Positions 1-64,000 of a DNA stretch of 64,000 nucleotides are shown piece after piece. Every line of letters begins with the position of its first letter. The stretch's first letter is position 1. The position numbers and the translations under genes were made by a program. Below the pieces are notes generated by a model. That model saw nothing but the letters and a program-made list of their open reading frames with translations. It did not search any database and was not told the DNA's origin. This DNA is from Cryobacterium frigoriphilum (GTDB lineage: Bacteria > Actinomycetota > Actinomycetes > Actinomycetales > Microbacteriaceae): contig NZ_SOHE01000016.1 of assembly GCF_004403305.1 (NCBI RefSeq), positions 62,001 through 126,000 on the forward strand, read 5' to 3'.

Positions 1-1026
1 CAGGGCTCGGTGGAATACCTGACCAGGCTTGGTCTCGGCGATCGCCTCAAGGCCGAGGGAATGGAGCACGACGGCATCTACCTGCAGTACGGCGGGCAGC
101 GACACCGCATCAATTTCAACGAGCTCATCGGGCGTACGGTCACGGTCTACGGCCAGCAGCAGGTCGTGAAAGACCTGGTCGCCGCGCACGAGAACGCCGG
201 TTCCACCATCTACTATGAGGCGGCGGATGTGGCGGTGCACGATCTCGAGTCGCCCACCCCGAGCGTGACCTTCGTGCATGCCGGTGAAAAGCACATGGTA
301 GCGGCCGATTTCGTGGTTGGCGCCGACGGATTTCACGGCATCTGTCGTGCCTCCATCCCGGCCGACGAGATCACCCTGTTCGATCGCAGTTATCCCTATG
401 CCTGGCTCGGCATTCTCGCCGACGTCGCCCCCTCGACGGACGAGCTCATCTATGCCCTGCACGACGATGGCTTCGCGATGCATTCGATGCGCTCACCCGA
501 GGTGTCTCGTCTGTACCTGCAGGTCGACCCGAGCGACGATATCGCACGCTGGTCGGATGAGCGCATCTGGGAGGCCTTGCAGACCCGGCTCGGAGTGCCT
601 GGGTGGACCCTGACCGAGGGAAAGATCACAGACAAGTCGATCACGCCCATGCGCAGCTTCGTCGCGTCCACGCTCGCTCACGGCAACCTGTTTCTGGTGG
701 GCGATGCCGGCCACATCGTGCCGCCGACCGGTGCGAAAGGCCTCAATTCGGCCATCTCCGATGTGACCCAGCTCGCCGAGGCGCTCACCGCTCACTACCG
801 ACAGGACGACTCGCTGCTCGGCCGCTACAGCGAGACCGCGCTCGCCCGGCAGTGGCGCGTACAGCAGTTCTCCCGCTGGATGACCGACATGCTCCACCGC
901 AGCCCCGGTGACCGGCAAGCGGACCTGTTCGACTACCGCAGCCAGGTGGGCCAGCTCGATTACGTCACGCACTCGCCCCTCGCGCAGCGGATGCTCGCGG
1001 AGCAGTACACGGGGTTGCAGCTCTGA
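1..1026 (+). CDS. pobA: 4-hydroxybenzoate 3-monooxygenase, 5'-truncated by the window edge
   Basis: FAD-dependent hydroxylase that converts 4-hydroxybenzoate plus NAD(P)H and O2 to protocatechuate in the cytoplasm. The frame is open from base 1, so 341 C-terminal residues are present and about 50 N-terminal residues, including the GxGxxG dinucleotide fold, lie upstream. The second FAD motif FLVGDAGHIVPPTGAKGLN is intact, and QQQVVKDL plus the DG motif (VVGADGFHG) match the flavin hydroxylase family. The product feeds the pca operon 6.4 kb downstream. An IclR regulator follows after 47 bp. The family call is firm; the cofactor preference cannot be read here. Confidence 0.93.
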   Translation, partial: QGSVEYLTRLGLGDRLKAEGMEHDGIYLQYGGQRHRINFNELIGRTVTVYGQQQVVKDLVAAHENAGSTIYYEAADVAVHDLESPTPSVTFVHAGEKHMVAADFVVGADGFHGICRASIPADEITLFDRSYPYAWLGILADVAPSTDELIYALHDDGFAMHSMRSPEVSRLYLQVDPSDDIARWSDERIWEALQTRLGVPGWTLTEGKITDKSITPMRSFVASTLAHGNLFLVGDAGHIVPPTGAKGLNSAISDVTQLAEALTAHYRQDDSLLGRYSETALARQWRVQQFSRWMTDMLHRSPGDRQADLFDYRSQVGQLDYVTHSPLAQRMLAEQYTGLQL

Positions 1027-1073
1027 CACCGCGCCCGGGTCGGATACCATAGGCCCCAACGGAGAGTGGTGGT

Positions 1074-1910
1074 ATGGCAGGGAGGCCCGCGCGACGATCG
1101 CAGGGTGCTGCCGCCGGGCCGCCCGCGGACACCCGCACGCTGCCGGCCCGGCTGTTCGCCATTCTCGATGCGTTCACCCGGCCGGCACCGGCGGTCTCCC
1201 TCACCCTGACCGCGATTTCGGAGCGCTCCGGTATTCCGCTGTCCACGACGCATCGCCTCGTCGCGGAATGGGTGATCTGGGGCGGCCTCACCCGCCAGCC
1301 CGACGGCCGCTACACCCTCGGGCTGCACCTCTGGGAACTGGGAATGCAGACCCCGACGGCCCGCACGCTGCGCACGATCGCGTTGCCCTACCTCGAAGAC
1401 CTGTATGAGGCGACTCGGGAGCACGTGCACCTCGCGATCCTCGACGGCCACGACGCGCTCTACCTCGAGAAGCTCTCCGGACACCGTCCCGTGCACGTCA
1501 TCTCCCGGGTCGGCGGGCGCCTGCCCCTGCACTCGACCGGGGTTGGTCTGGTTCTGCTCGCCTACGCTTCCCACGACGTCATCGATGAATACCTGTCCCA
1601 GGCACTGCAGCGCTTTCTGCCGGGCACGATTACCGCCCCCGAGGAACTTCGCCGGAGGCTCGCCACGATTCGAATGCTTGGCCTGGCCGTCATGACGGAG
1701 GAGATGACCGCCGGGTCGAGTTCGCTTGCCGCCCCCATTCGTGATCGCACCGGCCAGGTCGTGGCGGCCGTCTCGGTCGTGACGCGCACGACCGTTGGCA
1801 CCGAACACGAGCAGCAGCACGCGGTGCAGGCCGCCGCTCAGGGCATCAGTCGTGCCCTCGGATACCGTCGCGCCGCCCCCCTGTCGGGCTCAGCGGTGGC
1901 TCTGTCCTAA
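1074..1910 (+). CDS. IclR-family transcriptional regulator, candidate pobA/pca regulator
   Basis: 278-aa regulator with an N-terminal winged HTH (about residues 25-85; LTAISERSGIPLSTTHRLV) and a C-terminal IclR ligand-binding domain (about 100-265; AILDGHDALYLEKLSG, STGVGLVLLAYA). The start is an ATG preceded by GGAGAG at 1061-1066. It lies directly downstream of pobA on the same strand and upstream of the quinate and pca operons. IclR proteins PobR and PcaR control these pathways in other bacteria, so a role in sensing 4-hydroxybenzoate or protocatechuate is likely but inferred from position. N-terminal residues 1-25 are basic and probably disordered. Confidence 0.85.
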   Translation: MAGRPARRSQGAAAGPPADTRTLPARLFAILDAFTRPAPAVSLTLTAISERSGIPLSTTHRLVAEWVIWGGLTRQPDGRYTLGLHLWELGMQTPTARTLRTIALPYLEDLYEATREHVHLAILDGHDALYLEKLSGHRPVHVISRVGGRLPLHSTGVGLVLLAYASHDVIDEYLSQALQRFLPGTITAPEELRRRLATIRMLGLAVMTEEMTAGSSSLAAPIRDRTGQVVAAVSVVTRTTVGTEHEQQHAVQAAAQGISRALGYRRAAPLSGSAVALS

Positions 1911-1942
1911 GTCATCTGGCCGGGACGGCACGGAGGATGCTC

Positions 1943-1971
1943 TTGACAGGAACGATCTGAGGTTTCACAAT
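1943..1971 (+). promoter_or_regulatory. Candidate sigma-70 promoter of the aroQ operon
   Basis: A consensus -35 hexamer TTGACA (1943-1948) is followed after 17 bp by a -10-like CACAAT (1966-1971). The spacing is ideal and the site lies 63 bp before aroQ. The perfect palindrome at 1972-1985 would cover the transcription start. Confidence 0.6.
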
Positions 1972-1985
1972 GTACTAACTAGTAC
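1972..1985. promoter_or_regulatory. Palindromic operator GTACTA-AC-TAGTAC over the aroQ start site
   Basis: Perfect 14-bp palindrome with 6-bp arms and a 2-bp centre, immediately downstream of the -10 hexamer. The continuing bases GTACGTACT repeat the GTAC core. The position fits steric repression. The only regulator inside the operon is the TetR protein at 6670-7377, which makes it the first candidate ligand; the IclR protein at 1074 is the alternative. Confidence 0.55.
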
Positions 1986-2033
1986 GTACTGAATCGCGCG
2001 AGCGACCAGGACCGAGACCAAGGACAAGAATCA

Positions 2034-2531
2034 ATGATGATTTCGGATCGATCAGACCTGCCGCACTCCGCCGGCCTTCCCCTCGTTCTCGTCGTGAACG
2101 GGCCCAATCTCAACCTGCTCGGTACCCGCGAACCGGGCACCTACGGCACCGAGACGCTCGCCGATGTCGAACAGCGAATCACGGTCGCAGCCACCCGGCT
2201 CGCCGTGCGCACGGAGTTCGTGCAGAGTAACCACGAGGGCGTACTGATCGACGCGATCCACGCGGCCCGCGGACGGGCCTCCGGCATCATCATCAACGCG
2301 GGCGCATTCACCCACACCTCGGTCGCCCTGCGCGATGCGATTGCGGCCGTGGCCCTGCCGATGGTCGAGGTGCACCTCACCAATGTGCACGCCCGCGAAG
2401 CGTTCCGCCACCACTCCTACCTCTCCGACCTCGCCGAGGCCGTGATCGTCGGCGCCGGGCCGCTCGGCTATGTCTTCGCCCTCGAGTTGCTCGCGGGCCG
2501 CACCGCCGCGCACGAAGCGACCTCAGCATGA
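2034..2531 (+). CDS. aroQ: Type II 3-dehydroquinate dehydratase
   Basis: 165-aa enzyme that interconverts 3-dehydroquinate and 3-dehydroshikimate. Type II hallmarks are visible: the N-terminal [16 protein letters not shown] with the catalytic Tyr in the flexible loop, [21 protein letters not shown] and the [15 protein letters not shown] segment containing the active-site His. The length is normal, with about 13 extra N-terminal residues. A second ATG at 2037 is possible. Its place at the head of a quinate operon indicates a catabolic isozyme. The stop overlaps the next start by 4 bp (ATGA). Confidence 0.93.
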
Positions 2532-3427
2532 CCGCGACCGGCTTTCTTGTCGGCCTCATCGGCGAGGGCATCACGGCCTCGCTGACCCCGCCGATGCACG
2601 AGCGTGAGGGGCGCCACCTGGGCTTCGACTACGACTACCGCACCCTCGACCTGCTTGAGCTCGACCGGTCGCCGCGCGACGTCGGTGCCCTGCTCGCCGA
2701 GTCCCGAGATGCAGGGTTCGCCGCACTCAACGTGACCCACCCCTGCAAGCAGCTCGTGATCCCGTTTCTCGATGAACTCGATCCCGCGGCCGAGCACATG
2801 GGTGCCGTCAATCTCGTGCTCATTCGGAACGGCCGCTTCATCGGGCACAACACCGACTGGACGGGATTCCGCTCCGCCCTGCTGGCCGGCCTTCCGGAGG
2901 CCGGCCGTGACCGCATCGTGCAGTTCGGGTCCGGCGGTGCCGGCTCCGCGACCGCCTACGCACTGCTCACCCTGGGCGTGCGTCGTCTCGCCATTGTCGA
3001 CGTGCTCCCCGAGCGTGCCCAGGCCCTCGTCGACCGCTACGCGCCCCTTTTCCCAGGCCAGGACGTGCTCGCGAGCACCCCGCAGATGCTCAGCGATGAC
3101 CTCGCCACCGCCGATGGTGTTGTGCACGCCACCCCGACCGGCATGAAGGAACACCCCGGCCTGCCCTTCGACGTGACAGCACTCGCCACAGCCGCCTGGG
3201 TCGCCGACATCGTGTACCGCCCGATCGACACCGAACTGCTCGCCACCGCTCGGAGGCTCGGCCATGAGGTGCTCGACGGAGGACGGATGGCGGTGGGCCA
3301 GGCCGCCGACAGCATCCGTTTGATCACGGGCACCGAACCCGATGCCGACCGCATGCGTGCCCACTTTCTGCAGCTGCTGGGTGACGATGCGGCTCTCGCA
3401 GCCGCCGCAGCGGGCGGGCGGGCCTGA
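2528..3427 (+). CDS. Quinate/shikimate dehydrogenase (AroE family)
   Basis: 299-aa NAD(P)-dependent dehydrogenase. The N-terminal substrate domain has [25 protein letters not shown] with the catalytic Lys, and HNTDWTGF with the catalytic Asp. The C-terminal Rossmann domain has [13 protein letters not shown]. The GEGI-S-TP-MHE form resembles the catabolic quinate/shikimate dehydrogenases (QsuD of Corynebacterium) more than biosynthetic AroE. It probably oxidises quinate to 3-dehydroquinate and shikimate to 3-dehydroshikimate. It overlaps aroQ by 4 bp and the next gene by 1 bp, so all three are coupled. A paralogue lies at 18337-19209. Confidence 0.9.
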
Positions 3428-5271
3428 TGCGCTCCTCCATCGCAACCGTGTGCATCAGCGGGTCGCTCGGCGACAAGCTCACCGCGATCGCCGACGCCGG
3501 ATTCGACGGCTACGAACTCTTCGAGCTTGACCTCGTGACGAGCCGGCTGTCGCCGGAAGATGTCGTCTCGCGCTCCACCGATCTCGGACTCTCGATCGAC
3601 CTGTACCAGCCCTTTCGGGACTTCGAAGGCGTCACGCCCGACCAATTCGCGCGCAACCTGCGCCGAGCCGAACACAAGTTCAGGCTGATGAACCGGCTCG
3701 GCATCGACACCATGCTGCTCTGCTCGAACGTGGGCACGGCCAGCCTGCCGGGCGATGCCCTCGCCATCGACCAGCTCGGCGCCCTCGCCGCGCTGGCGGA
3801 CGCGAACGGCGTGCGCGTCGCCTACGAGGCCCTGGCCTGGGGAAAATTCGTCTCCACCTATGACCACGCCTGGAACCTCGTGAAGCAGATCGACCACCCG
3901 GCCCTCGGGGTCTGCCTCGACAGCTTTCACATTCTGTCCCGCGGCAGCGACCTCGACGCCATCGCGACCATCCCCGGGGAGAAGATCTTCTTCTGCCAGC
4001 TCGCGGATGCTCCGCTCATGAACCTCGATGTACTCAGTTGGAGCCGGCACTACCGGCTGTTTCCGGGGGAGGGCAACTGGGACCTCGCCGATTTCGTGGC
4101 CCGTCTCGTGCACGCCGGCTATCAGGGACCGCTCTCGCTCGAGGTCTTCAACGACGTGTTTCGGCAGGGCGACCCCTGGGTCACCGCTCGCGACGCTCGC
4201 CGCTCGCTCGTCGTACTCGAGGATGCCGCCCGCGCGGCGCGGCTGCCAGCCCCGTCAGCGGGGAGACCCGACCTGCTGACGGGGCTGCCGACCGTCGATG
4301 CGAGCCGTGGCTTCAGCTTCATCGAGCTGCAGCCGGGCACCGGAACCGCGGTCGACGTGACCCTCAATCAGCTCGGCTTCACGCCGCGAGGCAAGCACCA
4401 GCGCAAGAACGCCGAACTCTGGTCGCAGAACGACGTGCACGTGGTCGTCAACCATGACCTCACGGGCCCGCAACCGCAGGTCGCGGCGCTCGGCTTCGAG
4501 GTCACCAACGTGCAGCGGGCATCCGCCCGCGCCGTGGCACTGCGCTCGCATCTGCTGCCCCGCGACCGCGCCTGCGACGAAGACGTGCTCGACGGAATCC
4601 TGACCCCCGACGGCACCGAGGTGTATTTCAGCGAACGCGACGGCGACACCCCGAGCTGGCTCAGCGAATTCGGCCCGGCCGACCCCGATCCAGCTTCGGG
4701 ACCGTCGACCGGCATCACCCACGTCGACCACGTCGCCCTCGTGCAGCCCTGGCAACGTGCCGATGAGGCCGTCTTGTTCTACCAGAGCATCCTCGGCCTC
4801 GTTGTTTCCGACGGTCTCGACCTCGCTGGCGAAGCAGGACTCGTGCGAAGCCGCAGCCTCGTCACCGCCGACCGCGGCATCCGTCTGGCGCTCAATGTGA
4901 CGCCGGTGCAGCCGGGCGTGATGGATGTCTACCCCAACCATGTCGCGCTGCACACCGATGATCTGATTGCCACGGTGACCGCACTGCGAGCCCGCGGTGC
5001 TCGCCTGCTGCCGATTCCGCAGAACTACTATGACGACCTCGACGCCCGCCTCGACCTCGGCAGCGAGGTCATCGAGACCTTGCGGGCCCACGAGATTCTC
5101 TTCGACCGTGACGAGCACGGCGACTTTCTGCACGTCTACACGATGCCCGTTGGCCAGGTCTTCTTCGAAATCGTGCAGCGCACCGGCGGCTATGACGGCT
5201 ACGGAGCGGCCAATGCCCCCGTGCGGCTCGCCGCTCAGCGTGCCGAGGAACGTCAGCAGCACACAGATTAA
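3427..5271 (+). CDS. qsuB: QsuB-type 3-dehydroshikimate dehydratase, TIM barrel fused to an HPPD-like domain
   Basis: 614-aa two-domain protein. Residues 1 to about 270 form an AP-endonuclease-2/xylose-isomerase TIM barrel (GFDGYELFELDL, YEALAWGKF, GVCLDSFHIL, LEVFNDVFR) that dehydrates 3-dehydroshikimate to protocatechuate. Residues about 290-600 form two vicinal-oxygen-chelate repeats like 4-hydroxyphenylpyruvate dioxygenase (HVDHVALV, NHVALHTDD, VFFEIVQR). This fusion and length match QsuB of Corynebacterium glutamicum (about 618 aa). The role of the C-terminal half is not well established in the family. It is the committed step from hydroaromatics into the pca operon. Confidence 0.9.
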   Translation: MRSSIATVCISGSLGDKLTAIADAGFDGYELFELDLVTSRLSPEDVVSRSTDLGLSIDLYQPFRDFEGVTPDQFARNLRRAEHKFRLMNRLGIDTMLLCSNVGTASLPGDALAIDQLGALAALADANGVRVAYEALAWGKFVSTYDHAWNLVKQIDHPALGVCLDSFHILSRGSDLDAIATIPGEKIFFCQLADAPLMNLDVLSWSRHYRLFPGEGNWDLADFVARLVHAGYQGPLSLEVFNDVFRQGDPWVTARDARRSLVVLEDAARAARLPAPSAGRPDLLTGLPTVDASRGFSFIELQPGTGTAVDVTLNQLGFTPRGKHQRKNAELWSQNDVHVVVNHDLTGPQPQVAALGFEVTNVQRASARAVALRSHLLPRDRACDEDVLDGILTPDGTEVYFSERDGDTPSWLSEFGPADPDPASGPSTGITHVDHVALVQPWQRADEAVLFYQSILGLVVSDGLDLAGEAGLVRSRSLVTADRGIRLALNVTPVQPGVMDVYPNHVALHTDDLIATVTALRARGARLLPIPQNYYDDLDARLDLGSEVIETLRAHEILFDRDEHGDFLHVYTMPVGQVFFEIVQRTGGYDGYGAANAPVRLAAQRAEERQQHTD

Positions 5272-5294
5272 TCTCCCCCAATAGAAAAGGATCA

Positions 5295-6665
5295 ATGATG
5301 ACCCCTCGTTCAACCGCGCCCACTCCGGGCAGCGCTCCCGCCGTCACCACGGCCAACCCCCGCCGAGCGGCGGCGGCCGCCTGGATCGGCAGCGCCCTCG
5401 AGTACTACGACTTCTTCATTTACGGAACCGCCGCCGCTCTCGTCTTTGGCCGGGTCTTCTTTCCCGACACCAATCCGCTCGCCGGAACCCTGCTGGCCCT
5501 GGCCACCTTTGGCGTGGGCTACCTGGCCCGGCCGATCGGCGCCCTCGTGCTCGGTCACCTCGGCGATACCGTTGGTCGCAAGAAGGTGCTCGTCTTCACC
5601 GTGCTGCTCATGGGAATCTCGACCGTGCTGGTCGGATTCCTGCCAAGCTACGAGCAGATCGGCGTTGCGGCGCCGATCCTGCTCGTGCTGCTGCGCCTCG
5701 CCCAGGGCTTCTCGGCCGGCGGCGAACAGGCCGGCGCCAACTCCATGTCGATGGAACACGCCCCCGACCACCGCCGCGCGTTCTTCACGAGCTTCACGCT
5801 CAGCGGCACCCAGGCCGGCCAGATCTTCGCCACCGCTGTCTTCATTCCGGTAGCGCTGCTGCCCGAGGCCGACCTGCTGAGCTGGGGCTGGCGCATCCCA
5901 TTCTGGATCAGCGCCATCGTGATCGTGGTTGCCTTTCTCATCCGCCGCACCCTCGACGAGACCCCGGTCTTTACCGCGGAGGTCGCCGGCGGCGACGTCG
6001 CCGAGGTGCCCGTTCGCGTGCTGTTCCGCGATCACTGGCGAGGAGTGCTGCGGGTCATCGCCGCGGCCCTGATCGCGTCGGTCAGCACCATCTTCACGGT
6101 CTACGCACTGAGCTTCGCCGTGAATACCGTGGGGCTCGACCGCACCACCATGCTGTGGGTGGGGGTGCTCGCCAACGTGGCCGCGCTCGGAACCATCCCG
6201 CTCTGGGCCATGCTCTCCGACCGGGTCGGCCGCAAACCCGTCTTCATCGCCGGGTCCCTGGGCTCGGCCGCGCTCATGTTTGTTTACCTGTATGCCATCT
6301 CGATCGCGAACTACCCACTGATCTTCATCGTGGGCATCGGAATGTTCGGCTTTATCTACACGGCCACCTCGGCCGTCTGGCCCGCCTTCTACGCCGAAAT
6401 GTTCCCCGCCGCCGTGCGACTCTCCGGAATGGCCATCGGCACCCAGATCGGTTTCGCGGTGGCCGGTTTTGCACCGACGATCGCGATCGCCGCGGCTGGA
6501 GACGGCCCCAACGCCTGGCTGATCGTCGCCGTGATCACCGCGGTGATCTGCCTCATCAACGTGATTGCCGTAGCAACGGCCAAGGAAACATTTCGGGTGC
6601 CGATGAACGAGCTCGGGCAGAGAAGCGCGGCTCCGGCCCCGCAGCGCTCCCGGGTGACACACTAG
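5295..6665 (+). CDS. MHS-family MFS transporter, likely quinate/shikimate importer
   Basis: 456-aa proton symporter of the metabolite:H+ symporter family with about 12 membrane segments. Diagnostic loops include EYYDFFIYGTAAAL after helix 1, YLARPIGALVLGHLGD and GRKKVL between helices 2 and 3, and SDRVGRKPVF in the second half. It follows the dehydratase by 23 bp with AAAAGG upstream of the ATG. Its place inside the quinate/shikimate operon suggests import of quinate, shikimate or dehydroshikimate. It is related to the transporter at 27261-28622. The substrate is an inference from context. Confidence 0.85.
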   Translation: MMTPRSTAPTPGSAPAVTTANPRRAAAAAWIGSALEYYDFFIYGTAAALVFGRVFFPDTNPLAGTLLALATFGVGYLARPIGALVLGHLGDTVGRKKVLVFTVLLMGISTVLVGFLPSYEQIGVAAPILLVLLRLAQGFSAGGEQAGANSMSMEHAPDHRRAFFTSFTLSGTQAGQIFATAVFIPVALLPEADLLSWGWRIPFWISAIVIVVAFLIRRTLDETPVFTAEVAGGDVAEVPVRVLFRDHWRGVLRVIAAALIASVSTIFTVYALSFAVNTVGLDRTTMLWVGVLANVAALGTIPLWAMLSDRVGRKPVFIAGSLGSAALMFVYLYAISIANYPLIFIVGIGMFGFIYTATSAVWPAFYAEMFPAAVRLSGMAIGTQIGFAVAGFAPTIAIAAAGDGPNAWLIVAVITAVICLINVIAVATAKETFRVPMNELGQRSAAPAPQRSRVTH

Positions 6666-6669
6666 GGGA

Positions 6670-7377
6670 ATGATGTCCGCGATCGTCACGGCCGAGGGCG
6701 CACAGCGACGCGATCCCGAGCGCACCAAGCGTGAAATTCTCGAGGTCGCCACCGCGGAGTTCGCCGCGAGCGGCTTCGCGGGGGCCCGCGTCGATCGCAT
6801 AGCGGAGCTGACCCGAACGACCAAGCGCATGATCTACTACTATTTCGAGTCGAAAGAGGGCCTGTACCTGCAGGTCCTCGAGAAGGCCTACGCGCTCATT
6901 CGCACGGTTGAGCGTGAGCTCGATGTTGCCGGCCTGTCTCCGGTCGACGGGTTACGGGCGCTCGCCGAGTTCACCTATGACCACCACACGAGCCATCCGG
7001 ATTTCATTCGCCTCGTGAACATCGAAAACATTCACCGAGCGCAACACATTAGCCAGTCGACGATCATCCACGATCTCAACTCCACCGCGATCGACACCCT
7101 CGACGGTCTGCTGCGTCGTGGCATCGCCGCGGGTGAGTTTCGCACCGACATCGATGCCCTCGACCTGCACGCCATGATCAGCGCCTACTGCGTGTTCCAC
7201 GTCGCCAACCGCTACACGTTTCGCACCCTCTTCGGCCGTGACCTGCTCGAACCCGAGCGGCACTCGTACTATCGGCGGCTCGTCGGAGACATGATCGTCG
7301 CGACCATGACCGACCTTCACCGCCCCGATCTGGTGCCGCCGCAATCGACCAGGGAACAACAAACTTCCACTGAGTAG
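6670..7377 (+). CDS. TetR-family regulator of the quinate/shikimate operon (inferred)
   Basis: 235-aa protein with an N-terminal TetR HTH (about residues 15-65; VDRIAELTRTTKRMIYYYFESKEGLY) and a C-terminal ligand domain (FTYDHHTSHPDFIRLVNIEN resembles the TetR_C_6-like regulators). It begins 4 bp after the transporter stop with AGGGGA as ribosome site; a second ATG at 6673 is also usable. It is probably co-transcribed and could bind the palindrome at 1972-1985, giving autoregulation. The corresponding regulator in Corynebacterium (QsuR) is LysR-type, so the regulator class differs here. Confidence 0.82.
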   Translation: MMSAIVTAEGAQRRDPERTKREILEVATAEFAASGFAGARVDRIAELTRTTKRMIYYYFESKEGLYLQVLEKAYALIRTVERELDVAGLSPVDGLRALAEFTYDHHTSHPDFIRLVNIENIHRAQHISQSTIIHDLNSTAIDTLDGLLRRGIAAGEFRTDIDALDLHAMISAYCVFHVANRYTFRTLFGRDLLEPERHSYYRRLVGDMIVATMTDLHRPDLVPPQSTREQQTSTE

Positions 7378-7450
7378 AAGTTTCGGTCCGGCCCTGCGGA
7401 TCGTCCGCCACACTCGAAACATCCACCTGTCACCGTTGCTAGGAGAATCC

Positions 7451-8260
7451 GTGCCCCACGACATCCGTTCGGCCCCCGCCAGGGGTTCGGGCCGCGAATC
7501 CCAGGATTCCATCACCGCCGAGATGATCGCGATCGAAACGGATGCCGCAGCCCGCGTCGCCCGGGGCGGCTCGCCCGAGCTGCACCCCCGCCGGGACTAC
7601 GCGCCGTACCGCAGCTCGCTGCTGCGTCACCCCACCCACGAGCTCGTGCGCGTCGACCCGGAAGAGGTCGAACGCGTCTCGCCGGCTTTCGGTCACACCG
7701 ACGTCAACTCCCTCGAGAGCGACCTCACCATTCAGCACTCCGGCGAACCGATCGGTGAACGGATGACCGTCGGAGGCCGGGTGCTCGACGGCGAGGGTCG
7801 CCCGGTGCGGCACCAACTCGTGGAGCTCTGGCAGGCCAACGCCGGCGGTCGCTACGTGCACAAACGCGACCAGCACCCGGCTCCGCTCGATCCGAACTTC
7901 ACCGGCGTCGGCCGCGTCATCACGGGCGACAACGGCGAGTACTCCTTCACCACGATCAAGCCGGGCCCCTACCCGTGGAAGAACCATGTGAACGCCTGGC
8001 GGCCGGCGCACATCCACTTCTCACTGTTCGGAACCGCGTTCACGCAGCGACTGATCACTCAGATGTATTTTCCCGGCGACCCGCTCTTCGCCCTCGACCC
8101 GATCTATCAGTCGATTGCCGACCCGGCTGCCCGCGCACGGCTCGTCGGAGCGTATGACCACAGCCTGAGCGTGCCCGAATTCTCGCTCGGCTACCGCTGG
8201 GACATCGTGCTCACCGGCCCGAAATCGACCTGGATGGAAAGCGAAGAAGCCCATGACTGA
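7451..8260 (+). CDS. pcaH: Protocatechuate 3,4-dioxygenase beta subunit
   Basis: Iron(III)-binding subunit that performs intradiol cleavage of protocatechuate to 3-carboxy-cis,cis-muconate. I chose GTG 7451 because AGGAG (7441-7445) stands 5 bp ahead, giving 269 aa; an upstream in-frame TTG has no such site. Iron ligands are recognisable: Tyr in GGRYVHKRDQH, Tyr in GPYPWKNHVN, and the two His in RPAHIHFSLF. It opens the pca operon and overlaps pcaG by 8 bp. Confidence 0.95.
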   Translation: MPHDIRSAPARGSGRESQDSITAEMIAIETDAAARVARGGSPELHPRRDYAPYRSSLLRHPTHELVRVDPEEVERVSPAFGHTDVNSLESDLTIQHSGEPIGERMTVGGRVLDGEGRPVRHQLVELWQANAGGRYVHKRDQHPAPLDPNFTGVGRVITGDNGEYSFTTIKPGPYPWKNHVNAWRPAHIHFSLFGTAFTQRLITQMYFPGDPLFALDPIYQSIADPAARARLVGAYDHSLSVPEFSLGYRWDIVLTGPKSTWMESEEAHD

Positions 8261-8864
8261 TTTAGGCACCGTGCAGGACACCGTTCGCAACAACGTGCAG
8301 GCACCGGCCCTGCAGACGCCCTCACAGACGGTCGGCCCCTTCTACGGGTATGCCCTGCCCTACGAGCGCGGTCCTCAGCTCGTTCCCGGCCACCACCCGC
8401 ACGCCATCCGCTTTCACGGCACGGTGACGGATGGCGCCGGGCAACCCATTCTTGATGCCCTGCTCGAAGTCTGGCAGGCAGACGAGACCGGAACCCTCGT
8501 GCAGAAGCTCGGCAGCTGTGACCGCGATGGCTTTACCTTCACCGGCTTCGGCCGCGCCCCGACCAGCATCGCCGGCGAATACACGTTTACGACCGTCAAG
8601 CCGGGTTCGGTTGCCGGTCGCGCGCCGTACGTCCTGGTGACCGTTTTCGCCCGCGGCGTCACCCACCACCTCTTCACCCGGGCGTATTTTCCCGAGGATT
8701 CCGCGCTGCACGCGAGCGACCCCGTTCTCACCACGGTGCCGGCCGATCGCCGCGGCACCCTGATTAGCATCGCCGAACCCGCCATCGCCGGAACGCCGTC
8801 GTACCGTTTCGACATCCGTCTGCAGGGCGAAAACGAGACCGTCTTCCTGGACTTCGATGCCTGA
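8253..8864 (+). CDS. pcaG: Protocatechuate 3,4-dioxygenase alpha subunit
   Basis: 203-aa partner subunit of PcaH, lacking the iron ligands but sharing the intradiol dioxygenase fold (TPSQTVGPFYGYALPY, LLEVWQADETG, GEYTFTTVKPG). It lines the active site of the alpha-beta protomer. The start ATG lies within the end of pcaH and the stop overlaps pcaB by 8 bp, so translation is coupled on both sides, which fits equal subunit stoichiometry. Confidence 0.95.
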   Translation: MTDLGTVQDTVRNNVQAPALQTPSQTVGPFYGYALPYERGPQLVPGHHPHAIRFHGTVTDGAGQPILDALLEVWQADETGTLVQKLGSCDRDGFTFTGFGRAPTSIAGEYTFTTVKPGSVAGRAPYVLVTVFARGVTHHLFTRAYFPEDSALHASDPVLTTVPADRRGTLISIAEPAIAGTPSYRFDIRLQGENETVFLDFDA

Positions 8865-10326
8865 GGCCCTGGGCACGGACTTCGGTCTGCTGAGTCCGCT
8901 CGACGCGGGCACCCGGGCCGCCGCGCTGACCGGGGATCGGGCCTGGCTGCAGGCCCTCGTCGACACCGAGCTCGCTCTGACCCGCTCGCTCGTGGCGGCT
9001 GGTCTCGCCCCCGACTGGATGTTCCCGGTCTGTGACGCGCTGACGGATGCAGCCACTCTCGATCTGGCGGCCATCGCCGCGGCCGGACGTGGCGGCGGCA
9101 ACCCCGTCATTCCGCTCGTGAAGCACCTGGCGGCGGCCGCCGAACGGCAGTACCCGGGCGCATCCGACCACATTCACGTGGGCGCAACGAGCCAGGACAT
9201 ACTCGACACGGCGGCCATGCTCGTCGGCAGCCGGGTCGCCGCGGAGGTTCACGCCCAACTCGCCGGGTTCGCCGGCGCCCTCGCCGGGCTCGCCAGAGAC
9301 CACCGCGACACGGTCATGGCCGGCCGTACACTTGGGCAGCAGGCGTCGCCGACAAGCTTTGGTTTCGTCGCGGCCGGCTGGCTTGACGCCGTACTGGCGG
9401 CCAGCGCGCGCCTTGAATCGGTCACCGTAGGCCTGCCCGTGCAGTTCGGCGGTGCGGTCGGCAACCTGTCGGTGCTCACCGAAATTGCCCGCACCCGCCG
9501 CGCATCCGATCGCGCCCACGCCGACCGCGCCCACACCGACAACATCGTGCACGACGTGCTGCGCGATTTCGCCGGTCGACTCGGCTTGGCCGTTCCAAGC
9601 CTGGCCTGGCACACCAACCGGCTGCCGGTCACCGACCTCGGCTCCGCGCTGGCCGCCGCGATCGGCGTTGTGGGCTCTTTCGCCCTCGACGTCTCGGTAC
9701 TCTCCCGTACCGAGATCGCCGAACTTTCCGAACGGCTCGGGGCGGGCGAGGGGGGTTCCTCCGCCATGCCGCACAAGCGCAACCCGGTCACGGCGGTTCT
9801 TGTCGTCGCGGCCGCCCGACAGGCGCCGGGCCTGCTGGCGACGCTGTATGGCTCCCTGCTGACAGAGGACCAGCGCCCGAGCGGGGCCTGGCACGCCGAG
9901 TGGCCGCCCCTGCGCGAGTTGGAACGCCTCGCCGTGGCCGCGGCGACCGGCGCCGCCTCGTTGGCCGACCGCCTCGATGTCGATGCCGAGCGGATGCGTG
10001 GCAACCTCGACCTGACTGACGGCCTCATCTTCAGCGAACGGGTCACAACGGTGCTCGCCGAGGCGCTCGGCAAGACCACCGCCTTCGGGCTGGTTCAGCG
10101 GGCCTCCGAGGAAGCCTTTCTTACCCACCGGCCCCTGCAGATCGTGCTCTCGGGCATGCTCTCCGCCGAGGGTGCCGATGAGTCCCTGCGGGCCCGCGCC
10201 TGGGCGGCCTTCGACTACGCCGGTGATCTCGGTCAGTCCGGCGCGGGCATCGACCGCGTGCTGGCCCGGCACGGCGCCGGCACACTACTCACCACCGTCG
10301 ATACAGCAAGGATATCCAGACCATGA
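8857..10326 (+). CDS. pcaB: 3-carboxy-cis,cis-muconate cycloisomerase
   Basis: 489-aa member of the fumarase/aspartase superfamily that converts 3-carboxymuconate to 4-carboxymuconolactone. Visible signatures are HVGATSQDILDTA (C1 region), GRTLGQQASPTSFG, and the C3 signature GEGGSSAMPHKRNPV with the flexible catalytic loop. The C-terminus (about residues 380-450) is typical of PcaB. It overlaps its neighbours by 8 and 4 bp. Confidence 0.95.
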   Translation: MPEALGTDFGLLSPLDAGTRAAALTGDRAWLQALVDTELALTRSLVAAGLAPDWMFPVCDALTDAATLDLAAIAAAGRGGGNPVIPLVKHLAAAAERQYPGASDHIHVGATSQDILDTAAMLVGSRVAAEVHAQLAGFAGALAGLARDHRDTVMAGRTLGQQASPTSFGFVAAGWLDAVLAASARLESVTVGLPVQFGGAVGNLSVLTEIARTRRASDRAHADRAHTDNIVHDVLRDFAGRLGLAVPSLAWHTNRLPVTDLGSALAAAIGVVGSFALDVSVLSRTEIAELSERLGAGEGGSSAMPHKRNPVTAVLVVAAARQAPGLLATLYGSLLTEDQRPSGAWHAEWPPLRELERLAVAAATGAASLADRLDVDAERMRGNLDLTDGLIFSERVTTVLAEALGKTTAFGLVQRASEEAFLTHRPLQIVLSGMLSAEGADESLRARAWAAFDYAGDLGQSGAGIDRVLARHGAGTLLTTVDTARISRP

Positions 10327-11579
10327 GCCATCCCACCCTGCTTTGCACGCTCGACCCGGCACTCAGCGGCGCGGGCGACGCACCCCTGCTCGTGCTGGGC
10401 CCCTCGCTGGGCACCACGACGGCCCTGTGGGCCGGCCTCGTTGCCACGCTCAGCCAGACCCACCGGGTGCTGCGCTTCGACCTGCCCGGCCACGGCATGA
10501 GCCCCGCCGCGACAGACGCCTTCACCGTGGCCGACCTCGCGGCCGCGGTGATCGACCTCGTCGACGCGGTCGGCGGCGGCGATTTTCACTACGCGGGCAT
10601 CTCGCTCGGTGGTGCCGTCGGGCTGCAGCTCGCCCTCGACTACCCGCAGCGCCTGACGAGTCTCGCCGTGATCTGCTCCGGATCCGTCGTCGGCACGCCG
10701 GAGGGCTGGCTCACCCGCGCCGCCCAGGTGCGCGCGAGCGGCACCCCGGCCCTCATCGTCGGCAGCGCCGAACGCTGGTTCGCTCCGGGCTTTCTCGAGC
10801 GCGACCCGGGAAGCGGATCGGCCGCCCTGCACACGCTCATGGACATCGACGACGAGTCCTATGCACGCTGCTGCGAAGCGCTCGCCGGTTTCGATGTGAC
10901 GGATGCCGTGGGCGGCATCCGCACACCGACCCTGCTGGTCGCCGGCGCGCTTGACCAGGTCATCTCGACCGCATCGATGCGGCAGCTCGGCGAGCGGATG
11001 CCCACCGCGCAGGTCGCCGAAGTGGCCGAGGCCGCGCACCTTCCCTCCCTCGAGCGCCCCGAAGCCCTCGCCGCGCTGCTGCTGCCGCTCATCGCGCCGA
11101 CGCCGCTCGCCGCAGTGCTGAATACACCAGTGCTGAATACACCAGCGCCGAATACTCCCGTGCAGCGTGACAGCGTTTATGACGCCGGCATGGTCGTGCG
11201 GCGCGAGGTGCTCGGCGATGCGCACGTGGACCGGGCGACCGCGGCGATCACCCCGGAAACCGCCGATTTTCAGGATTTCATCACCCGCTACGCCTGGGGC
11301 GAGATCTGGACCCGTCCGGGACTTGATCGCCGCACCCGCAGTTTTCTCACGATCGCGGCCCTCGTCACCGGCGGCCATGAGGGCGAACTGGCGATGCACG
11401 TGCGCGCCGCCCTGACCAACGGGCTCAGCCGCGCCGAGATCAGCGAAGCGATACTGCACACCGCAATCTACGCCGGAGTGCCGGCCGCGAACGCGGCCTT
11501 CGCGATCGCCCGCGAGACCTTCGCCGATCTCGACGCCGCTGGTGCCGCTCTTCCGGCCGACCTGCCCGCCACGAACTAA
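10323..11579 (+). CDS. pcaL: Fused 3-oxoadipate enol-lactonase / 4-carboxymuconolactone decarboxylase
   Basis: 418-aa fusion catalysing two successive steps. Residues 1 to about 255 are an alpha/beta hydrolase (PcaD) with nucleophile Ser94 in GISLGG and His in EAAHLPSLERPE. Residues about 285-400 are the decarboxylase (PcaC; GEIWTRPGLDRRTRSFLTIAALV, GHEGELAMHVRAA, ILHTAIYAGVPAANAAF). The order D-C is the usual actinobacterial PcaL arrangement. The linker contains three tandem LNTPV-like repeats encoded at 11115-11159. It overlaps pcaB by 4 bp; pcaI follows after 12 bp. Confidence 0.93.
   Translation: MSHPTLLCTLDPALSGAGDAPLLVLGPSLGTTTALWAGLVATLSQTHRVLRFDLPGHGMSPAATDAFTVADLAAAVIDLVDAVGGGDFHYAGISLGGAVGLQLALDYPQRLTSLAVICSGSVVGTPEGWLTRAAQVRASGTPALIVGSAERWFAPGFLERDPGSGSAALHTLMDIDDESYARCCEALAGFDVTDAVGGIRTPTLLVAGALDQVISTASMRQLGERMPTAQVAEVAEAAHLPSLERPEALAALLLPLIAPTPLAAVLNTPVLNTPAPNTPVQRDSVYDAGMVVRREVLGDAHVDRATAAITPETADFQDFITRYAWGEIWTRPGLDRRTRSFLTIAALVTGGHEGELAMHVRAALTNGLSRAEISEAILHTAIYAGVPAANAAFAIARETFADLDAAGAALPADLPATN
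11115..11159 (+). repeat. pcaL: Three tandem 15-bp repeats in the PcaL linker
   Basis: GTGCTGAATACACCA occurs twice exactly (11115-11129, 11130-11144), followed by a degenerate copy GCGCCGAATACTCCC. The repeats keep frame and encode VLNTP-VLNTP-APNTP between the hydrolase and decarboxylase domains. Their lower GC than the surroundings suggests recent slippage expansion. Confidence 0.9.
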
Positions 11580-11591
11580 GGACATCGTTCC

Positions 11592-12398
11592 ATGGATAAG
11601 ACTTTTTCTTCTGCGGCCGCCGCGGTTGCCGATATTCCCGATGGGGCGTCCATTGCCGTCGGCGGGTTCGGGCTGGTGGGGGTGCCGATCGTGTTGATTC
11701 GGGCGTTGCTCGCGCAGGGCACCACGGGCCTGCATGTGGTGAGCAACAACTGTGGTGTTGATGGTTGGGGCCTCGGTGAGTTGCTGCGTGAGGGCCGTAT
11801 CAGCCGGGTCATTGCGTCGTATATCGGTGAGAACAAGGACTTCGCCCGCCGCTACCTCGGCGGTGAGCTCGAGGTAGAGCTGACCCCGCAGGGCACCCTG
11901 GCCGAGCGTCTGCGTGCCGGTGGTACCGGAATTCCGGCGTTCTTCACCGCGAGTGGGGTGGGCACCATGGTCGCCGAGGGCGGACTGCCGTGGCGCTACG
12001 GCCCGGATGGTGAGGTGGTGGTGTCGTCGCCGCCGAAAGAGACCCGGCTGATCTCGTCGCTGGGCAGTGAGAAGGAGTACGTGCTCGAAGAGGCGATCGT
12101 CACCGACTATGCCTTCGTGCGTGCCGCGAAGGGTGACCGGCACGGCAATCTGGTGTTCGAGAAGTCGGCTCGCAACTTCAACCCGGTGGCCGGTATGGCC
12201 GGCCGCATCACGATCGCCGAGGTCGACGAACTCGTCGAACCCGGCGAGATCGACCCTGACCAGGTGCATCTGCCCGGCATCTATGTGAACCGCATCGTGC
12301 AGCTCGGCGCAGCGGATGCCGCCGACCTGCCGATCGAGAAGACCACGACCCGGCCGCGCCCGGCATCCGCTGCCGCGACCGTGAATGGAGCGAACTGA
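11592..12398 (+). CDS. pcaI: 3-oxoadipate CoA-transferase subunit A
   Basis: 268-aa alpha subunit of the family I CoA-transferase that moves CoA from succinyl-CoA to beta-ketoadipate. The N-terminus shows [13 protein letters not shown] (the glycine-rich CoA-transferase 1 signature) and VVSNNCGVD; later [26 protein letters not shown] is typical. The C-terminal 25 residues are a low-complexity tail rich in Ala, Thr and Pro. Codon bias toward GTG/GGT in the early part differs slightly from pcaL. It overlaps pcaJ by 1 bp. Confidence 0.93.
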
Positions 12399-13093
12399 TG
12401 GCCCTCACCCGTAACCAGATGGCCGCGCGCGCCGCCCAGGAGCTCGCCGCGGATTCGTATGTCAATTTGGGCATTGGATTGCCGACGCTCATCCCGAACT
12501 TTCTGCCGGATGGTGTGCACGTCGTGCTGCACTCCGAGAACGGGGTGCTGGGGGTGGGCCCGTATCCGTGGGAGGGCGAGGCCGATCCGAAACTGATCAA
12601 TGCCGGCAAGGAGACCGTGACCGTGAATGCGGGGGCGGCGTACTTTGACTCGGCGCAGAGCTTCGGCATGATTCGCGGCGGCATGATCGACGTTGCCGTG
12701 CTCGGCGCGATGCAGGTGAGCGTGGCCGGGGACATCGCGAACTGGGCGGTGCCGGGCAAGATGATCAAGGGCATGGGCGGTGCGATGGATCTCGTGCACG
12801 GCGCCGACACCGTGATCGTGGTCATGGAACATGTCACCAAGACCGGCGAACACAAGATCAAGACCGTCTGCGACCTGCCCCTGACCGGGAAGGCCGTGGT
12901 GACGCGCATCATCACCGACCTCGCCGTGATCGACATCACCCCCGAGGGTCTCGTGCTGAGTGAACTCGCGCCCGGCGTCAGCGTTGATGAGGTGCAGGCC
13001 GCGACCGAGGCGCCCCTGTTGGTGCCGGCCACGCCGCTGACCATTCGCACCATGATCGATCCCACCAGCACCGATGACGGAGTTGCCGCATGA
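12398..13093 (+). CDS. pcaJ: 3-oxoadipate CoA-transferase subunit B
   Basis: 231-aa beta subunit with the active-site Glu47 in HSENGVLG, preceded by [23 protein letters not shown] and [11 protein letters not shown] further match the family. With PcaI it forms beta-ketoadipyl-CoA. Starts are coupled: the pcaI stop overlaps by 1 bp and the pcaF ATG overlaps its own stop by 4 bp. Confidence 0.94.
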
Positions 13094-14325
13094 CGAGTAC
13101 CAGAACCCCCACAGCCCTGCGCGAGGTCGTCATCTGTGAGCCGGTGCGCACCCCGATCGGCCGGTTCGGCGGCGCGTTCAAGACCGTCGCGCCGGCCGAT
13201 CTCGCCGCGGCGGTCATCGCCGCGCTCATCGAACGCACCGGACTCGACGGCGCCTTCGTCGATGACGTGATCTTCGGCCAGGCCTACCCCACGGCCGAAG
13301 CCGCCCCGGTCGCCCGCGTCGCCGCCCTCAACGCGGGGCTCCCGGTCACCGTCGGGGGCGTGCAGGTCGACCGCCGCTGCGGCAGCGGATTGCAGGCCGT
13401 GCTCGACGCCGCGATGCAGGTGCAGACCGGGGTCAGCGACCTAGCGATCGCCGGCGGCGTCGACGTGATGAGTCAGGCTCCCTTCTATACCGTGGATTCC
13501 CGCTGGGGTGTCGGCGGAACGGCCGGAATGCTGCTGCGTGATGCGCTCGGCCGTGGCCGCGAAACCGCCGGCGGTCGCCGTTTTCCGGTGCCGGGCGGCA
13601 TGCTCGAGACTGCCGAGAACCTGCGCCGCGACTACGGGCTCGGCCGTGAGGAGCAGGACCGCCTGGCGGTCGAATCGCAGCGCCGGGCGTTGGCATCCGT
13701 CGCCGCTGGCCTCTTCACCGACGAGATCGTGCCCGTCACCGTGCCCGGCCGCAAGGGCCCCACGATCGTCTCGGTCGACGAGACTCCGCGCGCGACGACG
13801 CTCGAGGCCCTCGCCGGCCTGAAGCCCATCCTCGGCAAAGCGGATGCCGCCGCGACCGTCACCGCCGGCAACGCGAGCGGGCAGAACGATGCGGCCGCGG
13901 CGTGCATCGTGACGACCCCGGAACGCGCCGCCGAACTCGGCCTCACCCCGCTCGTGCGCCTCGCGTCCTGGGCGCGCGCCGGCGTCGAGCCCAGCCGGAT
14001 GGGCCTCGGGCCGGTGCCGGCGACGAAGCTCGCGCTCGAACGCGCTGGCCTGAGCCTGGCGGACATCGACCTGATCGAGCTCAACGAGGCCTTCGCCGCG
14101 CAGGTGCTCGCCGTCAGCCGGGAATGGAACTTCACCGACGCGGATTGGGAACGCACCAACGTGAACGGTTCGGGCATCTCGCTCGGGCACCCGGTCGGAG
14201 CGACCGGCGCCCGTATTCTCGCGACCGCCGCGCGGCACCTGCAGCGCACAGACGGTCAGTTTTTGCTCGAGACCATGTGCATCGGCGGCGGCCAGGGCCT
14301 CGCCGCCATCTGGGAACGCGTCTAA
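13090..14325 (+). CDS. pcaF: Beta-ketoadipyl-CoA thiolase
   Basis: 411-aa thiolase ending the pathway by cleaving beta-ketoadipyl-CoA to succinyl-CoA and acetyl-CoA. Nucleophilic Cys97 lies in [11 protein letters not shown]; His in [10 protein letters not shown] (near residue 365) and Cys in CIGGGQG (near 396) complete the triad. NEAFAAQ is also present. It could act on other 3-ketoacyl-CoAs, but position as last gene of pcaHGBLIJF supports this role. A 13-bp-stem hairpin follows at 14392. Confidence 0.93.
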
Positions 14326-14391
14326 CCCGACCCCTGCGCGCCCGCCGACCCCGGCTGCCGCGCCGCGTGGGCCTCCGGGCGCACCGTCGTT

Positions 14392-14423
14392 ACGCGGGCG
14401 CAGGGTAGAACCTGCGCCCGCGT
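14392..14423 (+). terminator. Strong GC hairpin after the pca operon
   Basis: A perfect 13-bp stem (ACGCGGGCGCAGG pairing with CCTGCGCCCGCGT) with a 6-nt loop, 66 bp after the pcaF stop. There is no T-run, so it is an L-shaped or processing hairpin rather than a classical intrinsic terminator. Confidence 0.55.
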
Positions 14424-14545
14424 CGTGAACCGGTAGTTGTCAACCTGACTGAGACACGAGGTGGGTGTTGATGTCGGCGGGTGGGGGCAGTGGCGGGGCT
14501 CTTCGCTGCGCGGGTGTCTCGACCGGCTCGACAACCGGCGCCGCT

Positions 14546-14709
14546 GCGCCGCTGCGCGGGTGCTACGCCACCCTGCCGGGAAGTCGGGGTGGAGCTGCGC
14601 GGGTGCTGCGCCGCTGCGCGGGAGTTGCGCCACCCTGCCGGGAGGCCGGGGTGGAGCTGCGCGGGTGCTGCGCCGCTGCGCGGGTGGCACGCCTCCCGCG
14701 CAGCGGCGC
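14546..14709. repeat. 62-bp GC-rich tandem repeat ending in a 15-bp-stem hairpin
   Basis: The 15-mer GCGCCGCTGCGCGGG recurs at 14546, 14608 and 14670, exactly 62 bp apart, and the intervening sequence is also largely repeated; a 38-bp stretch (14585-14622 and 14647-14684) is identical in both. The third 15-mer is followed after 10 bp by its perfect reverse complement (14695-14709). It lies in the gene-free gap 14326-15049 between the convergent pca and tct operons. No convincing gene lies in that gap; reading frames there come from the repeats. Confidence 0.85.
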
Positions 14710-14869
14710 ACTACCCGCGCAGCTCCCGGCAGGGGGTGTGGGGGCGTTCGCTGCGCGGGGGTTGCGCCGGCGCCACGATGTGTCTCACGACCCTCATGGC
14801 AACTAGCGAACCTGCGCCCGACGCCACCCCACCGACACGGCCACCTTCACCCGTCCCGCGCCACTGGCC

Positions 14870-14977
14870 GCCCGTGCCCGTACCATTCGACGGTGTCTGA
14901 CGCTCCGGCAGCCGATTCCGGTCCGGACATGGGGGTGTCAGCGCTGATCTTCCGTCGAATGGTACACACACACGGGC
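14870..14977. repeat. Long-arm inverted repeat element, copy 1
   Basis: Perfect 14-bp arms GTACCATTCGACGG (14880-14893) and CCGTCGAATGGTAC (14952-14965) enclose 58 bp; GCCCGTG/CACGGGC (14870-14876, 14971-14977) extend the pairing outward. The same arms occur at 63871-63958 with a different interior, so this is a dispersed element. It sits between the convergent pcaF and tctA ends. It may be a REP/MITE-like unit or a bidirectional 3'-end structure. Confidence 0.8.
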
Positions 14978-15049
14978 AGAGTTGAGGGCGGGACGGCCTG
15001 GGGCCGTCCCGCCCACGCGCGGTGTGTTGTGTGCGGCAGCTGGCGCGGG

Positions 15050-16579
15050 TTAGGGCACCATGGACGGCAGGTCCGAACCCTTGCTGGCGTTCTTGCGTCG
15101 CTGCACGAGACCGCGAAGCGGCGGCAGAATCAGTGCGCTGAGGGCGATCAGCAGCAGGATCACCGCGATCGGGCTCGTGAAGATGGATGCCCAGCCGTCG
15201 ATGATCAGGGCGCGGCGCAGGTTCGATTCGGCCAGGGGGCCGAGGATAAGCCCGAGTACCGCCGGGCCGGCCGGAAACCCAAAGCGCAGCATGAACAGCC
15301 CGACCAGGCTCGCGATCATCATGGTGAACACGTCGAAGACGCTGTTGCTGACCGAGTACGTCCCCACCATGCAGAAGATCAGAATGATGACCCACAAGTA
15401 CCGGCTGGGCAGTTCAAGCAGCTTCACCATGCCGCGCATGCGCAGCAGGCTGAGCACCAGGGTGAGCACGGTAGCGATCAGCATGATGGTCACGAGTGAT
15501 GAGATCAGGTCGGGGTTCGTGCTGAACAGGGCCGGTCCGGGTTGAATTCCCCAGATCATCATGGAGCCGATCATGACCGCCATGACGGAGTCCCCAGGCA
15601 CGCCGAGGGCCATCGTGGTGGCCACGCTGCCGCCGAGTGTGGCGGTGCTGGAGGTGTCCCCGGCGGTGAGTCCCTCGAATGATCCCTTTCCGAACTCTTC
15701 CTTGTGCTTCGAGGTCTTCTTGGCGTTGTCCCACGCGATGATGCCGGCAATGTCGCCGCCGACGGCGGGTACGAGGCCAACGACTGAACCGGTCACGGCG
15801 CCGATACCCATCGGCTTGGCGAGGCGGCGCATGAGCTGGGCGTCGGGCATCCACTGGCCCATCTGGGTGACGGGCTTGGCGTGATGCTGTTTGTGCCGGG
15901 TGATGATCTGGTTGAGTACCTCGGCGACGCCGAAGAAGCCAATGATCACGGCGATGAAGGGGATGCCGCCGTTGAGCTCGAGGATACCGAAGGTGAACCG
16001 CGGGTCGCCCGTGATCGGATCGCGGCCCACGGTCGAGAGTACGAGACCGAAGGCTCCCGCAGCGAGACCCTTGATGATGCGGCCCGAGGAGACTCCGACC
16101 ATCATGGTGAGTCCGAAGACGACCAGGGCGAACATTTCCGGCGGACCGAACTGCATGGCGAAAGCCGACAGCGGAACCGCGGCGATCGCGAGGATCGCGA
16201 TGCCGAAGATCATGCCGACGGCCGAGCCGAAGGCCGAGGTCGTCAGCGCGAGCCCCGCCTTGCCCTGCAGGGCGAGCGGATATCCGTCAAAGGTCGTCGA
16301 GATCGAGGACGGCGTTCCCGGCGTGTTCAGCAGGATCGCCGGCACCCGGTCGCCGAACTGTGCGGCCACATAGATGGTCAGCAGCACGGCAAGGCCCTGT
16401 GTGGGCTCCAGCGTCAGCGTGAATCCGCTGGCCAGGGCGATGGCCATGGTGGCCGTGACGCCGGGGAAGGCGCCGACCAGCATGCCGATGCAGATACCGA
16501 GAACGATATAGATCAGGGTGTCGGGCTGCAGAACGGCCAAAATGCCGTCGGTGACCGGGGACGCAAGAATGTTGATCAT
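15050..16579 (-). CDS. tctA: Tripartite tricarboxylate transporter, large membrane subunit (TctA family)
   Basis: 509-aa polytopic membrane protein with about 10-12 helices. TctA hallmarks: GICIGMLVGAFPGVTATMAIALASGFT near the N-terminus, NTPGTPSSISTTFDGYPLALQGKAG, and the related second half GLVPAVGGDIAGIIAWDNAKKTSK. It forms the sodium- or proton-coupled channel with TctB and takes substrate from the binding protein. It overlaps tctB by 4 bp (ATGA). The substrate is unknown; neighbouring genes suggest an aromatic or hydroaromatic carboxylate. Confidence 0.92.
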   Translation of the reverse strand: MINILASPVTDGILAVLQPDTLIYIVLGICIGMLVGAFPGVTATMAIALASGFTLTLEPTQGLAVLLTIYVAAQFGDRVPAILLNTPGTPSSISTTFDGYPLALQGKAGLALTTSAFGSAVGMIFGIAILAIAAVPLSAFAMQFGPPEMFALVVFGLTMMVGVSSGRIIKGLAAGAFGLVLSTVGRDPITGDPRFTFGILELNGGIPFIAVIIGFFGVAEVLNQIITRHKQHHAKPVTQMGQWMPDAQLMRRLAKPMGIGAVTGSVVGLVPAVGGDIAGIIAWDNAKKTSKHKEEFGKGSFEGLTAGDTSSTATLGGSVATTMALGVPGDSVMAVMIGSMMIWGIQPGPALFSTNPDLISSLVTIMLIATVLTLVLSLLRMRGMVKLLELPSRYLWVIILIFCMVGTYSVSNSVFDVFTMMIASLVGLFMLRFGFPAGPAVLGLILGPLAESNLRRALIIDGWASIFTSPIAVILLLIALSALILPPLRGLVQRRKNASKGSDLPSMVP

Positions 16580-17106
16580 AGGGGAACCCGCAATACCAGA
16601 ACGAAGAGGATGTGGAGGATGACGGACACGAGGGCGGGGAAAGCGAGCACCGCTTTCCAGCCCCGGGCCCCGTAGAGCGCGGTCAGCGCCAGGGAGACGA
16701 CGAAGGTGATCAGCCAGAACTGCAGAACGTTCCAGAGCAACACGTAGCCGACCAGCAGCATGGCCGTGGCGCAGAATCTGCTGACGCCCCAGCCGTTGAG
16801 CGGATCAGGGATGTCGGCGGGGCGTACGCCCCGCAGCACGTTGACGAAGACGAGCAACGCCCCGAATACGATCAGGCTGTAGCCGAGCATGGACGGCCAG
16901 AACGCCGGCCCCAGCTCGACTCCGACCTGGGAATTGATGTCCTGGGCAAAGACCAGAACACCGATTCCGAAACCGATGCAGGTCGCCACGGGAACGAGTT
17001 CCCGCAGGCGATACGACCGGCCCGTCACGAGAGCGTCCGACACGGTCGGCAGAGCTGTCGGCTGGCCGACTGACGACTGACTTTCGACTGACGACTGAGC
17101 CGTCAC
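16576..17106 (-). CDS. tctB: Tripartite tricarboxylate transporter, small membrane subunit (TctB family)
   Basis: About 176 aa with four predicted helices (LRELVPVATCIGFGIGVLVF, FWPSMLGYSLIVFGALLVFV, TAMLLVGYVLLWNVLQFW, and VLAFPALVSVILHILFVLVL), the standard TctB layout. I prefer GTG 17106, which has AAAGAGA upstream; an in-frame GTG at 17121 would add five residues but lacks a ribosome site. It lies between the binding protein and TctA in one operon. Confidence 0.88.
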   Translation of the reverse strand: MTAQSSVESQSSVGQPTALPTVSDALVTGRSYRLRELVPVATCIGFGIGVLVFAQDINSQVGVELGPAFWPSMLGYSLIVFGALLVFVNVLRGVRPADIPDPLNGWGVSRFCATAMLLVGYVLLWNVLQFWLITFVVSLALTALYGARGWKAVLAFPALVSVILHILFVLVLRVPL

Positions 17107-17133
17107 GATGATCTCTTTCACGAGTGGATGGCC

Positions 17134-18102
17134 CTAGTCGCCCTGCGCGAGTTCAATCCACGGGCCGTAGCGTACGGCTTCCTGCTCGATGAAGGTGGAC
17201 ATCTCGGCCGAGTCACGCTGGAACGGCAACTGGTTGGCCGCTTCCATGATCTTGATGTAGGCCGGGTCGTTCACGGCCGTGGCGAGTGCGCTCGAGAGAG
17301 CCTGCACGATGTCGTCGGGGGTTCCGGCGGGCGCCATGACGCCGATCCAGGACGCATTCTGCAGGTCGATGCCCTGCTCCTTTGCCGTCGGCACATCGGG
17401 GTTGTTCGGGTCGCGCTCGTCCGTCAGCATGGCCAGGTAGCGCAGCTTGCCGGCATCCACCTGAATCTTCTGGTTGCCGATTCCGTCCGTTGAGAAGTCC
17501 ACGTCACCGGCGGCTGCTCCCGCAACCGCGGGGGCCGAGCCGTCGTAGGGAACGTTCTTCAGTTCGATCCCGGCCAGCTCCTGAAAGCCCTGAACGGTCG
17601 AGTCCCAGACGGACCCGACTCCCGGGCTCGAGAAGGTGACGTCGCCCGGGTTGGCTTTCGCGTCGGCGATCAGGTCCTGCAGGCTCTCGTAGGGGCTGTC
17701 GACGGGAACCGCGATGGCGCCGGGGCCCGATGACGCCTGGCCGATCGGAATGAAGTCACCCGGATCGACGTCATAGTTCTGGAACTGCAGGATGGCGACC
17801 TCGACGCCCATCACGGCCAGGCTGTAGCCGTCGGGATCCTGGTCCTTGAGCCAGTTGTACCCTACGGAGCCGTTGGCGCCGGGCCGGTTCTCGACGATGA
17901 TGCTCGCGCCCAGGTCGGCCTCGAGCAGCGGAGCCAGGCTGCGTGCGGTCAGATCGCCCGAGCCGCCTGCTGACCAGGGCACGACGAGGCGGATGTCCTG
18001 GGATGGATATTCGCCGTCGGCGGCCTGTTGGCCCGAGGCACATCCGGTCAACGCCAATACGGTAACGGCCCCGAGGGCCAGTGAACGAAGCTTGTTTTTC
18101 AC
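17134..18102 (-). CDS. tctC: Tripartite tricarboxylate transporter solute-binding lipoprotein (TctC/Bug family)
   Basis: 322-aa extracytoplasmic binding protein. A GTG start follows AAGGAG by 10 bp. The signal peptide ends in a lipobox LTGC at about residue 21, so it is membrane-anchored. Bug-family features: YPSQDIRLVVPWSAGGSGDLTAR, VENRPGANGSVGY, VPYDGSAPAVAGAAAGDVDF. It presents the carboxylate to TctAB. The upstream region shared with the divergent aroE-like gene holds an elaborate inverted-repeat operator (18178-18233). Confidence 0.93.
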   Translation of the reverse strand: MKNKLRSLALGAVTVLALTGCASGQQAADGEYPSQDIRLVVPWSAGGSGDLTARSLAPLLEADLGASIIVENRPGANGSVGYNWLKDQDPDGYSLAVMGVEVAILQFQNYDVDPGDFIPIGQASSGPGAIAVPVDSPYESLQDLIADAKANPGDVTFSSPGVGSVWDSTVQGFQELAGIELKNVPYDGSAPAVAGAAAGDVDFSTDGIGNQKIQVDAGKLRYLAMLTDERDPNNPDVPTAKEQGIDLQNASWIGVMAPAGTPDDIVQALSSALATAVNDPAYIKIMEAANQLPFQRDSAEMSTFIEQEAVRYGPWIELAQGD

Positions 18103-18177
18103 GCGCTATTCTCCTTCGAATATTGCAGTCATCGACCCTCGAGGGTCGGAAAGTGCGGTGTGTTCTGCTGTGAACCG

Positions 18178-18233
18178 TCAGCCCGGTGAGGCATTTTGTG
18201 CGCTAGACGCACATTTGTGCGTTACCGGGCTGA
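18178..18233. promoter_or_regulatory. Composite operator between tctC and the second shikimate dehydrogenase
   Basis: Perfect 10-bp arms TCAGCCCGGT (18178-18187) and ACCGGGCTGA (18224-18233) bracket three TGTGCG half-sites: 18197-18202, inverted at 18208-18213, and 18216-18221. The inner pair forms TGTGCG-N5-CGCACA. It is 76 bp upstream of the tctC start and 104 bp upstream of the divergent dehydrogenase start, so it may control both. The IclR protein at 19285 is the nearest regulator. Confidence 0.6.
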
Positions 18234-18336
18234 TCACGTAATCTAGCCCACTACGCGGCCCCATCGCAAACGTCACAGGCCGCCAGTCGTGAGCAGTGAC
18301 GCTCGCGCAGCGGTTCACGATCCGAGAGGCAGAACC

Positions 18337-19209
18337 ATGAGCGCCATCCGAAAATCCTTTTTAGTGGGCCTGATCGGCGAGGGAATTACCCACTCGCTGT
18401 CGTCACCGCTGCATGAACGTGAAGCCGAGCACCACGGGTTGAGCTACGTGTATCGACCCGTCGATCTGACGGCCATCCGGCGACCCGCCGAGGATGTCGG
18501 CGACATTCTTCACGAAGGCCGTGACCTGGGATTCGATGCCTTCAACATCACCCACCCGTGCAAGCAGCTCGCCCTGCCCTACCTCGATGAGGTGTCAGCG
18601 GATGCCCGCCGCCTTGGTGCTGTGAATACAGTTTTGATCAGGGAAAACAAGTTCGTTGGACATAACACCGACCACTCCGGTTTCGGCTCAGCACTCGCCG
18701 CCGGTCTGCCCGGTGCCGACCTCGCATCCGTCGTGCAGATCGGGGCAGGGGGAGCAGGGGCGGCCGTCGCTTACGCCCTGCTGAAGGCTGGCGCGATGAC
18801 ACTCACGCTTGTTGACGTGGATGCCTCCCGCGCCGCCGATCTGGCCACCCGGCTGGGGCAACTCTTTGCCGATCGAACGGTTCTCGCCGTGCCTCCGACT
18901 GCGCTCGCGACGGTTGTGGCGGCGGCCGATGGTCTCGTCAACGCAACCCCGATCGGCATGCACTCTCACCCGGGATGTCCGATCGACGTGAATCTGCTGC
19001 GCGCCGATCTGTGGGTGGCGGACGTCATTTACCGACCGGTGCGCACCGAGCTGGTCGTGGCGGCCGAGGCCGCGGGCTGCCGGGTGCTCGACGGTGGCCA
19101 CATGGCCGTCGGCCAGGCGGTCGATGCCTTCGAACTCATCACGGGCATCGTGCCGGATGCCGCACGCATGCGGCGCCACTTTCTGGAGCTCATCGCACGC
19201 GGGGAGTGA
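18337..19209 (+). CDS. Second quinate/shikimate dehydrogenase-like protein
   Basis: 290-aa paralogue of the enzyme at 2528. I chose ATG 18337, which aligns with the paralogue's start ([13 protein letters not shown]) and has GAGAGG upstream. Substrate-site motifs are kept: ITHPCKQ with Lys, HNTDHSGFG with Asp (Trp replaced by His relative to the first copy), GAGGAGAAVAYAL for the nucleotide, and GGHMAVGQAVDAFELITG. Two copies in different regulatory settings suggest different substrates or inducers. It is probably co-expressed with the IclR gene 75 bp downstream. Confidence 0.87.
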   Translation: MSAIRKSFLVGLIGEGITHSLSSPLHEREAEHHGLSYVYRPVDLTAIRRPAEDVGDILHEGRDLGFDAFNITHPCKQLALPYLDEVSADARRLGAVNTVLIRENKFVGHNTDHSGFGSALAAGLPGADLASVVQIGAGGAGAAVAYALLKAGAMTLTLVDVDASRAADLATRLGQLFADRTVLAVPPTALATVVAAADGLVNATPIGMHSHPGCPIDVNLLRADLWVADVIYRPVRTELVVAAEAAGCRVLDGGHMAVGQAVDAFELITGIVPDAARMRRHFLELIARGE

Positions 19210-19284
19210 CAAGCGTCTAACGTCAAGACGAGCACGTTTCCGGCACGACCTTCCAGCGCACGACTACCCGAGCAGAGGCCCACT

Positions 19285-20097
19285 ATGGCGATGGTTACCA
19301 CCGATGACCAGTCCGGCCCGGAACGGCCGGACTACTTCGTGCGATCGGCCGAAATGACGCTGGCCGTTTTGCTCGCGTTCACGGCGAACGAGCCACGCCA
19401 GACGGTCACGCAAATCGCGGATAAGACCGGCGTCAGCCGGGCGAGGGCGCGGCGCTTTCTGCTGACCCTCACCGATCTCGGGTATCTGCGCAGCGACGGC
19501 AAGAGCTTCGAGCTGACTCCGCGAACCATGGACATCGGGGCTTCGTATCTGGCCAACCTCAGCCTGCCGCAGGTTGCCGACGAGCACCTCAAGCGGCTGG
19601 CCGTCGAGCTGAACGAGACGACATCGCTGTGCATCCTCGACGGGCCCGACGTGGTGTACGTGGCCAGAATCGCGGCACCGCGGCTGCTCGGGGTCTCCGT
19701 GAACGTCGGCACCCGGTTTCCGGCGTGGGCGACGTCCATGGGTCGGGTGCTGCTCGCGAGCCTTCCGGAGGCCGTTCGGGAGAGCTACTTCGCGTCGCTG
19801 ACGCTGCAGGCCTTCACCGAACACTCCGTGACGAGCATTGACCAGCTGCGAGTCGAGGTTGAGCACGCTGCGGTGCATGGCTGGTCGCTTGTCTCGCAGG
19901 AGCTGGACGACGGGTTGCGAGGAGTCGCCGTGCCGGTTCGGCGCGGAACCCAGGTCATCGCCGCCGTCAACGTCTCGCTGCAATCCCACCGGGTGTCGGC
20001 GGGCAGCATCGAGGCATCCGTCGTGCCCCTGCTGCAGAAGGCCGCTCTCGCGATCGGTGACGACTTCGGTGGCCGACGAGGTGGCGTGCGTTCATAG
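19285..20097 (+). CDS. IclR-family regulator, PcaR/PobR-like
   Basis: 270-aa regulator. The HTH spans about residues 20-75 (TVTQIADKTGVSRARARRFLLTL) and the ligand domain about 95-255 (NETTSLCILDGPDVVYVARI, GTRFPAWATSMGRVLLA). The sequence around FPAWATSMGRVLLA is characteristic of the PcaR/PobR/PcaU branch that senses beta-ketoadipate-pathway compounds. AGAGG precedes the ATG by 6 bp; ATG 19291 is an alternative. It overlaps the convergent oxidoreductase by 6 bp. It may govern the tct/aroE divergent promoter. Confidence 0.87.
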   Translation: MAMVTTDDQSGPERPDYFVRSAEMTLAVLLAFTANEPRQTVTQIADKTGVSRARARRFLLTLTDLGYLRSDGKSFELTPRTMDIGASYLANLSLPQVADEHLKRLAVELNETTSLCILDGPDVVYVARIAAPRLLGVSVNVGTRFPAWATSMGRVLLASLPEAVRESYFASLTLQAFTEHSVTSIDQLRVEVEHAAVHGWSLVSQELDDGLRGVAVPVRRGTQVIAAVNVSLQSHRVSAGSIEASVVPLLQKAALAIGDDFGGRRGGVRS

Positions 20098-21162
20098 CGG
20101 GATGCGCTGAGCGACCCCGGTCACAGCCGCGGTCTGGGCCGCCTCGATGAGCGCGAGGGTGGCTGCGGCATCGGACACGGACACGAGTGGCACGGCCTCT
20201 CCGCGAACGACCGCGACGAAGTGCCGCAGCTGATTCGTGTAGGAATCACCCGTGCCTGTCGCGTCGAAGCTCAGGCTGAGCGGATGCGTCCAGTCCGCGG
20301 CGATGCCGTCTGCTCGTCCTGGGTGGGAAAAGTGAGCCATCTGCGGAAAGGCCAGGGAACCGCGGGTACCGGCGATTGAATAGCAGGACACCGACGGGTT
20401 GAAGGGGTAGGTCGGATCGTCCTCGGTGTTCTGGTCCCAGCCCCATGGGGACACGGCGGCGTCGGAGATGAGAAAAGACCCGAGGGCGCCGTTCTCGAAC
20501 TCAAAGATGACGCTCGCGGTTTCCTCGACCTCGTGGCCGCGCAGGGCGTTGCTCGTCGAGGCCTGAATTGACACGATCTCGCCGCACAGGTGTCGCAGCA
20601 GATCGAGGTCGTGCACGAGATTGATCAGCATCACCCCGGCCCCCGCTGACCGGTGCCACCGCTGCTCGAAGTAGGAATCAGGCTTGCGCGTGAGCCAGAG
20701 GCCGTTCACGGCCACGATGCGGCCGAGCCCGCCCGAGGCGATCAAACTCCGTGCGGCACTGACCGCCGGGTGGTGACGGCGGTGGTGACCCACCAAAATC
20801 GGTGTCGCGCTCGCGGCGGCGGCCGCCGCGAGCAGCCGGGCCTCGGCAAAGTTGATCGCCACCGGCTTCTCGAGCAGCGCGGGGACCCCCGCCGCCAGGC
20901 AATCGAGTGCCGTTTCGACGTGGAAGGAGTTCGGGTTGGAGATGATGACCGCGTCGAGTCCGGTCATCGCCAGCAGGGCGTGGTGGTCACTGAAGTGGGG
21001 CACGCCGAATTCGTGGGCGGCCGCATCGCTCACCGGGTCCGCACACCCGACGAGCTCGGCCTGTTCCTCCCGCGCGATGATGCGGGCGTGGGTGCGGCCC
21101 ATCGCCCCGCCGCCGATGATGCCCACCCGCACCGGTGCACGAGCGGATGCTGCGGGTGCCAC
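20092..21162 (-). CDS. Gfo/Idh/MocA-family NAD(P)-dependent oxidoreductase
   Basis: 356-aa dehydrogenase with an N-terminal Rossmann fold (VGIIGGGAMGRTHARII), the family EKP motif (ALLEKPVAI) around residue 97, and a C-terminal substrate domain containing the GVMLINLVHDLDLLRHL active-site segment with Asp and His. The family oxidises or reduces hydroxyls of cyclitols, sugars and related rings. The GTG start overlaps the upstream flavoprotein stop by 1 bp, so the two are coupled. A role on an alicyclic polyol acid is an inference from the neighbours. Confidence 0.88.
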   Translation of the reverse strand: MAPAASARAPVRVGIIGGGAMGRTHARIIAREEQAELVGCADPVSDAAAHEFGVPHFSDHHALLAMTGLDAVIISNPNSFHVETALDCLAAGVPALLEKPVAINFAEARLLAAAAAASATPILVGHHRRHHPAVSAARSLIASGGLGRIVAVNGLWLTRKPDSYFEQRWHRSAGAGVMLINLVHDLDLLRHLCGEIVSIQASTSNALRGHEVEETASVIFEFENGALGSFLISDAAVSPWGWDQNTEDDPTYPFNPSVSCYSIAGTRGSLAFPQMAHFSHPGRADGIAADWTHPLSLSFDATGTGDSYTNQLRHFVAVVRGEAVPLVSVSDAAATLALIEAAQTAAVTGVAQRIPL

Positions 21163-23003
21163 TATCGGTTCGCTCTCGGTTCGAGCGTGGCTGCGGGGGC
21201 CAGCGAGCCGTCGTCCTCGTACCGGGTGACGCCCGCGAGATCACGGCCGGCGATGTAGCCGAAGGTCATCGCCGGGCCCAGGTTGATGCCTCCGGCAGGG
21301 TAGTGGCCGCCCATGACATTGGCCTGGTCGTTGCCGGCCACATAGAGCCCCGCGAGCGGAGCGCCGGCGGCATCGAGAACCCGGGAGCGGGCATCCGCTT
21401 CGAGGCCGGCAAAGGTGCCGAAGCTGCCGGGGAGAATTTTCACGGCGTAGAACGGACCCTTCGCGAGTGGGGCCAGGGAGGCGTTCGGACCCACGGTGGG
21501 GTCGCCGCCGTAGCGGTTGAAGCCGGTTTCGCCGCGTTCGAAGTCGGGATCGACCCCGCGACGAGCGTTGTCGTTGAACCGGGCCACGGTGCCGACCAAT
21601 GTCGGGGCGTCGATGCCGCATTTTCTCGCGAGTTCCTCGATCGTGCGGCCGCGGATCAGGTATCCGCTGCGCAGATACGGGAACAGCGGCACGGGCAGCG
21701 GCTTGGCCATGCCGAGCGGGTAGCGGCGCACGAACGTCGCGTCGGCGATCAGCCAGGACTCGAGAGGCTTGTCGGCCGGCACCGTCTCGACCATCGCCTG
21801 CACGTAGTCGTAGTAGCCGTTCGCCTCGTTCACGAAGCGCTTGCCGCTCTGCAGAACGCCGATGCTGCCGGGCTTGGCGCGGTCGGCGATGTGCGGGAAG
21901 ACGCCGACCCGGCCGCTGCGGTACGGCACGAGGGAGACCGGGCACCAGGCGGCGGGGGAGGCCAGATCGGTTTTGAGGTGCCCGCCGACCGACTCTCCGA
22001 GGCTGATGCCGGCACCGTCGGCGGTGGCCGGGGCGAGCGTCCAGTGCTCCCGGCCGGTGGGCGTGTGCGGAAAGTGCTCGGCGCGTCTGGCCACGTCGTT
22101 CGGAAATCCGCCGGTCGCGAGCACGACCCCACGGGCGGCCAGAATAGTGCGCTGGCCCGTCGGGGAGTCGACGACGGCCCCGGTGACGCGGCCGGTGTCA
22201 TCCGTCAGCAGACGCACGGCCGGGGTCGACACGCGAATGTCGACGCCCAGATCATCGGCGGACTTCATGAGCCGCCCGGTGAGCGCGGTGCCGTTGACGA
22301 GCTGCATGCCGGTGCGGTGCAGCAGCAGGTCGATCAGGTGAAAGCCGACGCGCCAGCCGGAGTGCACGAGGGATTTCAGGTCGCCGCGAAAGGCGGTGAG
22401 GAAGGCGCGCAGGTCGGGACCGGCCATGATGCCCATGCCGAGAAACGAGGTCTCGTAGAGCTGGGGCCGCAGCTTGGCGCGCAGCTGCGGCGAGAAACGG
22501 CGGGCGTTGATGGGTTTGGGGGCGACCGAACGGTGGCCGGTGCCGGCGCCCGGGGTCTTGCCGTAGACGTCGTGCACGCTGCTGCCGGGTACGAATTGCA
22601 GGGAGGTCTGCGTGTGGAAGAAGCCGACCATGTGCGGGGCGGCCTCGAGGAAGGCGTCGACCTTGTGCTCCTGGTAGGTCGCCCCGAGGCGGTGCCGCAG
22701 GTAGGTGCGAAATTCATCCACGCTCTCGTTCACCCCGGCGGCCCGCGCGAGGGGGTTGCCCGGCGTCCACATCCAGCCGCCCGACCACGATGTCGCTCCG
22801 CCGCAGACCGCGGCGCGTTCGACGACGATCACGTTGAGGCCGTGGTGGGCACTCGTGACCGCCGCCGACAGCCCGCCGGCCCCTGAACCGATGACGAGCA
22901 CATCGCACGTGTCGACCGGATGCTCGATGGTGGTCGGATGCTCGGTGCTGGTCGGCGGGGGAGTTCTGTTCTTGTCAGCGTTCGTCACGATGTCTGCCTT
23001 CAC
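21162..23003 (-). CDS. FAD-dependent dehydrogenase of the fumarate reductase/ketosteroid dehydrogenase type
   Basis: 613-aa flavoprotein. FAD-binding DVLVIGSGAGGLSAAVTSA lies near residue 35, with GGATSWSGGWMW after it and the C-terminal GLYVAGNDQANVMGGHYPAGGINLGPAMTFGYIAGRD typical of the FAD-binding-2 family containing 3-ketosteroid delta-1-dehydrogenase (KstD). Such enzymes introduce C=C bonds next to a ring ketone. The first GTG (23003) has no clear ribosome site; GTG 22988 has GAAGG upstream and may be the true start. It is divergent from the LysR gene, its probable regulator. Confidence 0.85.
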   Translation of the reverse strand: MKADIVTNADKNRTPPPTSTEHPTTIEHPVDTCDVLVIGSGAGGLSAAVTSAHHGLNVIVVERAAVCGGATSWSGGWMWTPGNPLARAAGVNESVDEFRTYLRHRLGATYQEHKVDAFLEAAPHMVGFFHTQTSLQFVPGSSVHDVYGKTPGAGTGHRSVAPKPINARRFSPQLRAKLRPQLYETSFLGMGIMAGPDLRAFLTAFRGDLKSLVHSGWRVGFHLIDLLLHRTGMQLVNGTALTGRLMKSADDLGVDIRVSTPAVRLLTDDTGRVTGAVVDSPTGQRTILAARGVVLATGGFPNDVARRAEHFPHTPTGREHWTLAPATADGAGISLGESVGGHLKTDLASPAAWCPVSLVPYRSGRVGVFPHIADRAKPGSIGVLQSGKRFVNEANGYYDYVQAMVETVPADKPLESWLIADATFVRRYPLGMAKPLPVPLFPYLRSGYLIRGRTIEELARKCGIDAPTLVGTVARFNDNARRGVDPDFERGETGFNRYGGDPTVGPNASLAPLAKGPFYAVKILPGSFGTFAGLEADARSRVLDAAGAPLAGLYVAGNDQANVMGGHYPAGGINLGPAMTFGYIAGRDLAGVTRYEDDGSLAPAATLEPRANR

Positions 23004-23046
23004 GTCATTGTTGAGGGGCGTCCCAGAGTATGTAATATCAGCACAT

Positions 23047-23070
23047 AATCATTGATTTGCAAGTATGATT
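23047..23070. promoter_or_regulatory. Candidate LysR binding site between the flavoprotein and LysR genes
   Basis: AATCAT (23047-23052) and ATGATT (23065-23070) form an interrupted dyad separated by 12 bp in an AT-rich patch of otherwise GC-rich DNA, in the divergent interval. LysR proteins often bind dyads of this spacing beside the promoter they activate. Confidence 0.45.
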
Positions 23071-23135
23071 TCGACTATATGGCCCCGTCGGCCCGCGAGG
23101 GAAGCGCGCGGCGCAAAATCATCGACGGGAGACTC

Positions 23136-24029
23136 ATGGAACTCAGATGGATCGAAGCCTTTATCGCCGTGGCGGAAGAGCTGCATTTCGGTAGGGCGGC
23201 AGAGCGGATGCGCATGGCCCAATCGCCCCTGAGCCAGACGATTCTCAAACTCGAGAAAGACCTCGGCACCTCGCTGTTTGACCGCAATACCCGGACCGTG
23301 GCCCTGACCGCTGCCGGCCACGCCTTTCTGCCGCACGCCCGCCGCGTGATCGATGATCTCGATCTCGCCCGCCGCGCCTCCCGTACCGCGACCGCCGGGG
23401 TCTACGGCCACGTCAACCTCGGCTTTTCCGGGGCGCTCAATCACCTCACCCTGCCGCCACTGACGCGGGCCGTGCGCGAGCGCTACCCCGATATCTCCCT
23501 GACCCTGGTCGATCGGATCGTGACGAGCGATGCCGTGCAACACCTCGGACACGGCACCCTCGACCTGTCGTTCGTCGGCCTGCCCATGAACGCCCCCGGA
23601 ATCGCAAGTCGGGTCATCTCGAGAGAAGCCCTGGGCGTGACCCTCTACGCCGACCACCGGCTCGCCGGGGAGCGCGACATTCTGCTGTCCGACCTCGCCA
23701 ACGACGACTTCGTGGCGATGCCGCTGAACCGGGGCTCGGCGAATCGGGAGTCGATGATTCACGCCTGCCTCGACGCCGGATTTCGCCCGAACATCGTGCA
23801 GGAGGTCATCGACCCCTTCATGGTGCTCTCCCTGGTCGCCGCCGGTGTCGGGGTGAGCCTGATGCCCGTCGGGGTCTCGTCGATCATTCCCTCGGGAGCG
23901 CTCTTCGTGCCGCTGCGAGGAACTCCGCCCATCTTCGAGGCCGGCCTGGCCTGGGCGCCGAGCAACGTGTCGGCCGCCCTGAACATCGTTCTCGCCGTTG
24001 CCGAGGAGGTGCTGCCGACCCCCGCGTGA
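23136..24029 (+). CDS. LysR-family transcriptional regulator
   Basis: 297-aa LTTR. The HTH is at residues 1-60 (MELRWIEAFIAVAEELHFGRAAERMRMAQSP-region, then LSQTILKLEKDLG) and the effector domain at about 90-290. I chose ATG 23136 because it gives the standard LysR N-terminus and has GGGAG upstream; 28 extra residues from 23052 would be atypical. Divergence from the flavoprotein gene and position before the 24.2-31.5 kb operon suggest it controls one or both. Confidence 0.9.
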   Translation: MELRWIEAFIAVAEELHFGRAAERMRMAQSPLSQTILKLEKDLGTSLFDRNTRTVALTAAGHAFLPHARRVIDDLDLARRASRTATAGVYGHVNLGFSGALNHLTLPPLTRAVRERYPDISLTLVDRIVTSDAVQHLGHGTLDLSFVGLPMNAPGIASRVISREALGVTLYADHRLAGERDILLSDLANDDFVAMPLNRGSANRESMIHACLDAGFRPNIVQEVIDPFMVLSLVAAGVGVSLMPVGVSSIIPSGALFVPLRGTPPIFEAGLAWAPSNVSAALNIVLAVAEEVLPTPA

Positions 24030-24162
24030 GCTGATCCACGCCGTTTATGCTGCTTTCCGTCTTGGTCATGGTGCCATTTAGTGTTGGACGCCACTCAATC
24101 GAACTGGCAGTGTCAGGACCAACACACCAGCAGCGTGGCCGGTTGTCATCGGTCGACCTGTT

Positions 24163-24202
24163 CATTGACGCCACTTCATTGACGCCACTTCATTGACGCC
24201 AC
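24163..24202. repeat. Three tandem 14-bp repeats upstream of the YciI operon
   Basis: CATTGACGCCACTT occurs at 24163-24176 and 24177-24190, with a third 12-bp copy at 24191-24202; a related GGACGCCACTCAAT lies at about 24087. They lie 27-66 bp before the YciI start, where an activator or repressor would bind. They could be cooperative operator half-sites or slippage products. Confidence 0.85.
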
Positions 24203-24228
24203 GCGGCACCAGGAAACGGACCCCTCAC

Positions 24229-24525
24229 ATGGCAACCTTCGCAGTCACCTATCGCTACGGCTCAGACACGGCCCCGGCCCGAGATCAGCACCGTCCCCGA
24301 CACGTCGATTTTCTCCAGCGACACTTCGACGACAAGCGCCTGCTGCTGAGCGGTCCCTTCGGCGCCGACGAGCAGCCGGGTGCCGAACTGATCTGGACCG
24401 CCGCGACCAAGGCCGAACTTGAATCCCTCCTCGACCAGGATCCGTTCAGCGTGAACGGGCTGATCGCCGCACGTGAAATACGCCAGTGGAACATCTTCTT
24501 CGGCGCCGCGATGGTGGGCGCCTGA
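24229..24525 (+). CDS. YciI-family small protein
   Basis: 98-aa protein of the YciI/ferredoxin-like alpha-beta fold (related to muconolactone isomerase folds). It shows the family RPRHVDFLQRHFDDKRLLLSG segment with the conserved His, and a C-terminal DPFSVNGLIAAREIRQW with the conserved Asp. I chose ATG 24229, which matches the family N-terminus; an upstream ATG at 24193 would start inside the tandem repeats. It overlaps the next gene by 1 bp (TGATG). Its role in the operon may be an isomerase or hydrolase on a ring intermediate; unproven. Confidence 0.85.
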   Translation: MATFAVTYRYGSDTAPARDQHRPRHVDFLQRHFDDKRLLLSGPFGADEQPGAELIWTAATKAELESLLDQDPFSVNGLIAAREIRQWNIFFGAAMVGA

Positions 24526-25571
24526 TGCTCGCAGCGTGCACCGTCTCCCGCGAGACCATCGAGTACCAGCAGCTGGCCGAACCCGCAATCGCCGCCGCGC
24601 ATGCCCTCGTTCGGGTGCATCACGTCACCCTGTGCGGCACCGACCTGCACATCTGGGAGGACGACTACGCGACGGAGCTGCCCATCGTGCAGGGGCACGA
24701 ATTCGTCGGCATCATCGAGGGCCTTCCGGTCGGGGCGCCGGAAGGGTGGGCGATCGGTGATCGGGTAGCGGTATCGCCGGTGTTCTCCTGCGGCACCTGC
24801 TACGCCTGCAGCATCGGTCGCACCAACGCCTGTGCGGACATTTCCGTGTACGGCTGTTACGAAGACGGCGCCCTCGTCGAGCTGATCAACGTGCCCTTTG
24901 ACAAGCTGCACCTGGTTCCTGCCGATCTGCCGCTGCATATCGCCTCACTGTGGGAACCGATGAGTATCGCGATGCAGGCCGTCAACCGGTCGCATCCGGT
25001 GCGGGGCGAAAAGGCCGTCGTGCTGGGCTGCGGCCCGATCGGACTGTTGGTCACGCTGTACCTGACCGATCTCGGCGTCGACGTGCTCGCCGCCGACACC
25101 CTGACGGGCCGCACCGACTTCGCCCGCCAGTTCGGCGCGCAACAGACGATGCTCGTCGACCCGGCCCGGGACTTTCCCACCGCAGAGCAGACCCCGACCC
25201 TTGACACCTTTACTCGCGGGCAGGGCCCGTCGCTTGTGTTTGAGGCCACCGGCATGCCCTCCTCACTCGGCAACGCCCTGCGCATGGTCGCGACGGCGGG
25301 CCGGGTCGTTGCCGTCGGCATCTCCGACCGGGAGGTCGCGCTGTCGATGCGCACCGTGCCGGTCAAGGAAATCGACCTGATCGGCAGCCGCAACAGCCTC
25401 AACCTCGTCGATGCGAGCCTCGAAATCCTCAGCCGCCACCCCGAGCAGGCCGCTGCCCTGGTGACGCACCGGTTTCCGTTCGAAGACCTCGGCACCGCCT
25501 TCGAAACCATGAGGTCCCGCACCGAGCTCGTGGGCAAGGTCGCCATCGACATGCCCGGAGCGCGAGCGTGA
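24525..25571 (+). CDS. Zinc-dependent medium-chain alcohol dehydrogenase
   Basis: 348-aa MDR enzyme. Catalytic zinc ligands: Cys in VTLCGTDLHIWE, GHEF with His and Glu. Structural zinc Cys residues sit in FSCGTCYACSIGRTNAC. The Rossmann motif is VVLGCGPIGLLV. It resembles threonine/sorbitol dehydrogenases that oxidise a secondary alcohol to a ketone. ATG 24525 overlaps the YciI stop, so the pair is coupled; it overlaps the next flavoprotein by 4 bp. Confidence 0.9.
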   Translation: MLAACTVSRETIEYQQLAEPAIAAAHALVRVHHVTLCGTDLHIWEDDYATELPIVQGHEFVGIIEGLPVGAPEGWAIGDRVAVSPVFSCGTCYACSIGRTNACADISVYGCYEDGALVELINVPFDKLHLVPADLPLHIASLWEPMSIAMQAVNRSHPVRGEKAVVLGCGPIGLLVTLYLTDLGVDVLAADTLTGRTDFARQFGAQQTMLVDPARDFPTAEQTPTLDTFTRGQGPSLVFEATGMPSSLGNALRMVATAGRVVAVGISDREVALSMRTVPVKEIDLIGSRNSLNLVDASLEILSRHPEQAAALVTHRFPFEDLGTAFETMRSRTELVGKVAIDMPGARA

Positions 25572-27211
25572 TCACGACACCGCTGCCCCGGGTGCAGGCC
25601 AGCTACGACGTCGTTGTGATCGGCAGCGGGGCGGCCGGGCTGGTCGCCGCCCTGCGCACAGCGGATGCCGGACTGAGCGTGCTCGTGCTCGAGAAGGCCG
25701 AGCGTCTGGGCGGCACGAGCGCGATCTCGGGCGGCGTGATGTGGGCACCGGACAGCCACCTGATGCACGACGCCGGGTTCGCGGACTCGGCCGCCGCCGC
25801 AGCGGACTATCTGCGGGCGGCGACGAACGGCTCCATGCCGGAGTCGGAGATCGACTGGTACGTCACGCAGGCGCCGCGGGCCGTGCGCTATCTCGCCGAC
25901 AACACCCGGGTTCGGCAGTTGCCGCTGGCCCGGCCCGATTACCACCTGGAGTGGCCGGGAGCCGCCGCAGCCGGGCGCGGCCTCGACAACGCCGTCTTCG
26001 ACCCGGCCGAATTTTCCGGCCTCGCCGAGACGATTCGCGAGGCGTCGTACTTTCCCCCCATCAGCATGGGGGAGCGCGACGACCTGCGCGGCGCCCCCAT
26101 CGATGCCGAGCTGCTGCACGAACGCACCCAGGCCGGAATCCGCACCATGGGCGGCGCGCTCGTCGGATCACTCGTCGCGTCGGCCCTCGACCGCGACATC
26201 GATCTCGTGCTGCAGGCTCGCGTGACGGGCCTGCAGCCTGAGGGGGACCGCTGGCGGCTGGTCATCGACGGTGGCGCGCACTCCGTGCACTCGGTGAGCG
26301 CCGACCAGTCTGTCAGCGCCGGGCAGGTCGTGATCGCCTCCGGTGGCTTTGAGTGGAACAGGCAGTTGCGTGAGGCGCTGCTGAGCGCGCAGATCACCCC
26401 GATCAGCGCCCCGAGCAATGAGGGTGACGGCCTCGTGCTCGGGCTGTCGGTCGGCGCCGGCCTGAGCGACGCCACCTCGATTTGGGGCGTTCCGGTCATC
26501 GCTGCCCCCACCCAGAACTACGACGGCCACCCCTCGGGGCGCATGGCGAACGTCGAGATGACGCTTCCGGGGTCGATCACCGTCAACGCACGCGGCCGGC
26601 GATTCGTCAACGAGGCCCTGAACTATCACGACCTCACGCGGGTGTTCTCGAACACGAACCCGGCGACCGGCCGCCCCGCGAATTCTCCGGCCTGGCTGAT
26701 CTTCGACAGCGGGTATCTTGATCGCTACCCCGTCGCGGGGTCGACGCCGGGCCAACCCGAGCCGTGGATGCTCACGGCCGACACTCTCGCCGGGCTCGCC
26801 GAACTCTGCTCGATCTCCCCGGAGGGGCTCGTGCAGACCGTCGTTCGCTTCAACGCCGGCGCCGACCTCGGCCGGGACGACGACTTCGGCCGCGGTGCCA
26901 CCGCGCAGGACCGCTATCTGGGCGACCCGAACAACCTGCCCAATCCCTGCCTCGCACCGCTCGTCTCGGCGCCCTATTATGCCGTTCCGATCCGGGCCGG
27001 AGTGCTCGGAACCGCGGGCGGGCTGCGCGCCAACGAGCACGGCCAGGTGCTGACCCACGCCGGAGACCCCATCAGCGGACTCTTTGCCGCGGGCAACTGC
27101 TCCGCAACGGTGTTCCACGACGCCTATCCCGGGGGTGGCGCCACCCTCGGGTCCGCCATCACGCGCGCCTTCGCCGTGGGCGAATTTCTCGCCGCTCACT
27201 CCACGCACTAA
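25568..27211 (+). CDS. FAD-dependent dehydrogenase, second KstD/flavocytochrome-c-like enzyme
   Basis: 547-aa FAD-binding-2 protein with GTG start. It has DVVVIGSGAAGLVAALRTADAG, GGTSAISGGVMWAPDS, a central PLGRRF-like NARGRRFVNEALNYHD, and C-terminal GLFAAGNCSATVFHDAYPGGGATLGSAITRAFAVGE. Domain order equals that of the flavoprotein at 21162, but the sequences differ enough to imply separate substrates. The alcohol dehydrogenase immediately upstream could supply a ring ketone for desaturation. Fumarate-reductase-like or KstD-like activity cannot be separated by eye. Confidence 0.87.
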   Translation: MITTPLPRVQASYDVVVIGSGAAGLVAALRTADAGLSVLVLEKAERLGGTSAISGGVMWAPDSHLMHDAGFADSAAAAADYLRAATNGSMPESEIDWYVTQAPRAVRYLADNTRVRQLPLARPDYHLEWPGAAAAGRGLDNAVFDPAEFSGLAETIREASYFPPISMGERDDLRGAPIDAELLHERTQAGIRTMGGALVGSLVASALDRDIDLVLQARVTGLQPEGDRWRLVIDGGAHSVHSVSADQSVSAGQVVIASGGFEWNRQLREALLSAQITPISAPSNEGDGLVLGLSVGAGLSDATSIWGVPVIAAPTQNYDGHPSGRMANVEMTLPGSITVNARGRRFVNEALNYHDLTRVFSNTNPATGRPANSPAWLIFDSGYLDRYPVAGSTPGQPEPWMLTADTLAGLAELCSISPEGLVQTVVRFNAGADLGRDDDFGRGATAQDRYLGDPNNLPNPCLAPLVSAPYYAVPIRAGVLGTAGGLRANEHGQVLTHAGDPISGLFAAGNCSATVFHDAYPGGGATLGSAITRAFAVGEFLAAHSTH

Positions 27212-27260
27212 TCCACCCTGCGCCATTTCATCCTGCGCCATCCACACCTGAAGGACTGCC

Positions 27261-28622
27261 ATGTCAACGCCGACACAAGCACCACCCGTCACACCAACCT
27301 CACCCGTCCCGGCCAACACCAAGGCCCGGCGGGCGGCACTCGCCGCCTTTCTCGGGGGGACGCTCGAGTACTACGACTATTTCATCTACGCCGCCGCATC
27401 CGCTCTCATTTTCGGTGAGATCTTCTTCGCCGATTCCGGCACCACCGGCACGATGCTCTCCCTCGCCACCTTCGGTGTGGCCTACGTCGCACGGCCGTTC
27501 GGCGCCGTGATCCTCGGCCACTTCGGAGACAAGTACGGGCGCAAGAAGATCCTGATCGTCACGCTCTCGATGATGGGATTCTCGACCTTTCTCATCGGCT
27601 GTCTGCCCGACTACGACTCGATCGGGTATTTCGCGCCGATGCTGCTCGTGGTGCTGCGGCTCGCGCAGGGCATCTCCGCCGGCGGTGAAACGGCCGGCGC
27701 GAGCTCACTCACCGTGGAACACGCTCCCGCCAACAAGCGCGGCCTGTTTGCGAGCTGGATCATGAACGGCATCTCGGCCGGTCTGATTCTCGCGAGCCTC
27801 GTCTTCATTCCGATTGCCGCGATGCCCGACGACGTGCTCTACAGCTGGGGCTGGCGCATCCCGTTCTGGTCGAGCGCCATCGTGCTGCTCGTCGCCTACT
27901 TCGTGCGCCGCGCCGTGGAAGAACCGGAAATCTTCGCCGACGTGCAGGTGAACAACGACACCGCCAAGATCCCGATCGTGGCCCTGTTCCGCGATGACTG
28001 GCGTGGCGTGCTGCGCCTCGCGGCCTGCTCGCTGTTCACCATGGTCAACGCCATGGTCACCGTCTTCGCCCTCGCCTACGCCACCGGCACCGTCGGACTC
28101 GACCGCTCGATGATGCTCGGTGTGGCGGTGGCCTGCAACGTACTCGCCCTCTTCACGCAGCCGTTCTCCGGCTGGCTCTCCGACCGATTCGGGCGCCGCC
28201 CGGTGTTCATCGTTGGCTGCCTCGGCTGTGCGGTGTTCATCTTCGCCTACTTCTCGGCCATCGCCACCGGTAACTGGGTACTCATCTTCGGTGCCGGGCT
28301 CGTTCTGACCGGCATCTTCTACAGCATGCCCAACGGCATCTACCCGGCCTTCTTCACCGAGATGTTCCACGTGAAGGTGCGCTATACCGGCATGGCCGTC
28401 GGCCTGCAGATCGGCCTGGTCTGCGCCGGCTTCACCCCGCTGCTGGCCACGGCCATGGTCGGTGGCGTCGCCGAGAACTGGGCACCGGTCGCCTGGCTCA
28501 CCGCCATCATCTGCGTGGTCTCGGCGATCGCCGCGTTCACGGCGCGGGAAACCTACCGCACCCCCCTCGCGGAGCTCGGGGTGCGCAAGTCGCACGCCCC
28601 GAGCACCGTCCGGGTGCGCTAG
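27261..28622 (+). CDS. MHS-family MFS transporter, second copy
   Basis: 453-aa transporter paralogous to the one at 5295: LEYYDYFIYAAASALIFGEIFF, YVARPFGAVILGHFGDKYGRKK, SDRFGRRPVFIVG, twelve helices. AAGGA precedes the ATG at 27261. It likely brings in the substrate of the 24.2-31.5 kb operon, a small organic acid. It follows the flavoprotein by 49 bp. Confidence 0.86.
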   Translation: MSTPTQAPPVTPTSPVPANTKARRAALAAFLGGTLEYYDYFIYAAASALIFGEIFFADSGTTGTMLSLATFGVAYVARPFGAVILGHFGDKYGRKKILIVTLSMMGFSTFLIGCLPDYDSIGYFAPMLLVVLRLAQGISAGGETAGASSLTVEHAPANKRGLFASWIMNGISAGLILASLVFIPIAAMPDDVLYSWGWRIPFWSSAIVLLVAYFVRRAVEEPEIFADVQVNNDTAKIPIVALFRDDWRGVLRLAACSLFTMVNAMVTVFALAYATGTVGLDRSMMLGVAVACNVLALFTQPFSGWLSDRFGRRPVFIVGCLGCAVFIFAYFSAIATGNWVLIFGAGLVLTGIFYSMPNGIYPAFFTEMFHVKVRYTGMAVGLQIGLVCAGFTPLLATAMVGGVAENWAPVAWLTAIICVVSAIAAFTARETYRTPLAELGVRKSHAPSTVRVR

Positions 28623-28684
28623 GCCACGACCCGTCTCACCCCTGCTTGTCAGCCCCGCCCGTTTCAGCCTGTAAGGAGTCTCAC

Positions 28685-29545
28685 ATGACCGCACGACCGA
28701 TCGGAATTGCCCACCTGACCCTGCTCGACCTCACCCCGCCCGAGATGGTGACGACAGCTGCAGCCGCCGGTTACGATTTCGTGGGCATCCGGGTGAAGGC
28801 CGCGACCGCGGGTGAGACCCCGTTCCCGATGGAGCCAGGTTCGGTCATGTCGAAGGAGACCCAGCTGCGACTGGCCGACACGGGCCTCACCGTGCGGGAC
28901 ATCGAGTTTCTGACCCTGGACGCACACGTCACCGCCGACGATTGGCTGCCGGCGCTCGCCGCGGGAGCCGCCCTCGGAGCCAGCACGATCAGCGTCGTTG
29001 GCGCGGATCCCGACCGGGGCCGGCTGCTCGCGACGCTCGCGCTGCTCGTCGAGCACGGCAGGGAATTCGGTATTCGGCCCACGCTCGAGCCGATCAGTTA
29101 CCAGCCGGTTTCGACGGTCGAGGAGGCAGCCGAGCTGGCCAGGGCGACCGGCGCTGCCGTGCTGCTCGACCCGCTGCACATTCAGCGCGGCGGCAACACG
29201 GTCGACCAGGTTCGTGCTCTCGAGGCGTCGCTCGTGCCGATCCTGCAGCTCTGCGATGCACCGTTCGACACCCCGGCGCACCTCGACGTGCCGACCTTTC
29301 TGCCCCGCGGCATGACGACCAACGGGTCTGTGCTGCAGCTCGAGGCGCGGGCGGTGCGGTTGCCGGCGGGCACCGGCGGCCTGCCGCTGGCCGAGCTGCT
29401 CGGCGCGGTCGCGCCAGAGACACCGCTCAGCGTCGAGGTGCCCAACGGTCACCTGCGAGCGACACTGGATGCCCTCAGTTTCGCCCGGCTGAACCGGGAG
29501 GCCGTTGACCGGCTTCTCGAATCCCTGACCGTGCCCGCGGTCTAG
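28685..29545 (+). CDS. TIM-barrel sugar phosphate isomerase/epimerase-like protein
   Basis: 286-aa AP-endonuclease-2 family protein. I chose ATG 28685, with TAAGGAG 8 bp upstream. Metal-site candidates include the Glu in RPTLEPIS, Asp-His in LLDPLHIQRGG, Asp in LQLCDAP, and Glu in LSVEVPN. The family includes dehydroshikimate dehydratases, inosose dehydratases and isomerases, so it could be a dehydratase acting on the operon's hydroaromatic intermediate. It is unrelated in detail to QsuB beyond the fold. Confidence 0.82.
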   Translation: MTARPIGIAHLTLLDLTPPEMVTTAAAAGYDFVGIRVKAATAGETPFPMEPGSVMSKETQLRLADTGLTVRDIEFLTLDAHVTADDWLPALAAGAALGASTISVVGADPDRGRLLATLALLVEHGREFGIRPTLEPISYQPVSTVEEAAELARATGAAVLLDPLHIQRGGNTVDQVRALEASLVPILQLCDAPFDTPAHLDVPTFLPRGMTTNGSVLQLEARAVRLPAGTGGLPLAELLGAVAPETPLSVEVPNGHLRATLDALSFARLNREAVDRLLESLTVPAV

Positions 29546-29552
29546 GGCGATC

Positions 29553-31529
29553 ATGTCGATCACGACGGATGCCGCACCCACCACCACGCTCGTCACGATG
29601 CCGCTGCAGCTCGGCCAGGTGCGGCTGAAAAACCGGCTGGTCTCGGCCCCGATGGAACGCAACTACTGCGACACCGAGGGGCACCTCTCCCGGCAATATA
29701 AGGAGTACCTGCTGGAGCGCGCGCGGGCCGGTGTCGGGCTGGTTTTCACCGAGGCGACCTATGTGCGCGCCGACGGCAAGGGCCGCACCCATCAGCTCGG
29801 CGCCCATGATGACTCCTGCATCGCGCCACTCGCCGACCTGACCGCGGCGATGCACGCCGAGGGTGCCCTCGTGGGCTGTGAACTCAATCACGGCGGGCGC
29901 ACCGCCCAGAGTCGCATCTCGGGCTCTCCCAATCTGGCTCCGTCGGCAATTCCGTGCGCGATCGCGGGCGGTGAGGTGCCCAAGGAAATGACCGAGGCCG
30001 AGGCGCTCGAACTGGTCGAGGCCTACGCCGCGGCGGCCCGGCGCTGTGTGCGCGCCGGAATCGACGTGCTCAGCATTCACGGCGGGCACGGCTACCTCGT
30101 TCACCAGTTCATGTCGCCGCTCTACAACCACCGCACGGATGCCTTCGCCGATCCGGTGCACTTTCTCAACCTGGTCATCGAGGCCGTGCGGGCGGCGGCG
30201 CCCGGGCTGGCCGTGGGCCTGCGATTCTCGGCGGTGGAAGGCACTCCCGGAGGTCTCGACGCCGACGCGACCTTCGCGATCATCTCTCGTGCCCGGCTGT
30301 CTCAGCTCGACTTTCTCGACGTCTCCGCCGGCAGCTATGAGGCCGGGGAGTGGATCGTGCAGTCGGGGGAGTGGCAGCCCGGGTTTCTGCGCGAAGCGGC
30401 CGAACGGTATCGCGTATTCGGACTGCCGATCGGCATGGCCGGGCGCATCAACTCACCCGAGGTCGTCGAAGACCTGCTGCAGGCCGGGGCCGTCGACTTC
30501 GTGAGTCTCGGGCGCGCCCTGCACGCCGACCCGGACTTTGCCCGCGCCGCCCTGGAGGGTGGCAGCTACCGCCCGTGCATCGCCTGCAACGTCTGCATCG
30601 ACAATCTGGGCGACGGCCAGGTCGGCTGCACCGTCAACCCGGGCGTCGGCCGCGGCACGGTTCCCGTTCCCCTGCCGCGGGTGCGGCCTGGCGTGTCGGT
30701 GCTCGTAGCCGGTGCCGGGCCGGCCGGTCTCACCGCGGCACGCGATCTCGCGATCGCGGGCGCCGCCGTGACGCTCGTCGACCCGGCGAACGACATCGGT
30801 GGCCAGATGGCTCTCGCGGCGACGATGCAGTCCACCCCCGACTTTCATCGTTTTCTCGACTGGTCTCGCGCCGAGCTTCAGCGGCTTGGAGTGCGCGTGC
30901 AGCTCGGCAGCTCGGTCGACGAGGTGCTGGCCGCGCAGCGGGCGGGCGGGCACGAGCCACAGGGCATTATTCGGGCGACCGGCGGCGAACGACCGGCCGT
31001 GCCGCACTCGGGGGGCTCGGCTGCCGGTGCGCCGATGGTGGTCGAGGTTCGAGACTGGCTCCGACGCGGTGAACCCACGCCGCAGGCCTGCACGGTCTGG
31101 GGCGCAGACGCGGTGGGAATGTCGGTGGCCGACACGCTCGCGTCGCGTGGGGCATCCGTTTTGCTCGTGGGAAGTGAGACCGAGATCGCGCTCGAATCTG
31201 GGCGACGGGCCAAGATTCTCGCCGTTCCCCGGTTGCGTGCCAACCCGCAGGTGCGCATTGTGCTGGGGGCAACCGTCACCGCGATCGAAGCAGACCGGCT
31301 GCAGGTCTCGGTCGATGGTGGCGCCCCGCAGTGGCTCGACGCGCCAGGGCCGGTGCTGGTGTCGCACGGGGTGCTGCAGAACGGGGATCTGCACACCGAG
31401 GACGGGGTGACGCCCGTGGCCACCGAGGCGTTCGCCGCGAGCAAGCCCGCCGGGTCGCCGTCGACCATTCGCTTCGCCATTCAATCCGGAACGGATGCGG
31501 CCCGGCGCCTCGGAGCGCTGCTCGGCTAG
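29553..31529 (+). CDS. Old Yellow Enzyme-type NADH:flavin oxidoreductase with FAD/NAD domain (2,4-dienoyl-CoA reductase-like)
   Basis: 658-aa multidomain enzyme. Residues 1 to about 360 form an FMN TIM barrel (LKNRLVSAPMERNY, GCELNHGGRTAQ, HGGHGYLVHQFMSPLYNHRTD, DFVSLGRALHADPDFA). The iron-sulfur Cys set follows (RPCIACNVCIDNLGDGQVGCTVNP), then an FAD domain (VLVAGAGPAGLTAARDLAIAG) and an NAD domain. This matches DCR/trimethylamine dehydrogenase architecture, slightly shorter than some relatives. It reduces or oxidises conjugated enones. It is the last gene of the operon, 7 bp after the isomerase. Confidence 0.9.
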   Translation: MSITTDAAPTTTLVTMPLQLGQVRLKNRLVSAPMERNYCDTEGHLSRQYKEYLLERARAGVGLVFTEATYVRADGKGRTHQLGAHDDSCIAPLADLTAAMHAEGALVGCELNHGGRTAQSRISGSPNLAPSAIPCAIAGGEVPKEMTEAEALELVEAYAAAARRCVRAGIDVLSIHGGHGYLVHQFMSPLYNHRTDAFADPVHFLNLVIEAVRAAAPGLAVGLRFSAVEGTPGGLDADATFAIISRARLSQLDFLDVSAGSYEAGEWIVQSGEWQPGFLREAAERYRVFGLPIGMAGRINSPEVVEDLLQAGAVDFVSLGRALHADPDFARAALEGGSYRPCIACNVCIDNLGDGQVGCTVNPGVGRGTVPVPLPRVRPGVSVLVAGAGPAGLTAARDLAIAGAAVTLVDPANDIGGQMALAATMQSTPDFHRFLDWSRAELQRLGVRVQLGSSVDEVLAAQRAGGHEPQGIIRATGGERPAVPHSGGSAAGAPMVVEVRDWLRRGEPTPQACTVWGADAVGMSVADTLASRGASVLLVGSETEIALESGRRAKILAVPRLRANPQVRIVLGATVTAIEADRLQVSVDGGAPQWLDAPGPVLVSHGVLQNGDLHTEDGVTPVATEAFAASKPAGSPSTIRFAIQSGTDAARRLGALLG

Positions 31530-31553
31530 CGCTGCTCGGCTCGGGGCAGTGGT

Positions 31554-31596
31554 TTCCTCCAAAGCCAGTGGTGACAATCCCTAAATGAGGGTAGAC
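31554..31596 (+). promoter_or_regulatory. Conserved upstream element of serine protease 1
   Basis: A 43-bp block that matches 32730-32772 at 34 of 43 positions. It contains TTCCTCCAA, TGGTGAC and the imperfect dyad CCCTAAATGAGGG followed by TAGAC. Its end lies 81 bp before the protease ATG, against 82 bp for the second copy. Shared sequence and spacing point to a common operator and promoter kept after duplication. Confidence 0.65.
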
Positions 31597-31677
31597 CTTT
31601 CGTTTCGGGGCCACTATCGGGGCATACCGTCGGCATCTGTGGGTCCGGCGGATGTTATCGATACTGGAGTAGAGCCA

Positions 31678-32706
31678 ATGAAATCGAACAGTCTGAGGTG
31701 CGGCACTCTCGCGGCACTGATGTTGAGGGCCGTGTTGCTGGGGGCCCTGTTCACGGCGGGTGGGCTGCTGACCGCGGGCGGGGCATCCGCGGCGCAGCCA
31801 GCAGACGTCGACCGCTGGGTCGTGCCGCAGTCGGCCCAGGTCGGCGAATACTGGACGCCCGAGCGCATGCGGGCCGCGCTGCCGGGTGAGGTGCTGGCCG
31901 AAGACAGCGTCGCCGCCGAATCGCCGGCGCCGACCGCGCCGCACGCCGGGAAGGCCTCGGCGGTTGCCGCCCAGCCCGCCAGATCCGCATCATCCCGATC
32001 GGCATCATCCCGGTCGCACTCCAACCACGGACGCCGGTCCCACGGCGTGCACGCCGCCCGGCCGCCGGCCTCGCTCGATCACATCGGCAAGGTCTTCTTC
32101 ACCCTGCAGGGCGCCGACTATGTCTGCTCCGGAAACGCCGTCGCCGCGGCCAACGAGAACACCATCGCCACCGCCGGCCACTGCATCAGCGCCGGACCGG
32201 GCGAGTACTCCACTCGCCTCATCTTCGTTCCGGCCTACAAGAACGGCGCGGCACCATTTGGCCAGTGGCTCGCGACCGAACTCTACGCGCCGACTCAGTG
32301 GACCTCGGGCGGCGACATCAGCTACGACACCGGCTTCGCGGTCGTCGCCCCGCCGGCCGGCTCGACCCTGAGCGACACCGTCGGCGCCTCCGGCGTGGCC
32401 TTCAACGACAGCCGCGGCTTGAGCTACACGGCCTACGGCTACCCCGCGATGTCGCCGTTCGACGGCGAAACGCTGCAGACCTGCGGTGGCGGCGCGGCGG
32501 CTGACCCTTACGGTCAGACGCAATCGCAGGGTATCCCGTGCAACCTGACCGGCGGCTCGTCTGGCGGCCCGTGGTTCGTGGGTGGCGCCGCGGGCGGGGT
32601 GCAGAACTCGGTCAGCAGCTTCGGCTACAGCACCATGACGGGCACCATGTTCGGCCCGTATTGGGGTTCCGTGATCGAGAGTGTGTATGCCGTCGCATCG
32701 GAGTGA
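31678..32706 (+). CDS. Secreted trypsin-like serine protease 1
   Basis: 342-aa exported protease. I chose ATG 31678 (GGAG upstream), which gives a signal peptide ending near ASAAQP at about residue 36. A propeptide contains WTPERMRAALP, then a Ser/Arg-rich linker, then the catalytic domain: His in TAGHC, Asp in YDTGFAVV, Ser in GGSSGGPW. VCSGNAV and the Cys near the GGSSGG site suggest disulfides. It is the first of two tandem copies. Specificity is unknown. Confidence 0.9.
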   Translation: MKSNSLRCGTLAALMLRAVLLGALFTAGGLLTAGGASAAQPADVDRWVVPQSAQVGEYWTPERMRAALPGEVLAEDSVAAESPAPTAPHAGKASAVAAQPARSASSRSASSRSHSNHGRRSHGVHAARPPASLDHIGKVFFTLQGADYVCSGNAVAAANENTIATAGHCISAGPGEYSTRLIFVPAYKNGAAPFGQWLATELYAPTQWTSGGDISYDTGFAVVAPPAGSTLSDTVGASGVAFNDSRGLSYTAYGYPAMSPFDGETLQTCGGGAAADPYGQTQSQGIPCNLTGGSSGGPWFVGGAAGGVQNSVSSFGYSTMTGTMFGPYWGSVIESVYAVASE

Positions 32707-32729
32707 ACCTGACGCGGGCGCCGAGGGGC

Positions 32730-32772
32730 TTCCTCCAATATTGTTGGTGACTATCCCCAAATAAGGGTAGAC
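32730..32772 (+). promoter_or_regulatory. Conserved upstream element of serine protease 2
   Basis: Second copy of the 43-bp block, with CCCCAAATAAGGG in place of CCCTAAATGAGGG and the same TAGAC tail. The 148-bp gap between the proteases also keeps a conserved ATG-proximal segment (GGATG, ACTGGAGT), so each gene appears to carry its own promoter. Confidence 0.65.
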
Positions 32773-32854
32773 AGCTTCATTTCACGTCATGATCAGGCAT
32801 ATACCACCGGCGTTTTTGGGCCCGATGGATGCTGTCGACACTGGAGTGAAACTA

Positions 32855-33886
32855 ATGACAACGAAGCTCAGAACAACGAAGTTCAGGACATCGAATTTCG
32901 TTGCACGCAACAAATTGAGGTCCGGCGCCTGCGCTGCCGTGCTGGTGGGAGCCCTGTTCGCGACCGGCGGTCTGCTGGCGGCGGGCGGGGCATCCGCTGC
33001 CGATGGCGCGACCGGCTCGCCCGAGACGAGCGACGTTGAACGCTGGGTCGTTCCGCAGACCCTGCAGGGCGGCGAGTACTGGACGCCGGAGCGGATGCGG
33101 GCGGCGACGCCGGGCGATGTTCTCGTGCGCGACAACGTCGCTGCCGAATCCGGGGCCGCCGCTTCGAAGTCGCCGGCCGGCGGATCGCCGTCTGAGGTGC
33201 CGGCCCAGTCCGCCGACCGCCAGGTCGCGCCCGCTGCGGCGCAGGAGGCCCCGATCGACCACATCGGTAAGGTCTTCTTCACCCTGCAGGGCACCGACTA
33301 CGTGTGCTCGGGCAACGCGATTGCCGCCGCGAACGAGAACACGATCGCGACCGCCGGTCACTGCCTCAATGCCGGACCAGGCGCCTTCGCCTCGCGCCTG
33401 ACCTTTGTGCCCGCGTATGAGAACGGCGCCGCACCCTTCGGCCAGTGGGACGCGACCGAACTCTACGCCCCGACGCAGTGGAGCTCGGGCGGCGACATTA
33501 CCTATGACACCGGCTTCGCCATTGTTGCTTCCCCAACCGGCTCGACGCTGAGCGACACGGTTGGCGCATCGGGGGCGTCGTTCAACAGCGGTCGAGGCCT
33601 GAACTACACCGCCTACGGCTACCCGGCCGGGGCGCCGTTCAACGGTGAAACCCTGCAGTCCTGCACGGGCAGCGCGACCGCCGATCCGTATGGCCAAAGC
33701 GAGTCGCAGGGCATTCCCTGCGACATGACCGGGGGATCCTCCGGCGGCCCGTGGTTTGTCGGCGGCGGTGCCGGCGGTCTGCAGAATTCCGTGAACAGCT
33801 TCGGCTACAACAACGTGCCCGACACCATGTTCGGCCCGTACTGGGGCTCCGTGATCGAGAACGTGTATGACGCCGCGTCCGCCTGA
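32855..33886 (+). CDS. Secreted trypsin-like serine protease 2
   Basis: 343-aa tandem paralogue. ATG 32855 follows CTGGAG by 8 bp. Signal peptide to about ASAADG near residue 48, with a long basic n-region (TTKLRTTKFRTSNF). The propeptide motif WTPERMRAATP is retained, the linker is acidic/Ala-rich rather than Ser/Arg-rich, and the catalytic domain has AGHC, YDTGFAIV and GGSSGGPW. It is very similar to protease 1 through the catalytic domain, so the duplication looks fairly recent, with divergence concentrated in the prodomain. Confidence 0.9.
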   Translation: MTTKLRTTKFRTSNFVARNKLRSGACAAVLVGALFATGGLLAAGGASAADGATGSPETSDVERWVVPQTLQGGEYWTPERMRAATPGDVLVRDNVAAESGAAASKSPAGGSPSEVPAQSADRQVAPAAAQEAPIDHIGKVFFTLQGTDYVCSGNAIAAANENTIATAGHCLNAGPGAFASRLTFVPAYENGAAPFGQWDATELYAPTQWSSGGDITYDTGFAIVASPTGSTLSDTVGASGASFNSGRGLNYTAYGYPAGAPFNGETLQSCTGSATADPYGQSESQGIPCDMTGGSSGGPWFVGGGAGGLQNSVNSFGYNNVPDTMFGPYWGSVIENVYDAASA

Positions 33887-34046
33887 GAACGACCCTGAGT
33901 GTGGCCGCCGGGTCGAACCTGACCCGGCGGTTGCGCGGCATCGCATCGAAGCGGATGCCGACGACGCAGCCCCCTGGGACGTGTCGCGGATGCGCGCGGC
34001 CGTTCCCCGCGAGCTGCGCCGCGATCCACCCGTGGAATCTGGCTAG
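33867..34046 (+). CDS. 59-aa ORF resembling a protease propeptide segment
   Basis: Short ORF starting inside the end of protease 2 in another frame and running to a TAG that touches the convergent gene. Around Trp37 it reads PWDVSRMRAAVPREL, close to the propeptide motif YWTPERMRAALPGEV of both proteases (shared W, RMRAA, P, E). No signal peptide and no catalytic residues follow. It may be the remnant of a third protease copy, a frameshifted tail, or a small propeptide-like regulator. Whether it is translated is unknown. Confidence 0.4.
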   Translation: MTPRPPENDPECGRRVEPDPAVARHRIEADADDAAPWDVSRMRAAVPRELRRDPPVESG

Positions 34047-34690
34047 TTCGTGCGGCCGAGTTGCTCGACGATGGCGCCCCAGCAGCCCGCATCCTGCCAG
34101 CGGTAGTCGGCGCCGCCACCGGTCTCGCCATCCAGAGCGAAGGTCCAGGCAGCGGCATCAGTCGCCGAGAGGTTCAGCGGCATCGCGGCAGGCGAGTGGT
34201 CTTCGCGGTCATAGGCCGGGTTCCACCACTCGAAGTAGAGGTAATCGTGCCCCTCGGCGGCCATGCACTCGCGCACGAGCTGCTGTTGCATCAGCCAGCT
34301 TTGGCGCGGTGTGAGGGCGGCGCCGGACTCCGCTGCGTCGGCCTCGGTTTCGGTGGCCGGGGTTTCGGCCGGGGCCTGGTCGGTAGGCGCGGTCGTGGTC
34401 GGCGCGGTCTCGGTCGGCTCGGCGGCGGATGCCGCGGTGTTGGTGGGAGTGTCGACGCTCGGCGCGGTGGACTCCGGGGCCGGCGTCGTCGATGGGCCGG
34501 CCGAGCCCGCCTCGCCGGTCGTGGAGTTTTCGCTCGTGAGGGTGGTGTCGGGCGTCGCGGACTCGTCGGCGGGTGCGCCGAGCGGCAGCAGCGCGACGGC
34601 TGCGGCCAGAAGTCCGGCGGTCGTCAGACCGGCGGTCGTCAGGGCAATCGTCTTGAGGGTGCGGTTCTTTCCGAGGTTCAGGTGCAGCAT
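34043..34690 (-). CDS. Exported protein with Thr/Ala/Pro-rich linker and C-terminal Cys domain, unknown function
   Basis: 215 aa. An N-terminal hydrophobic segment (residues about 12-38) acts as signal or anchor. Residues about 40-130 are low-complexity TPE/TAP repeats typical of a wall-spanning linker. The C-terminal domain has LVRECMAAEGHDYLYFEWWNP and WQDAGCWGAIVEQLG, with two Cys that could pair. The next gene upstream encodes the same domain, so this is a tandem family. I do not recognise a characterised relative. It is convergent with the protease pair. Confidence 0.75.
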   Translation of the reverse strand: MLHLNLGKNRTLKTIALTTAGLTTAGLLAAAVALLPLGAPADESATPDTTLTSENSTTGEAGSAGPSTTPAPESTAPSVDTPTNTAASAAEPTETAPTTTAPTDQAPAETPATETEADAAESGAALTPRQSWLMQQQLVRECMAAEGHDYLYFEWWNPAYDREDHSPAAMPLNLSATDAAAWTFALDGETGGGADYRWQDAGCWGAIVEQLGRTN

Positions 34691-34705
34691 CAGTGGCTCC
34701 TTCGA

Positions 34706-35251
34706 TCAGTGCGTGGTGTCGCCGGTGACGTGCAGCGCGTAGCCGGAGCATCCGTTTGTCTGCCAGTCCGAACCGGGATTGAGCAGGTCGTCGCCGTAGA
34801 GGGCCTGCAGCCAGGCCTGCTTCTGCGCGAAGTCCTGACGCAGCGGCTGCGGACCCTCATCGAGCCGCCAGTCCCACTCGAGGTACTCGAAGCCCTGCTC
34901 GGTCATGCACTGCCGAATCACGCCCTGCAGGGCGTACCAGGTCGTCATCTCGGCGTCGGTGACGAAGGCGGGATCGCTCGGCTCGAGGTAGGGGTTGTAG
35001 TCGGCCGACAGCGGATCGAGGGCGACCGGGGTCGGTGCGGCGACCGGAGCCGGCTCGATCGGTGCATCCGGTGCCGGGGTCGGCGTGCTGGTCGGTGTGA
35101 TGCCGGACGTGACGAAGGCCTGGGACGTGCCGGCCGGTTCGATCGCGTCGATCGTCTCCGACATGGACGCGCCCAGGTACAGGGTGAGCCCGCCAATCAG
35201 TAGTGATCCCGCGGTGATTCCGGCCATGAAGGCCGCTGTGCTCCTGCGCAT
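34706..35251 (-). CDS. Exported paralogue with C-terminal Cys domain, unknown function
   Basis: 181 aa, with an N-terminal hydrophobic segment ([23 protein letters not shown]), a Pro/Thr/Ala linker and a C-terminal domain sharing [18 protein letters not shown] and [15 protein letters not shown] with the downstream gene. The common pattern is (V/L)IRxCM-x3-G-(F/H)-x-YL, then W(Q)-x3-GC. It lies 15 bp ahead of the paralogue, so they are probably one operon. Extracellular, function unknown. Confidence 0.75.
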
Positions 35252-35343
35252 TGTTCCTCCGAAGATGTTTTGTGTCGCTGTGCAAAATCTATAGGAAGAT
35301 AGGTGCTTTTAGCAAGCGGATGGGCGAGCGTAAGATAGCGGGA

Positions 35344-35691
35344 GTGAATGAGACCCTGCCCCCGTGCCCGAAATGCTCCAGCGACCTGACCTACGAAATG
35401 GGCGCCCTGCTCGTGTGCCCCCTGTGCGCACACGAATGGAATGACGAGCCCGCCGAAGAGGTTCAGGAATCCGTCATCAAAGATGCTTTCGGCACCGTGC
35501 TGACCGACGGCGACACCGTCAGCGTGATCAAGGACCTGAAGTTCAAGGGCAGTTCGACCGCGATCAAGGTCGGCACCAAGGTGCGCAACATTCGCCTCGT
35601 CGAGGATGCCGTCGACGGCCACGACATCGACTGCAAGGTCGACGGATTCGGTGCGATGCAGCTCAAGTCCAGCGTCGTCAAAAAGGTCTAA
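35344..35691 (+). CDS. YjdM-family zinc-ribbon protein (PhnA-like)
   Basis: 115-aa protein with N-terminal zinc ribbon CPKC-x15-CPLC and the YjdM/PhnA domain ([54 protein letters not shown]). I start it at GTG 35344, which gives the family N-terminus [10 protein letters not shown]; the 31 upstream residues are not family-like. Despite the historic name, a phosphonate role is doubtful and the function is not settled. Confidence 0.88.
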
Positions 35692-35702
35692 GTACGAGTT
35701 CG

Positions 35703-36377
35703 ATGGCTGACCCGACTGCATCGACCCCGATCGACCTGACGGTCTCGGGTTCCGTGCGGCGCCGCCCACGCCGTGAAAACGTGCGGGCGGCGCTGCTCGT
35801 CGCGGCCGTCGAGGTCTTTACCCAGACCGGTTACCTGGCGGCGCGGCTCGACGTGATCGCCGAGCGCGCCGGCTACACCAAGGGCGCCATCTACTCCAAC
35901 TTCGGCTCCAAGCAGGAACTCTTCGCGAGCCTGCTCGCCGAACGGCTGGCCGGAATCACCGCCGATTTTCTCGCCGGCTCCGGCGATTTCTCCACCTTTC
36001 GCGAACTCGTGGACTATTCGGCCGCGCGGCTGACCGACGAGGTTATTCGCGAACAGGCCTGGCACGCGCTCGTCGTCGAGTTCACGATTCAGGCCGGCCG
36101 TGACCCCGAGGTGGGTTCGGCCTTTCGGGCGCAGCGTCGCAATCGCCGCGATGTTCTCGCCGCCGCGATCGCCGACCGGGCGGCGCCCTTCGGCGGCCCG
36201 GCGAACCCGGCCGACTACAGCGTCTTCGCGATGATGCTGCTCGCGACCGTGAACGGCCTCGCGATCGAGGTCGCGGCCGATCCGGAGGGCGTCACGCGGG
36301 AGCAGATCCAGGGCAGCCTCGCCGCCGTGCTGATGGCCGCGCTCGCCCTCAACTCGCGCGGGCCTGCTGCGCCCTAG
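35703..36377 (+). CDS. TetR-family transcriptional regulator
   Basis: 224 aa. HTH at about residues 22-70 (AVEVFTQTGYLAARLDVIAERAGYTKGAIYSNFGSK-region) and a C-terminal ligand domain. It begins 11 bp after the YjdM gene and its 3' end overlaps the convergent ABC permease by 29 bp. Possible targets are itself, YjdM or the ABC cluster; no clear operator was found next to it. Confidence 0.85.
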   Translation: MADPTASTPIDLTVSGSVRRRPRRENVRAALLVAAVEVFTQTGYLAARLDVIAERAGYTKGAIYSNFGSKQELFASLLAERLAGITADFLAGSGDFSTFRELVDYSAARLTDEVIREQAWHALVVEFTIQAGRDPEVGSAFRAQRRNRRDVLAAAIADRAAPFGGPANPADYSVFAMMLLATVNGLAIEVAADPEGVTREQIQGSLAAVLMAALALNSRGPAAP

Positions 36378-38175
36378 TCGGCTGCGCCTCGACCGGCTGC
36401 GCGTCAACCCGCTGCGCCGTGCGGGGCCGCGAGGCGCGAGGCCGCGCCCACCCGAAGCCGGCGAGCGAGACCGCGAGCACCGCGGCCAGCACGAGCGCCC
36501 CGGCCGGAGCGAGCACGACCCACGGCGCCCGCTCGGCGTAGCCGATGCCCTCCGCAAGAACCAAACCCCACTCCGGTGTGGGCTGGTCGGTGCCGAGGCC
36601 GAGAAAACCGAGCGCCGCGAGCGTCAGCGCGACACCGGGCAACCGCAGCATCGCGTGTCGAAACACCGGCCCGATCACGGTCGGAACGATGTAGCGCAGC
36701 AGGATTCGGGCCCGCCCCACGCCCAGAACCGGCAGGATTCCGATGTGCGGCTGTGCGCGCGCCTCCAGCACGAGCGCCCCCGTGTGTGCGGCGAGCGGCG
36801 CCCAGCTGACCAGGGCCACCGCGATCGCCGCTCCGACGATGGAGGGTCCCCATAGCGCCGTGACCACGATCCCCGCGAGGATCGGCGGCGCCGCATTCGT
36901 GACCTCGAGCGGTCCGATCGACGCGTGCGGAAACAGCCCGACCACGACCCCCACGACCACGCAGACGAGCACCACCACGAGCGCGGTGCCGAGGGTGATG
37001 ACCGCCCCATGGCCCAGGCGCCCGAGCAGGTCGCGACCGCTCGCATCCGCCCCGAAGGGCAGCAGCCACGACGGCGGCGCCAGGCGGGCATGCTCGCTCG
37101 TAAACGGATCGCGCAGCAGCCCGGTGCCGATGATGAGCAGCAGAAGCAGCGCCGACCCGGCCGGCACGATGGCATCGCGACGGCGCGACGGCACCCGGGT
37201 CTCGGGCACGGGCAGTGAACCGAGCCGCAGCGCCGGGCCGAGCAGCACGCGGCGCAGCAGTCCGACGGCCCCGCCCACGACGACGGCGACCCCGAGCAGG
37301 GCCAGGATTCCGGCCTGCAGGGCGGGAATGTCCTGCGAGCTGGCCGCCCCGAGGGTGGCCCGGCCGAGTCCGGGAATCGCGAAGATCTGCTCGACCGCGA
37401 CGGCGCCGCCGGTGAGCCCGATGAGCACGAGCCCGATCTGACCGAGCACCGACGGCAGCGCCCGCCGCAGCACCGCCGCCACGGTACGCCAGGTCGGAAA
37501 CCCCGCCATCGCCCAGGTCAGCACCCACCGCTCGGCGAAGGCCCCGGCGATCGCGTCCGACAGCAGTCGGCCGATCAGGCCGCCCGCGGGAACGCCGAGC
37601 GCGAGGGCGGGCAGCACAGCGTACTGGATGCCCGTCCACCCGTAGGGCGGAAACCAGCGCAGCCAGACGGCACAGATGATGAGCAGCGCCGCAGCGAGCA
37701 GAAACTCGGGCAGCGCCGTGAGCGTCGCTGCGATCGCCCCGGCACCGCGGGCGCGCCGGCCCCGCAGGCCGGCGCGCACGGTCGGCAGGCACAGCAGGGT
37801 CGCAACGACCGTGGCGACGAGAATCGCGAACCCCATCAGGGTCAACGAGACGCCGAGCGCGTCGAGTGTGCCCGGCAGCACCGGGCGGTTGCTGATCCAG
37901 GACGTTCCGAAATCGCCGCGCAGCACGCCACCGACCCAGTCCGCGAAGACCATGAACGGCCCGCGATTCAGGCCGAGTTCGGCGCGCACGGCCTCGAGGT
38001 TCGCCGGCGTGACCTCGAGATCGGCGTAGCGTGCCCGCAGAATCGTGTACTCGGGGCTGCGGCCGGAGAGCCACGGCAGCATGCCGACGAGCAGCACGAC
38101 CGCCGAGATCGCGGTGACCCGCGACCCGGCGACGAGTGCGCCGGCGCGCAGCACCCCGGCCCGGCCTCGGGCCAT
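36349..38175 (-). CDS. Fused DppB-DppC-type ABC transporter permease
   Basis: 608-aa protein in which two permeases of the peptide/nickel family are joined. The first half (to about 320) has the DppB-like N-terminus, LGLNRGPFMVFADWVGGVLRGDFGTSW and the EAA-like loop AMAGFPTWRTVAAVLRRALPSVLG. The second half (about 335-590) is DppC-like: FGADASGRDLLGRLGHGA, ASPI-like NAAPPILAG, and the EAA loop LGVGRARILLRYIVPTVIGP. Usually these are separate genes. About 11-12 membrane segments. It overlaps the binding-protein stop by 1 bp. Confidence 0.88.
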   Translation of the reverse strand: MARGRAGVLRAGALVAGSRVTAISAVVLLVGMLPWLSGRSPEYTILRARYADLEVTPANLEAVRAELGLNRGPFMVFADWVGGVLRGDFGTSWISNRPVLPGTLDALGVSLTLMGFAILVATVVATLLCLPTVRAGLRGRRARGAGAIAATLTALPEFLLAAALLIICAVWLRWFPPYGWTGIQYAVLPALALGVPAGGLIGRLLSDAIAGAFAERWVLTWAMAGFPTWRTVAAVLRRALPSVLGQIGLVLIGLTGGAVAVEQIFAIPGLGRATLGAASSQDIPALQAGILALLGVAVVVGGAVGLLRRVLLGPALRLGSLPVPETRVPSRRRDAIVPAGSALLLLLIIGTGLLRDPFTSEHARLAPPSWLLPFGADASGRDLLGRLGHGAVITLGTALVVVLVCVVVGVVVGLFPHASIGPLEVTNAAPPILAGIVVTALWGPSIVGAAIAVALVSWAPLAAHTGALVLEARAQPHIGILPVLGVGRARILLRYIVPTVIGPVFRHAMLRLPGVALTLAALGFLGLGTDQPTPEWGLVLAEGIGYAERAPWVVLAPAGALVLAAVLAVSLAGFGWARPRASRPRTAQRVDAQPVEAQPTRAQQARAS

Positions 38176-39719
38176 TAGCGTGTCACGCGCGTCTCATTCG
38201 TGATCAGGGCACGCTCGCGCGGGTCACGCACGGCCCCGGTCACGCCGACACCCTCGCCCTGGATGACTCGTTCGTGCAGCAGGGGGATGGCCGCGTCCCG
38301 GGCGAGAATCATGGCCTCGGCCTGCATGATGGCGGCTCGGCGCTCGGCACCCGCCGGGATGGCCGCGGCCGCGTCGAGCGCGGCGTCGACCTCGGCAGCG
38401 CAGAGCTGCGAGATGGCGAACGAGCCCGCGCAGGCGAAGTCGCTGTACAGGTAGGCCACCGGATCGCCCGAATCGAGCACGGTGGCGCGGGACAGGATGA
38501 ACGCGTCGAAGGCGCCGTCGAGGGCATCCGCTTCGATGTACTGGTACTCGCGCACGTCCTGTTCCACAATGAAGCCCACGGCCTCGAGCTGCTGTTCGAG
38601 CTGCACGGCGACTTCGGGCAGTTCGGCCCGGTCGGTAAAGGTGCCGAGCGAGATGCGCACGCCGTCGACGGCCGCGGCATCCGCTCGCCCGGCCAGGATG
38701 CGCGAATATGCGGCCGCGTCTCGTTCGGCGGCGGCCCAGTCGAGCGCCGGGCCGAGCAGGCCGTCGGCCTCGTCGGCCCGATTCTCGTAGACGAGCCGGG
38801 CGATCGCCGCGTTGTCGAGCGCGACCCGGGCCGCGGCGCGCACGGCGGGGTCGGCGAACGGGCCGGACTCGGTATTCAGGTAGAGCGTGTTGGTGCGCGG
38901 CATCGGCACCTCGTAAATAAGGTCGTTGTCGATCTGGGCGACCTGCCCGACCGGGATGGCCTCCACGATGTCGGCGGTTCGGGTGCGCAGCGCCGCGGCG
39001 CGCGCGGTACCGTCGGGCACGAACTGCACGTCGATGCCGCTCGAGACGGCGGGCGTGCCCCAATAATCGTCATAGCGGTTGAGGGTGGCGCCGCTCGTGC
39101 CGTCGACGGCGGCGAGCACAAACGGGCCGGTGCCCGCGTTGACCGGGTCGACCACTCCATCGTCGCCGTAGGCGGCGGCGGCAAGAATCGTCAGCTGCGG
39201 GCTCGACAGCCGCTGCGGAATCAGCGGGTCCTCCGTCACGGTCGTCACGGTGACGACGTCGCCGTCGGCCGTGACCGTCAGGTCGACGCCGTCGAGAATG
39301 CGCGGCTTCGGGCTCGCGGTCGCAGCGTAGGTCAAAGACGCGGCGACCTGCTCGCCGGTCAGCGCGGTGCCATCGTGAAAGGTCACATCCGAGCGGATGT
39401 CGAAGCGCCAGTTCTGCGCATCGACCCGCTGCCAGTCGGTGGCCAGCGCGGGCTGCGCGTCGCCGAGGTCGTCGAGCGTGACGAGGGTCTCGCCGGTGCT
39501 CCAGCGGGAGAGTTTGAAGGCGTCGTCGCTGAGCGGTGACAGCCCGCTGCGCGGCGGCTGCAGCATGGCGAGCCGGATGCGGTCGCCCGAGTCGCCGGCG
39601 CCGCCCGTCACTGAGGCGGCGCTGTCTGAAAAACAGCCCGAGAACAGGAGGGTGGTCGCGGTGGCCAGGCCGAGGCCAATGAGTATGCGCTGAAGTGTGC
39701 TGACAATTCTGCGGTGCAT
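38175..39719 (-). CDS. Family 5 ABC solute-binding lipoprotein
   Basis: 514-aa extracytoplasmic binding protein of the peptide/nickel class. ATG 39719 follows AAGGACC; the signal peptide ends in lipobox FSGC near residue 29. Family features: SRWSTGETLVTLDDLGDAQPALATDWQRVDAQNWRF-region, DVTFHDGTALTGEQVAASLTYA, NTGPF-like AGTGPFVLAAVDG, and RALAIS-like ARVALDNAAIARLVYENRA. Ligand could be oligopeptides, nickel or a metal-chelator complex; the upstream Fur/Zur-like box favours a metal role. Confidence 0.88.
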   Translation of the reverse strand: MHRRIVSTLQRILIGLGLATATTLLFSGCFSDSAASVTGGAGDSGDRIRLAMLQPPRSGLSPLSDDAFKLSRWSTGETLVTLDDLGDAQPALATDWQRVDAQNWRFDIRSDVTFHDGTALTGEQVAASLTYAATASPKPRILDGVDLTVTADGDVVTVTTVTEDPLIPQRLSSPQLTILAAAAYGDDGVVDPVNAGTGPFVLAAVDGTSGATLNRYDDYWGTPAVSSGIDVQFVPDGTARAAALRTRTADIVEAIPVGQVAQIDNDLIYEVPMPRTNTLYLNTESGPFADPAVRAAARVALDNAAIARLVYENRADEADGLLGPALDWAAAERDAAAYSRILAGRADAAAVDGVRISLGTFTDRAELPEVAVQLEQQLEAVGFIVEQDVREYQYIEADALDGAFDAFILSRATVLDSGDPVAYLYSDFACAGSFAISQLCAAEVDAALDAAAAIPAGAERRAAIMQAEAMILARDAAIPLLHERVIQGEGVGVTGAVRDPRERALITNETRVTR

Positions 39720-39726
39720 GAGGTCC

Positions 39727-40521
39727 TTAAGAGCGGGGCGATTTGAGCCGGGGGATGGCGTCAACGAGGGCGCGGGTGGCTTCGTGTTCGGGGGCGGCGA
39801 GCAGTCGGTCGGTCGGCCCCTGTTCCACGATGCGACCCTCACTCAGCACGAGACTGCGGGCGCAGAGCCGGCCGACGGCATCCAGGTCGTGGGAGACGAA
39901 GACCAGTCCGAGCGAGCGGTCTCGGGCCAGCGCCTCGAGCAGGGCGAGAATCTGGTTGCGCATCGGCAGGTCGAGACCGCTCACCGGCTCGTCGGCGAGC
40001 AGAAAATCGGGGCCGGCCACGATGCCGCGGGCGAGGGCCACGCGCTGGGCCTGGCCGCCACTGAGCTCACGCGGGCGTTTGGTGGCGAGCGACCCGCACA
40101 GGCCGACGCTGTCGAGAGCCTCCCGCACGAGCGCGCGGTGGTCGCCGGGGACGCCGAGGCGCGCGAGGGGTTCCCGCACGAGCTGCTCGACGGTCATGCG
40201 TGGTTCGAGGCTCGCGGCCGGGTCCTGCGGGATGTACTGAACGCGGCGCCGAAACCAGCGCAGCGACCGCGTGTTGCCTGCCTGCACCGGAGTGTCTCCG
40301 AGGTGCAGGCCGCCGCGAGTGGGGGTTTCCAAGGCCAGCAGCACGCGCAGCAGCGTGGACTTGCCCGATCCGGACTGGCCCACGAGACCCACGGTGTCTC
40401 CGCGCGCGAGCGTGCAGGAGACATCCGTCAGTGCCGCGACCCTGCCGCGACGGCCGAACGGCCCCGGTGCCGGGGTGGAATAGGCGTGGCTCAGGCCCGT
40501 CGCCCGCAGCTCATTGATCAC
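39727..40521 (-). CDS. ABC transporter ATP-binding protein (OppF/DppF type)
   Basis: 264 aa. Walker A GQSGSGKSTLLR, signature LSGGQAQRVALARGI, Walker B FLLADEPVSGLD, H-loop FVSHD. GTG start overlaps the upstream ATPase stop by 4 bp. It forms the second nucleotide-binding subunit with the protein from 40518-41297. The canonical C-terminal oligopeptide extension is short or absent. Confidence 0.92.
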   Translation of the reverse strand: MINELRATGLSHAYSTPAPGPFGRRGRVAALTDVSCTLARGDTVGLVGQSGSGKSTLLRVLLALETPTRGGLHLGDTPVQAGNTRSLRWFRRRVQYIPQDPAASLEPRMTVEQLVREPLARLGVPGDHRALVREALDSVGLCGSLATKRPRELSGGQAQRVALARGIVAGPDFLLADEPVSGLDLPMRNQILALLEALARDRSLGLVFVSHDLDAVGRLCARSLVLSEGRIVEQGPTDRLLAAPEHEATRALVDAIPRLKSPRS

Positions 40522-41297
40522 GCGCAGGCCAGCGATCGGGGAGCGGCCGATGCCACGAGCGCCCGAGCATACTCGTGGCCGGGTCGTTCGATCAGATCGT
40601 GCATGGCGGCCTGTTCCACAACGCGCCCGTGCTGCAGCACGACGGCGCGGTCGCAGAGTGAGGCGGCCACGGCCAGATCATGCGTGATGAACAGGATGGC
40701 GGCCCGCTCGGCGTCGCCGTAGTCGCGCAGCACGTCGAGCACCCTGGCCTGGTTGACCACGTCGAGGGCCGTCGTGGGTTCGTCGGCGATGAGCAGTCGG
40801 GCGCGGCAGGCGAGCGCGAGCGCGATGCACACCCGCTGGAGTTGTCCGCCCGAGAGCTGGGCTGCATACCCCGCCATCGTGCGCGGTGGGTCGTCAATGC
40901 CGACGGATGCCAGCAGCTCGGCCACGCAGGCGCGGGCCGCTCTGGCGCCGAGTTCGTGGTGGCGCCGCACCGCAAGCGTGAGCTGTGCCGCGATTGTCAC
41001 GAGCGGGTTCAGGGCGCTGCGTGAGTCCTGATACACCGCGGCAATGCCCATCGCGGTGCGACGTGCTGCCGTCGAACCCACGTCGACGGGCACTCCGAAC
41101 AGCGTGAGGCTGCCGCTTGCCCGAAACTCCGGCCCGAGCGAACCGAGCACGGCCGCCGCGGTGAGCGATTTGCCGGAGCCGGAGGCGCCGAGCAGGGCGA
41201 CCCGCTCGCCCGGGTCGACGGTGAGGTCGATGCCGTGCACGAGGAACTTGCCACGCACCGAGACGGTCAGGTTGCGCAGGGCCAGGGCGGGTGGCAT
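40518..41297 (-). CDS. ABC transporter ATP-binding protein (OppD/DppD type)
   Basis: 259 aa. Walker A GASGSGKSLTAAAVLG, Q-loop YQDSRSALNPL, signature LSGGQLQRVCIALAL, Walker B LLIADEPTTALD, H-loop FITHD. It heads the minus-strand ABC operon (ATPase, ATPase, binding protein, fused permease). GAGAGAAC lies just ahead of the ATG. A Fur-type palindrome sits 59-79 bp upstream. Confidence 0.92.
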   Translation of the reverse strand: MPPALALRNLTVSVRGKFLVHGIDLTVDPGERVALLGASGSGKSLTAAAVLGSLGPEFRASGSLTLFGVPVDVGSTAARRTAMGIAAVYQDSRSALNPLVTIAAQLTLAVRRHHELGARAARACVAELLASVGIDDPPRTMAGYAAQLSGGQLQRVCIALALACRARLLIADEPTTALDVVNQARVLDVLRDYGDAERAAILFITHDLAVAASLCDRAVVLQHGRVVEQAAMHDLIERPGHEYARALVASAAPRSLACA

Positions 41298-41355
41298 CGA
41301 GTTCTCTCACACTGTTGGGAACGAGCAGGTCAGGGACGGGGCAGGTCCCTAACTG

Positions 41356-41376
41356 TATTGATTCTTATTATCAATA
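41356..41376. promoter_or_regulatory. Fur/Zur-like palindrome upstream of the ABC operon
   Basis: Perfect 7-bp arms TATTGAT and ATCAATA around a 7-bp centre. The core 15-mer TGATTCTTATTATCA matches the classical 7-1-7 Fur-family box TGATAAT-N-ATTATCA at 12 of 14 defined positions. On the minus strand it fills the 17-bp spacer between TTGTTA and TACAGT, a plausible promoter for the ABC operon. It is an AT-rich island in GC-rich DNA. Confidence 0.6.
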
Positions 41377-41394
41377 ACAAGCTCACCCTGGAAC

Positions 41395-42717
41395 TCAGGC
41401 GATCAGGGAGACGATCCACAGGGCCGGCCACGCCGCCGCGAGCACGATTGCGAGGTAGACGAGGTTGCGCCGAGACAGCACCAGACTGTCGATGCCGTAT
41501 CGGGAGCTGAGAAACATGGTCGTGCCGGTCAGCGGCCCGACCGCGATCGATACTCCCCAGCCGACGGACGCCGCCAGCACGAACAGGGTCGGGTCGGGGC
41601 CGAGCGGATGCACGAGCGCGCCCACCACGGCGAGCGACACGACCGGGTGCATGCCCACGAGCGCAGCGAGCACCATGGCGAGCAGCATCAGCCACGCCAC
41701 CCAGACGGTGAAACCGGGCACCGGCAGCACCACGTGCACGAGCGGAAAGAGCACGTGCAGGCCGACCGCGAGAACTCCGGCCGAGGCGAACAGGGTGACC
41801 TCGCCACGCAACCCTGGCAGGTCGCGACGGGCGTGCCGGGCGAGGGTACGGGGCATCCGTCGCCAGTCCCGCAGCAGCAGGCCGAGGGCGGTGACACCGA
41901 TGCCGCCGAGCAGCACGAGGCGCGGAACCGCGAGCTCCGGGAACAGCTGATGGGCCAGCATCACCACCGCAACGAGGGCCAGCGGCACGCGAATCAGCGC
42001 CCAGCTGAGCGAATAGCCGGTGTACGTGCGCAGTTCACCGCCCCACAGGCGGCACAGGTCCCCGGTGCTGAGCACGATGCTGACGAGAGCGAGGGGTAGG
42101 CCGACCGCGAGCAGCACGAGCGTATTGGCACCCGGAACGAGGGTGGTGGCGGCCGCCGCGGCCGCCCAGAACGGTGACCAGAACGCCGCCGACGCGTACG
42201 CCCGTGACAGCAGGGCGGCATCGGGCAGGCGCAGCACGCCGCGCCCGCGCAGCTGGTCGCCAACGATGCCGACCGCGCCCATATTGATGACCGCGCCCAG
42301 CAGATGCGTAGCCAGCGCCGTGCGGATGACGGCCGGCGCGCCGTGCAGCCGCGGCCGGGTCGCCTGCGACAACGGAGTGATCAGGCGCAGAAACGACACC
42401 GCCGTGACCATGCCGATGAGGTCCTGGTTGACCGACAGCAGGTCTCGGGCGTCGACCGTGCCCCCGAGGGCGCCGCCGAGAATGAGCGACAGGCCGCCGA
42501 TCGTCATGAGCACGATCGCGATCAGGCGCTGCGTGCGCCCGACCAGGGCGAGGCCGAGCACCGCGCAGGCGAGGGTCAGAGCGCCGGCGACGAGCGTCGC
42601 GCCCGGCACGACCGTTGACAGTCCGACCATGACGATGATGCCGCTGAGCAGCAGCGCGTAGAGCAGCAGTGCCGTGGGTCCCCGCAGAGCGTCCGATCGG
42701 GCGCCCGGCACGGTCAC
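41395..42717 (-). CDS. Polytopic membrane protein, possible anion/ion-transporter-superfamily permease
   Basis: 440 aa with about 11-12 hydrophobic helices and few charged loops. The C-terminal half has GMHPVVSLAVVGALVHPLGPDPTLF followed by GWGVSIAVGPLTGTTMF, which recalls the HPV and glycine/threonine-rich hairpin regions of ion transporter (IT) superfamily proteins. I do not recognise a specific family. It lies directly after menF on the same strand (3-bp gap), so it is likely co-transcribed with menF. Function unknown. Confidence 0.7.
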   Translation of the reverse strand: MTVPGARSDALRGPTALLLYALLLSGIIVMVGLSTVVPGATLVAGALTLACAVLGLALVGRTQRLIAIVLMTIGGLSLILGGALGGTVDARDLLSVNQDLIGMVTAVSFLRLITPLSQATRPRLHGAPAVIRTALATHLLGAVINMGAVGIVGDQLRGRGVLRLPDAALLSRAYASAAFWSPFWAAAAAATTLVPGANTLVLLAVGLPLALVSIVLSTGDLCRLWGGELRTYTGYSLSWALIRVPLALVAVVMLAHQLFPELAVPRLVLLGGIGVTALGLLLRDWRRMPRTLARHARRDLPGLRGEVTLFASAGVLAVGLHVLFPLVHVVLPVPGFTVWVAWLMLLAMVLAALVGMHPVVSLAVVGALVHPLGPDPTLFVLAASVGWGVSIAVGPLTGTTMFLSSRYGIDSLVLSRRNLVYLAIVLAAAWPALWIVSLIA

Positions 42718-42720
42718 CGG

Positions 42721-43953
42721 CTACCCGAAGGCTTCGACGACGGGGCGAAACTTCATCTTGGTTTCGGCGAGTTCGTGCTCGGGGGTCGAGTCGAGCACGA
42801 TGCCGCAGCCCGCGTACGCGGTGACGTCGCCGGTCGGGGTGACCTGCGCGCAACGCAGCGCGATCGCCCACTCGCCGTCACCGTCGGCGCCGACCCAGCC
42901 GACCGGTCCGGCGTAGCGGCCGCGGTCGAAGGGTTCGAGTTCGCGAATCAGGGCCAGCGCGGCCGGCGTCGGCGTGCCGGCGACGGCCGCCGTGGGGTGC
43001 ATCGCCGAGATCAGGTCGAGCGAGGTCGACCCGTCGCTCAGGGTGCCCTCGAGGTCGGTCGCGAGGTGCCAGAGGTTGGGCAGCTTCACGGTGAAGGGAA
43101 TCTCGCTCGTGGCGAGCACCGAGGTGTGCGGGCGCAGCGACTGCAGCACGCTCTGCACGGCGAACTCGTGTTCGTCGCCGTCTTTCGTGCTCGTGGCCAG
43201 GGCGAGGGCCGCTTCGAGGTCGGCGGCGGCATCCGTTCCCCGGCTGATCGTGCCGGCGAGCACGCGGGCGTTGACGTCGCCGTGGTCGACCCTAATCAGG
43301 GTCTCCGGGCTCGAGCCGACGAGGCCGTCGACCGCATAGGTCCAACAGTCCGGATAGCCCAGCGCGAGTTTGGTGATCGCTCGCCGCAGGTCACTCTCGG
43401 CGGGCAGGTGCCCGGTCAGGTCACGGGCCAGCACGACCTTGTTGAGATCCTGCTTGCCAATGCGACGGACGCCTTCGGCCACCGCATCGGTGAACCCGGC
43501 GGCCCCGAGGTTGCCCGGTCGCAGCGAGATGCGATACTCGTCGCCCGGTGCGCGCGCGGTGAGCGGGGTCGTGGGCGCCGTGGAGCCGGTCGCCCAGATA
43601 CGGGTGACCCAGCACTGGCCGTCTTCACGGCCGACGATGACCTCCGGCACGATCAAGACGCTGGTCTGGGCCGAAAAATCGTCGAAGGCGAAGGTGCCGA
43701 AGGCCAGCAGTCCGGTGCCCGTGCGGGTCAGCGGGTCGGTGATCGTCGCGTTCGCGACGACCTCGCGCCAGGCGGCCGCGGCATCCCTCATGCGGGTGGG
43801 GCCGGAAAATTCGAGGCGCAGGGCCGTGCCGATGCCGGCGAGGCCCTGATTACGGCGCATCCAGAGCAGCGGCTGCCGCTGATCGAGAAGCGGAATGAGT
43901 TGTTGAATGTCGGCAATGGGGGAGGTTTCGACCGTTAGAGCCTGCGCATTCAC
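42721..43953 (-). CDS. menF: Isochorismate synthase
   Basis: 410-aa chorismate-using enzyme making isochorismate for menaquinone. Family motifs: KVVLARDLTG with the catalytic Lys, GSSPETLIRV, ARVLAGTISRGTD, EHEFAVQSV, HLATDLEGTL, HPTAAVAGTP, GPVGWVGADGDGEWAIALRC, YAGCGIVLDSTPEHELAET. It is divergent from menG. A siderophore-type (EntC/DhbC) role is possible, but the menaquinone neighbours support MenF. Confidence 0.92.
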   Translation of the reverse strand: MNAQALTVETSPIADIQQLIPLLDQRQPLLWMRRNQGLAGIGTALRLEFSGPTRMRDAAAAWREVVANATITDPLTRTGTGLLAFGTFAFDDFSAQTSVLIVPEVIVGREDGQCWVTRIWATGSTAPTTPLTARAPGDEYRISLRPGNLGAAGFTDAVAEGVRRIGKQDLNKVVLARDLTGHLPAESDLRRAITKLALGYPDCWTYAVDGLVGSSPETLIRVDHGDVNARVLAGTISRGTDAAADLEAALALATSTKDGDEHEFAVQSVLQSLRPHTSVLATSEIPFTVKLPNLWHLATDLEGTLSDGSTSLDLISAMHPTAAVAGTPTPAALALIRELEPFDRGRYAGPVGWVGADGDGEWAIALRCAQVTPTGDVTAYAGCGIVLDSTPEHELAETKMKFRPVVEAFG

Positions 43954-44052
43954 GTGAGTAGCCTACGCCCGTGCGGGGCTCCCGCCTGTGGGAGTGCCGG
44001 GCGTGCCCCTCCGGGCGGGCCGCGCGGCCGCGGATCATCCTAGACTGGGCAG

Positions 44053-44760
44053 GTGAATAGAGCAGACCTCAATAAACGGCCCGCCCAGGTGGCGGCGATG
44101 TTCGACGAGGTCGCCGCGCACTACGACCTCACCAACGCCCTGTTGTCGGCCGGTAATGCCTCGCTGTGGCGCATCGCCACGACGCGTGCCGTGGCCCCGC
44201 AGGCCGGCGAACGCATCCTCGACATCGCCGCCGGCACCGGAACCTCGAGCGCCGCGATCGCCAAGAGCGGCGCCCATGTCGTGGCCGCCGATTTCAGCGA
44301 GGGCATGATCCAGGTGGGCCGCACCCGGCACGCCGGCAATGCCAACATCGAATTCGTGCAGGCGGATGCGACGAAGCTGCCGTTCGCCGACGGGGAATTC
44401 GACGCCGTGACCATCTCGTTCGGACTGCGCAACGTCGTCGAGCCCAAAAAGGCGCTCGCCGAGTTCTACCGGGTGACCAAGCCCGGCGGCCGCGTCGTGA
44501 TCTGCGAATTCTCGACCCCGCCCCTGACACCGGTGCGGGTGGGCTACTTTGCCTACCTCAACCGGGTGATGCCCGCCGTGGTGCGCCTCGTGTCGTCAAA
44601 CGCCGAGGCCTACGACTACCTGGGCGAGTCGATTGCCGCCTGGCCGGCGCAGACCGTGCTGAGCGGCTGGATGCGCGACGCCGGCTACGACGCCGTCGCC
44701 TACCGCAATCTGACGCTCGGCATCGTGGCCCTGCATCGCGGCATCAAGTCGGCTGGTTAA
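44053..44760 (+). CDS. menG: Demethylmenaquinone methyltransferase
   Basis: 235-aa SAM-dependent C-methyltransferase for the last menaquinone step (UbiE/MenG). Motifs: VAAMFDEVAAHYDLTNALLS, SAM motif I LDIAAGTGTSS, DFSEGMI, FDAVTISFGLRNV, GRVVICEFSTPPL. GTG start with AGG immediately upstream (44047-44052 region). TAGACT at 44041-44046 could be a -10 for a near-leaderless message. Confidence 0.93.
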   Translation: MNRADLNKRPAQVAAMFDEVAAHYDLTNALLSAGNASLWRIATTRAVAPQAGERILDIAAGTGTSSAAIAKSGAHVVAADFSEGMIQVGRTRHAGNANIEFVQADATKLPFADGEFDAVTISFGLRNVVEPKKALAEFYRVTKPGGRVVICEFSTPPLTPVRVGYFAYLNRVMPAVVRLVSSNAEAYDYLGESIAAWPAQTVLSGWMRDAGYDAVAYRNLTLGIVALHRGIKSAG

Positions 44761-44834
44761 GCCATCCGCGTTGTTTCCGTGGCGCATATTCATGCCACGT
44801 TTATTCAGGTGCGACTCATCGGTAGGCTGACAGA

Positions 44835-45920
44835 GTGAAATCGAGACCACCCGTCGTGCGCCGCAGCCCGTCGATCACGTCGCAGGCCGGCCTGGGCGAC
44901 CGCATTTTTTCCACGAAAGACGATCGAGGCCTCGCCGCGAACATCGATGCCGGCATCGTGGAGGTCGAAACCGCCCTCGTCGCCGAGCTGGTCTTCGCGA
45001 ACGAAATCGCCAACGTCACGAGTCGCTACCTGCTGAACGCCGGCGGCAAGCGGGTGCGCCCGATGCTCGCCCTGCTCACCGCGCACCTCGGCCGTGGCGT
45101 TGTGCCGGAGGTCGTGACGGCCGCGACGGCGATCGAGCTCACCCACCTCGCTTCCCTCTACCACGACGACGTGATGGACGATGCCGACAAGCGCCGCGGC
45201 GTGCCGAGCGCCCAGATGGTGTGGGGCAACTCCGTCGCCATTCTCACCGGTGACCTGCTCTTCGCCCGGGCGAGCCAGCTGATGGCACGGCTCGGCGAAC
45301 GGGCGATTCGCCTGCAGGCCGTCACCTTCGAACGCCTCGTGCTCGGCCAGTTTCGCGAGACCGTCGGCCCCGCCGCCGGTGAGGACCCGGTCGAGCATTA
45401 CATCCAGGTGCTCGCCGGCAAGACCGGTTCGCTCATCGCCGCCGCCGCCCAGGCCGGCGTCGTGTTCGGCGAGGCCCCGCCGCAGTACGAACAGCCCGTC
45501 GTCGACTTCGGAGAGAAGATCGGCGTGGCGTTCCAGCTCATCGACGACGTGCTCGACCTGTCGCCGCAGCCGCAGCAGACCGGCAAGGTGCCTGGCACCG
45601 ACCTGCGCGCCGGAGTCGTGACCCTGCCGCTGCTGCGCCTGCGCGAACGCGCAGAGACGGATGCCGCCGCCCGCGACCTGCTCGCCCGTCTCGACCGCGA
45701 CGTGATGAACACCGCAGGCACCGAGCTGACCGGTGAGGCGTCGCAGGCCGCGGACTCCGCGATCACGGCGCTGCGCGAGCACGCCGTCACGGCGGAGACC
45801 CTCGCCGAAGCGCACACCTGGGCCAGGGATGCCGTGGCCGCCCTCGATCCGCTGCCGCAGGCATCCGTCAAAAAGGCACTGACCCGCTTCGCCGAGACCA
45901 TCGTCGAACGCTCCAGCTAG
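44835..45920 (+). CDS. Polyprenyl diphosphate synthase, menaquinone side chain
   Basis: 361-aa trans-prenyltransferase. First Asp-rich motif DDVMD, preceded by AGGKRVRPML and ELTHLASLYH; second motif DDVLD with FQLIDDVLDL. GTG start. It follows menG by 74 bp, consistent with making the C35-C45 chain of menaquinone. Chain length cannot be deduced by eye, though the residues before the first Asp-rich motif (ASLYH) suggest a medium or long product. Confidence 0.9.
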   Translation: MKSRPPVVRRSPSITSQAGLGDRIFSTKDDRGLAANIDAGIVEVETALVAELVFANEIANVTSRYLLNAGGKRVRPMLALLTAHLGRGVVPEVVTAATAIELTHLASLYHDDVMDDADKRRGVPSAQMVWGNSVAILTGDLLFARASQLMARLGERAIRLQAVTFERLVLGQFRETVGPAAGEDPVEHYIQVLAGKTGSLIAAAAQAGVVFGEAPPQYEQPVVDFGEKIGVAFQLIDDVLDLSPQPQQTGKVPGTDLRAGVVTLPLLRLRERAETDAAARDLLARLDRDVMNTAGTELTGEASQAADSAITALREHAVTAETLAEAHTWARDAVAALDPLPQASVKKALTRFAETIVERSS

Positions 45921-45950
45921 ACCCACGCTCCGGGTAGAACAGAGGCTTCC

Positions 45951-47333
45951 TTGACTAAGTTGCGATTGGCCATTGTCGGCGCCGGGCCGGCCGGCATCTA
46001 CGCCGCCGACATTCTGCTCAAGGCGGAGCGCAAATTCGAGGTCTCGATCGACCTCTTCGACCACCTGCCGGCGCCCTACGGGCTCGTGCGCTATGGCGTC
46101 GCCCCCGACCACCCCCGCATTAAGGGCATCATCACCGCGCTGCGCGACGTGCTCGACCGAGGCGATATTCGGGTCTTCGGAAACGTCCGGTTCGGCATCG
46201 ACCTCACCATCGACGACCTCAAGAAGCACTACAACGCGGTCATCTTCGCGACCGGCGCCGTGCGCGACGCCGACCTGCTCATTCCCGGCGCCGACCTCGA
46301 CGGCTCCTACGGCGCCGCCGAGTTCGTCAGCTGGTTCGACGGCCACCCCGACTTTGCGCGTACCTGGCCGCTCGAAGCCCGGCAGATCGCCGTCATCGGC
46401 AACGGCAACGTGGCCCTCGACGTGTCGCGCATGCTCATCAAACACGCAGCCGACCTGCTGCCGACCGAGATTCCCGGCAACGTCTACGACGGACTCGCCG
46501 CGTCACCGGTGACCGACGTGCACGTCTTCGGGCGGCGCGGACCGACATCCGTCAAATTCACGCCGCTCGAACTGCGTGAGATCGGCGAATTGAACGACGT
46601 CGATATCGTCGTGCACGAGGAGGACTTCGACTACGACGAGGCCGCGCAGGCCGCCGTCGCGGGCAACAAGCAGGTCTTCGTGATCGACAAGATCATGACC
46701 AAGTGGCGTCAGCGCGAGGCTGGCACCGCGTCACGTCGCCTGCACCTGCACTTCTTCGCCAAGCCACTCGAGATTCTCGACGACGGAACCGGCCGGGTCG
46801 GCGGCATCCGCTGGGAACGCACCGCACCCGACGGCGAGGGCGGCGTCGTGGGCACCGGCGAGATTCGCGAACTCCCGATCCAGGCGCTGTACCGCGCGGT
46901 CGGCTACTTCGGCTCGCCGTTGCCCGGCGTGCCCTTTGACAAGAAGCGCGGCATCATTCCCAACCGCGAGGGCCAGGTCTTGCGGCGCGACCCGTCGGCC
47001 GGCAGCGGCGGCCTCTTCAACCAGCAGATGTACGGCGTCTACGCGACCGGCTGGATCAAGCGCGGCCCGGTCGGCCTGATCGGCCACACCAAGAGCGACG
47101 CGATGGAAACGATCAAGCACCTGATCAACGACGCCGGCAACTGGTGGCGCCCCGAATCGCCCGCCGAAGACAGCATCGTGGCGCTGCTCGACGAGCGCGG
47201 CATCCGCTACACCGGCCTCGACGGCTGGCACAACCTCGACCAGCACGAACTCGCCCTCGGCGAAGCGGCCGGTCGGGTGCGCATCAAGGTCGTGCCCCGC
47301 GACGAGATGGTCGACATCTCACTCGGGCAGTAG
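45951..47333 (+). CDS. fprA: Ferredoxin-NADP reductase, adrenodoxin-reductase type
   Basis: 460-aa FAD/NADPH flavoprotein. It has the FAD motif VGAGPAGIYAADILL, LPAPYGLVRYGVAPDHPRIKG, and the NADP motif VIGNGNVALDVSRML, then GWIKRGPVGLIGHTKSDA near the C-terminus. TTG start 45951 follows GGTAGAACAGAGG. It transfers electrons between NADPH and ferredoxin for cytochrome P450 or other systems. It follows the polyprenyl synthase by 30 bp. Confidence 0.93.
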   Translation: MTKLRLAIVGAGPAGIYAADILLKAERKFEVSIDLFDHLPAPYGLVRYGVAPDHPRIKGIITALRDVLDRGDIRVFGNVRFGIDLTIDDLKKHYNAVIFATGAVRDADLLIPGADLDGSYGAAEFVSWFDGHPDFARTWPLEARQIAVIGNGNVALDVSRMLIKHAADLLPTEIPGNVYDGLAASPVTDVHVFGRRGPTSVKFTPLELREIGELNDVDIVVHEEDFDYDEAAQAAVAGNKQVFVIDKIMTKWRQREAGTASRRLHLHFFAKPLEILDDGTGRVGGIRWERTAPDGEGGVVGTGEIRELPIQALYRAVGYFGSPLPGVPFDKKRGIIPNREGQVLRRDPSAGSGGLFNQQMYGVYATGWIKRGPVGLIGHTKSDAMETIKHLINDAGNWWRPESPAEDSIVALLDERGIRYTGLDGWHNLDQHELALGEAAGRVRIKVVPRDEMVDISLGQ

Positions 47334-47448
47334 CGCCAACGCGGCGGATGCGGCCCTGCGCGCCATCCGCCCTGCGCGCCATCCGCTCTGTGCGACATCT
47401 GTTCTGTGCGACATCTGTTCTGGGCGACATCGGTTCGGGGCGCCCCGC

Positions 47449-47543
47449 GTGGCGAATTCAGGAGATCTGCGGCCACCATAGCCCCGCGCCCACGGAACGG
47501 TGCGGGCGGGGCGAGGGCTGCGGGCGGATTTCCTGAATTCGCC
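47449..47543. repeat. Long-arm inverted repeat between convergent fprA and yajQ
   Basis: Perfect 14-bp arms TGGCGAATTCAGGA (47449-47462) and TCCTGAATTCGCCA (47530-47543) enclose 67 bp, which contain their own GC-rich stem (GCCCCGCGCCC with CGGGCGGGGC). Upstream, 47345-47440 carries decayed short direct repeats of the type TGCGNCATC. No gene is present in 47334-47603. Confidence 0.75.
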
Positions 47544-47603
47544 ACCGTCGCGGCATCCGTGGCACGCGGCCACCGGATGCCGGACGCGGCCCCCGCGGGC
47601 TGA

Positions 47604-48092
47604 CTAGCGGAAGTTGACGAACTGCAGGGCGACGTCGAGGTCCTTGCCCTTGAGCAGCGCCATGACGGCCTGCAGGTCGTCGCGGCTTTTGGAGCTCACG
47701 CGCAGCTCGTCGCCCTGAATCTGGCTCTTGACGCCCTTGGGGCCCTCGTCGCGAATGATCTTGCCGATCTTCTTCGCGTTCTCCTGGTCGATCCCGGCCT
47801 TCATCGTGGTTTCGATGCGGTATTCCTTGCCGGAGGCGAACGGGTCGCCGACCTCGAGGCTGCGCAGTGAGATGCCACGCTTGATGAGCTTCGCCTCGAA
47901 GACCTCGAGAATCGCCTTGACGCGCTCCTCGGTGTTGGCCTTCATGAGTACCTTCTCGCCGCTCATCGCGATCGATGCACCCACGTTCTTGAAGTCGTAG
48001 CGCTGCGCGACCTCCTTGTGCGCCTGGTTGAGGGCGTTGTCGACCTCCATCGGGTCGACCTTGCTAACGATGTCGAATGTTGAATCTGCCAT
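47604..48092 (-). CDS. YajQ-family nucleotide-binding protein
   Basis: 162-aa protein with two ferredoxin-like repeats: [27 protein letters not shown], [15 protein letters not shown]-like [67 protein letters not shown]. Relatives bind nucleic acid or cyclic di-GMP. ATG 48092 gives the standard length; ATG 48101 (MTPMADS) is possible. The longer frame crosses the tRNA-Tyr gene and is not coding. Confidence 0.92.
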
Positions 48093-48141
48093 AGGAGTCA
48101 TGGTACCGGGGCGGGCTGGGGAGACATTTCTCCGGCCGCAG

Positions 48142-48179
48142 TTCGCTGCGCTGATTTCTCTTCGCTGCGCTGATTTCTC
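48142..48179. repeat. Two tandem 19-bp repeats upstream of yajQ
   Basis: TTCGCTGCGCTGATTTCTC occurs twice back to back (48142-48160 and 48161-48179), in the spacer between yajQ and tRNA-Tyr. Possibly a regulatory duplication or slippage. Confidence 0.8.
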
Positions 48180-48249
48180 ACTGAGGGCTTTGCCGGGTAA
48201 TGTTAACCCGCGTCTCCGGTTAGGTGAATACACTTGGACGGGAACGCCT

Positions 48250-48334
48250 GGCGAGTTACCCAAGCGGCCAAAGGGATCTGACTGTAAATCAGACGGCGTA
48301 GCCTTCGTGAGTTCGAACCTCGCACTCGCCACCA
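48250..48334 (+). tRNA. tRNA-Tyr (anticodon GTA)
   Basis: 85-nt type II tRNA with a long variable arm. Acceptor GGCGAGT pairs with ACTCGCC, discriminator A, and CCA is encoded (48332-48334). Anticodon GTA at 48284-48286 inside CTGACTGTAAATCAG. T-loop GTTCGAACC is canonical. Confidence 0.96.
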
Positions 48335-48408
48335 GCACAACACGTACGGCAGGCGGACCTCATCGGGTTCGCCTGCTGTCGTTAAGCCGCATCCCGTACG
48401 CTTCGAGC

Positions 48409-49254
48409 ATGACCGATGTGGCACGCACCGACCGAGAACTCACCGACCTGCTCAGCCTCGCCCGTGAAACGGCGCTCACTGCCGGAGCACTCGCGAAACG
48501 ACGCCGGGCCGAGGGGGTCGAGATAGCCGCCAGCAAGTCCTCGCCGGAGGACGTCGTGACGCAGGCCGACCGCGAAACCGAGCGGCTCATCCGTCGCCTG
48601 CTCGCCGAAGCCAGGCCCGACGACGGATTCTACGGCGAGGAGTCGGAGGGCAGCACTGGTACGAGCGGGCTGACCTGGGTCGTCGACCCGATCGACGGCA
48701 CCGTCAATTACCTCTACGGCATTCCCCTCTATGCGGTGAGCATCGCCGTCGTCGAGGGTGACGCCGATCCGGCCAGCTGGCGCGCCCTCGCCGGCGCCGT
48801 CTACAACCCTGCCCTCGATGAGCTCTACACGGCCGCAGCAGGGCGGGGCGCGTTTCTCGGCTCCCGGCGTCTGCGAGCCAATACGGATGTCCCGCTCGGC
48901 CTGGCACTGGCCGGCACCGGATTCGGGTACTTGGCCGACCGGCGCCAGTGGCAGGCCGACGTCGTGCGCGGCCTCATCGGCGAGGTGCGGGACATCCGCC
49001 GCCTCGGGTCGGCCGCCCTCGATCTGTGCGGCGTCGCGGCCGGTCGACTCGACGTCTACTACGAGCGCGGGCTGCACCCCTGGGACCACGCCGCCGGCGC
49101 GCTGATCGCCCGTGAGGCCGGCGCGCGCGTCGGAGGTTTCGGCGGCGACCGCGAGGGCGAAGAACTGCTGATCGCGGCCGATCCCGGACTGTATTCCCGG
49201 TTCGAGCCGGTGCTGGCGAAAATCTTTGACCGTTATGCCTCGTCCGCCGCCTGA
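48409..49254 (+). CDS. Inositol monophosphatase-family phosphatase
   Basis: 281-aa metal-dependent phosphatase. Motifs: VVTQADRETERLI, GEESEG with the catalytic Glu, WVVDPIDGTVNYLYGIPLYAVSIA containing the DPIDGT metal site, and GLHPWDHAAGALIAREAGARV with the second WDHAAG site. ATG 48409. Substrates in actinobacteria include inositol phosphate, histidinol phosphate and fructose bisphosphate; the sequence alone does not decide. Confidence 0.9.
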   Translation: MTDVARTDRELTDLLSLARETALTAGALAKRRRAEGVEIAASKSSPEDVVTQADRETERLIRRLLAEARPDDGFYGEESEGSTGTSGLTWVVDPIDGTVNYLYGIPLYAVSIAVVEGDADPASWRALAGAVYNPALDELYTAAAGRGAFLGSRRLRANTDVPLGLALAGTGFGYLADRRQWQADVVRGLIGEVRDIRRLGSAALDLCGVAAGRLDVYYERGLHPWDHAAGALIAREAGARVGGFGGDREGEELLIAADPGLYSRFEPVLAKIFDRYASSAA

Positions 49255-49433
49255 GCGCTCAGGTGCTGGTCGGCTCGGGTTTCCTGGGTCTCGACGGATA
49301 CCCCTTTTCGGGGGTCATTCGGTGCACACGTCTGGCCTTTTCGGCCTCGCGCGTTAGTGTTGAGTGAATCGTTCTTCTGGCATCGCCCACGAGGAGCTCC
49401 ATTCTCCTTGTCCGCCGCGCCGAAAGATTCCCT

Positions 49434-50687
49434 TTGACACATCACGCCCCAGCACTGGATACCTGTGTGTCCGCTGAGCGTGACGCAACCCCCACGGCCC
49501 CACTCGTACCGCTGACGCGTCGTGAATTGCGTGAACAGGAACGCCTTGCGACCGTGGCTCAGGCCGAGAAATCGTCGTCGACGGATGCCGCCACTGACTG
49601 CTCCGCAACTCTGACCGCGGATGCCGCGCGCGTCGTGGCCGCCGAGCTGAACGTTCCTGACCTCGAGACGCCGGTGCTCGACGAGAACGACCGCGTCATC
49701 GCCGCGCAGGGCTCCGCTGGAGTCAACGCCGTGCGCGACGACATCCTGCTGGACCCGGAGTCGACCGCAACGAGCTCCACCGAGATTCCCCTGACGAGCC
49801 GCGCTGATCTGCGCGCCGATCGAGCCGACGCCCGCGCCGGCCGCCCGCGTCGCCAGCCCGTCGCGACCGCCCGCCTCGCCGAAGCGGAAGCGCCGTTCGC
49901 GCCCACCCGCCGGTTCGTGCCGAACGCAACGCCGCCCGCGGCATCCGCTCGCCCGGTGCGAGCGCCCGTTGCCCGCGTGCGTCGCCTCGCGACGAAGGCC
50001 GTCACCGTTGCCGCCATGTCGTTCGTGGCTCTCATGGCCGTGGCGACCTCACTGCCGGCCGAGGCGCTGCTGAGTTCCTCCGACGTGCAGACCGCGGTGC
50101 TGGCCTCGCAGCAGAAGGCAGAGACCGAACCGCTGCAGACCCTCGATCTCGCCGGCGGCGACACCATCATGGTCGAGCGCGACGGCTACGAATCCAGCAC
50201 GATCGCCGACTCGGCCGCGGCCAGCGGAATTCGTATGGAAGACACCTTCACCAACAACCCCAACGGCGCCATTCAGTGGCCCTTCGCCGTGGGAGTGCAC
50301 ATCGGTGACCAGTTCGGCTACCGTAACTGCGCCGGCTGCTCGGTCAACCACGGCGGCCAGGACTTCAACCCCGGCCTCGGCGCCCCGATTCAGGCGATCA
50401 GCGACGGTGTCGTGAGCTTCGCCGAAGACGGCGAAGGCAGCCTTGGCGTGCACATGATCATCGACCACATGATCGACGGCGAACTGGTCTCGAGCGTCTA
50501 CGCGCACATGATCCACGGATCGATGCTCTTCAAGGCCGGCGACGTGATCAAGGTCGGCCAGGTCATCGGCAAGACCGGCAGCACCGGAATGTCGACTGGC
50601 CCACACCTGCACTTCGAGATCCGCCTCGGCGGCATCAGCGGCGTCAAGGTCGACTCGCTGCAGTGGCTCTACACCCACACCGACTAG
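49434..50687 (+). CDS. Membrane-anchored M23 metallopeptidase
   Basis: 417-aa cell-wall hydrolase. A long acidic/Ala-rich N-terminal cytoplasmic part (residues 1-185) precedes one membrane helix (about 187-207, AVTVAAMSFVALMAVATSLP). The extracellular M23 domain has NHGGQDF with zinc ligands His and Asp and HLHFEIRLGG with the second His pair. The start is TTG 49434, with GAAAG upstream. It presumably cleaves peptidoglycan cross-bridges. No c-di-AMP riboswitch pattern was evident in the 179-bp leader. Confidence 0.88.
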   Translation: MTHHAPALDTCVSAERDATPTAPLVPLTRRELREQERLATVAQAEKSSSTDAATDCSATLTADAARVVAAELNVPDLETPVLDENDRVIAAQGSAGVNAVRDDILLDPESTATSSTEIPLTSRADLRADRADARAGRPRRQPVATARLAEAEAPFAPTRRFVPNATPPAASARPVRAPVARVRRLATKAVTVAAMSFVALMAVATSLPAEALLSSSDVQTAVLASQQKAETEPLQTLDLAGGDTIMVERDGYESSTIADSAAASGIRMEDTFTNNPNGAIQWPFAVGVHIGDQFGYRNCAGCSVNHGGQDFNPGLGAPIQAISDGVVSFAEDGEGSLGVHMIIDHMIDGELVSSVYAHMIHGSMLFKAGDVIKVGQVIGKTGSTGMSTGPHLHFEIRLGGISGVKVDSLQWLYTHTD

Positions 50688-50778
50688 CCAGCGCTCATTC
50701 TTGGGCCGCGCTGCGGCATCCGCTGCCCGAACGGCCGTCTGACAGGCGGCGTGGGCAACAGGCAGCGAGGGCGGGCGG

Positions 50779-51657
50779 CTAGTCGGCAGCGGATGCCGGG
50801 CCGCGGCCGCGCACGAAGGCCTCGAGCAGGTTGCGCGGCAGCGGGAACGGCGGCAGACCGGCGAAGTTCAGCATGTCGGCGTCGGCCGTGTCACGGGATC
50901 CGGTGTCGAGGGCCACTACCTGGTCGTGCAGAAATTCCATTTTCTCGTCGAGGCGATTGGCGACATCCGCTGCCTGTTTCAGATCGTCGACAAGCGCGTC
51001 GGGCACCGCGCCGTCGTACTTGTAGAAGATCTTGTGCTCGAGGCTCGCCCAGAAATCCATCGCGACCGTGCGAATTTGCACCTCCACGGTGACCGGCTGC
51101 ACCCGGTCGCTCATGAACACCGGAATCGCGACGATCAGGTGCAGGCTCTTGTACCCGTTCGCCTTCGGCGTCGCAATGTAGTCCTTCTCGAGCAGCACCG
51201 TGACGTCACGCTGGTTGATCAGCATGTCGCGCACCCGGTAGGTGTCCGAGATGAAGCTGCAGGTGATGCGGATGCCCGCAATGTCCTGGATGTTGTCCCG
51301 AATGCTTTCCAGGGCAAGCGGGTACCCCTTGCGCAGTGCCTTCTTCAGAATGCCCTCCGGCGACTTCAGCCGTGAGCTTACGTGCTCGATGGGGCTGTAG
51401 TCGTGGATCGACCCGAACTCTTCCTTGAGAATGTTGATCTTCGTCATCATCTCGTCGGTCGCGAACTTGTACGACATCATGAACCGCGTCAGCTCATTCT
51501 TCAGCGCTCGCAGCTCGGCGATATCGACCGTCGACGTCGCCTCCGCGGCCTCGGAGATCGCTGCGACCGCATCGGTCGCGGCGGTCACCGACATCGGCCC
51601 CGCGGGCGCCTCCACCCCGGTACCCGCTTCCCCGATCGTCCCCCCGGTCTCGGTCAC
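50779..51657 (-). CDS. Small alarmone synthetase (RelA/SpoT synthetase domain)
   Basis: 292 aa with only a (p)ppGpp synthetase domain (about residues 75-230): IAGIRITCSFISDTYRVRDML, ANGYKSLHL, VEVQIRTVAMDFWASLEHKI. No HD hydrolase, TGS or ACT domains, so RelP/RelQ-like. The GTG start at 51657 overlaps the glucosidase stop by 4 bp; the longer frame within that gene is spurious. Coupling to a glucosidase gene is unusual. Confidence 0.9.
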   Translation of the reverse strand: MTETGGTIGEAGTGVEAPAGPMSVTAATDAVAAISEAAEATSTVDIAELRALKNELTRFMMSYKFATDEMMTKINILKEEFGSIHDYSPIEHVSSRLKSPEGILKKALRKGYPLALESIRDNIQDIAGIRITCSFISDTYRVRDMLINQRDVTVLLEKDYIATPKANGYKSLHLIVAIPVFMSDRVQPVTVEVQIRTVAMDFWASLEHKIFYKYDGAVPDALVDDLKQAADVANRLDEKMEFLHDQVVALDTGSRDTADADMLNFAGLPPFPLPRNLLEAFVRGRGPASAAD

Positions 51658-53423
51658 TCGGTGCGCAACCAGACGGTCGTATCGCTCGGCAGGCTGCGCA
51701 CGCCGGTTGCGCCCGTGAGGATCGGTCCGCTGGCCAGCAGCAGTTCCCCGGCGGGCAGCTCGACGGATGCCGCCCCCGCGTTTCCGATCACGGTCACGTC
51801 GCCGTTCACGAGCGCCACGATCTCGGGGCCGAAGCCGGCCAGCCAGGCGACGGTGCCGGCGCCCAGCCCGTGCTCGCGGCGCAGGGCCAGGGCCAGCGTG
51901 TACAACTCGAGGGTGGATCCGGTCGTTCCGCGCTGAACGTCGCGGGCGAGGTGCGCCCACTCGGCGGGCTGGGGCAGCCAGCTGGCGCTCGTCGGGCCGA
52001 AACCGTATGACGGGGCGGCGGCCTCCCACGGGAGGGGCACGCGGCATCCGTCGCGGCCGTAACGTTCGCCGTTGGTGCGAAACCAGGTCGGGTCTTCGCG
52101 TGAGGCGTCGGGCAGGTGGATGACCTCGGGCAGGCCGAGTTCCTCACCCTGATAGAGGTAGCTCGAGCCGGGCAGGGCGAGCATCAGCGTGCTTGCGGCG
52201 CGGGCGCGGGCGAGGCCGAGCTCCGCGTCGGGCTGGCCGGGCGATTTCGGGCCGATGCCGTGGCCCTGCAGGTTTTCTGCGGTCAACGCGAGGCGGGAGG
52301 CGTGGCGCACCACGTCGTGGTTGGAGAGCACCCAGGTGCTCGGCGCGCCGACGTCGCCGAAGGCCTTCAGGGAATCGTCGATGACGCGGCGCAGGGCCGG
52401 GGCGTTCCACGGGGTCTCGAGGTAGGCGAAGTTGAAGGCCTGGTGCATCTCGTCGGGGCGCACCCACTGGGCCACCTTCGCGAGTGGATCCACCCAGGCC
52501 TCGGCGGCGAGTACCCGGTCGCCGGGGTATTCGGCGAGCACCTGATGCCAGTCGCGGTAGATCTCGTGCACGCCGTCCTGCGCCCAGTACGGCGGGGTTT
52601 CGGCTGGCGGGGCGTCGATGCCGGGCTCCAGCGCCGTCGCGCCGCCGCCCATGCTGCCGCCCTCGGCCGGTGGCGTGTAGTCGGGCAAGCCCGCGGCCTT
52701 GATCATGCCGTGCGCCACGTCGACGCGAAAACCGTCGACGCCCCGGTCGAGCCAGAACCGCAGCACGTCGCGGAACTGCTGACGCACCCACGGGTTCTCC
52801 CAGTGCAGGTCGGGCTGGGTGGTATCGAAGAGGTGCAGGTACCACTGGCCGGGCGTGCCGTCGGTGTTCTCGGTGCGGGTCCAGGCGAGGCCGCCGAAAA
52901 CGGACTCCCAGTTGTTCGGCGGCAGTTCGCCGGTCGTGCCCTTGCCGTCGCGAAAGATGTACCGTTCACGTTCATGGCTGCCGGGCGCGGATGCGAGGGC
53001 CTCCTGAAACCAGTCGTGGTCGCTCGAGGAGTGGTTGGGCACGATGTCGACGATCACGCGGATGCCCAGATCATGCGCCGTGCGCTGCAGCACCTCGAAG
53101 TCGTCGAGGGTGCCAAAGAGCGGGTCGACGTCGCAGTAGTCGGCCACGTCGTAGCCGGCGTCGCGCTGCGGCGAGGTATAGAAGGGGCTCAGCCAGATGG
53201 CGTCGATGCCCAGCTGCTGCAGGTCGGGCAGCCGGCTGGTGATGCCGGCGAGGTCGCCCATGCCGTCACCGTTCGCGTCGGCGAAGGAGCGCGGGTAGAT
53301 CTGGTAGATCACGGCGGTGCGCCACCACTCCGATCCGGGTGCGGTGGGGGTGTCAACTACGTCGGGGCCGGTCAACGCTGGGCCGGTCACACTGGTGCCT
53401 GTCATAGAAAAAGGGTACGTCAT
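51654..53423 (-). CDS. Glycoside hydrolase family 13 alpha-glucosidase (oligo-1,6-glucosidase type)
   Basis: 589-aa alpha-amylase-family enzyme. Conserved regions: YQIYPRSFADANGDGMGDL, DIVPNHSSSDHDWF (I), GFRVDVAHG with nucleophile Asp (II), AAEAWV with acid/base Glu (III), LSNHDVVRH (IV), and YLYQGEELGL. The QPDLHWENP segment is typical of GH13 alpha-1,6/1,4-glucosidases. I prefer ATG 53423, with GCAGG upstream. It probably hydrolyses maltose, isomaltose or trehalose-like oligosaccharides in the cytoplasm. Confidence 0.93.
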   Translation of the reverse strand: MTYPFSMTGTSVTGPALTGPDVVDTPTAPGSEWWRTAVIYQIYPRSFADANGDGMGDLAGITSRLPDLQQLGIDAIWLSPFYTSPQRDAGYDVADYCDVDPLFGTLDDFEVLQRTAHDLGIRVIVDIVPNHSSSDHDWFQEALASAPGSHERERYIFRDGKGTTGELPPNNWESVFGGLAWTRTENTDGTPGQWYLHLFDTTQPDLHWENPWVRQQFRDVLRFWLDRGVDGFRVDVAHGMIKAAGLPDYTPPAEGGSMGGGATALEPGIDAPPAETPPYWAQDGVHEIYRDWHQVLAEYPGDRVLAAEAWVDPLAKVAQWVRPDEMHQAFNFAYLETPWNAPALRRVIDDSLKAFGDVGAPSTWVLSNHDVVRHASRLALTAENLQGHGIGPKSPGQPDAELGLARARAASTLMLALPGSSYLYQGEELGLPEVIHLPDASREDPTWFRTNGERYGRDGCRVPLPWEAAAPSYGFGPTSASWLPQPAEWAHLARDVQRGTTGSTLELYTLALALRREHGLGAGTVAWLAGFGPEIVALVNGDVTVIGNAGAASVELPAGELLLASGPILTGATGVRSLPSDTTVWLRTE

Positions 53424-53445
53424 GCACCTGCGTGCCCCGCCCGCG

Positions 53446-54798
53446 TCATCCGCTCGCGCGCCCACCGCTCTGCGGTGAATGTCGCCGGGTAGCGGATGCC
53501 GCACTCGGTTCAGCCAGGGACGTGATCGCCGCGAGGGCGGCCGGCAGGCCCGCTGCGTGGGCGTAGCGGGTGGCGAGGGCTCGAGTCCGCCGGCGAAAGC
53601 GCGGATCGCCCAGCACCCGGTGCACGGCCTGACGGATGTCGGTGGCGTCGGGGTCGGCGCTGTGCAGGCACACGCCGACGCCGGCCCACTCCACCCGGGC
53701 GCTCACCTCGACGGTGTCGTCGGTGCCGCCGGCGACGATCACGGGGACGCCGGCACCGAGGGCCTGCTGAATGCCCAGATAGCCGCCGGTGGTGACGAGC
53801 ACATCCGCCCGCGGCAGCAGCTCGGAGAAAGGCAGAAAGCGTTCCAGCCGCAGGTTCTCCGGCCGTCTCGTGGGCGGCAGCACGGCGTCGGGGTCGGCTG
53901 CGCCCGTGGTCGCGATCACGAGCGCGTTCTCGGCGGCCAGACCGCGGATGGCCGGCAGCAGCAGCCGGTGGCTTTCGGGGTCGTGCAGGCCCTGGGTGAG
54001 TACGATCACCGGGCGGCCGGCGTGGCGGGCGGCGGCCACGTCACCCCACCAGGCCGGGGTGCGCCAGCCGCGGCCGAGCCCGGGCAGCAGGGGCCCGGTG
54101 AACTGCACGTGCGGCGGCAGGTCACCGCGTGGGTACTCGAATTCGGGCACGGTGGCAGCGAGGTAGCGGGTGCTGAGCTCGATGTTCCAGTTGAGAAAGA
54201 AGCTGTGCCGCGGCGGCAGGCCACAGGCCCGGCGCACAGCATTCGCGGCGGCCTGCACGTCGGCCAACAATACGTGCTCGAAACTCCAGTTCAGGGCGCG
54301 ATTGCGAGCATGGCCCGGTCCGGAACCGGCCGGTGCCAGCCCGCTGCCGACCGGAGCCGTGTCGCCGCTCGGCACGGCGAGCGGCGTCGTCGAGAACGCA
54401 ACGCTGGGCAGGCCGAGCTTCTCGGCCAGAAACAGGCCGGCGAGAAAGCCGTGCTCGACGACGATGACCTGCGGCCGCACCCGCAGGGCCAGCACCTCCA
54501 GTTCCTGCAGCCAGCCCGGAATCGGCTCGAGCGACACGTGGCGGTGCGCCCATTTCTGGGCGGCGACGCCCGGTTTGGGGTGGGCGATCGCGTGCATCCG
54601 CGCGACGGATGCGTCGGAGTGATCCCGCGCGGGCGACATCGGCACCGCGACGGCTCCGGTCGAGGCCACCTCGGTGACGTAACTCGACCCGGTGTACCAG
54701 GTGACGTCGTGGCCCTCGGTGACCAGTCGCCGGGCGAGGGGGAGCCCGGGGCGAACCTGGGTGCTGCGGGGCATGCTGCCGAAAAGGATGCGTGTCAT
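53446..54798 (-). CDS. UGT/MGT-type glycosyltransferase
   Basis: 450-aa GT1-family enzyme. N-terminal acceptor domain starts RILFGSMPRSTQVRPGLPLARRLVTEGHDVTWYTG; the C-terminal donor domain has LERFLPFSELLPRADVLVTTGGYLGIQQALGAGVPVIV, where TTGGYLG replaces the usual THGGxxS, so the His of that motif is missing. ATG 54798 follows GGGAG. It may glycosylate a small molecule or lipid. Confidence 0.85.
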   Translation of the reverse strand: MTRILFGSMPRSTQVRPGLPLARRLVTEGHDVTWYTGSSYVTEVASTGAVAVPMSPARDHSDASVARMHAIAHPKPGVAAQKWAHRHVSLEPIPGWLQELEVLALRVRPQVIVVEHGFLAGLFLAEKLGLPSVAFSTTPLAVPSGDTAPVGSGLAPAGSGPGHARNRALNWSFEHVLLADVQAAANAVRRACGLPPRHSFFLNWNIELSTRYLAATVPEFEYPRGDLPPHVQFTGPLLPGLGRGWRTPAWWGDVAAARHAGRPVIVLTQGLHDPESHRLLLPAIRGLAAENALVIATTGAADPDAVLPPTRRPENLRLERFLPFSELLPRADVLVTTGGYLGIQQALGAGVPVIVAGGTDDTVEVSARVEWAGVGVCLHSADPDATDIRQAVHRVLGDPRFRRRTRALATRYAHAAGLPAALAAITSLAEPSAASATRRHSPQSGGRASG

Positions 54799-54995
54799 AA
54801 CAGGCTCCCGGGAGGGACGGTGTTCGTAACGGGCATGGGCGCAAAACCGTGTGGTTTGTGGGTAAAACGGGGCGGTCGGGGGGCCGCTCACGGGCTGACG
54901 GAGCCATGTTATCCGGCCGCGGTAACCGGGGGGCCTTAACTGGTGATAATCTAGACAGGTTGCCAAAACTGGCGTGCTTCAGAAGCTGAAGCGTC

Positions 54996-55067
<72 letters not shown>

Positions 55068-55134
55068 CAGGCTTGAAGTCGTAACCTGCCGAGTGCAGTA
55101 AAATGCTCACGGCAGTAAGCTGCTGACAAGTCGT

Positions 55135-55208
55135 GGCGGGGTAGCTCAGTTGGTTAGAGCACACGGCTCATAATCGTGGTGTCGCGGGTTCAATTCCCGC
55201 TCCCGCTA
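55135..55208 (+). tRNA. tRNA-Met (anticodon CAT), elongator type
   Basis: 74-nt tRNA with acceptor GGCGGGG and TCCCGCT (G-U pairs at both ends), anticodon CAT (55169-55171), T-arm GCGGGTTCAATTCCCGC. The anticodon stem lacks the three G-C pairs of initiator tRNA, so elongator Met is preferred; a lysidine-modified Ile tRNA is less likely. Confidence 0.9.
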
Positions 55209-55227
55209 CACGGTATTCATGAAAATC

Positions 55228-55262
55228 GCCCCGGACTTCCGCTGAAGTCCGGGGCATTTTTT
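55228..55262 (+). terminator. Intrinsic terminator after tRNA-Met
   Basis: A 12-bp GC-rich stem GCCCCGGACTTC/GAAGTCCGGGGC with a 4-nt loop followed by six or more T. It ends the tRNA transcript and may also stop the convergent regulator gene. Confidence 0.92.
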
Positions 55263-55285
55263 CGCTTATGTGCGGTCTGCCGTCA

Positions 55286-56146
55286 TCAACCCGTCTCGTT
55301 TGCAGCCGCTAAGAGTTCCAGCGCTGCGGCATCGGTTGAGCCCGGTTCGGCAGCGTGCGTCATCATTCGATGCCCGCTGGTACCGGGGAGGTGGAGGACC
55401 TCGTAGCTGAGGTCGAAGTCCCCCACCTCGGGATGGTGGAAGCGCTTGATGCCGCTCACGCATTGATGCACCGGGTGCTTCGTCCACATCGCGGCGAAAT
55501 CGGAGCTCTTGAGGGTGAGTTCGCCGATGAGCTGGGTCAGTTCGGCATCGTCCTGGTGCTGTGCGGCGATGAACCGCAATGATGCCACGGCGAGTGAGGC
55601 TTCGTCACGCCAATTGCGATAGAGGTCCTTCGTGTGGGGGTCGAGGAACAGCATCCGGGTGAGGTTTGGTCGATCAAGGGGCCGGCTAGGCGCGTCCGGG
55701 TCGGCGTGCCCGGCGACGAGCAGGTGCCCGAGGGGGTTCCAGGCCAGGACTTCGTTTCTTCGACCCATGATCACTGTCGGCACACGGGTCATCGCCTTCA
55801 GCAGGCGTATCGTGCCGGGCGTTGCCTGCTCGGGTGTGCACGGAGCTCGACGCTGGGCTGTGGCGGGGCGCGCCAGGTCATGCAAATGCACCTTCTCATC
55901 GTCGCTCAGGTTCAACGCCCGCCCAATGGAGTCGATGACGGATTCGGAGGCGTTTGTAGATTGGCCCTGTTCCAAGCGGGTGTAGTAGGTGGCCGAAACG
56001 CCGGCGAGCTGTGCGAGTTCCTCGCGTCTGAGACCCGGTACCCGACGGGCACCGTAGGGGGTGATCCCTGCCGCTTCCGGGGTGAGTTGCGCGCGCCGAG
56101 TTCGAAGAAACTCGCCGAGTTCTTCTGTGGGGTTCATGCCGGCCAT
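55286..56146 (-). CDS. XRE-family regulator with MmyB-like ligand domain
   Basis: 286 aa. N-terminal HTH (about 10-75; LRREELAQLAGVSATYYTRLEQGQ), then a C-terminal MmyB-like domain (about 105-270; MGRRNEVLAWNPLGHLLVAGH, LFLDPHTKDLYRNW, VSGIKRFHHPEVGDFDLSYEVLHLPG-region, ending near LELLAAAN) that binds fatty-acid-like or other small ligands. It is divergent from the DHA2 exporter, a common regulator-target layout. ATG 56137 is an alternative start. Confidence 0.9.
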   Translation of the reverse strand: MAGMNPTEELGEFLRTRRAQLTPEAAGITPYGARRVPGLRREELAQLAGVSATYYTRLEQGQSTNASESVIDSIGRALNLSDDEKVHLHDLARPATAQRRAPCTPEQATPGTIRLLKAMTRVPTVIMGRRNEVLAWNPLGHLLVAGHADPDAPSRPLDRPNLTRMLFLDPHTKDLYRNWRDEASLAVASLRFIAAQHQDDAELTQLIGELTLKSSDFAAMWTKHPVHQCVSGIKRFHHPEVGDFDLSYEVLHLPGTSGHRMMTHAAEPGSTDAAALELLAAANETG

Positions 56147-56191
56147 GTTCCCATTCTCGACTGTCTGAACCGATCAAGCCTGTCCCTGTCA

Positions 56192-56202
56192 GTGCTAGGC
56201 AC
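56192..56202. promoter_or_regulatory. Short dyad GTGC-TAG-GCAC between the XRE and exporter genes
   Basis: An 11-bp palindrome in the 167-bp divergent interval, within TGTCAGTGCTAGGCACC. It could be the XRE operator; short, so uncertain. Confidence 0.35.
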
Positions 56203-56313
56203 CGTGGGGGTGGGATGACGCGGGTCTGGTTGCTGCGCGCACGGTGGCTCACTGTGGCAGTGTGCCGGACTTTCCGGCGCCCACGAATCGTTCCCTCTAC
56301 CGAAAGGATGGGC

Positions 56314-57777
56314 ATGCTCGACATAGTTCCGACCGCCGACCGCGCTGTCAACCAGGAGGCCCCCGCCGGGCGTGCCACGAGATTTACCGGGCGGCAACGC
56401 CTTGCCCTGTTCGTTCTGCTCACGGCCAGTTTCACCCTTGCCGTGGATTTCTCGATTCTGAACGTTGCGTTGCCCACGATCGGCTCGGACCTGGGATTCG
56501 CCCTCGATCATTTGCAATGGATCGCGAGCTCGTTTGCCCTCTGCGCGGCAGGGTTCACCCTGTTCTTTGGGCGGCTCGCCGACCTATTCGGTCGTCGACG
56601 ACTCTTTCTGCTTGGTATGGCCCTGCTGGGTGTCTCGTCTCTTGTCGGCGGTTTCGCTCACGAACCAGTGGTGATGATCGTCTCCCGAGTGGCCCAGGGG
56701 CTCGCGACGGCGATGGTCGTGCCCGCGGCGCTGTCGCTTCTGACGACTTCGTTTGCAGAAGGACCGCAGCGCAACACGGTTCTCGGCCTCAATGGCGCTT
56801 TGATGGCGGCCGGGTTCACCACCGGGGCGATCCTCGGCGGAGTCCTCACCGACCTGCTGAGCTGGAGGTGGGCATTCTTCATCAACATCTTCGTCGCGGT
56901 TGTGGTGCTCGTGATCGCTCCTTTCGTCCTGAGCGAAAGTCGCCCTCACGAACGGCCCAAGCTTGACCTGGCCGGCGCGGTCACCGTGACCCTGGGGCTT
57001 CTCGCTCTCGTCTACGGGCTGACGACGGCGGGCGAAACCTCATGGGATAACCCGTTGGCATGGGGAGCGCTCCTGGTCGGCGTCGTCTTCCTGGTCGTCT
57101 TCTGGCAGATTGAGAAGCGGGTAGCGCATCCGTTGGTCCCCGTTGCTATCCTCAAACGGAAAACTGTCGCCTGGGGCAATGTCGCCGGACTGCTGGCGTT
57201 TGCTACCGAGACCTCGCTGGTGTTCCTGCTGACTCTCTACCTGCAAAAGGTACTCGGCTATTCGCCGCTTGCGGCTGGACTCTCGTTCGCCGTCCTCGGA
57301 GCGGGAACCGTGCTCGGCGCTATCATCGGCCCGAAAGTCATTGGCACGCTCGGATCACGCCGTGCGATCGTCGCCGGGTTCCTTCTGCAGGCAGCAGCCA
57401 CGTTTCCGCTGCTGTTCCTTGGCCCCGACTCCGGCTGGATCCTTCTTCTGCTCGTCGCCACCTTCATTGGGGGTGTCGCAAACCTGGTTGCGATCGTCGG
57501 ATACGTGGTCACCTCCACCTCCGGCCTGCCCGATAACGAACAGGGCCTGGCTACCGGGCTGGTGACGATGAGCCAGCAGATCGGAATCACGATGGGGATC
57601 CCGATCATGTCCGCGATCGTGACCGCACGGATGAATGCCCTCGGCGAAACCGGAGCCGCCAGTGTGCTCGATGGTGTCACGACCGCGGTCGGTGTGAACG
57701 CAGTGCTGTGTGTGTTGGCCGCCGCAGCCATCGCGCTGTTTCTGCGCCACAGCACGTCAGACCAGCTCAACGCATGA
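56314..57777 (+). CDS. DHA2-family MFS exporter (EmrB/QacA type)
   Basis: 487-aa drug:H+ antiporter with about 14 helices. Features: SFTLAVDFSILNVALPTIGSDLGF (helix 1 with the acidic residue), GRLADLFGRRRLFL (motif A), ALLGVSSLVGGFAH, LNGALMAAGFTTGAILGGVLTDLLSWRWAFFINI (motif C and antiporter region). I prefer ATG 56314 because AAAGGA lies 5 bp ahead; ATG 56308 is in frame. Its regulator is likely the divergent XRE protein. Confidence 0.9.
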   Translation: MLDIVPTADRAVNQEAPAGRATRFTGRQRLALFVLLTASFTLAVDFSILNVALPTIGSDLGFALDHLQWIASSFALCAAGFTLFFGRLADLFGRRRLFLLGMALLGVSSLVGGFAHEPVVMIVSRVAQGLATAMVVPAALSLLTTSFAEGPQRNTVLGLNGALMAAGFTTGAILGGVLTDLLSWRWAFFINIFVAVVVLVIAPFVLSESRPHERPKLDLAGAVTVTLGLLALVYGLTTAGETSWDNPLAWGALLVGVVFLVVFWQIEKRVAHPLVPVAILKRKTVAWGNVAGLLAFATETSLVFLLTLYLQKVLGYSPLAAGLSFAVLGAGTVLGAIIGPKVIGTLGSRRAIVAGFLLQAAATFPLLFLGPDSGWILLLLVATFIGGVANLVAIVGYVVTSTSGLPDNEQGLATGLVTMSQQIGITMGIPIMSAIVTARMNALGETGAASVLDGVTTAVGVNAVLCVLAAAAIALFLRHSTSDQLNA

Positions 57778-57787
57778 TGTTCGACCT

Positions 57788-57873
57788 GTCACGAAAACAG
57801 GATGAAGCGACGAAGAGCACTCAATCCATCCTGCTGTGGGCTGCGGATCGTCAAATCATCCGGTTTTCGTGAC
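57788..57873. repeat. Long-arm inverted repeat between convergent exporter and mini-protein genes
   Basis: Arms GTCACGAAAACAGGATGA (57788-57805) and TCATCCGGTTTTCGTGAC (57856-57873) pair over 18 bp with one mismatch, enclosing 50 bp. It fills the gap between two convergent genes and may terminate both. A TTTTCGTGAC tail follows one arm. Confidence 0.75.
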
Positions 57874-57893
57874 CGCGGATACCGCGGGTGCGG

Positions 57894-58061
57894 CTAGCGG
57901 CCGAACAGGCGGGAGAGGAAGGAGCCGGATGACGGGGCCTTCGGGTGGTTGCCGGCGCAGCGCTCATTGCGCGGCACGTTGCGCATGACCTGATCGACGT
58001 GCTGGCCGCAGCCGGCCCAGGTGGTCTTCTGGCAGGTCTTGCAGGTGACGGCTCTACACAT
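57894..58061 (-). CDS. 55-aa Cys-rich mini-protein
   Basis: Begins MCRAVTCKTCQKTTWAGCGQHVD and ends with RLFGR. The CxxC-x7-CGQHV core, followed by VMRNVP and a further Cys, is shared with the 42-aa protein at 61693. GAAAGG lies upstream of the ATG. It is the last gene of the minus-strand cluster, 51 bp after trxA. Four Cys plus a His could bind zinc or iron or carry persulfide. The family is unrecognised by me beyond a general memory of small actinobacterial hypothetical proteins with this pattern. Confidence 0.8.
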   Translation of the reverse strand: MCRAVTCKTCQKTTWAGCGQHVDQVMRNVPRNERCAGNHPKAPSSGSFLSRLFGR

Positions 58062-58112
58062 GGGGATTGCCTTTCGGTGACGCGGTTGTGGGGGAGAGGA
58101 AGAACAAGAAGA

Positions 58113-58472
58113 TCAGGCCTGAGCGGCGACCTTCGCGCGTACGTCATCCATGTTGAGGGCCTGCACGCCGGCGACGAGTTCCTCGAGGTTGGCGGCGTTG
58201 AGCGCGCCGGGCTGGGAGAACACCAGCATGCCGTCGCGAAAGGCCATCAGGGTCGGAATTGAGCGGATGCCGGCTGCCGACGACAGGCCCTGTTCGGCCT
58301 CGGTGTCCACCTTGGCGAACACGACGTCGGAGTGCTTCTCGGATGCGGCGCTGAAGGTGGGCGCGAACGAGCGGCAGGGGCTGCACCAGCCGGCCCAGAA
58401 ATCGACGAGCACGATGCCGCCACCGTTGATGCTCGCGCTGAAGGTGGATTCGGTGAGATCGATGGTTGCCAT
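58113..58472 (-). CDS. Thioredoxin with WCSPC active site
   Basis: 119-aa thioredoxin fold protein. The active site is W29-C30-S31-P32-C33, with Ser in place of the usual Gly; RSIPTLMAF carries the cis-Pro and VFAKVDTEAEQGL the typical beta strand. Its promoter region carries two CsoR/CstR-like boxes (58484-58520), so it is probably induced with the rest of the cluster. It is not the housekeeping TrxA and may reduce persulfides or the neighbouring mini-protein. Confidence 0.92.
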   Translation of the reverse strand: MATIDLTESTFSASINGGGIVLVDFWAGWCSPCRSFAPTFSAASEKHSDVVFAKVDTEAEQGLSSAAGIRSIPTLMAFRDGMLVFSQPGALNAANLEELVAGVQALNMDDVRAKVAAQA

Positions 58473-58483
58473 GCGATCAGTCT

Positions 58484-58499
58484 ATACCCCCAAGGGTAT
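58484..58499. promoter_or_regulatory. CsoR/CstR-like operator, box 1
   Basis: ATACCCCCAAGGGTAT: 6-bp arms ATACCC and GGGTAT with a 4-bp centre, 12 bp upstream of the thioredoxin ATG. Confidence 0.7.
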
Positions 58500-58504
58500 T
58501 AAAG

Positions 58505-58520
58505 ATACCCTGTGGGGTAC
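58505..58520. promoter_or_regulatory. CsoR/CstR-like operator, box 2
   Basis: ATACCCTGTGGGGTAC: same 6-4-6 layout with one arm mismatch. Its centre is 21 bp from that of box 1, about two helical turns, which suits cooperative binding. Confidence 0.65.
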
Positions 58521-58524
58521 CTGA

Positions 58525-59814
58525 TCAGGCTCGTGAGCGCGTGCTGGCTCGCAGCACTCCCCAGAGCACCACGACGCCGACGAGCACGAGGGCAGCGGCC
58601 CCCAGACCCGAATAGCCCAGCACCACCAGGACCGGACCGGCCAGTGCCCCGCCCAGTGCCCCGGCGGCATTCATCGAGAGGTCGGAGAAGCCTTGCAGCG
58701 AGGAGCGGTCTTCGATCTCGACCGCCTCCGAGATGAGCGCCGAGCCGGCCACGACGGATGCCGACCAGCCCAGTCCCAGAAAAATCAGGCTGACGGTCAG
58801 GATGCCCTGCGATCCGTCGCCGAGCCACGCGGTCAGCAGGGCCACGACGAGCAGACCCTGGCCGCCGAGAATGACCGGCAGTCGGCCGAAGCGGTCGGAG
58901 AGCCAGCCGAAGACGGGCGACAGGGCGTACATTCCGGCCACGTGCAGGCTGATGGTGAGGCCCACCACCGTGAGGGTCGCGCCGTGGTCGCGCAGGTGCA
59001 CGGGTGCCATCGACATGAGGGCGACCATGGTCATGTGGCTGAGCGCGACCGTGGCCACGGCAAACCGGGCCAGGGCATTGCCGCGCAGAATCTTCAACCC
59101 GCCGTGGGCGCGGCGGGCACCGACCTGTCCGGCCCGGGCGGCGAGGGCGGTCAGCAGGGGATCTGGCCGCAGCCCGATCGAGTAGACGACGGCCGCGGCG
59201 ATCGTGGCTGCGAGCGAAAAGGCGAACGCGCCGGTCATGGCGGGCAGTCCGAGCGCGGCGCCGAGGGCCTCGCCGGGGCCGAACAGGTTCGGCCCGAGCA
59301 CGGCGCCGATGGTCGTGGACCAGACGACGAGGGACAGGTCCCTGGCCCGGAACCGGGTGCTGGCCAGGTCGGTCGCGGCGAATCGGGCCTGCAGGTTGGC
59401 GGCCGACCCGGCGCCGAGCAGCATGAGGGCGAGCAGCAAGAGCGGAAAGACGCCGACCGCGGCGGCGAAAATCGCCAGCACCGCGCCGGTGCCGGCGATG
59501 AGCGACCCGGTGGCCAGGGAGATGCGTCGACCCCGAGCCTGGGCGAGCCGGGCGAGCGGAACGGCCACGACTGCCGCCCCGAGCGTGCTCATCGTGGCGG
59601 CCATGCCCGACCACGCGCTTGACCCCGAGAGGTCCGCCGCGAGCAGTGCCCCGAGCGACAGGGTCGCGCCCATGCCGATGCCGCCGAGAATCTGCCCGGC
59701 GACGAGCACCCGCACGACCCGCTTCTGCAGGGCGGAGTGCGCGTCAGCGTCGCGGGCGGAGGGCGACTCGGGGGCGGTCGATTCGGGGGCGACGGATGCC
59801 GCATCCGTCGTCAT
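58525..59814 (-). CDS. MFS transporter of the sulfur/redox cluster
   Basis: 429-aa, 12-helix transporter. N-terminal half: VRVLVAGQILGGIGMGATLSLGALLAADL, ARLAQARGRRISLATG (motif A-like); C-terminal half: SPVFGWLSDRFGRLPVILGG and LGLGWSASVVAGSALISEAV. I prefer ATG 59814 with GAGG upstream; a GTG at 59835 would add seven residues. Substrate unknown; the cluster suggests export of a sulfur compound or thiol conjugate. Confidence 0.86.
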   Translation of the reverse strand: MTTDAASVAPESTAPESPSARDADAHSALQKRVVRVLVAGQILGGIGMGATLSLGALLAADLSGSSAWSGMAATMSTLGAAVVAVPLARLAQARGRRISLATGSLIAGTGAVLAIFAAAVGVFPLLLLALMLLGAGSAANLQARFAATDLASTRFRARDLSLVVWSTTIGAVLGPNLFGPGEALGAALGLPAMTGAFAFSLAATIAAAVVYSIGLRPDPLLTALAARAGQVGARRAHGGLKILRGNALARFAVATVALSHMTMVALMSMAPVHLRDHGATLTVVGLTISLHVAGMYALSPVFGWLSDRFGRLPVILGGQGLLVVALLTAWLGDGSQGILTVSLIFLGLGWSASVVAGSALISEAVEIEDRSSLQGFSDLSMNAAGALGGALAGPVLVVLGYSGLGAAALVLVGVVVLWGVLRASTRSRA

Positions 59815-59875
59815 CGCGGGCCTCGGGTCACGCACGACAAGCGAACGGTGAACATGGTGTCTCCAACCCGTGGTG

Positions 59876-60019
59876 CTAGTGGCTGCTCTTGGCGAGCCGG
59901 TACATGGTGTAATTCAGCATCATAAAGTGCAGCAGCTGCACTCCGAGATTACTGCGTCGGGCGAGCTCGATGGTGCCCGGAAGCGGGGCTGCGTCGATAC
60001 GGTTTTGGGTGTCATCCAT
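59876..60019 (-). CDS. 47-aa protein in the SQR operon
   Basis: Small ORF with GGAG 7 bp before its ATG. Sequence begins MDDTQNRIDAAPLPGTIELA and ends with an amphipathic/hydrophobic stretch GVQLLHFMMLNYTMYRLAKS. It may associate with the membrane or with the SQR protein, whose gene is 61 bp upstream. No known family recognised; conservation next to SQR homologues would confirm it. Confidence 0.65.
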   Translation of the reverse strand: MDDTQNRIDAAPLPGTIELARRSNLGVQLLHFMMLNYTMYRLAKSSH

Positions 60020-60080
60020 GGTGGTCTCCGAGCGTTGAATGGGTGGGACAAAGGGGTGGAGCACGGGGGTGTGTGCTGGT

Positions 60081-61544
60081 CTATTCGGGGATCAGGTACC
60101 AGAACGGGTATGCCTTGGCCTTGTAGAGGAACATGGTGTGCAGCACGCGCTTGACCCAGTGCGCGGCCAGGCCGATCTCGCCGGTCGTGGTGCGGGGGTC
60201 GCGCCCGTTGGTATCGGGGTAGCGGGCGTTGTCCGGCACGATGGGCGACATCGACATGGCGGCGGCGGTGCCGTGGCGCAGGCCGGTGCCGGTCGACGCG
60301 ATGCAGGCGGCGGCCATCTCGCCCATCGATGCGTGGTGCGTCGGGGTGAGGGCGCCCTTCAGAATCATGTCGGCGATCGTCATGGCGACGACCTTTCCCA
60401 TCGCGCCCGAGGGCATACCGGTGCGCGGCGGGGCGGGTGCCACGGCGAGGCCGCCCGGCGTCGCGTAGGGGCGCGAGATGGCGTGCGGCGGCGCAAAGGC
60501 GATTCCGACGCCGAACAGGTTCGCGTAGCTCGGATTCTGGTACGTCTTCGGCCAATCCTGAGCGGTCCACTCGTCAAAGGGCTTGGCCGTGTAGTCGGCG
60601 TCAACGCGCATGAAACCGCTCGGGGCGAAGATGGTGTCGGTGATCTCGACGCCATCGCGGTCGTAGGCGGTCAGGCCCACTCCGCGAAACGGCGGCAGCA
60701 GCATGGCGAAGTCGAACTTCTGGGCGTTCTCGGTGCCGTCGATCTGCGTGTAGTTGATGACGCCGGGATCGATCCGGGTCACCGCAGCCTGCGTGATGGC
60801 CTTCATTTTGCGCTCCCGAAACAGCGATTCCATCCAGGCCTCGCTCGTGACGCGCGCCCCACCCGAGCTGAAGGTCATGCCGCCGACGCCGAAGTCACCG
60901 AGTTCGTGTTCGTTGGTGAGGTAGATGACCTCGGCCTTGTCGCGCACGCCGGCCTCCCGCAGTTGCTGCTCCACGTTGAAGGCGTACTCGAACGCCGCGC
61001 CCTCACACGTGCAGGTGCCGTGACCGACGCCCACGACGAGGGTCTGCGGGCTGCCCGATTTCAGGTTGGTGATGACCTCGGCCAGGCGTTTGGCCGCCCC
61101 AACGGCGTGGCTCGGGGTGCAGACCGAGACCGTGTTGCCGCCATCCGGCCCGAGGCCGGGCGTTGCGGCGAAGTTTAGCTGGGGGCCGGTCGCGTTGATC
61201 AGGTAGTCGTAGCCGAGGCGCACTGTCTTGCCGACGCGGGTCGGGTCGGTGTAGACGATCTCCACCTGTCCGCGCGGGCTGTTGAGGTCTCCCTCGGGGT
61301 ACAGCGCCACGGCCTTGGCCTGATGAAACGTGATTTTCTTGCGGCGGTAGATGGGGGCGAGGGGAAAGACCACCTTGTCGGCGGTCATCTTGCCGACCCC
61401 AACCCAGATGTTCGACGGAATCCAGTTCCACTTCGAGCCCGGCGAGACCACGATCACCTCGTGACTGCGGCCCAAACGCTTCTTCAGATACAGGGCCGCG
61501 GTGTGGCCGGATACCCCTGCTCCCAATACGACGACGCGTGCCAT
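60081..61544 (-). CDS. Sulfide:quinone oxidoreductase-like flavoprotein
   Basis: 487-aa pyridine-nucleotide-disulfide family enzyme: FAD motif VVVLGAGVSGHTAALYL, SKWNWIPSNIWVGVGKM, DYLINATGPQL, second FAD region near NLFGVGIAF. Cysteines at 142, 178, 180 and 414 are candidates for the redox Cys of SQR. The C-terminal tail KRVLHTMFLYKAKAYPFWYLIP is the amphipathic membrane-binding end of SQRs. It would oxidise sulfide to persulfide or polysulfide and pass electrons to menaquinone. AGAGG precedes the ATG. Confidence 0.87.
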   Translation of the reverse strand: MARVVVLGAGVSGHTAALYLKKRLGRSHEVIVVSPGSKWNWIPSNIWVGVGKMTADKVVFPLAPIYRRKKITFHQAKAVALYPEGDLNSPRGQVEIVYTDPTRVGKTVRLGYDYLINATGPQLNFAATPGLGPDGGNTVSVCTPSHAVGAAKRLAEVITNLKSGSPQTLVVGVGHGTCTCEGAAFEYAFNVEQQLREAGVRDKAEVIYLTNEHELGDFGVGGMTFSSGGARVTSEAWMESLFRERKMKAITQAAVTRIDPGVINYTQIDGTENAQKFDFAMLLPPFRGVGLTAYDRDGVEITDTIFAPSGFMRVDADYTAKPFDEWTAQDWPKTYQNPSYANLFGVGIAFAPPHAISRPYATPGGLAVAPAPPRTGMPSGAMGKVVAMTIADMILKGALTPTHHASMGEMAAACIASTGTGLRHGTAAAMSMSPIVPDNARYPDTNGRDPRTTTGEIGLAAHWVKRVLHTMFLYKAKAYPFWYLIPE

Positions 61545-61605
61545 GTCAACCTCTTATCCGGCAATTGCGACCGTGCAACTGCGCTCTCGAGCCGACCATA
61601 CTCCT

Positions 61606-61621
61606 ATACCCAATGGGGTAT
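61606..61621. promoter_or_regulatory. CsoR/CstR-like operator, box 3
   Basis: ATACCCAATGGGGTAT: perfect 6-bp arms and 4-bp centre, 62 bp upstream of the SQR ATG in the divergent interval. Confidence 0.7.
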
Positions 61622-61648
61622 CTACCACACCGGATGCCGATTTCTGAT

Positions 61649-61664
61649 ATACCTCAGAGGGTAT
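61649..61664. promoter_or_regulatory. CsoR/CstR-like operator, box 4
   Basis: ATACCTCAGAGGGTAT: one arm mismatch (T for C). It lies 29 bp before the 42-aa protein start, so it probably controls that gene. Confidence 0.65.
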
Positions 61665-61692
61665 CCAATTCACGAGACAAACGGGAGTCACT

Positions 61693-61821
61693 ATGTGTAG
61701 TCCAATTCGGTGCAGCAACTGCGGAAAAGTCACCTGGACCGGGTGCGGCCAGCACGTCGAGGACGTCATGGCGGACTTCACGGCCGACCAGCAGTGCGCC
61801 TGCGCGGTGCCCGGCCGGTAG
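61693..61821 (+). CDS. 42-aa Cys-rich mini-protein
   Basis: MCSPIRCSNCGKVTWTGCGQ then HVEDVM and a C-terminal CAC. GGGAG precedes the ATG by 6 bp. It shares the CxxCxKxTWxGCGQHV core with the 55-aa protein at 57894 and stands divergently from SQR under the same type of operator. Six Cys in 42 residues suggest metal or persulfide chemistry. Too short for most gene finders. Confidence 0.8.
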   Translation: MCSPIRCSNCGKVTWTGCGQHVEDVMADFTADQQCACAVPGR

Positions 61822-61885
61822 GGGCTTCGTCGGCACGGGGCGCCCTCGTGAATCCTGCGGGGTTCGCATCTCGGCATGTTTGTTA

Positions 61886-61916
61886 GTATGTTAGAACAAT
61901 AAGGTTCAGAACATAC
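61886..61916. promoter_or_regulatory. Nested inverted repeat upstream of the tautomerase gene
   Basis: GTATGTT (61886-61892) pairs with AACATAC (61910-61916), and inside it GAAC pairs with GTTC. The site ends 32 bp before the tautomerase ATG in an AT-rich patch. It resembles a GntR, MarR or TetR operator; the regulator is not in the window. Confidence 0.5.
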
Positions 61917-61948
61917 GATCATGCCAGCAGACGTACCGAGGAGATCCC

Positions 61949-62353
61949 GTGCCACTCGTTCGAATTGATGTCAATGTGGGCCGCAGCCCCGAGCAGCTCG
62001 GCGGCATCAGCGCCGCCATTCACGGCGCCATCCTCGCCGTCTACGGCATCCCCGAACGCGATCTCTTTCACATTCTCACCGAGCACCCCCTGGGCCAGTT
62101 GCGCGCCCAGGATGCGGGCCTCGGGTTTGAGCGCACCGACGGTGTCGTCATGATTCAGATCTTCACTCAGGGCGGCCGTGACCAGGCCGCCAAGAATGCC
62201 CTGTTCGACCGCATCGCGGGCGAACTGGCCGCGGTCGGGGTCGAGGGAGCGGATATCTTCATCGGCTACGTTGAGAACGGTCCAGGTGACTGGTCATTCG
62301 GCTTTGGCCGTGCCCAGTACGTGACGGGTGAAATCGCCGTACCCGCCTCCTAG
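61949..62353 (+). CDS. Tautomerase-superfamily protein
   Basis: 134-aa member of the 4-oxalocrotonate tautomerase/malonate semialdehyde decarboxylase superfamily. Pro directly after Met (MPLVRIDV) becomes the catalytic N-terminal Pro. RTDGVVMIQIFTQGGRD and ENGPGDWSFGFGRAQY are typical of the longer fused-fold members. GAGGAG lies upstream. The substrate is unknown; a separate operator suggests it is not part of the sulfur cluster. Confidence 0.88.
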   Translation: MPLVRIDVNVGRSPEQLGGISAAIHGAILAVYGIPERDLFHILTEHPLGQLRAQDAGLGFERTDGVVMIQIFTQGGRDQAAKNALFDRIAGELAAVGVEGADIFIGYVENGPGDWSFGFGRAQYVTGEIAVPAS

Positions 62354-62360
62354 CTATCCC

Positions 62361-62382
62361 CGGGGCCCCGTGTCAGGCCCCG
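62361..62382 (+). terminator. Hairpin after the tautomerase gene
   Basis: CGGGGCC and GGCCCCG form a 7-bp stem with an 8-nt loop, 7 bp after the stop. No T-run follows, so termination is uncertain. Confidence 0.4.
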
Positions 62383-62421
62383 AACCGTACGACCGAATTG
62401 CCATACACAACGGAGTGCTTG

Positions 62422-63852
62422 ATGACGAACGTATCGACCTCAAAAAAATCTGACTCGGCACCAGCCGGTTCGAAACCGCACAATCACAAGCGCTCGCTGC
62501 GCACGGTCACCATCGTCTCCACCTTTGGTGGCTTGCTGTTCGGCTACGACACCGGCGTGATCAACGGCGCCCTGCCCTATATGCAGGATGACCTCGGCCT
62601 GACCCCGCTCACCGAGGGGCTCGTCACCTCGTCGCTGCTGTTCGGAGCGGCGTTCGGTGCGATCTTCGGCGGTCGACTCGCCGACCGTCGCGGTCGGCGC
62701 AAGACGATCATGGCGCTCGCCGTGGTGTTTCTGCTCGGCACCCTCGCCTGCACCTTCGCCCCGAACACCGCCGTGATGGTTCTGGGGCGGCTGGTGCTGG
62801 GACTCGCGGTGGGCGGGGCATCCGTCACCGTGCCCGTCTACCTGGCCGAAATGTCACCGCGGGCGATGCGCGGGCGAATGGTGACGCAAAACGAGTTGAT
62901 GATCGTGACCGGTCAGCTCGTGGCGTTCATCAGCAACGCCTACCTCGGCAACACCTTCGGCGACACCGGCGGAATCTGGCGCTGGATGATCGTGCTCGCC
63001 ACGATCCCCGCCATCGCCCTCTGGATCGGCATGTCACTCATGCCGGAGAGCCCCCGCTGGCTCGCCTCGATCGGCAGCTTCGGCGAAACGCTCGGGGTGC
63101 TGCGACGCATCCGCTCGCACGAAGACGCCCGGGTTGAATTCGACGAGGTCAAGGCCCTCGCGGTCGATGACTACAAGTCGAAGATGGGCGGCTGGCGGGA
63201 TCTGAAGGCCCCCTGGCTGCGGCACATCTTCGTGGTCGGCATCGGCCTGGCCGTGATTCAACAGATCACCGGCGTGAACTCCATCATGTACTACGGCACC
63301 CAGATTCTGGCCGACGCCGGTTTCGGCCGCGAGGCGGCACTCACGGCGAACATCGCCAACGGTGTGATCAGCGTGCTGGCCACGTTCGTGGGTATCTGGC
63401 TGCTCGGCCGGGTCGGGCGGCGACGGATGCTGATCACCGGCCAGATCGGAACGACCAGCGCCCTGCTGCTGATCGGCATTTTCTCGTTGCTGCTGCCCGA
63501 GGGGATGGGCCGCGGCTACGTGATTCTGGCACTCACCGTCACGTTCCTGGCCTTTCAGCAGGGTGCCATTTCGCCGGTGACCTGGCTGATGCTGTCGGAG
63601 ATCTTTCCGCAGAAGATGCGCGGCCTCGGCATGGGCGCGTCGGTGTTCGTGCTCTGGATGGTCAACTTTTTGATCGGCTTCAGCTTTCCACAGCTGCTCG
63701 CGGCCTTCGGCATCTCGAATACGTTCTTCGTTTTCGTGGTGCTGGGCGTGGGCGCGATCGCCTTCGCGGCCAGGTACGTGCCAGAAACCAAGGGCCGCAG
63801 CCTCGAGGAGCTCGAGACGTACTTCCGCAATCGCAAGCCGGCCGCTCGGTAG
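62422..63852 (+). CDS. Sugar porter-family MFS transporter (inositol/hexose type)
   Basis: 476-aa sugar:H+ symporter. Signatures: GGLLFGYDTGVINGALPYMQ in helix 1, GGRLADRRGRRKTI, PVYLAEMSPRAMRGRMVTQNE, PESPRWLASIG, QQITGVNSIMYYGTQIL, and PETKGRSLEELE at the end. I chose ATG 62422 (CGGAG upstream). The GVNSIMYY form and overall sequence resemble myo-inositol or xylose/glucose porters; the substrate is undetermined. Confidence 0.92.
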   Translation: MTNVSTSKKSDSAPAGSKPHNHKRSLRTVTIVSTFGGLLFGYDTGVINGALPYMQDDLGLTPLTEGLVTSSLLFGAAFGAIFGGRLADRRGRRKTIMALAVVFLLGTLACTFAPNTAVMVLGRLVLGLAVGGASVTVPVYLAEMSPRAMRGRMVTQNELMIVTGQLVAFISNAYLGNTFGDTGGIWRWMIVLATIPAIALWIGMSLMPESPRWLASIGSFGETLGVLRRIRSHEDARVEFDEVKALAVDDYKSKMGGWRDLKAPWLRHIFVVGIGLAVIQQITGVNSIMYYGTQILADAGFGREAALTANIANGVISVLATFVGIWLLGRVGRRRMLITGQIGTTSALLLIGIFSLLLPEGMGRGYVILALTVTFLAFQQGAISPVTWLMLSEIFPQKMRGLGMGASVFVLWMVNFLIGFSFPQLLAAFGISNTFFVFVVLGVGAIAFAARYVPETKGRSLEELETYFRNRKPAAR

Positions 63853-63870
63853 TCTGCGCACTCGTCCCGC

Positions 63871-63958
63871 GTACCATTCGACGGTGTTCGACGCCCACAC
63901 CGGCGGCGGTTGGGGCCCCGAACTACACACAACGGCTCCGAATGCCGTCGAATGGTAC
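63871..63958. repeat. Long-arm inverted repeat element, copy 2
   Basis: The same 14-bp arms as copy 1 (63871-63884 and 63945-63958) around 60 bp of mostly different sequence; GGTGT and GACGC after the left arm are shared. It lies 18 bp after the sugar transporter stop. The next gene is outside the window. Confidence 0.8.
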
Positions 63959-64000
63959 CGGGCGGCGAGTTCAGCGGCGGTTGCGCGGGGCCACAGCGGT

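Follow-up and report, generated by a model that had tools for sequence, protein, structure and literature searches.

The window, the whole stretch of 64,000 nucleotides of Cryobacterium frigoriphilum DNA analysed here, very probably carries part of the regulon of CstR, the persulfide-sensing type of CsoR-family repressor, and regulation of sulfide handling by a CstR-type switch was well supported. Four things can be read directly from the sequence: the boxes themselves, the residue pattern of CstR, the split between N4 and N5 operators, and the genomic association. All six ORFs of the original prediction exist at their predicted positions, and its SQR-like flavoprotein, MFS transporter and WCSPC thioredoxin were each matched by the database entries given below.

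57894..58061, minus strand: 55-aa Cys microprotein, second gene of the Trx unit (MC-x4-C-x2-C ... TWxGCGxHV ... C)
58113..58472, minus strand: thioredoxin (Trx) with WCSPC active site (Pfam PF00085, 6.8e-23)
58484-58499: putative CstR-type 16-bp operator of the Trx unit, ATACCCCCAAGGGTAT, exact match
58505-58520: putative CstR-type operator, the second in the Trx unit, with one mismatch (...GGGTAC)
58525..59835, minus strand: MFS transporter, last gene of the SQR unit (Pfam PF07690, MFS_1, 1.1e-27)
59876..60019, minus strand: 47-aa SQR-companion microprotein, with similar small ORFs downstream of SQR elsewhere
60081..61544, minus strand: sulfide:quinone oxidoreductase (SQR)-like flavoprotein (match to Acidithiobacillus SQR 3sz0, 1.2e-34; PF07992)
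61606-61621: putative CstR-type 16-bp operator preceding SQR, ATACCCAATGGGGTAT, exact match
61649-61664: putative CstR-type operator, one mismatch (ATACCT...), lying 28 bp ahead of the 42-aa gene
61693..61821, plus strand: 42-aa Cys microprotein, a short form that lacks the C-terminal GFFxRLFGR-like tail

It had been proposed that these genes share four copies of the palindrome ATACCC-N4-GGGTAT. All four are present with the N4 spacing; since two of them carry one mismatch and only the other two are exact, the word "share" was a little generous. The window genes thus have the 16-bp N4 operator at their promoters that is expected of a CstR regulon. When up to two mismatches were allowed, the window gave 7 matches to the palindrome against a shuffle mean of 0.67, and none of 100 shuffles reached 7. 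Across the whole genome, 17 sites (9 exact) were detected with at most one mismatch, as compared with 3 for the reversed pattern. Judged against crude gene calls made for this analysis, 15 of the 17 were intergenic, and those at C67:58305 and C83:23148 lay inside predicted genes. The boxes are not placed at random: most precede sulfur and redox genes, including those for PDO-rhodanese, rhodanese and TauE, a CoA-disulfide reductase-rhodanese, rhodanese lipoproteins, a 1-Cys peroxiredoxin and DUF4395.

A CsoR-family gene had been expected somewhere in the genome, and four were found, two of the copper type (Cys-His-Cys) and two of the CstR type (two Cys, no His). The latter are located as follows.

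C47:875-1165: CstR-type repressor (PF02583, 6.9e-20, above cut-off)
C85:230954-231289: CstR-type repressor (PF02583, 2.2e-22, above cut-off)

When aligned, both CstR-type proteins displayed two Cys residues spaced by 29 positions, and the His that copper-type proteins carry four residues ahead of the second Cys was absent; this residue pattern matches that of the persulfide-sensing type, for which release by persulfide or polysulfide is predicted. Their gene neighbours encode sulfurtransferases, PDO, CoADR and sulfite exporters. Scored with the RicR model, which has a cut-off of 175 bits, the copper-type proteins reached 134 and 153 and the CstR-type proteins 27 and 29. The best NCBIfam match of both CstR-like proteins was the FrmR model NF008464, which would suggest formaldehyde regulation of the FrmR type; however, the scores of 45 and 39 bits are far under the cut-off of 133, the second Cys stands 29 residues on in both proteins, and the neighbourhoods hold sulfurtransferases, PDO and TauE but no formaldehyde genes, so that this explanation is very improbable.

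The original prediction preferred persulfide over copper sensing on the grounds that the window holds no copper ATPase or chaperone, and it placed the repressor gene outside the window as well. When the genome's own CsoR, CstR, CopA and CopZ served as phmmer queries (E <= 1e-5), none of the window ORFs was matched, and the claim holds at that sensitivity. As an argument for persulfide, the missing ATPase is nevertheless weak by itself, because the copper CsoR operators of Streptomyces lividans are almost identical in sequence (PMC3902906). The discrimination which that argument missed is supplied by operator spacing. With at most one mismatch, N5 boxes occurred in 21/30 and 12/20 (33/50) loci of His-type CsoR and N4 boxes in 0/50, whereas loci of CstR had N4 boxes in 24/30 and 17/20 (41/50) and N5 boxes in 0/50; the residue four positions before the second Cys was His in 50/50 of the former and 0/50 of the latter. 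Some loci on the CstR side carry N3 boxes in place of N4, and the centre length therefore drifts. These counts suggest that spacing separates the two regulons, 17-bp N5 operators belonging to copper CsoR and 16-bp N4 operators to CstR.

If the boxes were instead copper CsoR operators, the Cys microproteins would bind copper in the manner of metallothioneins and be induced by Cu(I). The near-identity of the S. lividans operators, the two copper-type CsoR proteins of the genome, the Cys-rich nature of the microproteins and an exact N4 box at C35:9487, which lies within a copper cluster ahead of a YHS protein and counts against the CstR reading, all lend themselves to such an explanation. Yet the genome has 7 N5 sites, all at its own copA/copZ genes and none (at most one mismatch) in the window, so that the pairing of a 17-bp N5 operator with copZA-type genes expected of a copper CsoR regulon is not seen in the window genes, whose boxes are all N4. 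Moreover, the neighbours of the Cys microproteins are CstR, CoADR, PDO, TauE and Trx, with CopA-like matches nearby in only 4/80 and 2/50 cases, which makes copper control improbable. The preference for persulfide sensing was thus upheld by the N4 boxes of the window, the two CstR-type proteins and the sulfur and redox targets.

The closest described system is that of S. coelicolor, in which polysulfide releases a related repressor from its site ATACCn6GGTAT, within a circuit of sco0618 (pdo), sco0620 (csoR), sco0621 (rhodanese) and tauE (PMC7533328). Like ScCsoR, with Cys37 and Cys66, the repressors here are CsoR-family proteins with two Cys 29 apart; the site is likewise of 16 bp, and the PDO-rhodanese, rhodanese and TauE targets recur here on contig C47. 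Unlike that circuit, which as described comprises four genes without a microprotein, SQR or Trx, the present genome has two CstR copies and, beyond the equivalent targets, boxes at five more clear locations and at some doubtful ones, and the window group is devoid of PDO and the repressor gene. In S. aureus, CstR also represses a sulfide oxidation system (cstA, cstB and sqr), but in one operon that, as described, includes no relative of either microprotein (PMC5480029). The copper CsoR of S. lividans, which targets copZA and csoR, recognizes TAC-X9-GTA, with the same TAC/GTA half-sites and G-tracts; by our own count, however, the three operators in Table 1 of that report have a 5-bp centre instead of 4 (PMC3902906). 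TTHA1953 of T. thermophilus is likewise a CsoR-family repressor of sulfur genes, with a different 20-bp site and Sox-pathway targets, and one spacer base more or less is reported to weaken its binding about 10- to 15-fold (PMC10318464).

The 42-aa and 55-aa Cys proteins turned out to be paralogues, a relation overlooked in the original prediction, and the genome contains 4 copies; one of these adjoins a Trx paralogue on contig C47 (L021:4179-4541). Matches were obtained in 45/296 genomes of the phylum, its own included. Among the plasmid matches listed, 32 of 40 show no gene beneath them in a gene table that is incomplete. An exact N4 box lay between -300 and +2 of the gene in 46 of the 80 closest relatives and in 15/50 relatives, as compared with at most 1 for 59 permuted palindromes. 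The half-site is short and GC-rich, and palindromes of this kind might arise by chance in GC-rich promoters; the true palindrome nevertheless occurred at 64/80 and 27/50 loci, while the 59 permuted palindromes, of equal composition, reached at most 1 locus, a control that refutes this explanation and leaves it a negligible probability. In the phylum sample, 18/49 Cys microprotein loci had no N4 box with at most one mismatch. A CsoR-family gene was found in the surrounding stretch in 40/80 and 24/50 cases and not found in 26/50 fetched stretches around the matches; none of 67 CsoR-family ORFs (one or more of which are spurious) had the copper His. Per-genome co-occurrence of the Cys microprotein with CstR was weak (12/13 vs 10/18, p=0.045; a tally made by hand over the 31 genomes present in both match lists).

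The pattern C-x2-C-x7-C-x2-H, a portion of which had already been included in the search patterns, was kept in 130/130 Cys microproteins. An AlphaFold model (pLDDT 79) predicted a beta-hairpin and a short helix, with values of about 90 over residues 1-30. Because comparison of the model with the PDB gave no significant structural match, zinc binding is something that we infer. Most likely, the Cys microprotein would be a small zinc-knuckle protein (C7-x2-C10 and C18-x2-H21) whose C2 and C35 might take up or hand on sulfane sulfur, a role as sulfur acceptor that we propose tentatively. It may be, with a comparable and likewise minority probability, that within the same CstR regulon the protein is no sulfur carrier and acts instead as a zinc-containing regulator or adaptor, such as a switch that releases zinc or a chaperone for Trx or PDO. 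The invariant pattern and the predicted fold are compatible with such a role, as are the GFFxRLFGR-like C-terminal tail recognized by eye in most long forms and the zinc limitation described for S. aureus under sulfide (PMC5480029); against it, the 42-aa form and the copy on contig C51 have no tail. None of 64 members scored above the curated cut-off in Pfam (scattered families, best E 0.015), and 4 members gave nothing in NCBIfam at 0.001.

The SQR-like flavoprotein has the FAD Rossmann domain PF07992 (8.3e-8), as its relation to SQR would lead one to expect. Its only four Cys residues, C142, C178, C180 and C414, are kept in all 8 relatives aligned, with C414 counted in 9/9. The 3sz0 search aligned residues 2-341 alone, in which C142 and C180 pair with Cys of 3sz0; since C414 lies outside the alignment, it was equated with the third SQR Cys by eye only. 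While the N-terminal part and two Cys regions resemble those of Acidithiobacillus-type SQR, the window protein is longer (487 vs 437 aa), carries a CTCEGAAFEY motif and has a small companion gene attached. A box with at most one mismatch was present at 7/8 loci of its relatives, and a small ORF resembling the 47-aa one lay downstream of SQR at 10/10 loci examined (the window, 8/8 relatives and L169). Neither the 47-aa protein in Pfam or NCBIfam (at 0.001) nor one relative in NCBIfam gave a match. Both the Cys type and the 47-aa type are apparently very small protein families undescribed so far, and they appear to travel with the N4 switch in many actinobacteria. Relatives of the MFS transporter adjoin boxes in loci L051 and L204; an alternative ATG start of its gene is possible at 59815.

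As a working mechanism, the window would be an outlying piece of the CstR regulon with three units, the 42-aa gene (plus strand), SQR-47aa-MFS (minus) and Trx-55aa (minus), each with one or two N4 operators beside its promoter, where one or both CstR-type repressors would bind in trans and occlude the promoter. A rise in sulfide or persulfide would modify both CstR cysteines and release the repressor. SQR would then oxidise sulfide using quinone, perhaps helped by the 47-aa protein, the sulfane sulfur would be passed on or removed by Trx together with the rhodaneses, PDO and CoA-disulfide reductase encoded elsewhere in the regulon, and TauE would export sulfite.

Copper- and persulfide-sensing CsoR-family repressors share one cell here with nearly identical operators. 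The N4/N5 split would assign actinobacterial CsoR-type boxes to copper or sulfur stress, and makes cross-talk between the paralogues testable through one-base changes; the two microprotein families offer concrete candidates for components that persulfide homeostasis still lacks. A fuller picture, which we consider possible though somewhat doubtful as a whole, would give actinobacteria a dedicated and often unannotated microprotein of ~40-60 residues with five invariant Cys as a regular part of their defence against persulfide. Clamped by zinc, this protein would accept sulfane sulfur in concert with Trx, PDO or CoA-disulfide reductase; in the same cells, the one base pair between N4 and N5 would isolate the persulfide and copper circuits, and a distinct type of SQR would have the second microprotein as its obligate partner.

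No evident -10 was seen alongside the SQR box or the 42-aa box. On the minus strand, the operator at 58484 continues into TATAGACT, in which TAGACT ends 6 nt ahead of the Trx ATG and is possibly the -10 of a leaderless start. TATxxT directly followed 35 of 54 boxes, against a background of 16%.

The original prediction had placed a palindrome, ATACCC-N4-GGGTAT, at four positions shared by six genes. All four boxes were present, those at 58484 and 61606 being exact as claimed, while those at 58505 and 61649 each carried one mismatch. At up to two mismatches, the window contained seven matches against a shuffle mean of 0.67, and none of 100 shuffles reached seven. The six predicted ORFs were likewise all recovered, and by layout they fell into three units:

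plus strand: 42-aa protein
minus strand: SQR-like flavoprotein (SQR), 47-aa protein, MFS transporter
minus strand: thioredoxin (Trx), 55-aa protein; own box pair, lying past the MFS stop and ahead of the Trx start

Pfam searches assigned Trx to PF00085 (6.8e-23), the transporter to PF07690 and the flavoprotein to PF07992, and the latter aligned with the Acidithiobacillus SQR 3sz0 over residues 2-341 (1.2e-34). The three small ORFs gave no Pfam or NCBIfam match at 0.001.

Such boxes do not occur at random genomic positions, a case that the original prediction had named as refuting it. In the assembly (4.38 Mb, 93 contigs, the window being C85:62001-126000), 17 places matched at no more than one mismatch, nine of them exactly, versus three for the reversed pattern; judged against crude gene calls, 15 were intergenic and two (C67:58305 and C83:23148) lay inside genes.

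Intergenic N4 boxes outside the window
C47:804, before a CstR-type gene
C47:4137 and C47:4158, before a PDO-rhodanese/rhodanese/TauE group and a divergent Trx
C47:4621 and C51:36997, each before a Cys microprotein gene
C85:228866, before a CoA-disulfide-reductase (CoADR)-rhodanese/rhodanese/CstR operon
C85:53504, before a small protein and a rhodanese lipoprotein
C59:144223, before a 1-Cys peroxiredoxin
C85:32308 (one mismatch), before DUF4395
C35:9487, before a YHS protein in a copper cluster, the odd one out
C47:7321 (one mismatch), between predicted genes

Pfam names were obtained for ten proteins among the box-fronted genes. The arrangement on C47 is the one known from the sulfane-sulfur circuit of S. 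coelicolor, where the repressor recognises ATACCn6GGTAT and polysulfide releases it (PMC7533328). At C85:53582-54555 (L024:7583-8556), the genes behind the exact box encode a 202-aa protein and the rhodanese lipoprotein, and a second rhodanese lipoprotein adjoins a Cys microprotein copy on C51. The box at C85:32308 (L029:6309) lies immediately 5' of its gene, and DUF4395 may be part of the persulfide regulon.

As the original prediction had proposed to verify, the genome does encode CsoR-family proteins, with four genes carrying PF02583. Two of the products display the copper pattern, in which a His stands four positions ahead of the second Cys; the other two lack this His and have two Cys residues at a distance of 29. 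Against the RicR model (cut-off 175 bits), the copper pair scored 134 and 153 and the other pair 27 and 29.

Since the copper operators of S. lividans have the same half-sites, the box by itself cannot settle between copper and sulfur; the three S. lividans operators in Table 1 of PMC3902906 have a 5-bp centre by our own count. Loci of both repressor types were therefore compared by centre length, using the surroundings of the best matches to our copper-type and CstR-type proteins in 148 genomes of the class, with one locus from the own genome in each repressor set and boxes counted at no more than one mismatch. In the first set, N5 boxes occurred at 21/30 copper-type loci and N4 at 0/30, and N4 boxes at 24/30 CstR-type loci and N5 at 0/30. 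The second set, consisting of lower-ranked matches, gave N5 12/20 and N4 0/20 for the copper type, and N4 17/20 and N5 0/20 for the CstR type (14/16 and 0/16 after removal of four loci overlapping stretches seen before). His stood four positions ahead of the second Cys in 50/50 copper-type and 0/50 CstR-type proteins, and all seven N5 sites of the own genome were located at copA/copZ genes. The earlier preference for persulfide over copper is supported by N4 being common at CstR loci and absent from the 50 copper loci, although this zero would fail with wider flanks on C85, where an N5 box (C85:226201, copZA) and an N4 box (C85:228866, CoADR) are less than 3 kb apart. This spacing rule was not found in the literature searched, two S. 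aureus CstR papers being outside its scope, and priority is not claimed. At C85:225836-231289 (L026), the copper csoR-copZA genes with their N5 box adjoin CoADR-rhodanese-cstR with its N4 box, a natural place to test paralogue cross-talk.

The centre length drifts on the sulfur side too. Five loci, all labelled Agromyces (L043, L064, L065, L078 and L088), have exact 15-bp N3 boxes adjoining Cys microprotein or CoADR/CstR genes, apparently a lineage-specific change of operator spacing. An N3 box was also present in one locus of each CstR set and one of the phylum sample, an N2 match with a mismatch in two first-set CstR loci, and one N5 box 3 kb from a Cys microprotein gene (L108). In the copper cluster on C35 (L020), the exact N4 box (9487-9502) lies 5' of the gene for an 84-aa YHS-domain protein, and three N5 boxes (13256-13332) lie upstream of copZ; the N4 box would either put a copper-cluster gene under CstR control or break the spacing rule.

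The 42-aa protein is a paralogue of the 55-aa one, and the genome has four copies of this Cys microprotein family, each belonging by position to a unit that carries an N4 box. Scanning the genome contig collection with two peptide patterns yielded at least 507 relatives, from which the 80 best were carried forward. Of 296 genomes drawn evenly from the phylum, 45 had a match, own included, perhaps an undercount given that at most 22 first-look candidates were scored per genome. Across 130 examples (the 80 plus 50 from 49 phylum loci), C2, C7, C10, G17, C18, G19, H21 and C35 were invariant, the patterns behind the 80 having contained residues ~12-19 or 20-26 and not C2, C7, C10 or C35. Substitutions among similar copies, counted over non-independent pairs, fell mostly at third codon positions (13584 versus 5924 and 5098), consistent with selection acting on the protein.

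An exact N4 box stood within -300 to +2 in 46/80 (upstream sequence being limited to 72 nt for one of the 80) and 15/50, and anywhere in the locus in 64/80 and 27/50; 59 other palindromes of the same half-site letters reached at most 1. The lack of an N4 box in 18 of the 49 phylum loci counts against the regulon link. A CsoR-family gene was present in 40/80 and 24/50 stretches, never with the copper His. By best phmmer match, neighbours among the 80 were CoADR-rhodanese (33), PDO-rhodanese (23), TauE (15), Trx (13) and CopA-like (4), and among the 50 CoADR (9), TauE (8), PDO (7), Trx (5) and CopA-like (2).

AlphaFold2 modelling of the 55-aa protein on 64 sequences gave a mean pLDDT of 79, the three ten-residue blocks of residues 1-30 reaching 87-91. 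The predicted strands 3-6 and 13-16 and short helix 22-25 look like a CxxC knuckle with CxxH at the helix start. No significant match was found among PDB chains, and zinc binding is thus a reading of the pattern.

The window SQR was matched at 1e-60 or better in 9/296 class genomes, own included, and its only four cysteines (C142, C178, C180 and C414) were kept in all nine. Among the eight other genomes, the fetched locus contained a box at no more than one mismatch in seven, and an ORF of 47-63 aa began within ~55 nt of the SQR end in all eight, with the approximate pattern APLPS..LRxRxN...Q..RF...N..M....GHH; three of these ORFs served as queries and the other five matched at E ≤ 1e-3. A tenth SQR, from the phylum sample (L169), is also followed by a companion-like ORF. 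One genome (L208) brings together two Cys microprotein copies, Trx, SQR, companion, CstR, CoADR and four boxes.

In 7 of 61 Cys microprotein genes with an exact promoter box (L164, L166, L175, L179, L187, L191 and L192), the box lies at -14, its last two letters supplying the first two of the ATG start codon. All seven read ATACCCT, forming a TACCCT (TANNNT) hexamer where the -10 of a leaderless start would sit; T occupies that position in 7/7 of these versus 3/54 others (p = 2.8e-7, a type of value overstated because related genomes are not independent). The operator may double as the -10 element of a presumed leaderless mRNA. Among the remaining 54 boxes, 35 run into TATxxT versus a 16% background. 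Both patterns would fit repression by covering of the -10 region. In a sequence check, the window SQR and 42-aa boxes lacked such a -10.

The boxes and their spread over the genome, the residue patterns of the repressors, the difference in spacing and the conserved companions are seen directly in the sequences. By analogy with S. coelicolor and S. aureus, repression of the units by CstR and its release by per- or polysulfide are well founded, and a CstR regulon is of an already known kind. Within it, SQR would oxidise sulfide, presumably helped by the 47-aa protein, Trx would reduce persulfide, the MFS protein would export a compound, and the Cys microprotein could handle sulfane sulfur at C2/C35 around the putative zinc knuckle. 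Neither microprotein family was found as a regulon member in the literature searched, which covered few subscription papers, and priority is not claimed.

The Cys microprotein was also detected on 78 plasmid records, with no feature annotated beneath 32 of the 40 matches listed, the gene table of that collection being incomplete; the organisms named for the matches listed are all actinobacterial. A viral-collection contig (L313, IMGVR_UViG_2915157839_000001) encodes a further copy at 3001-3183, at the contig end; an exact N4 box precedes this copy by 80 nt, and the contig may represent host DNA at a prophage border.
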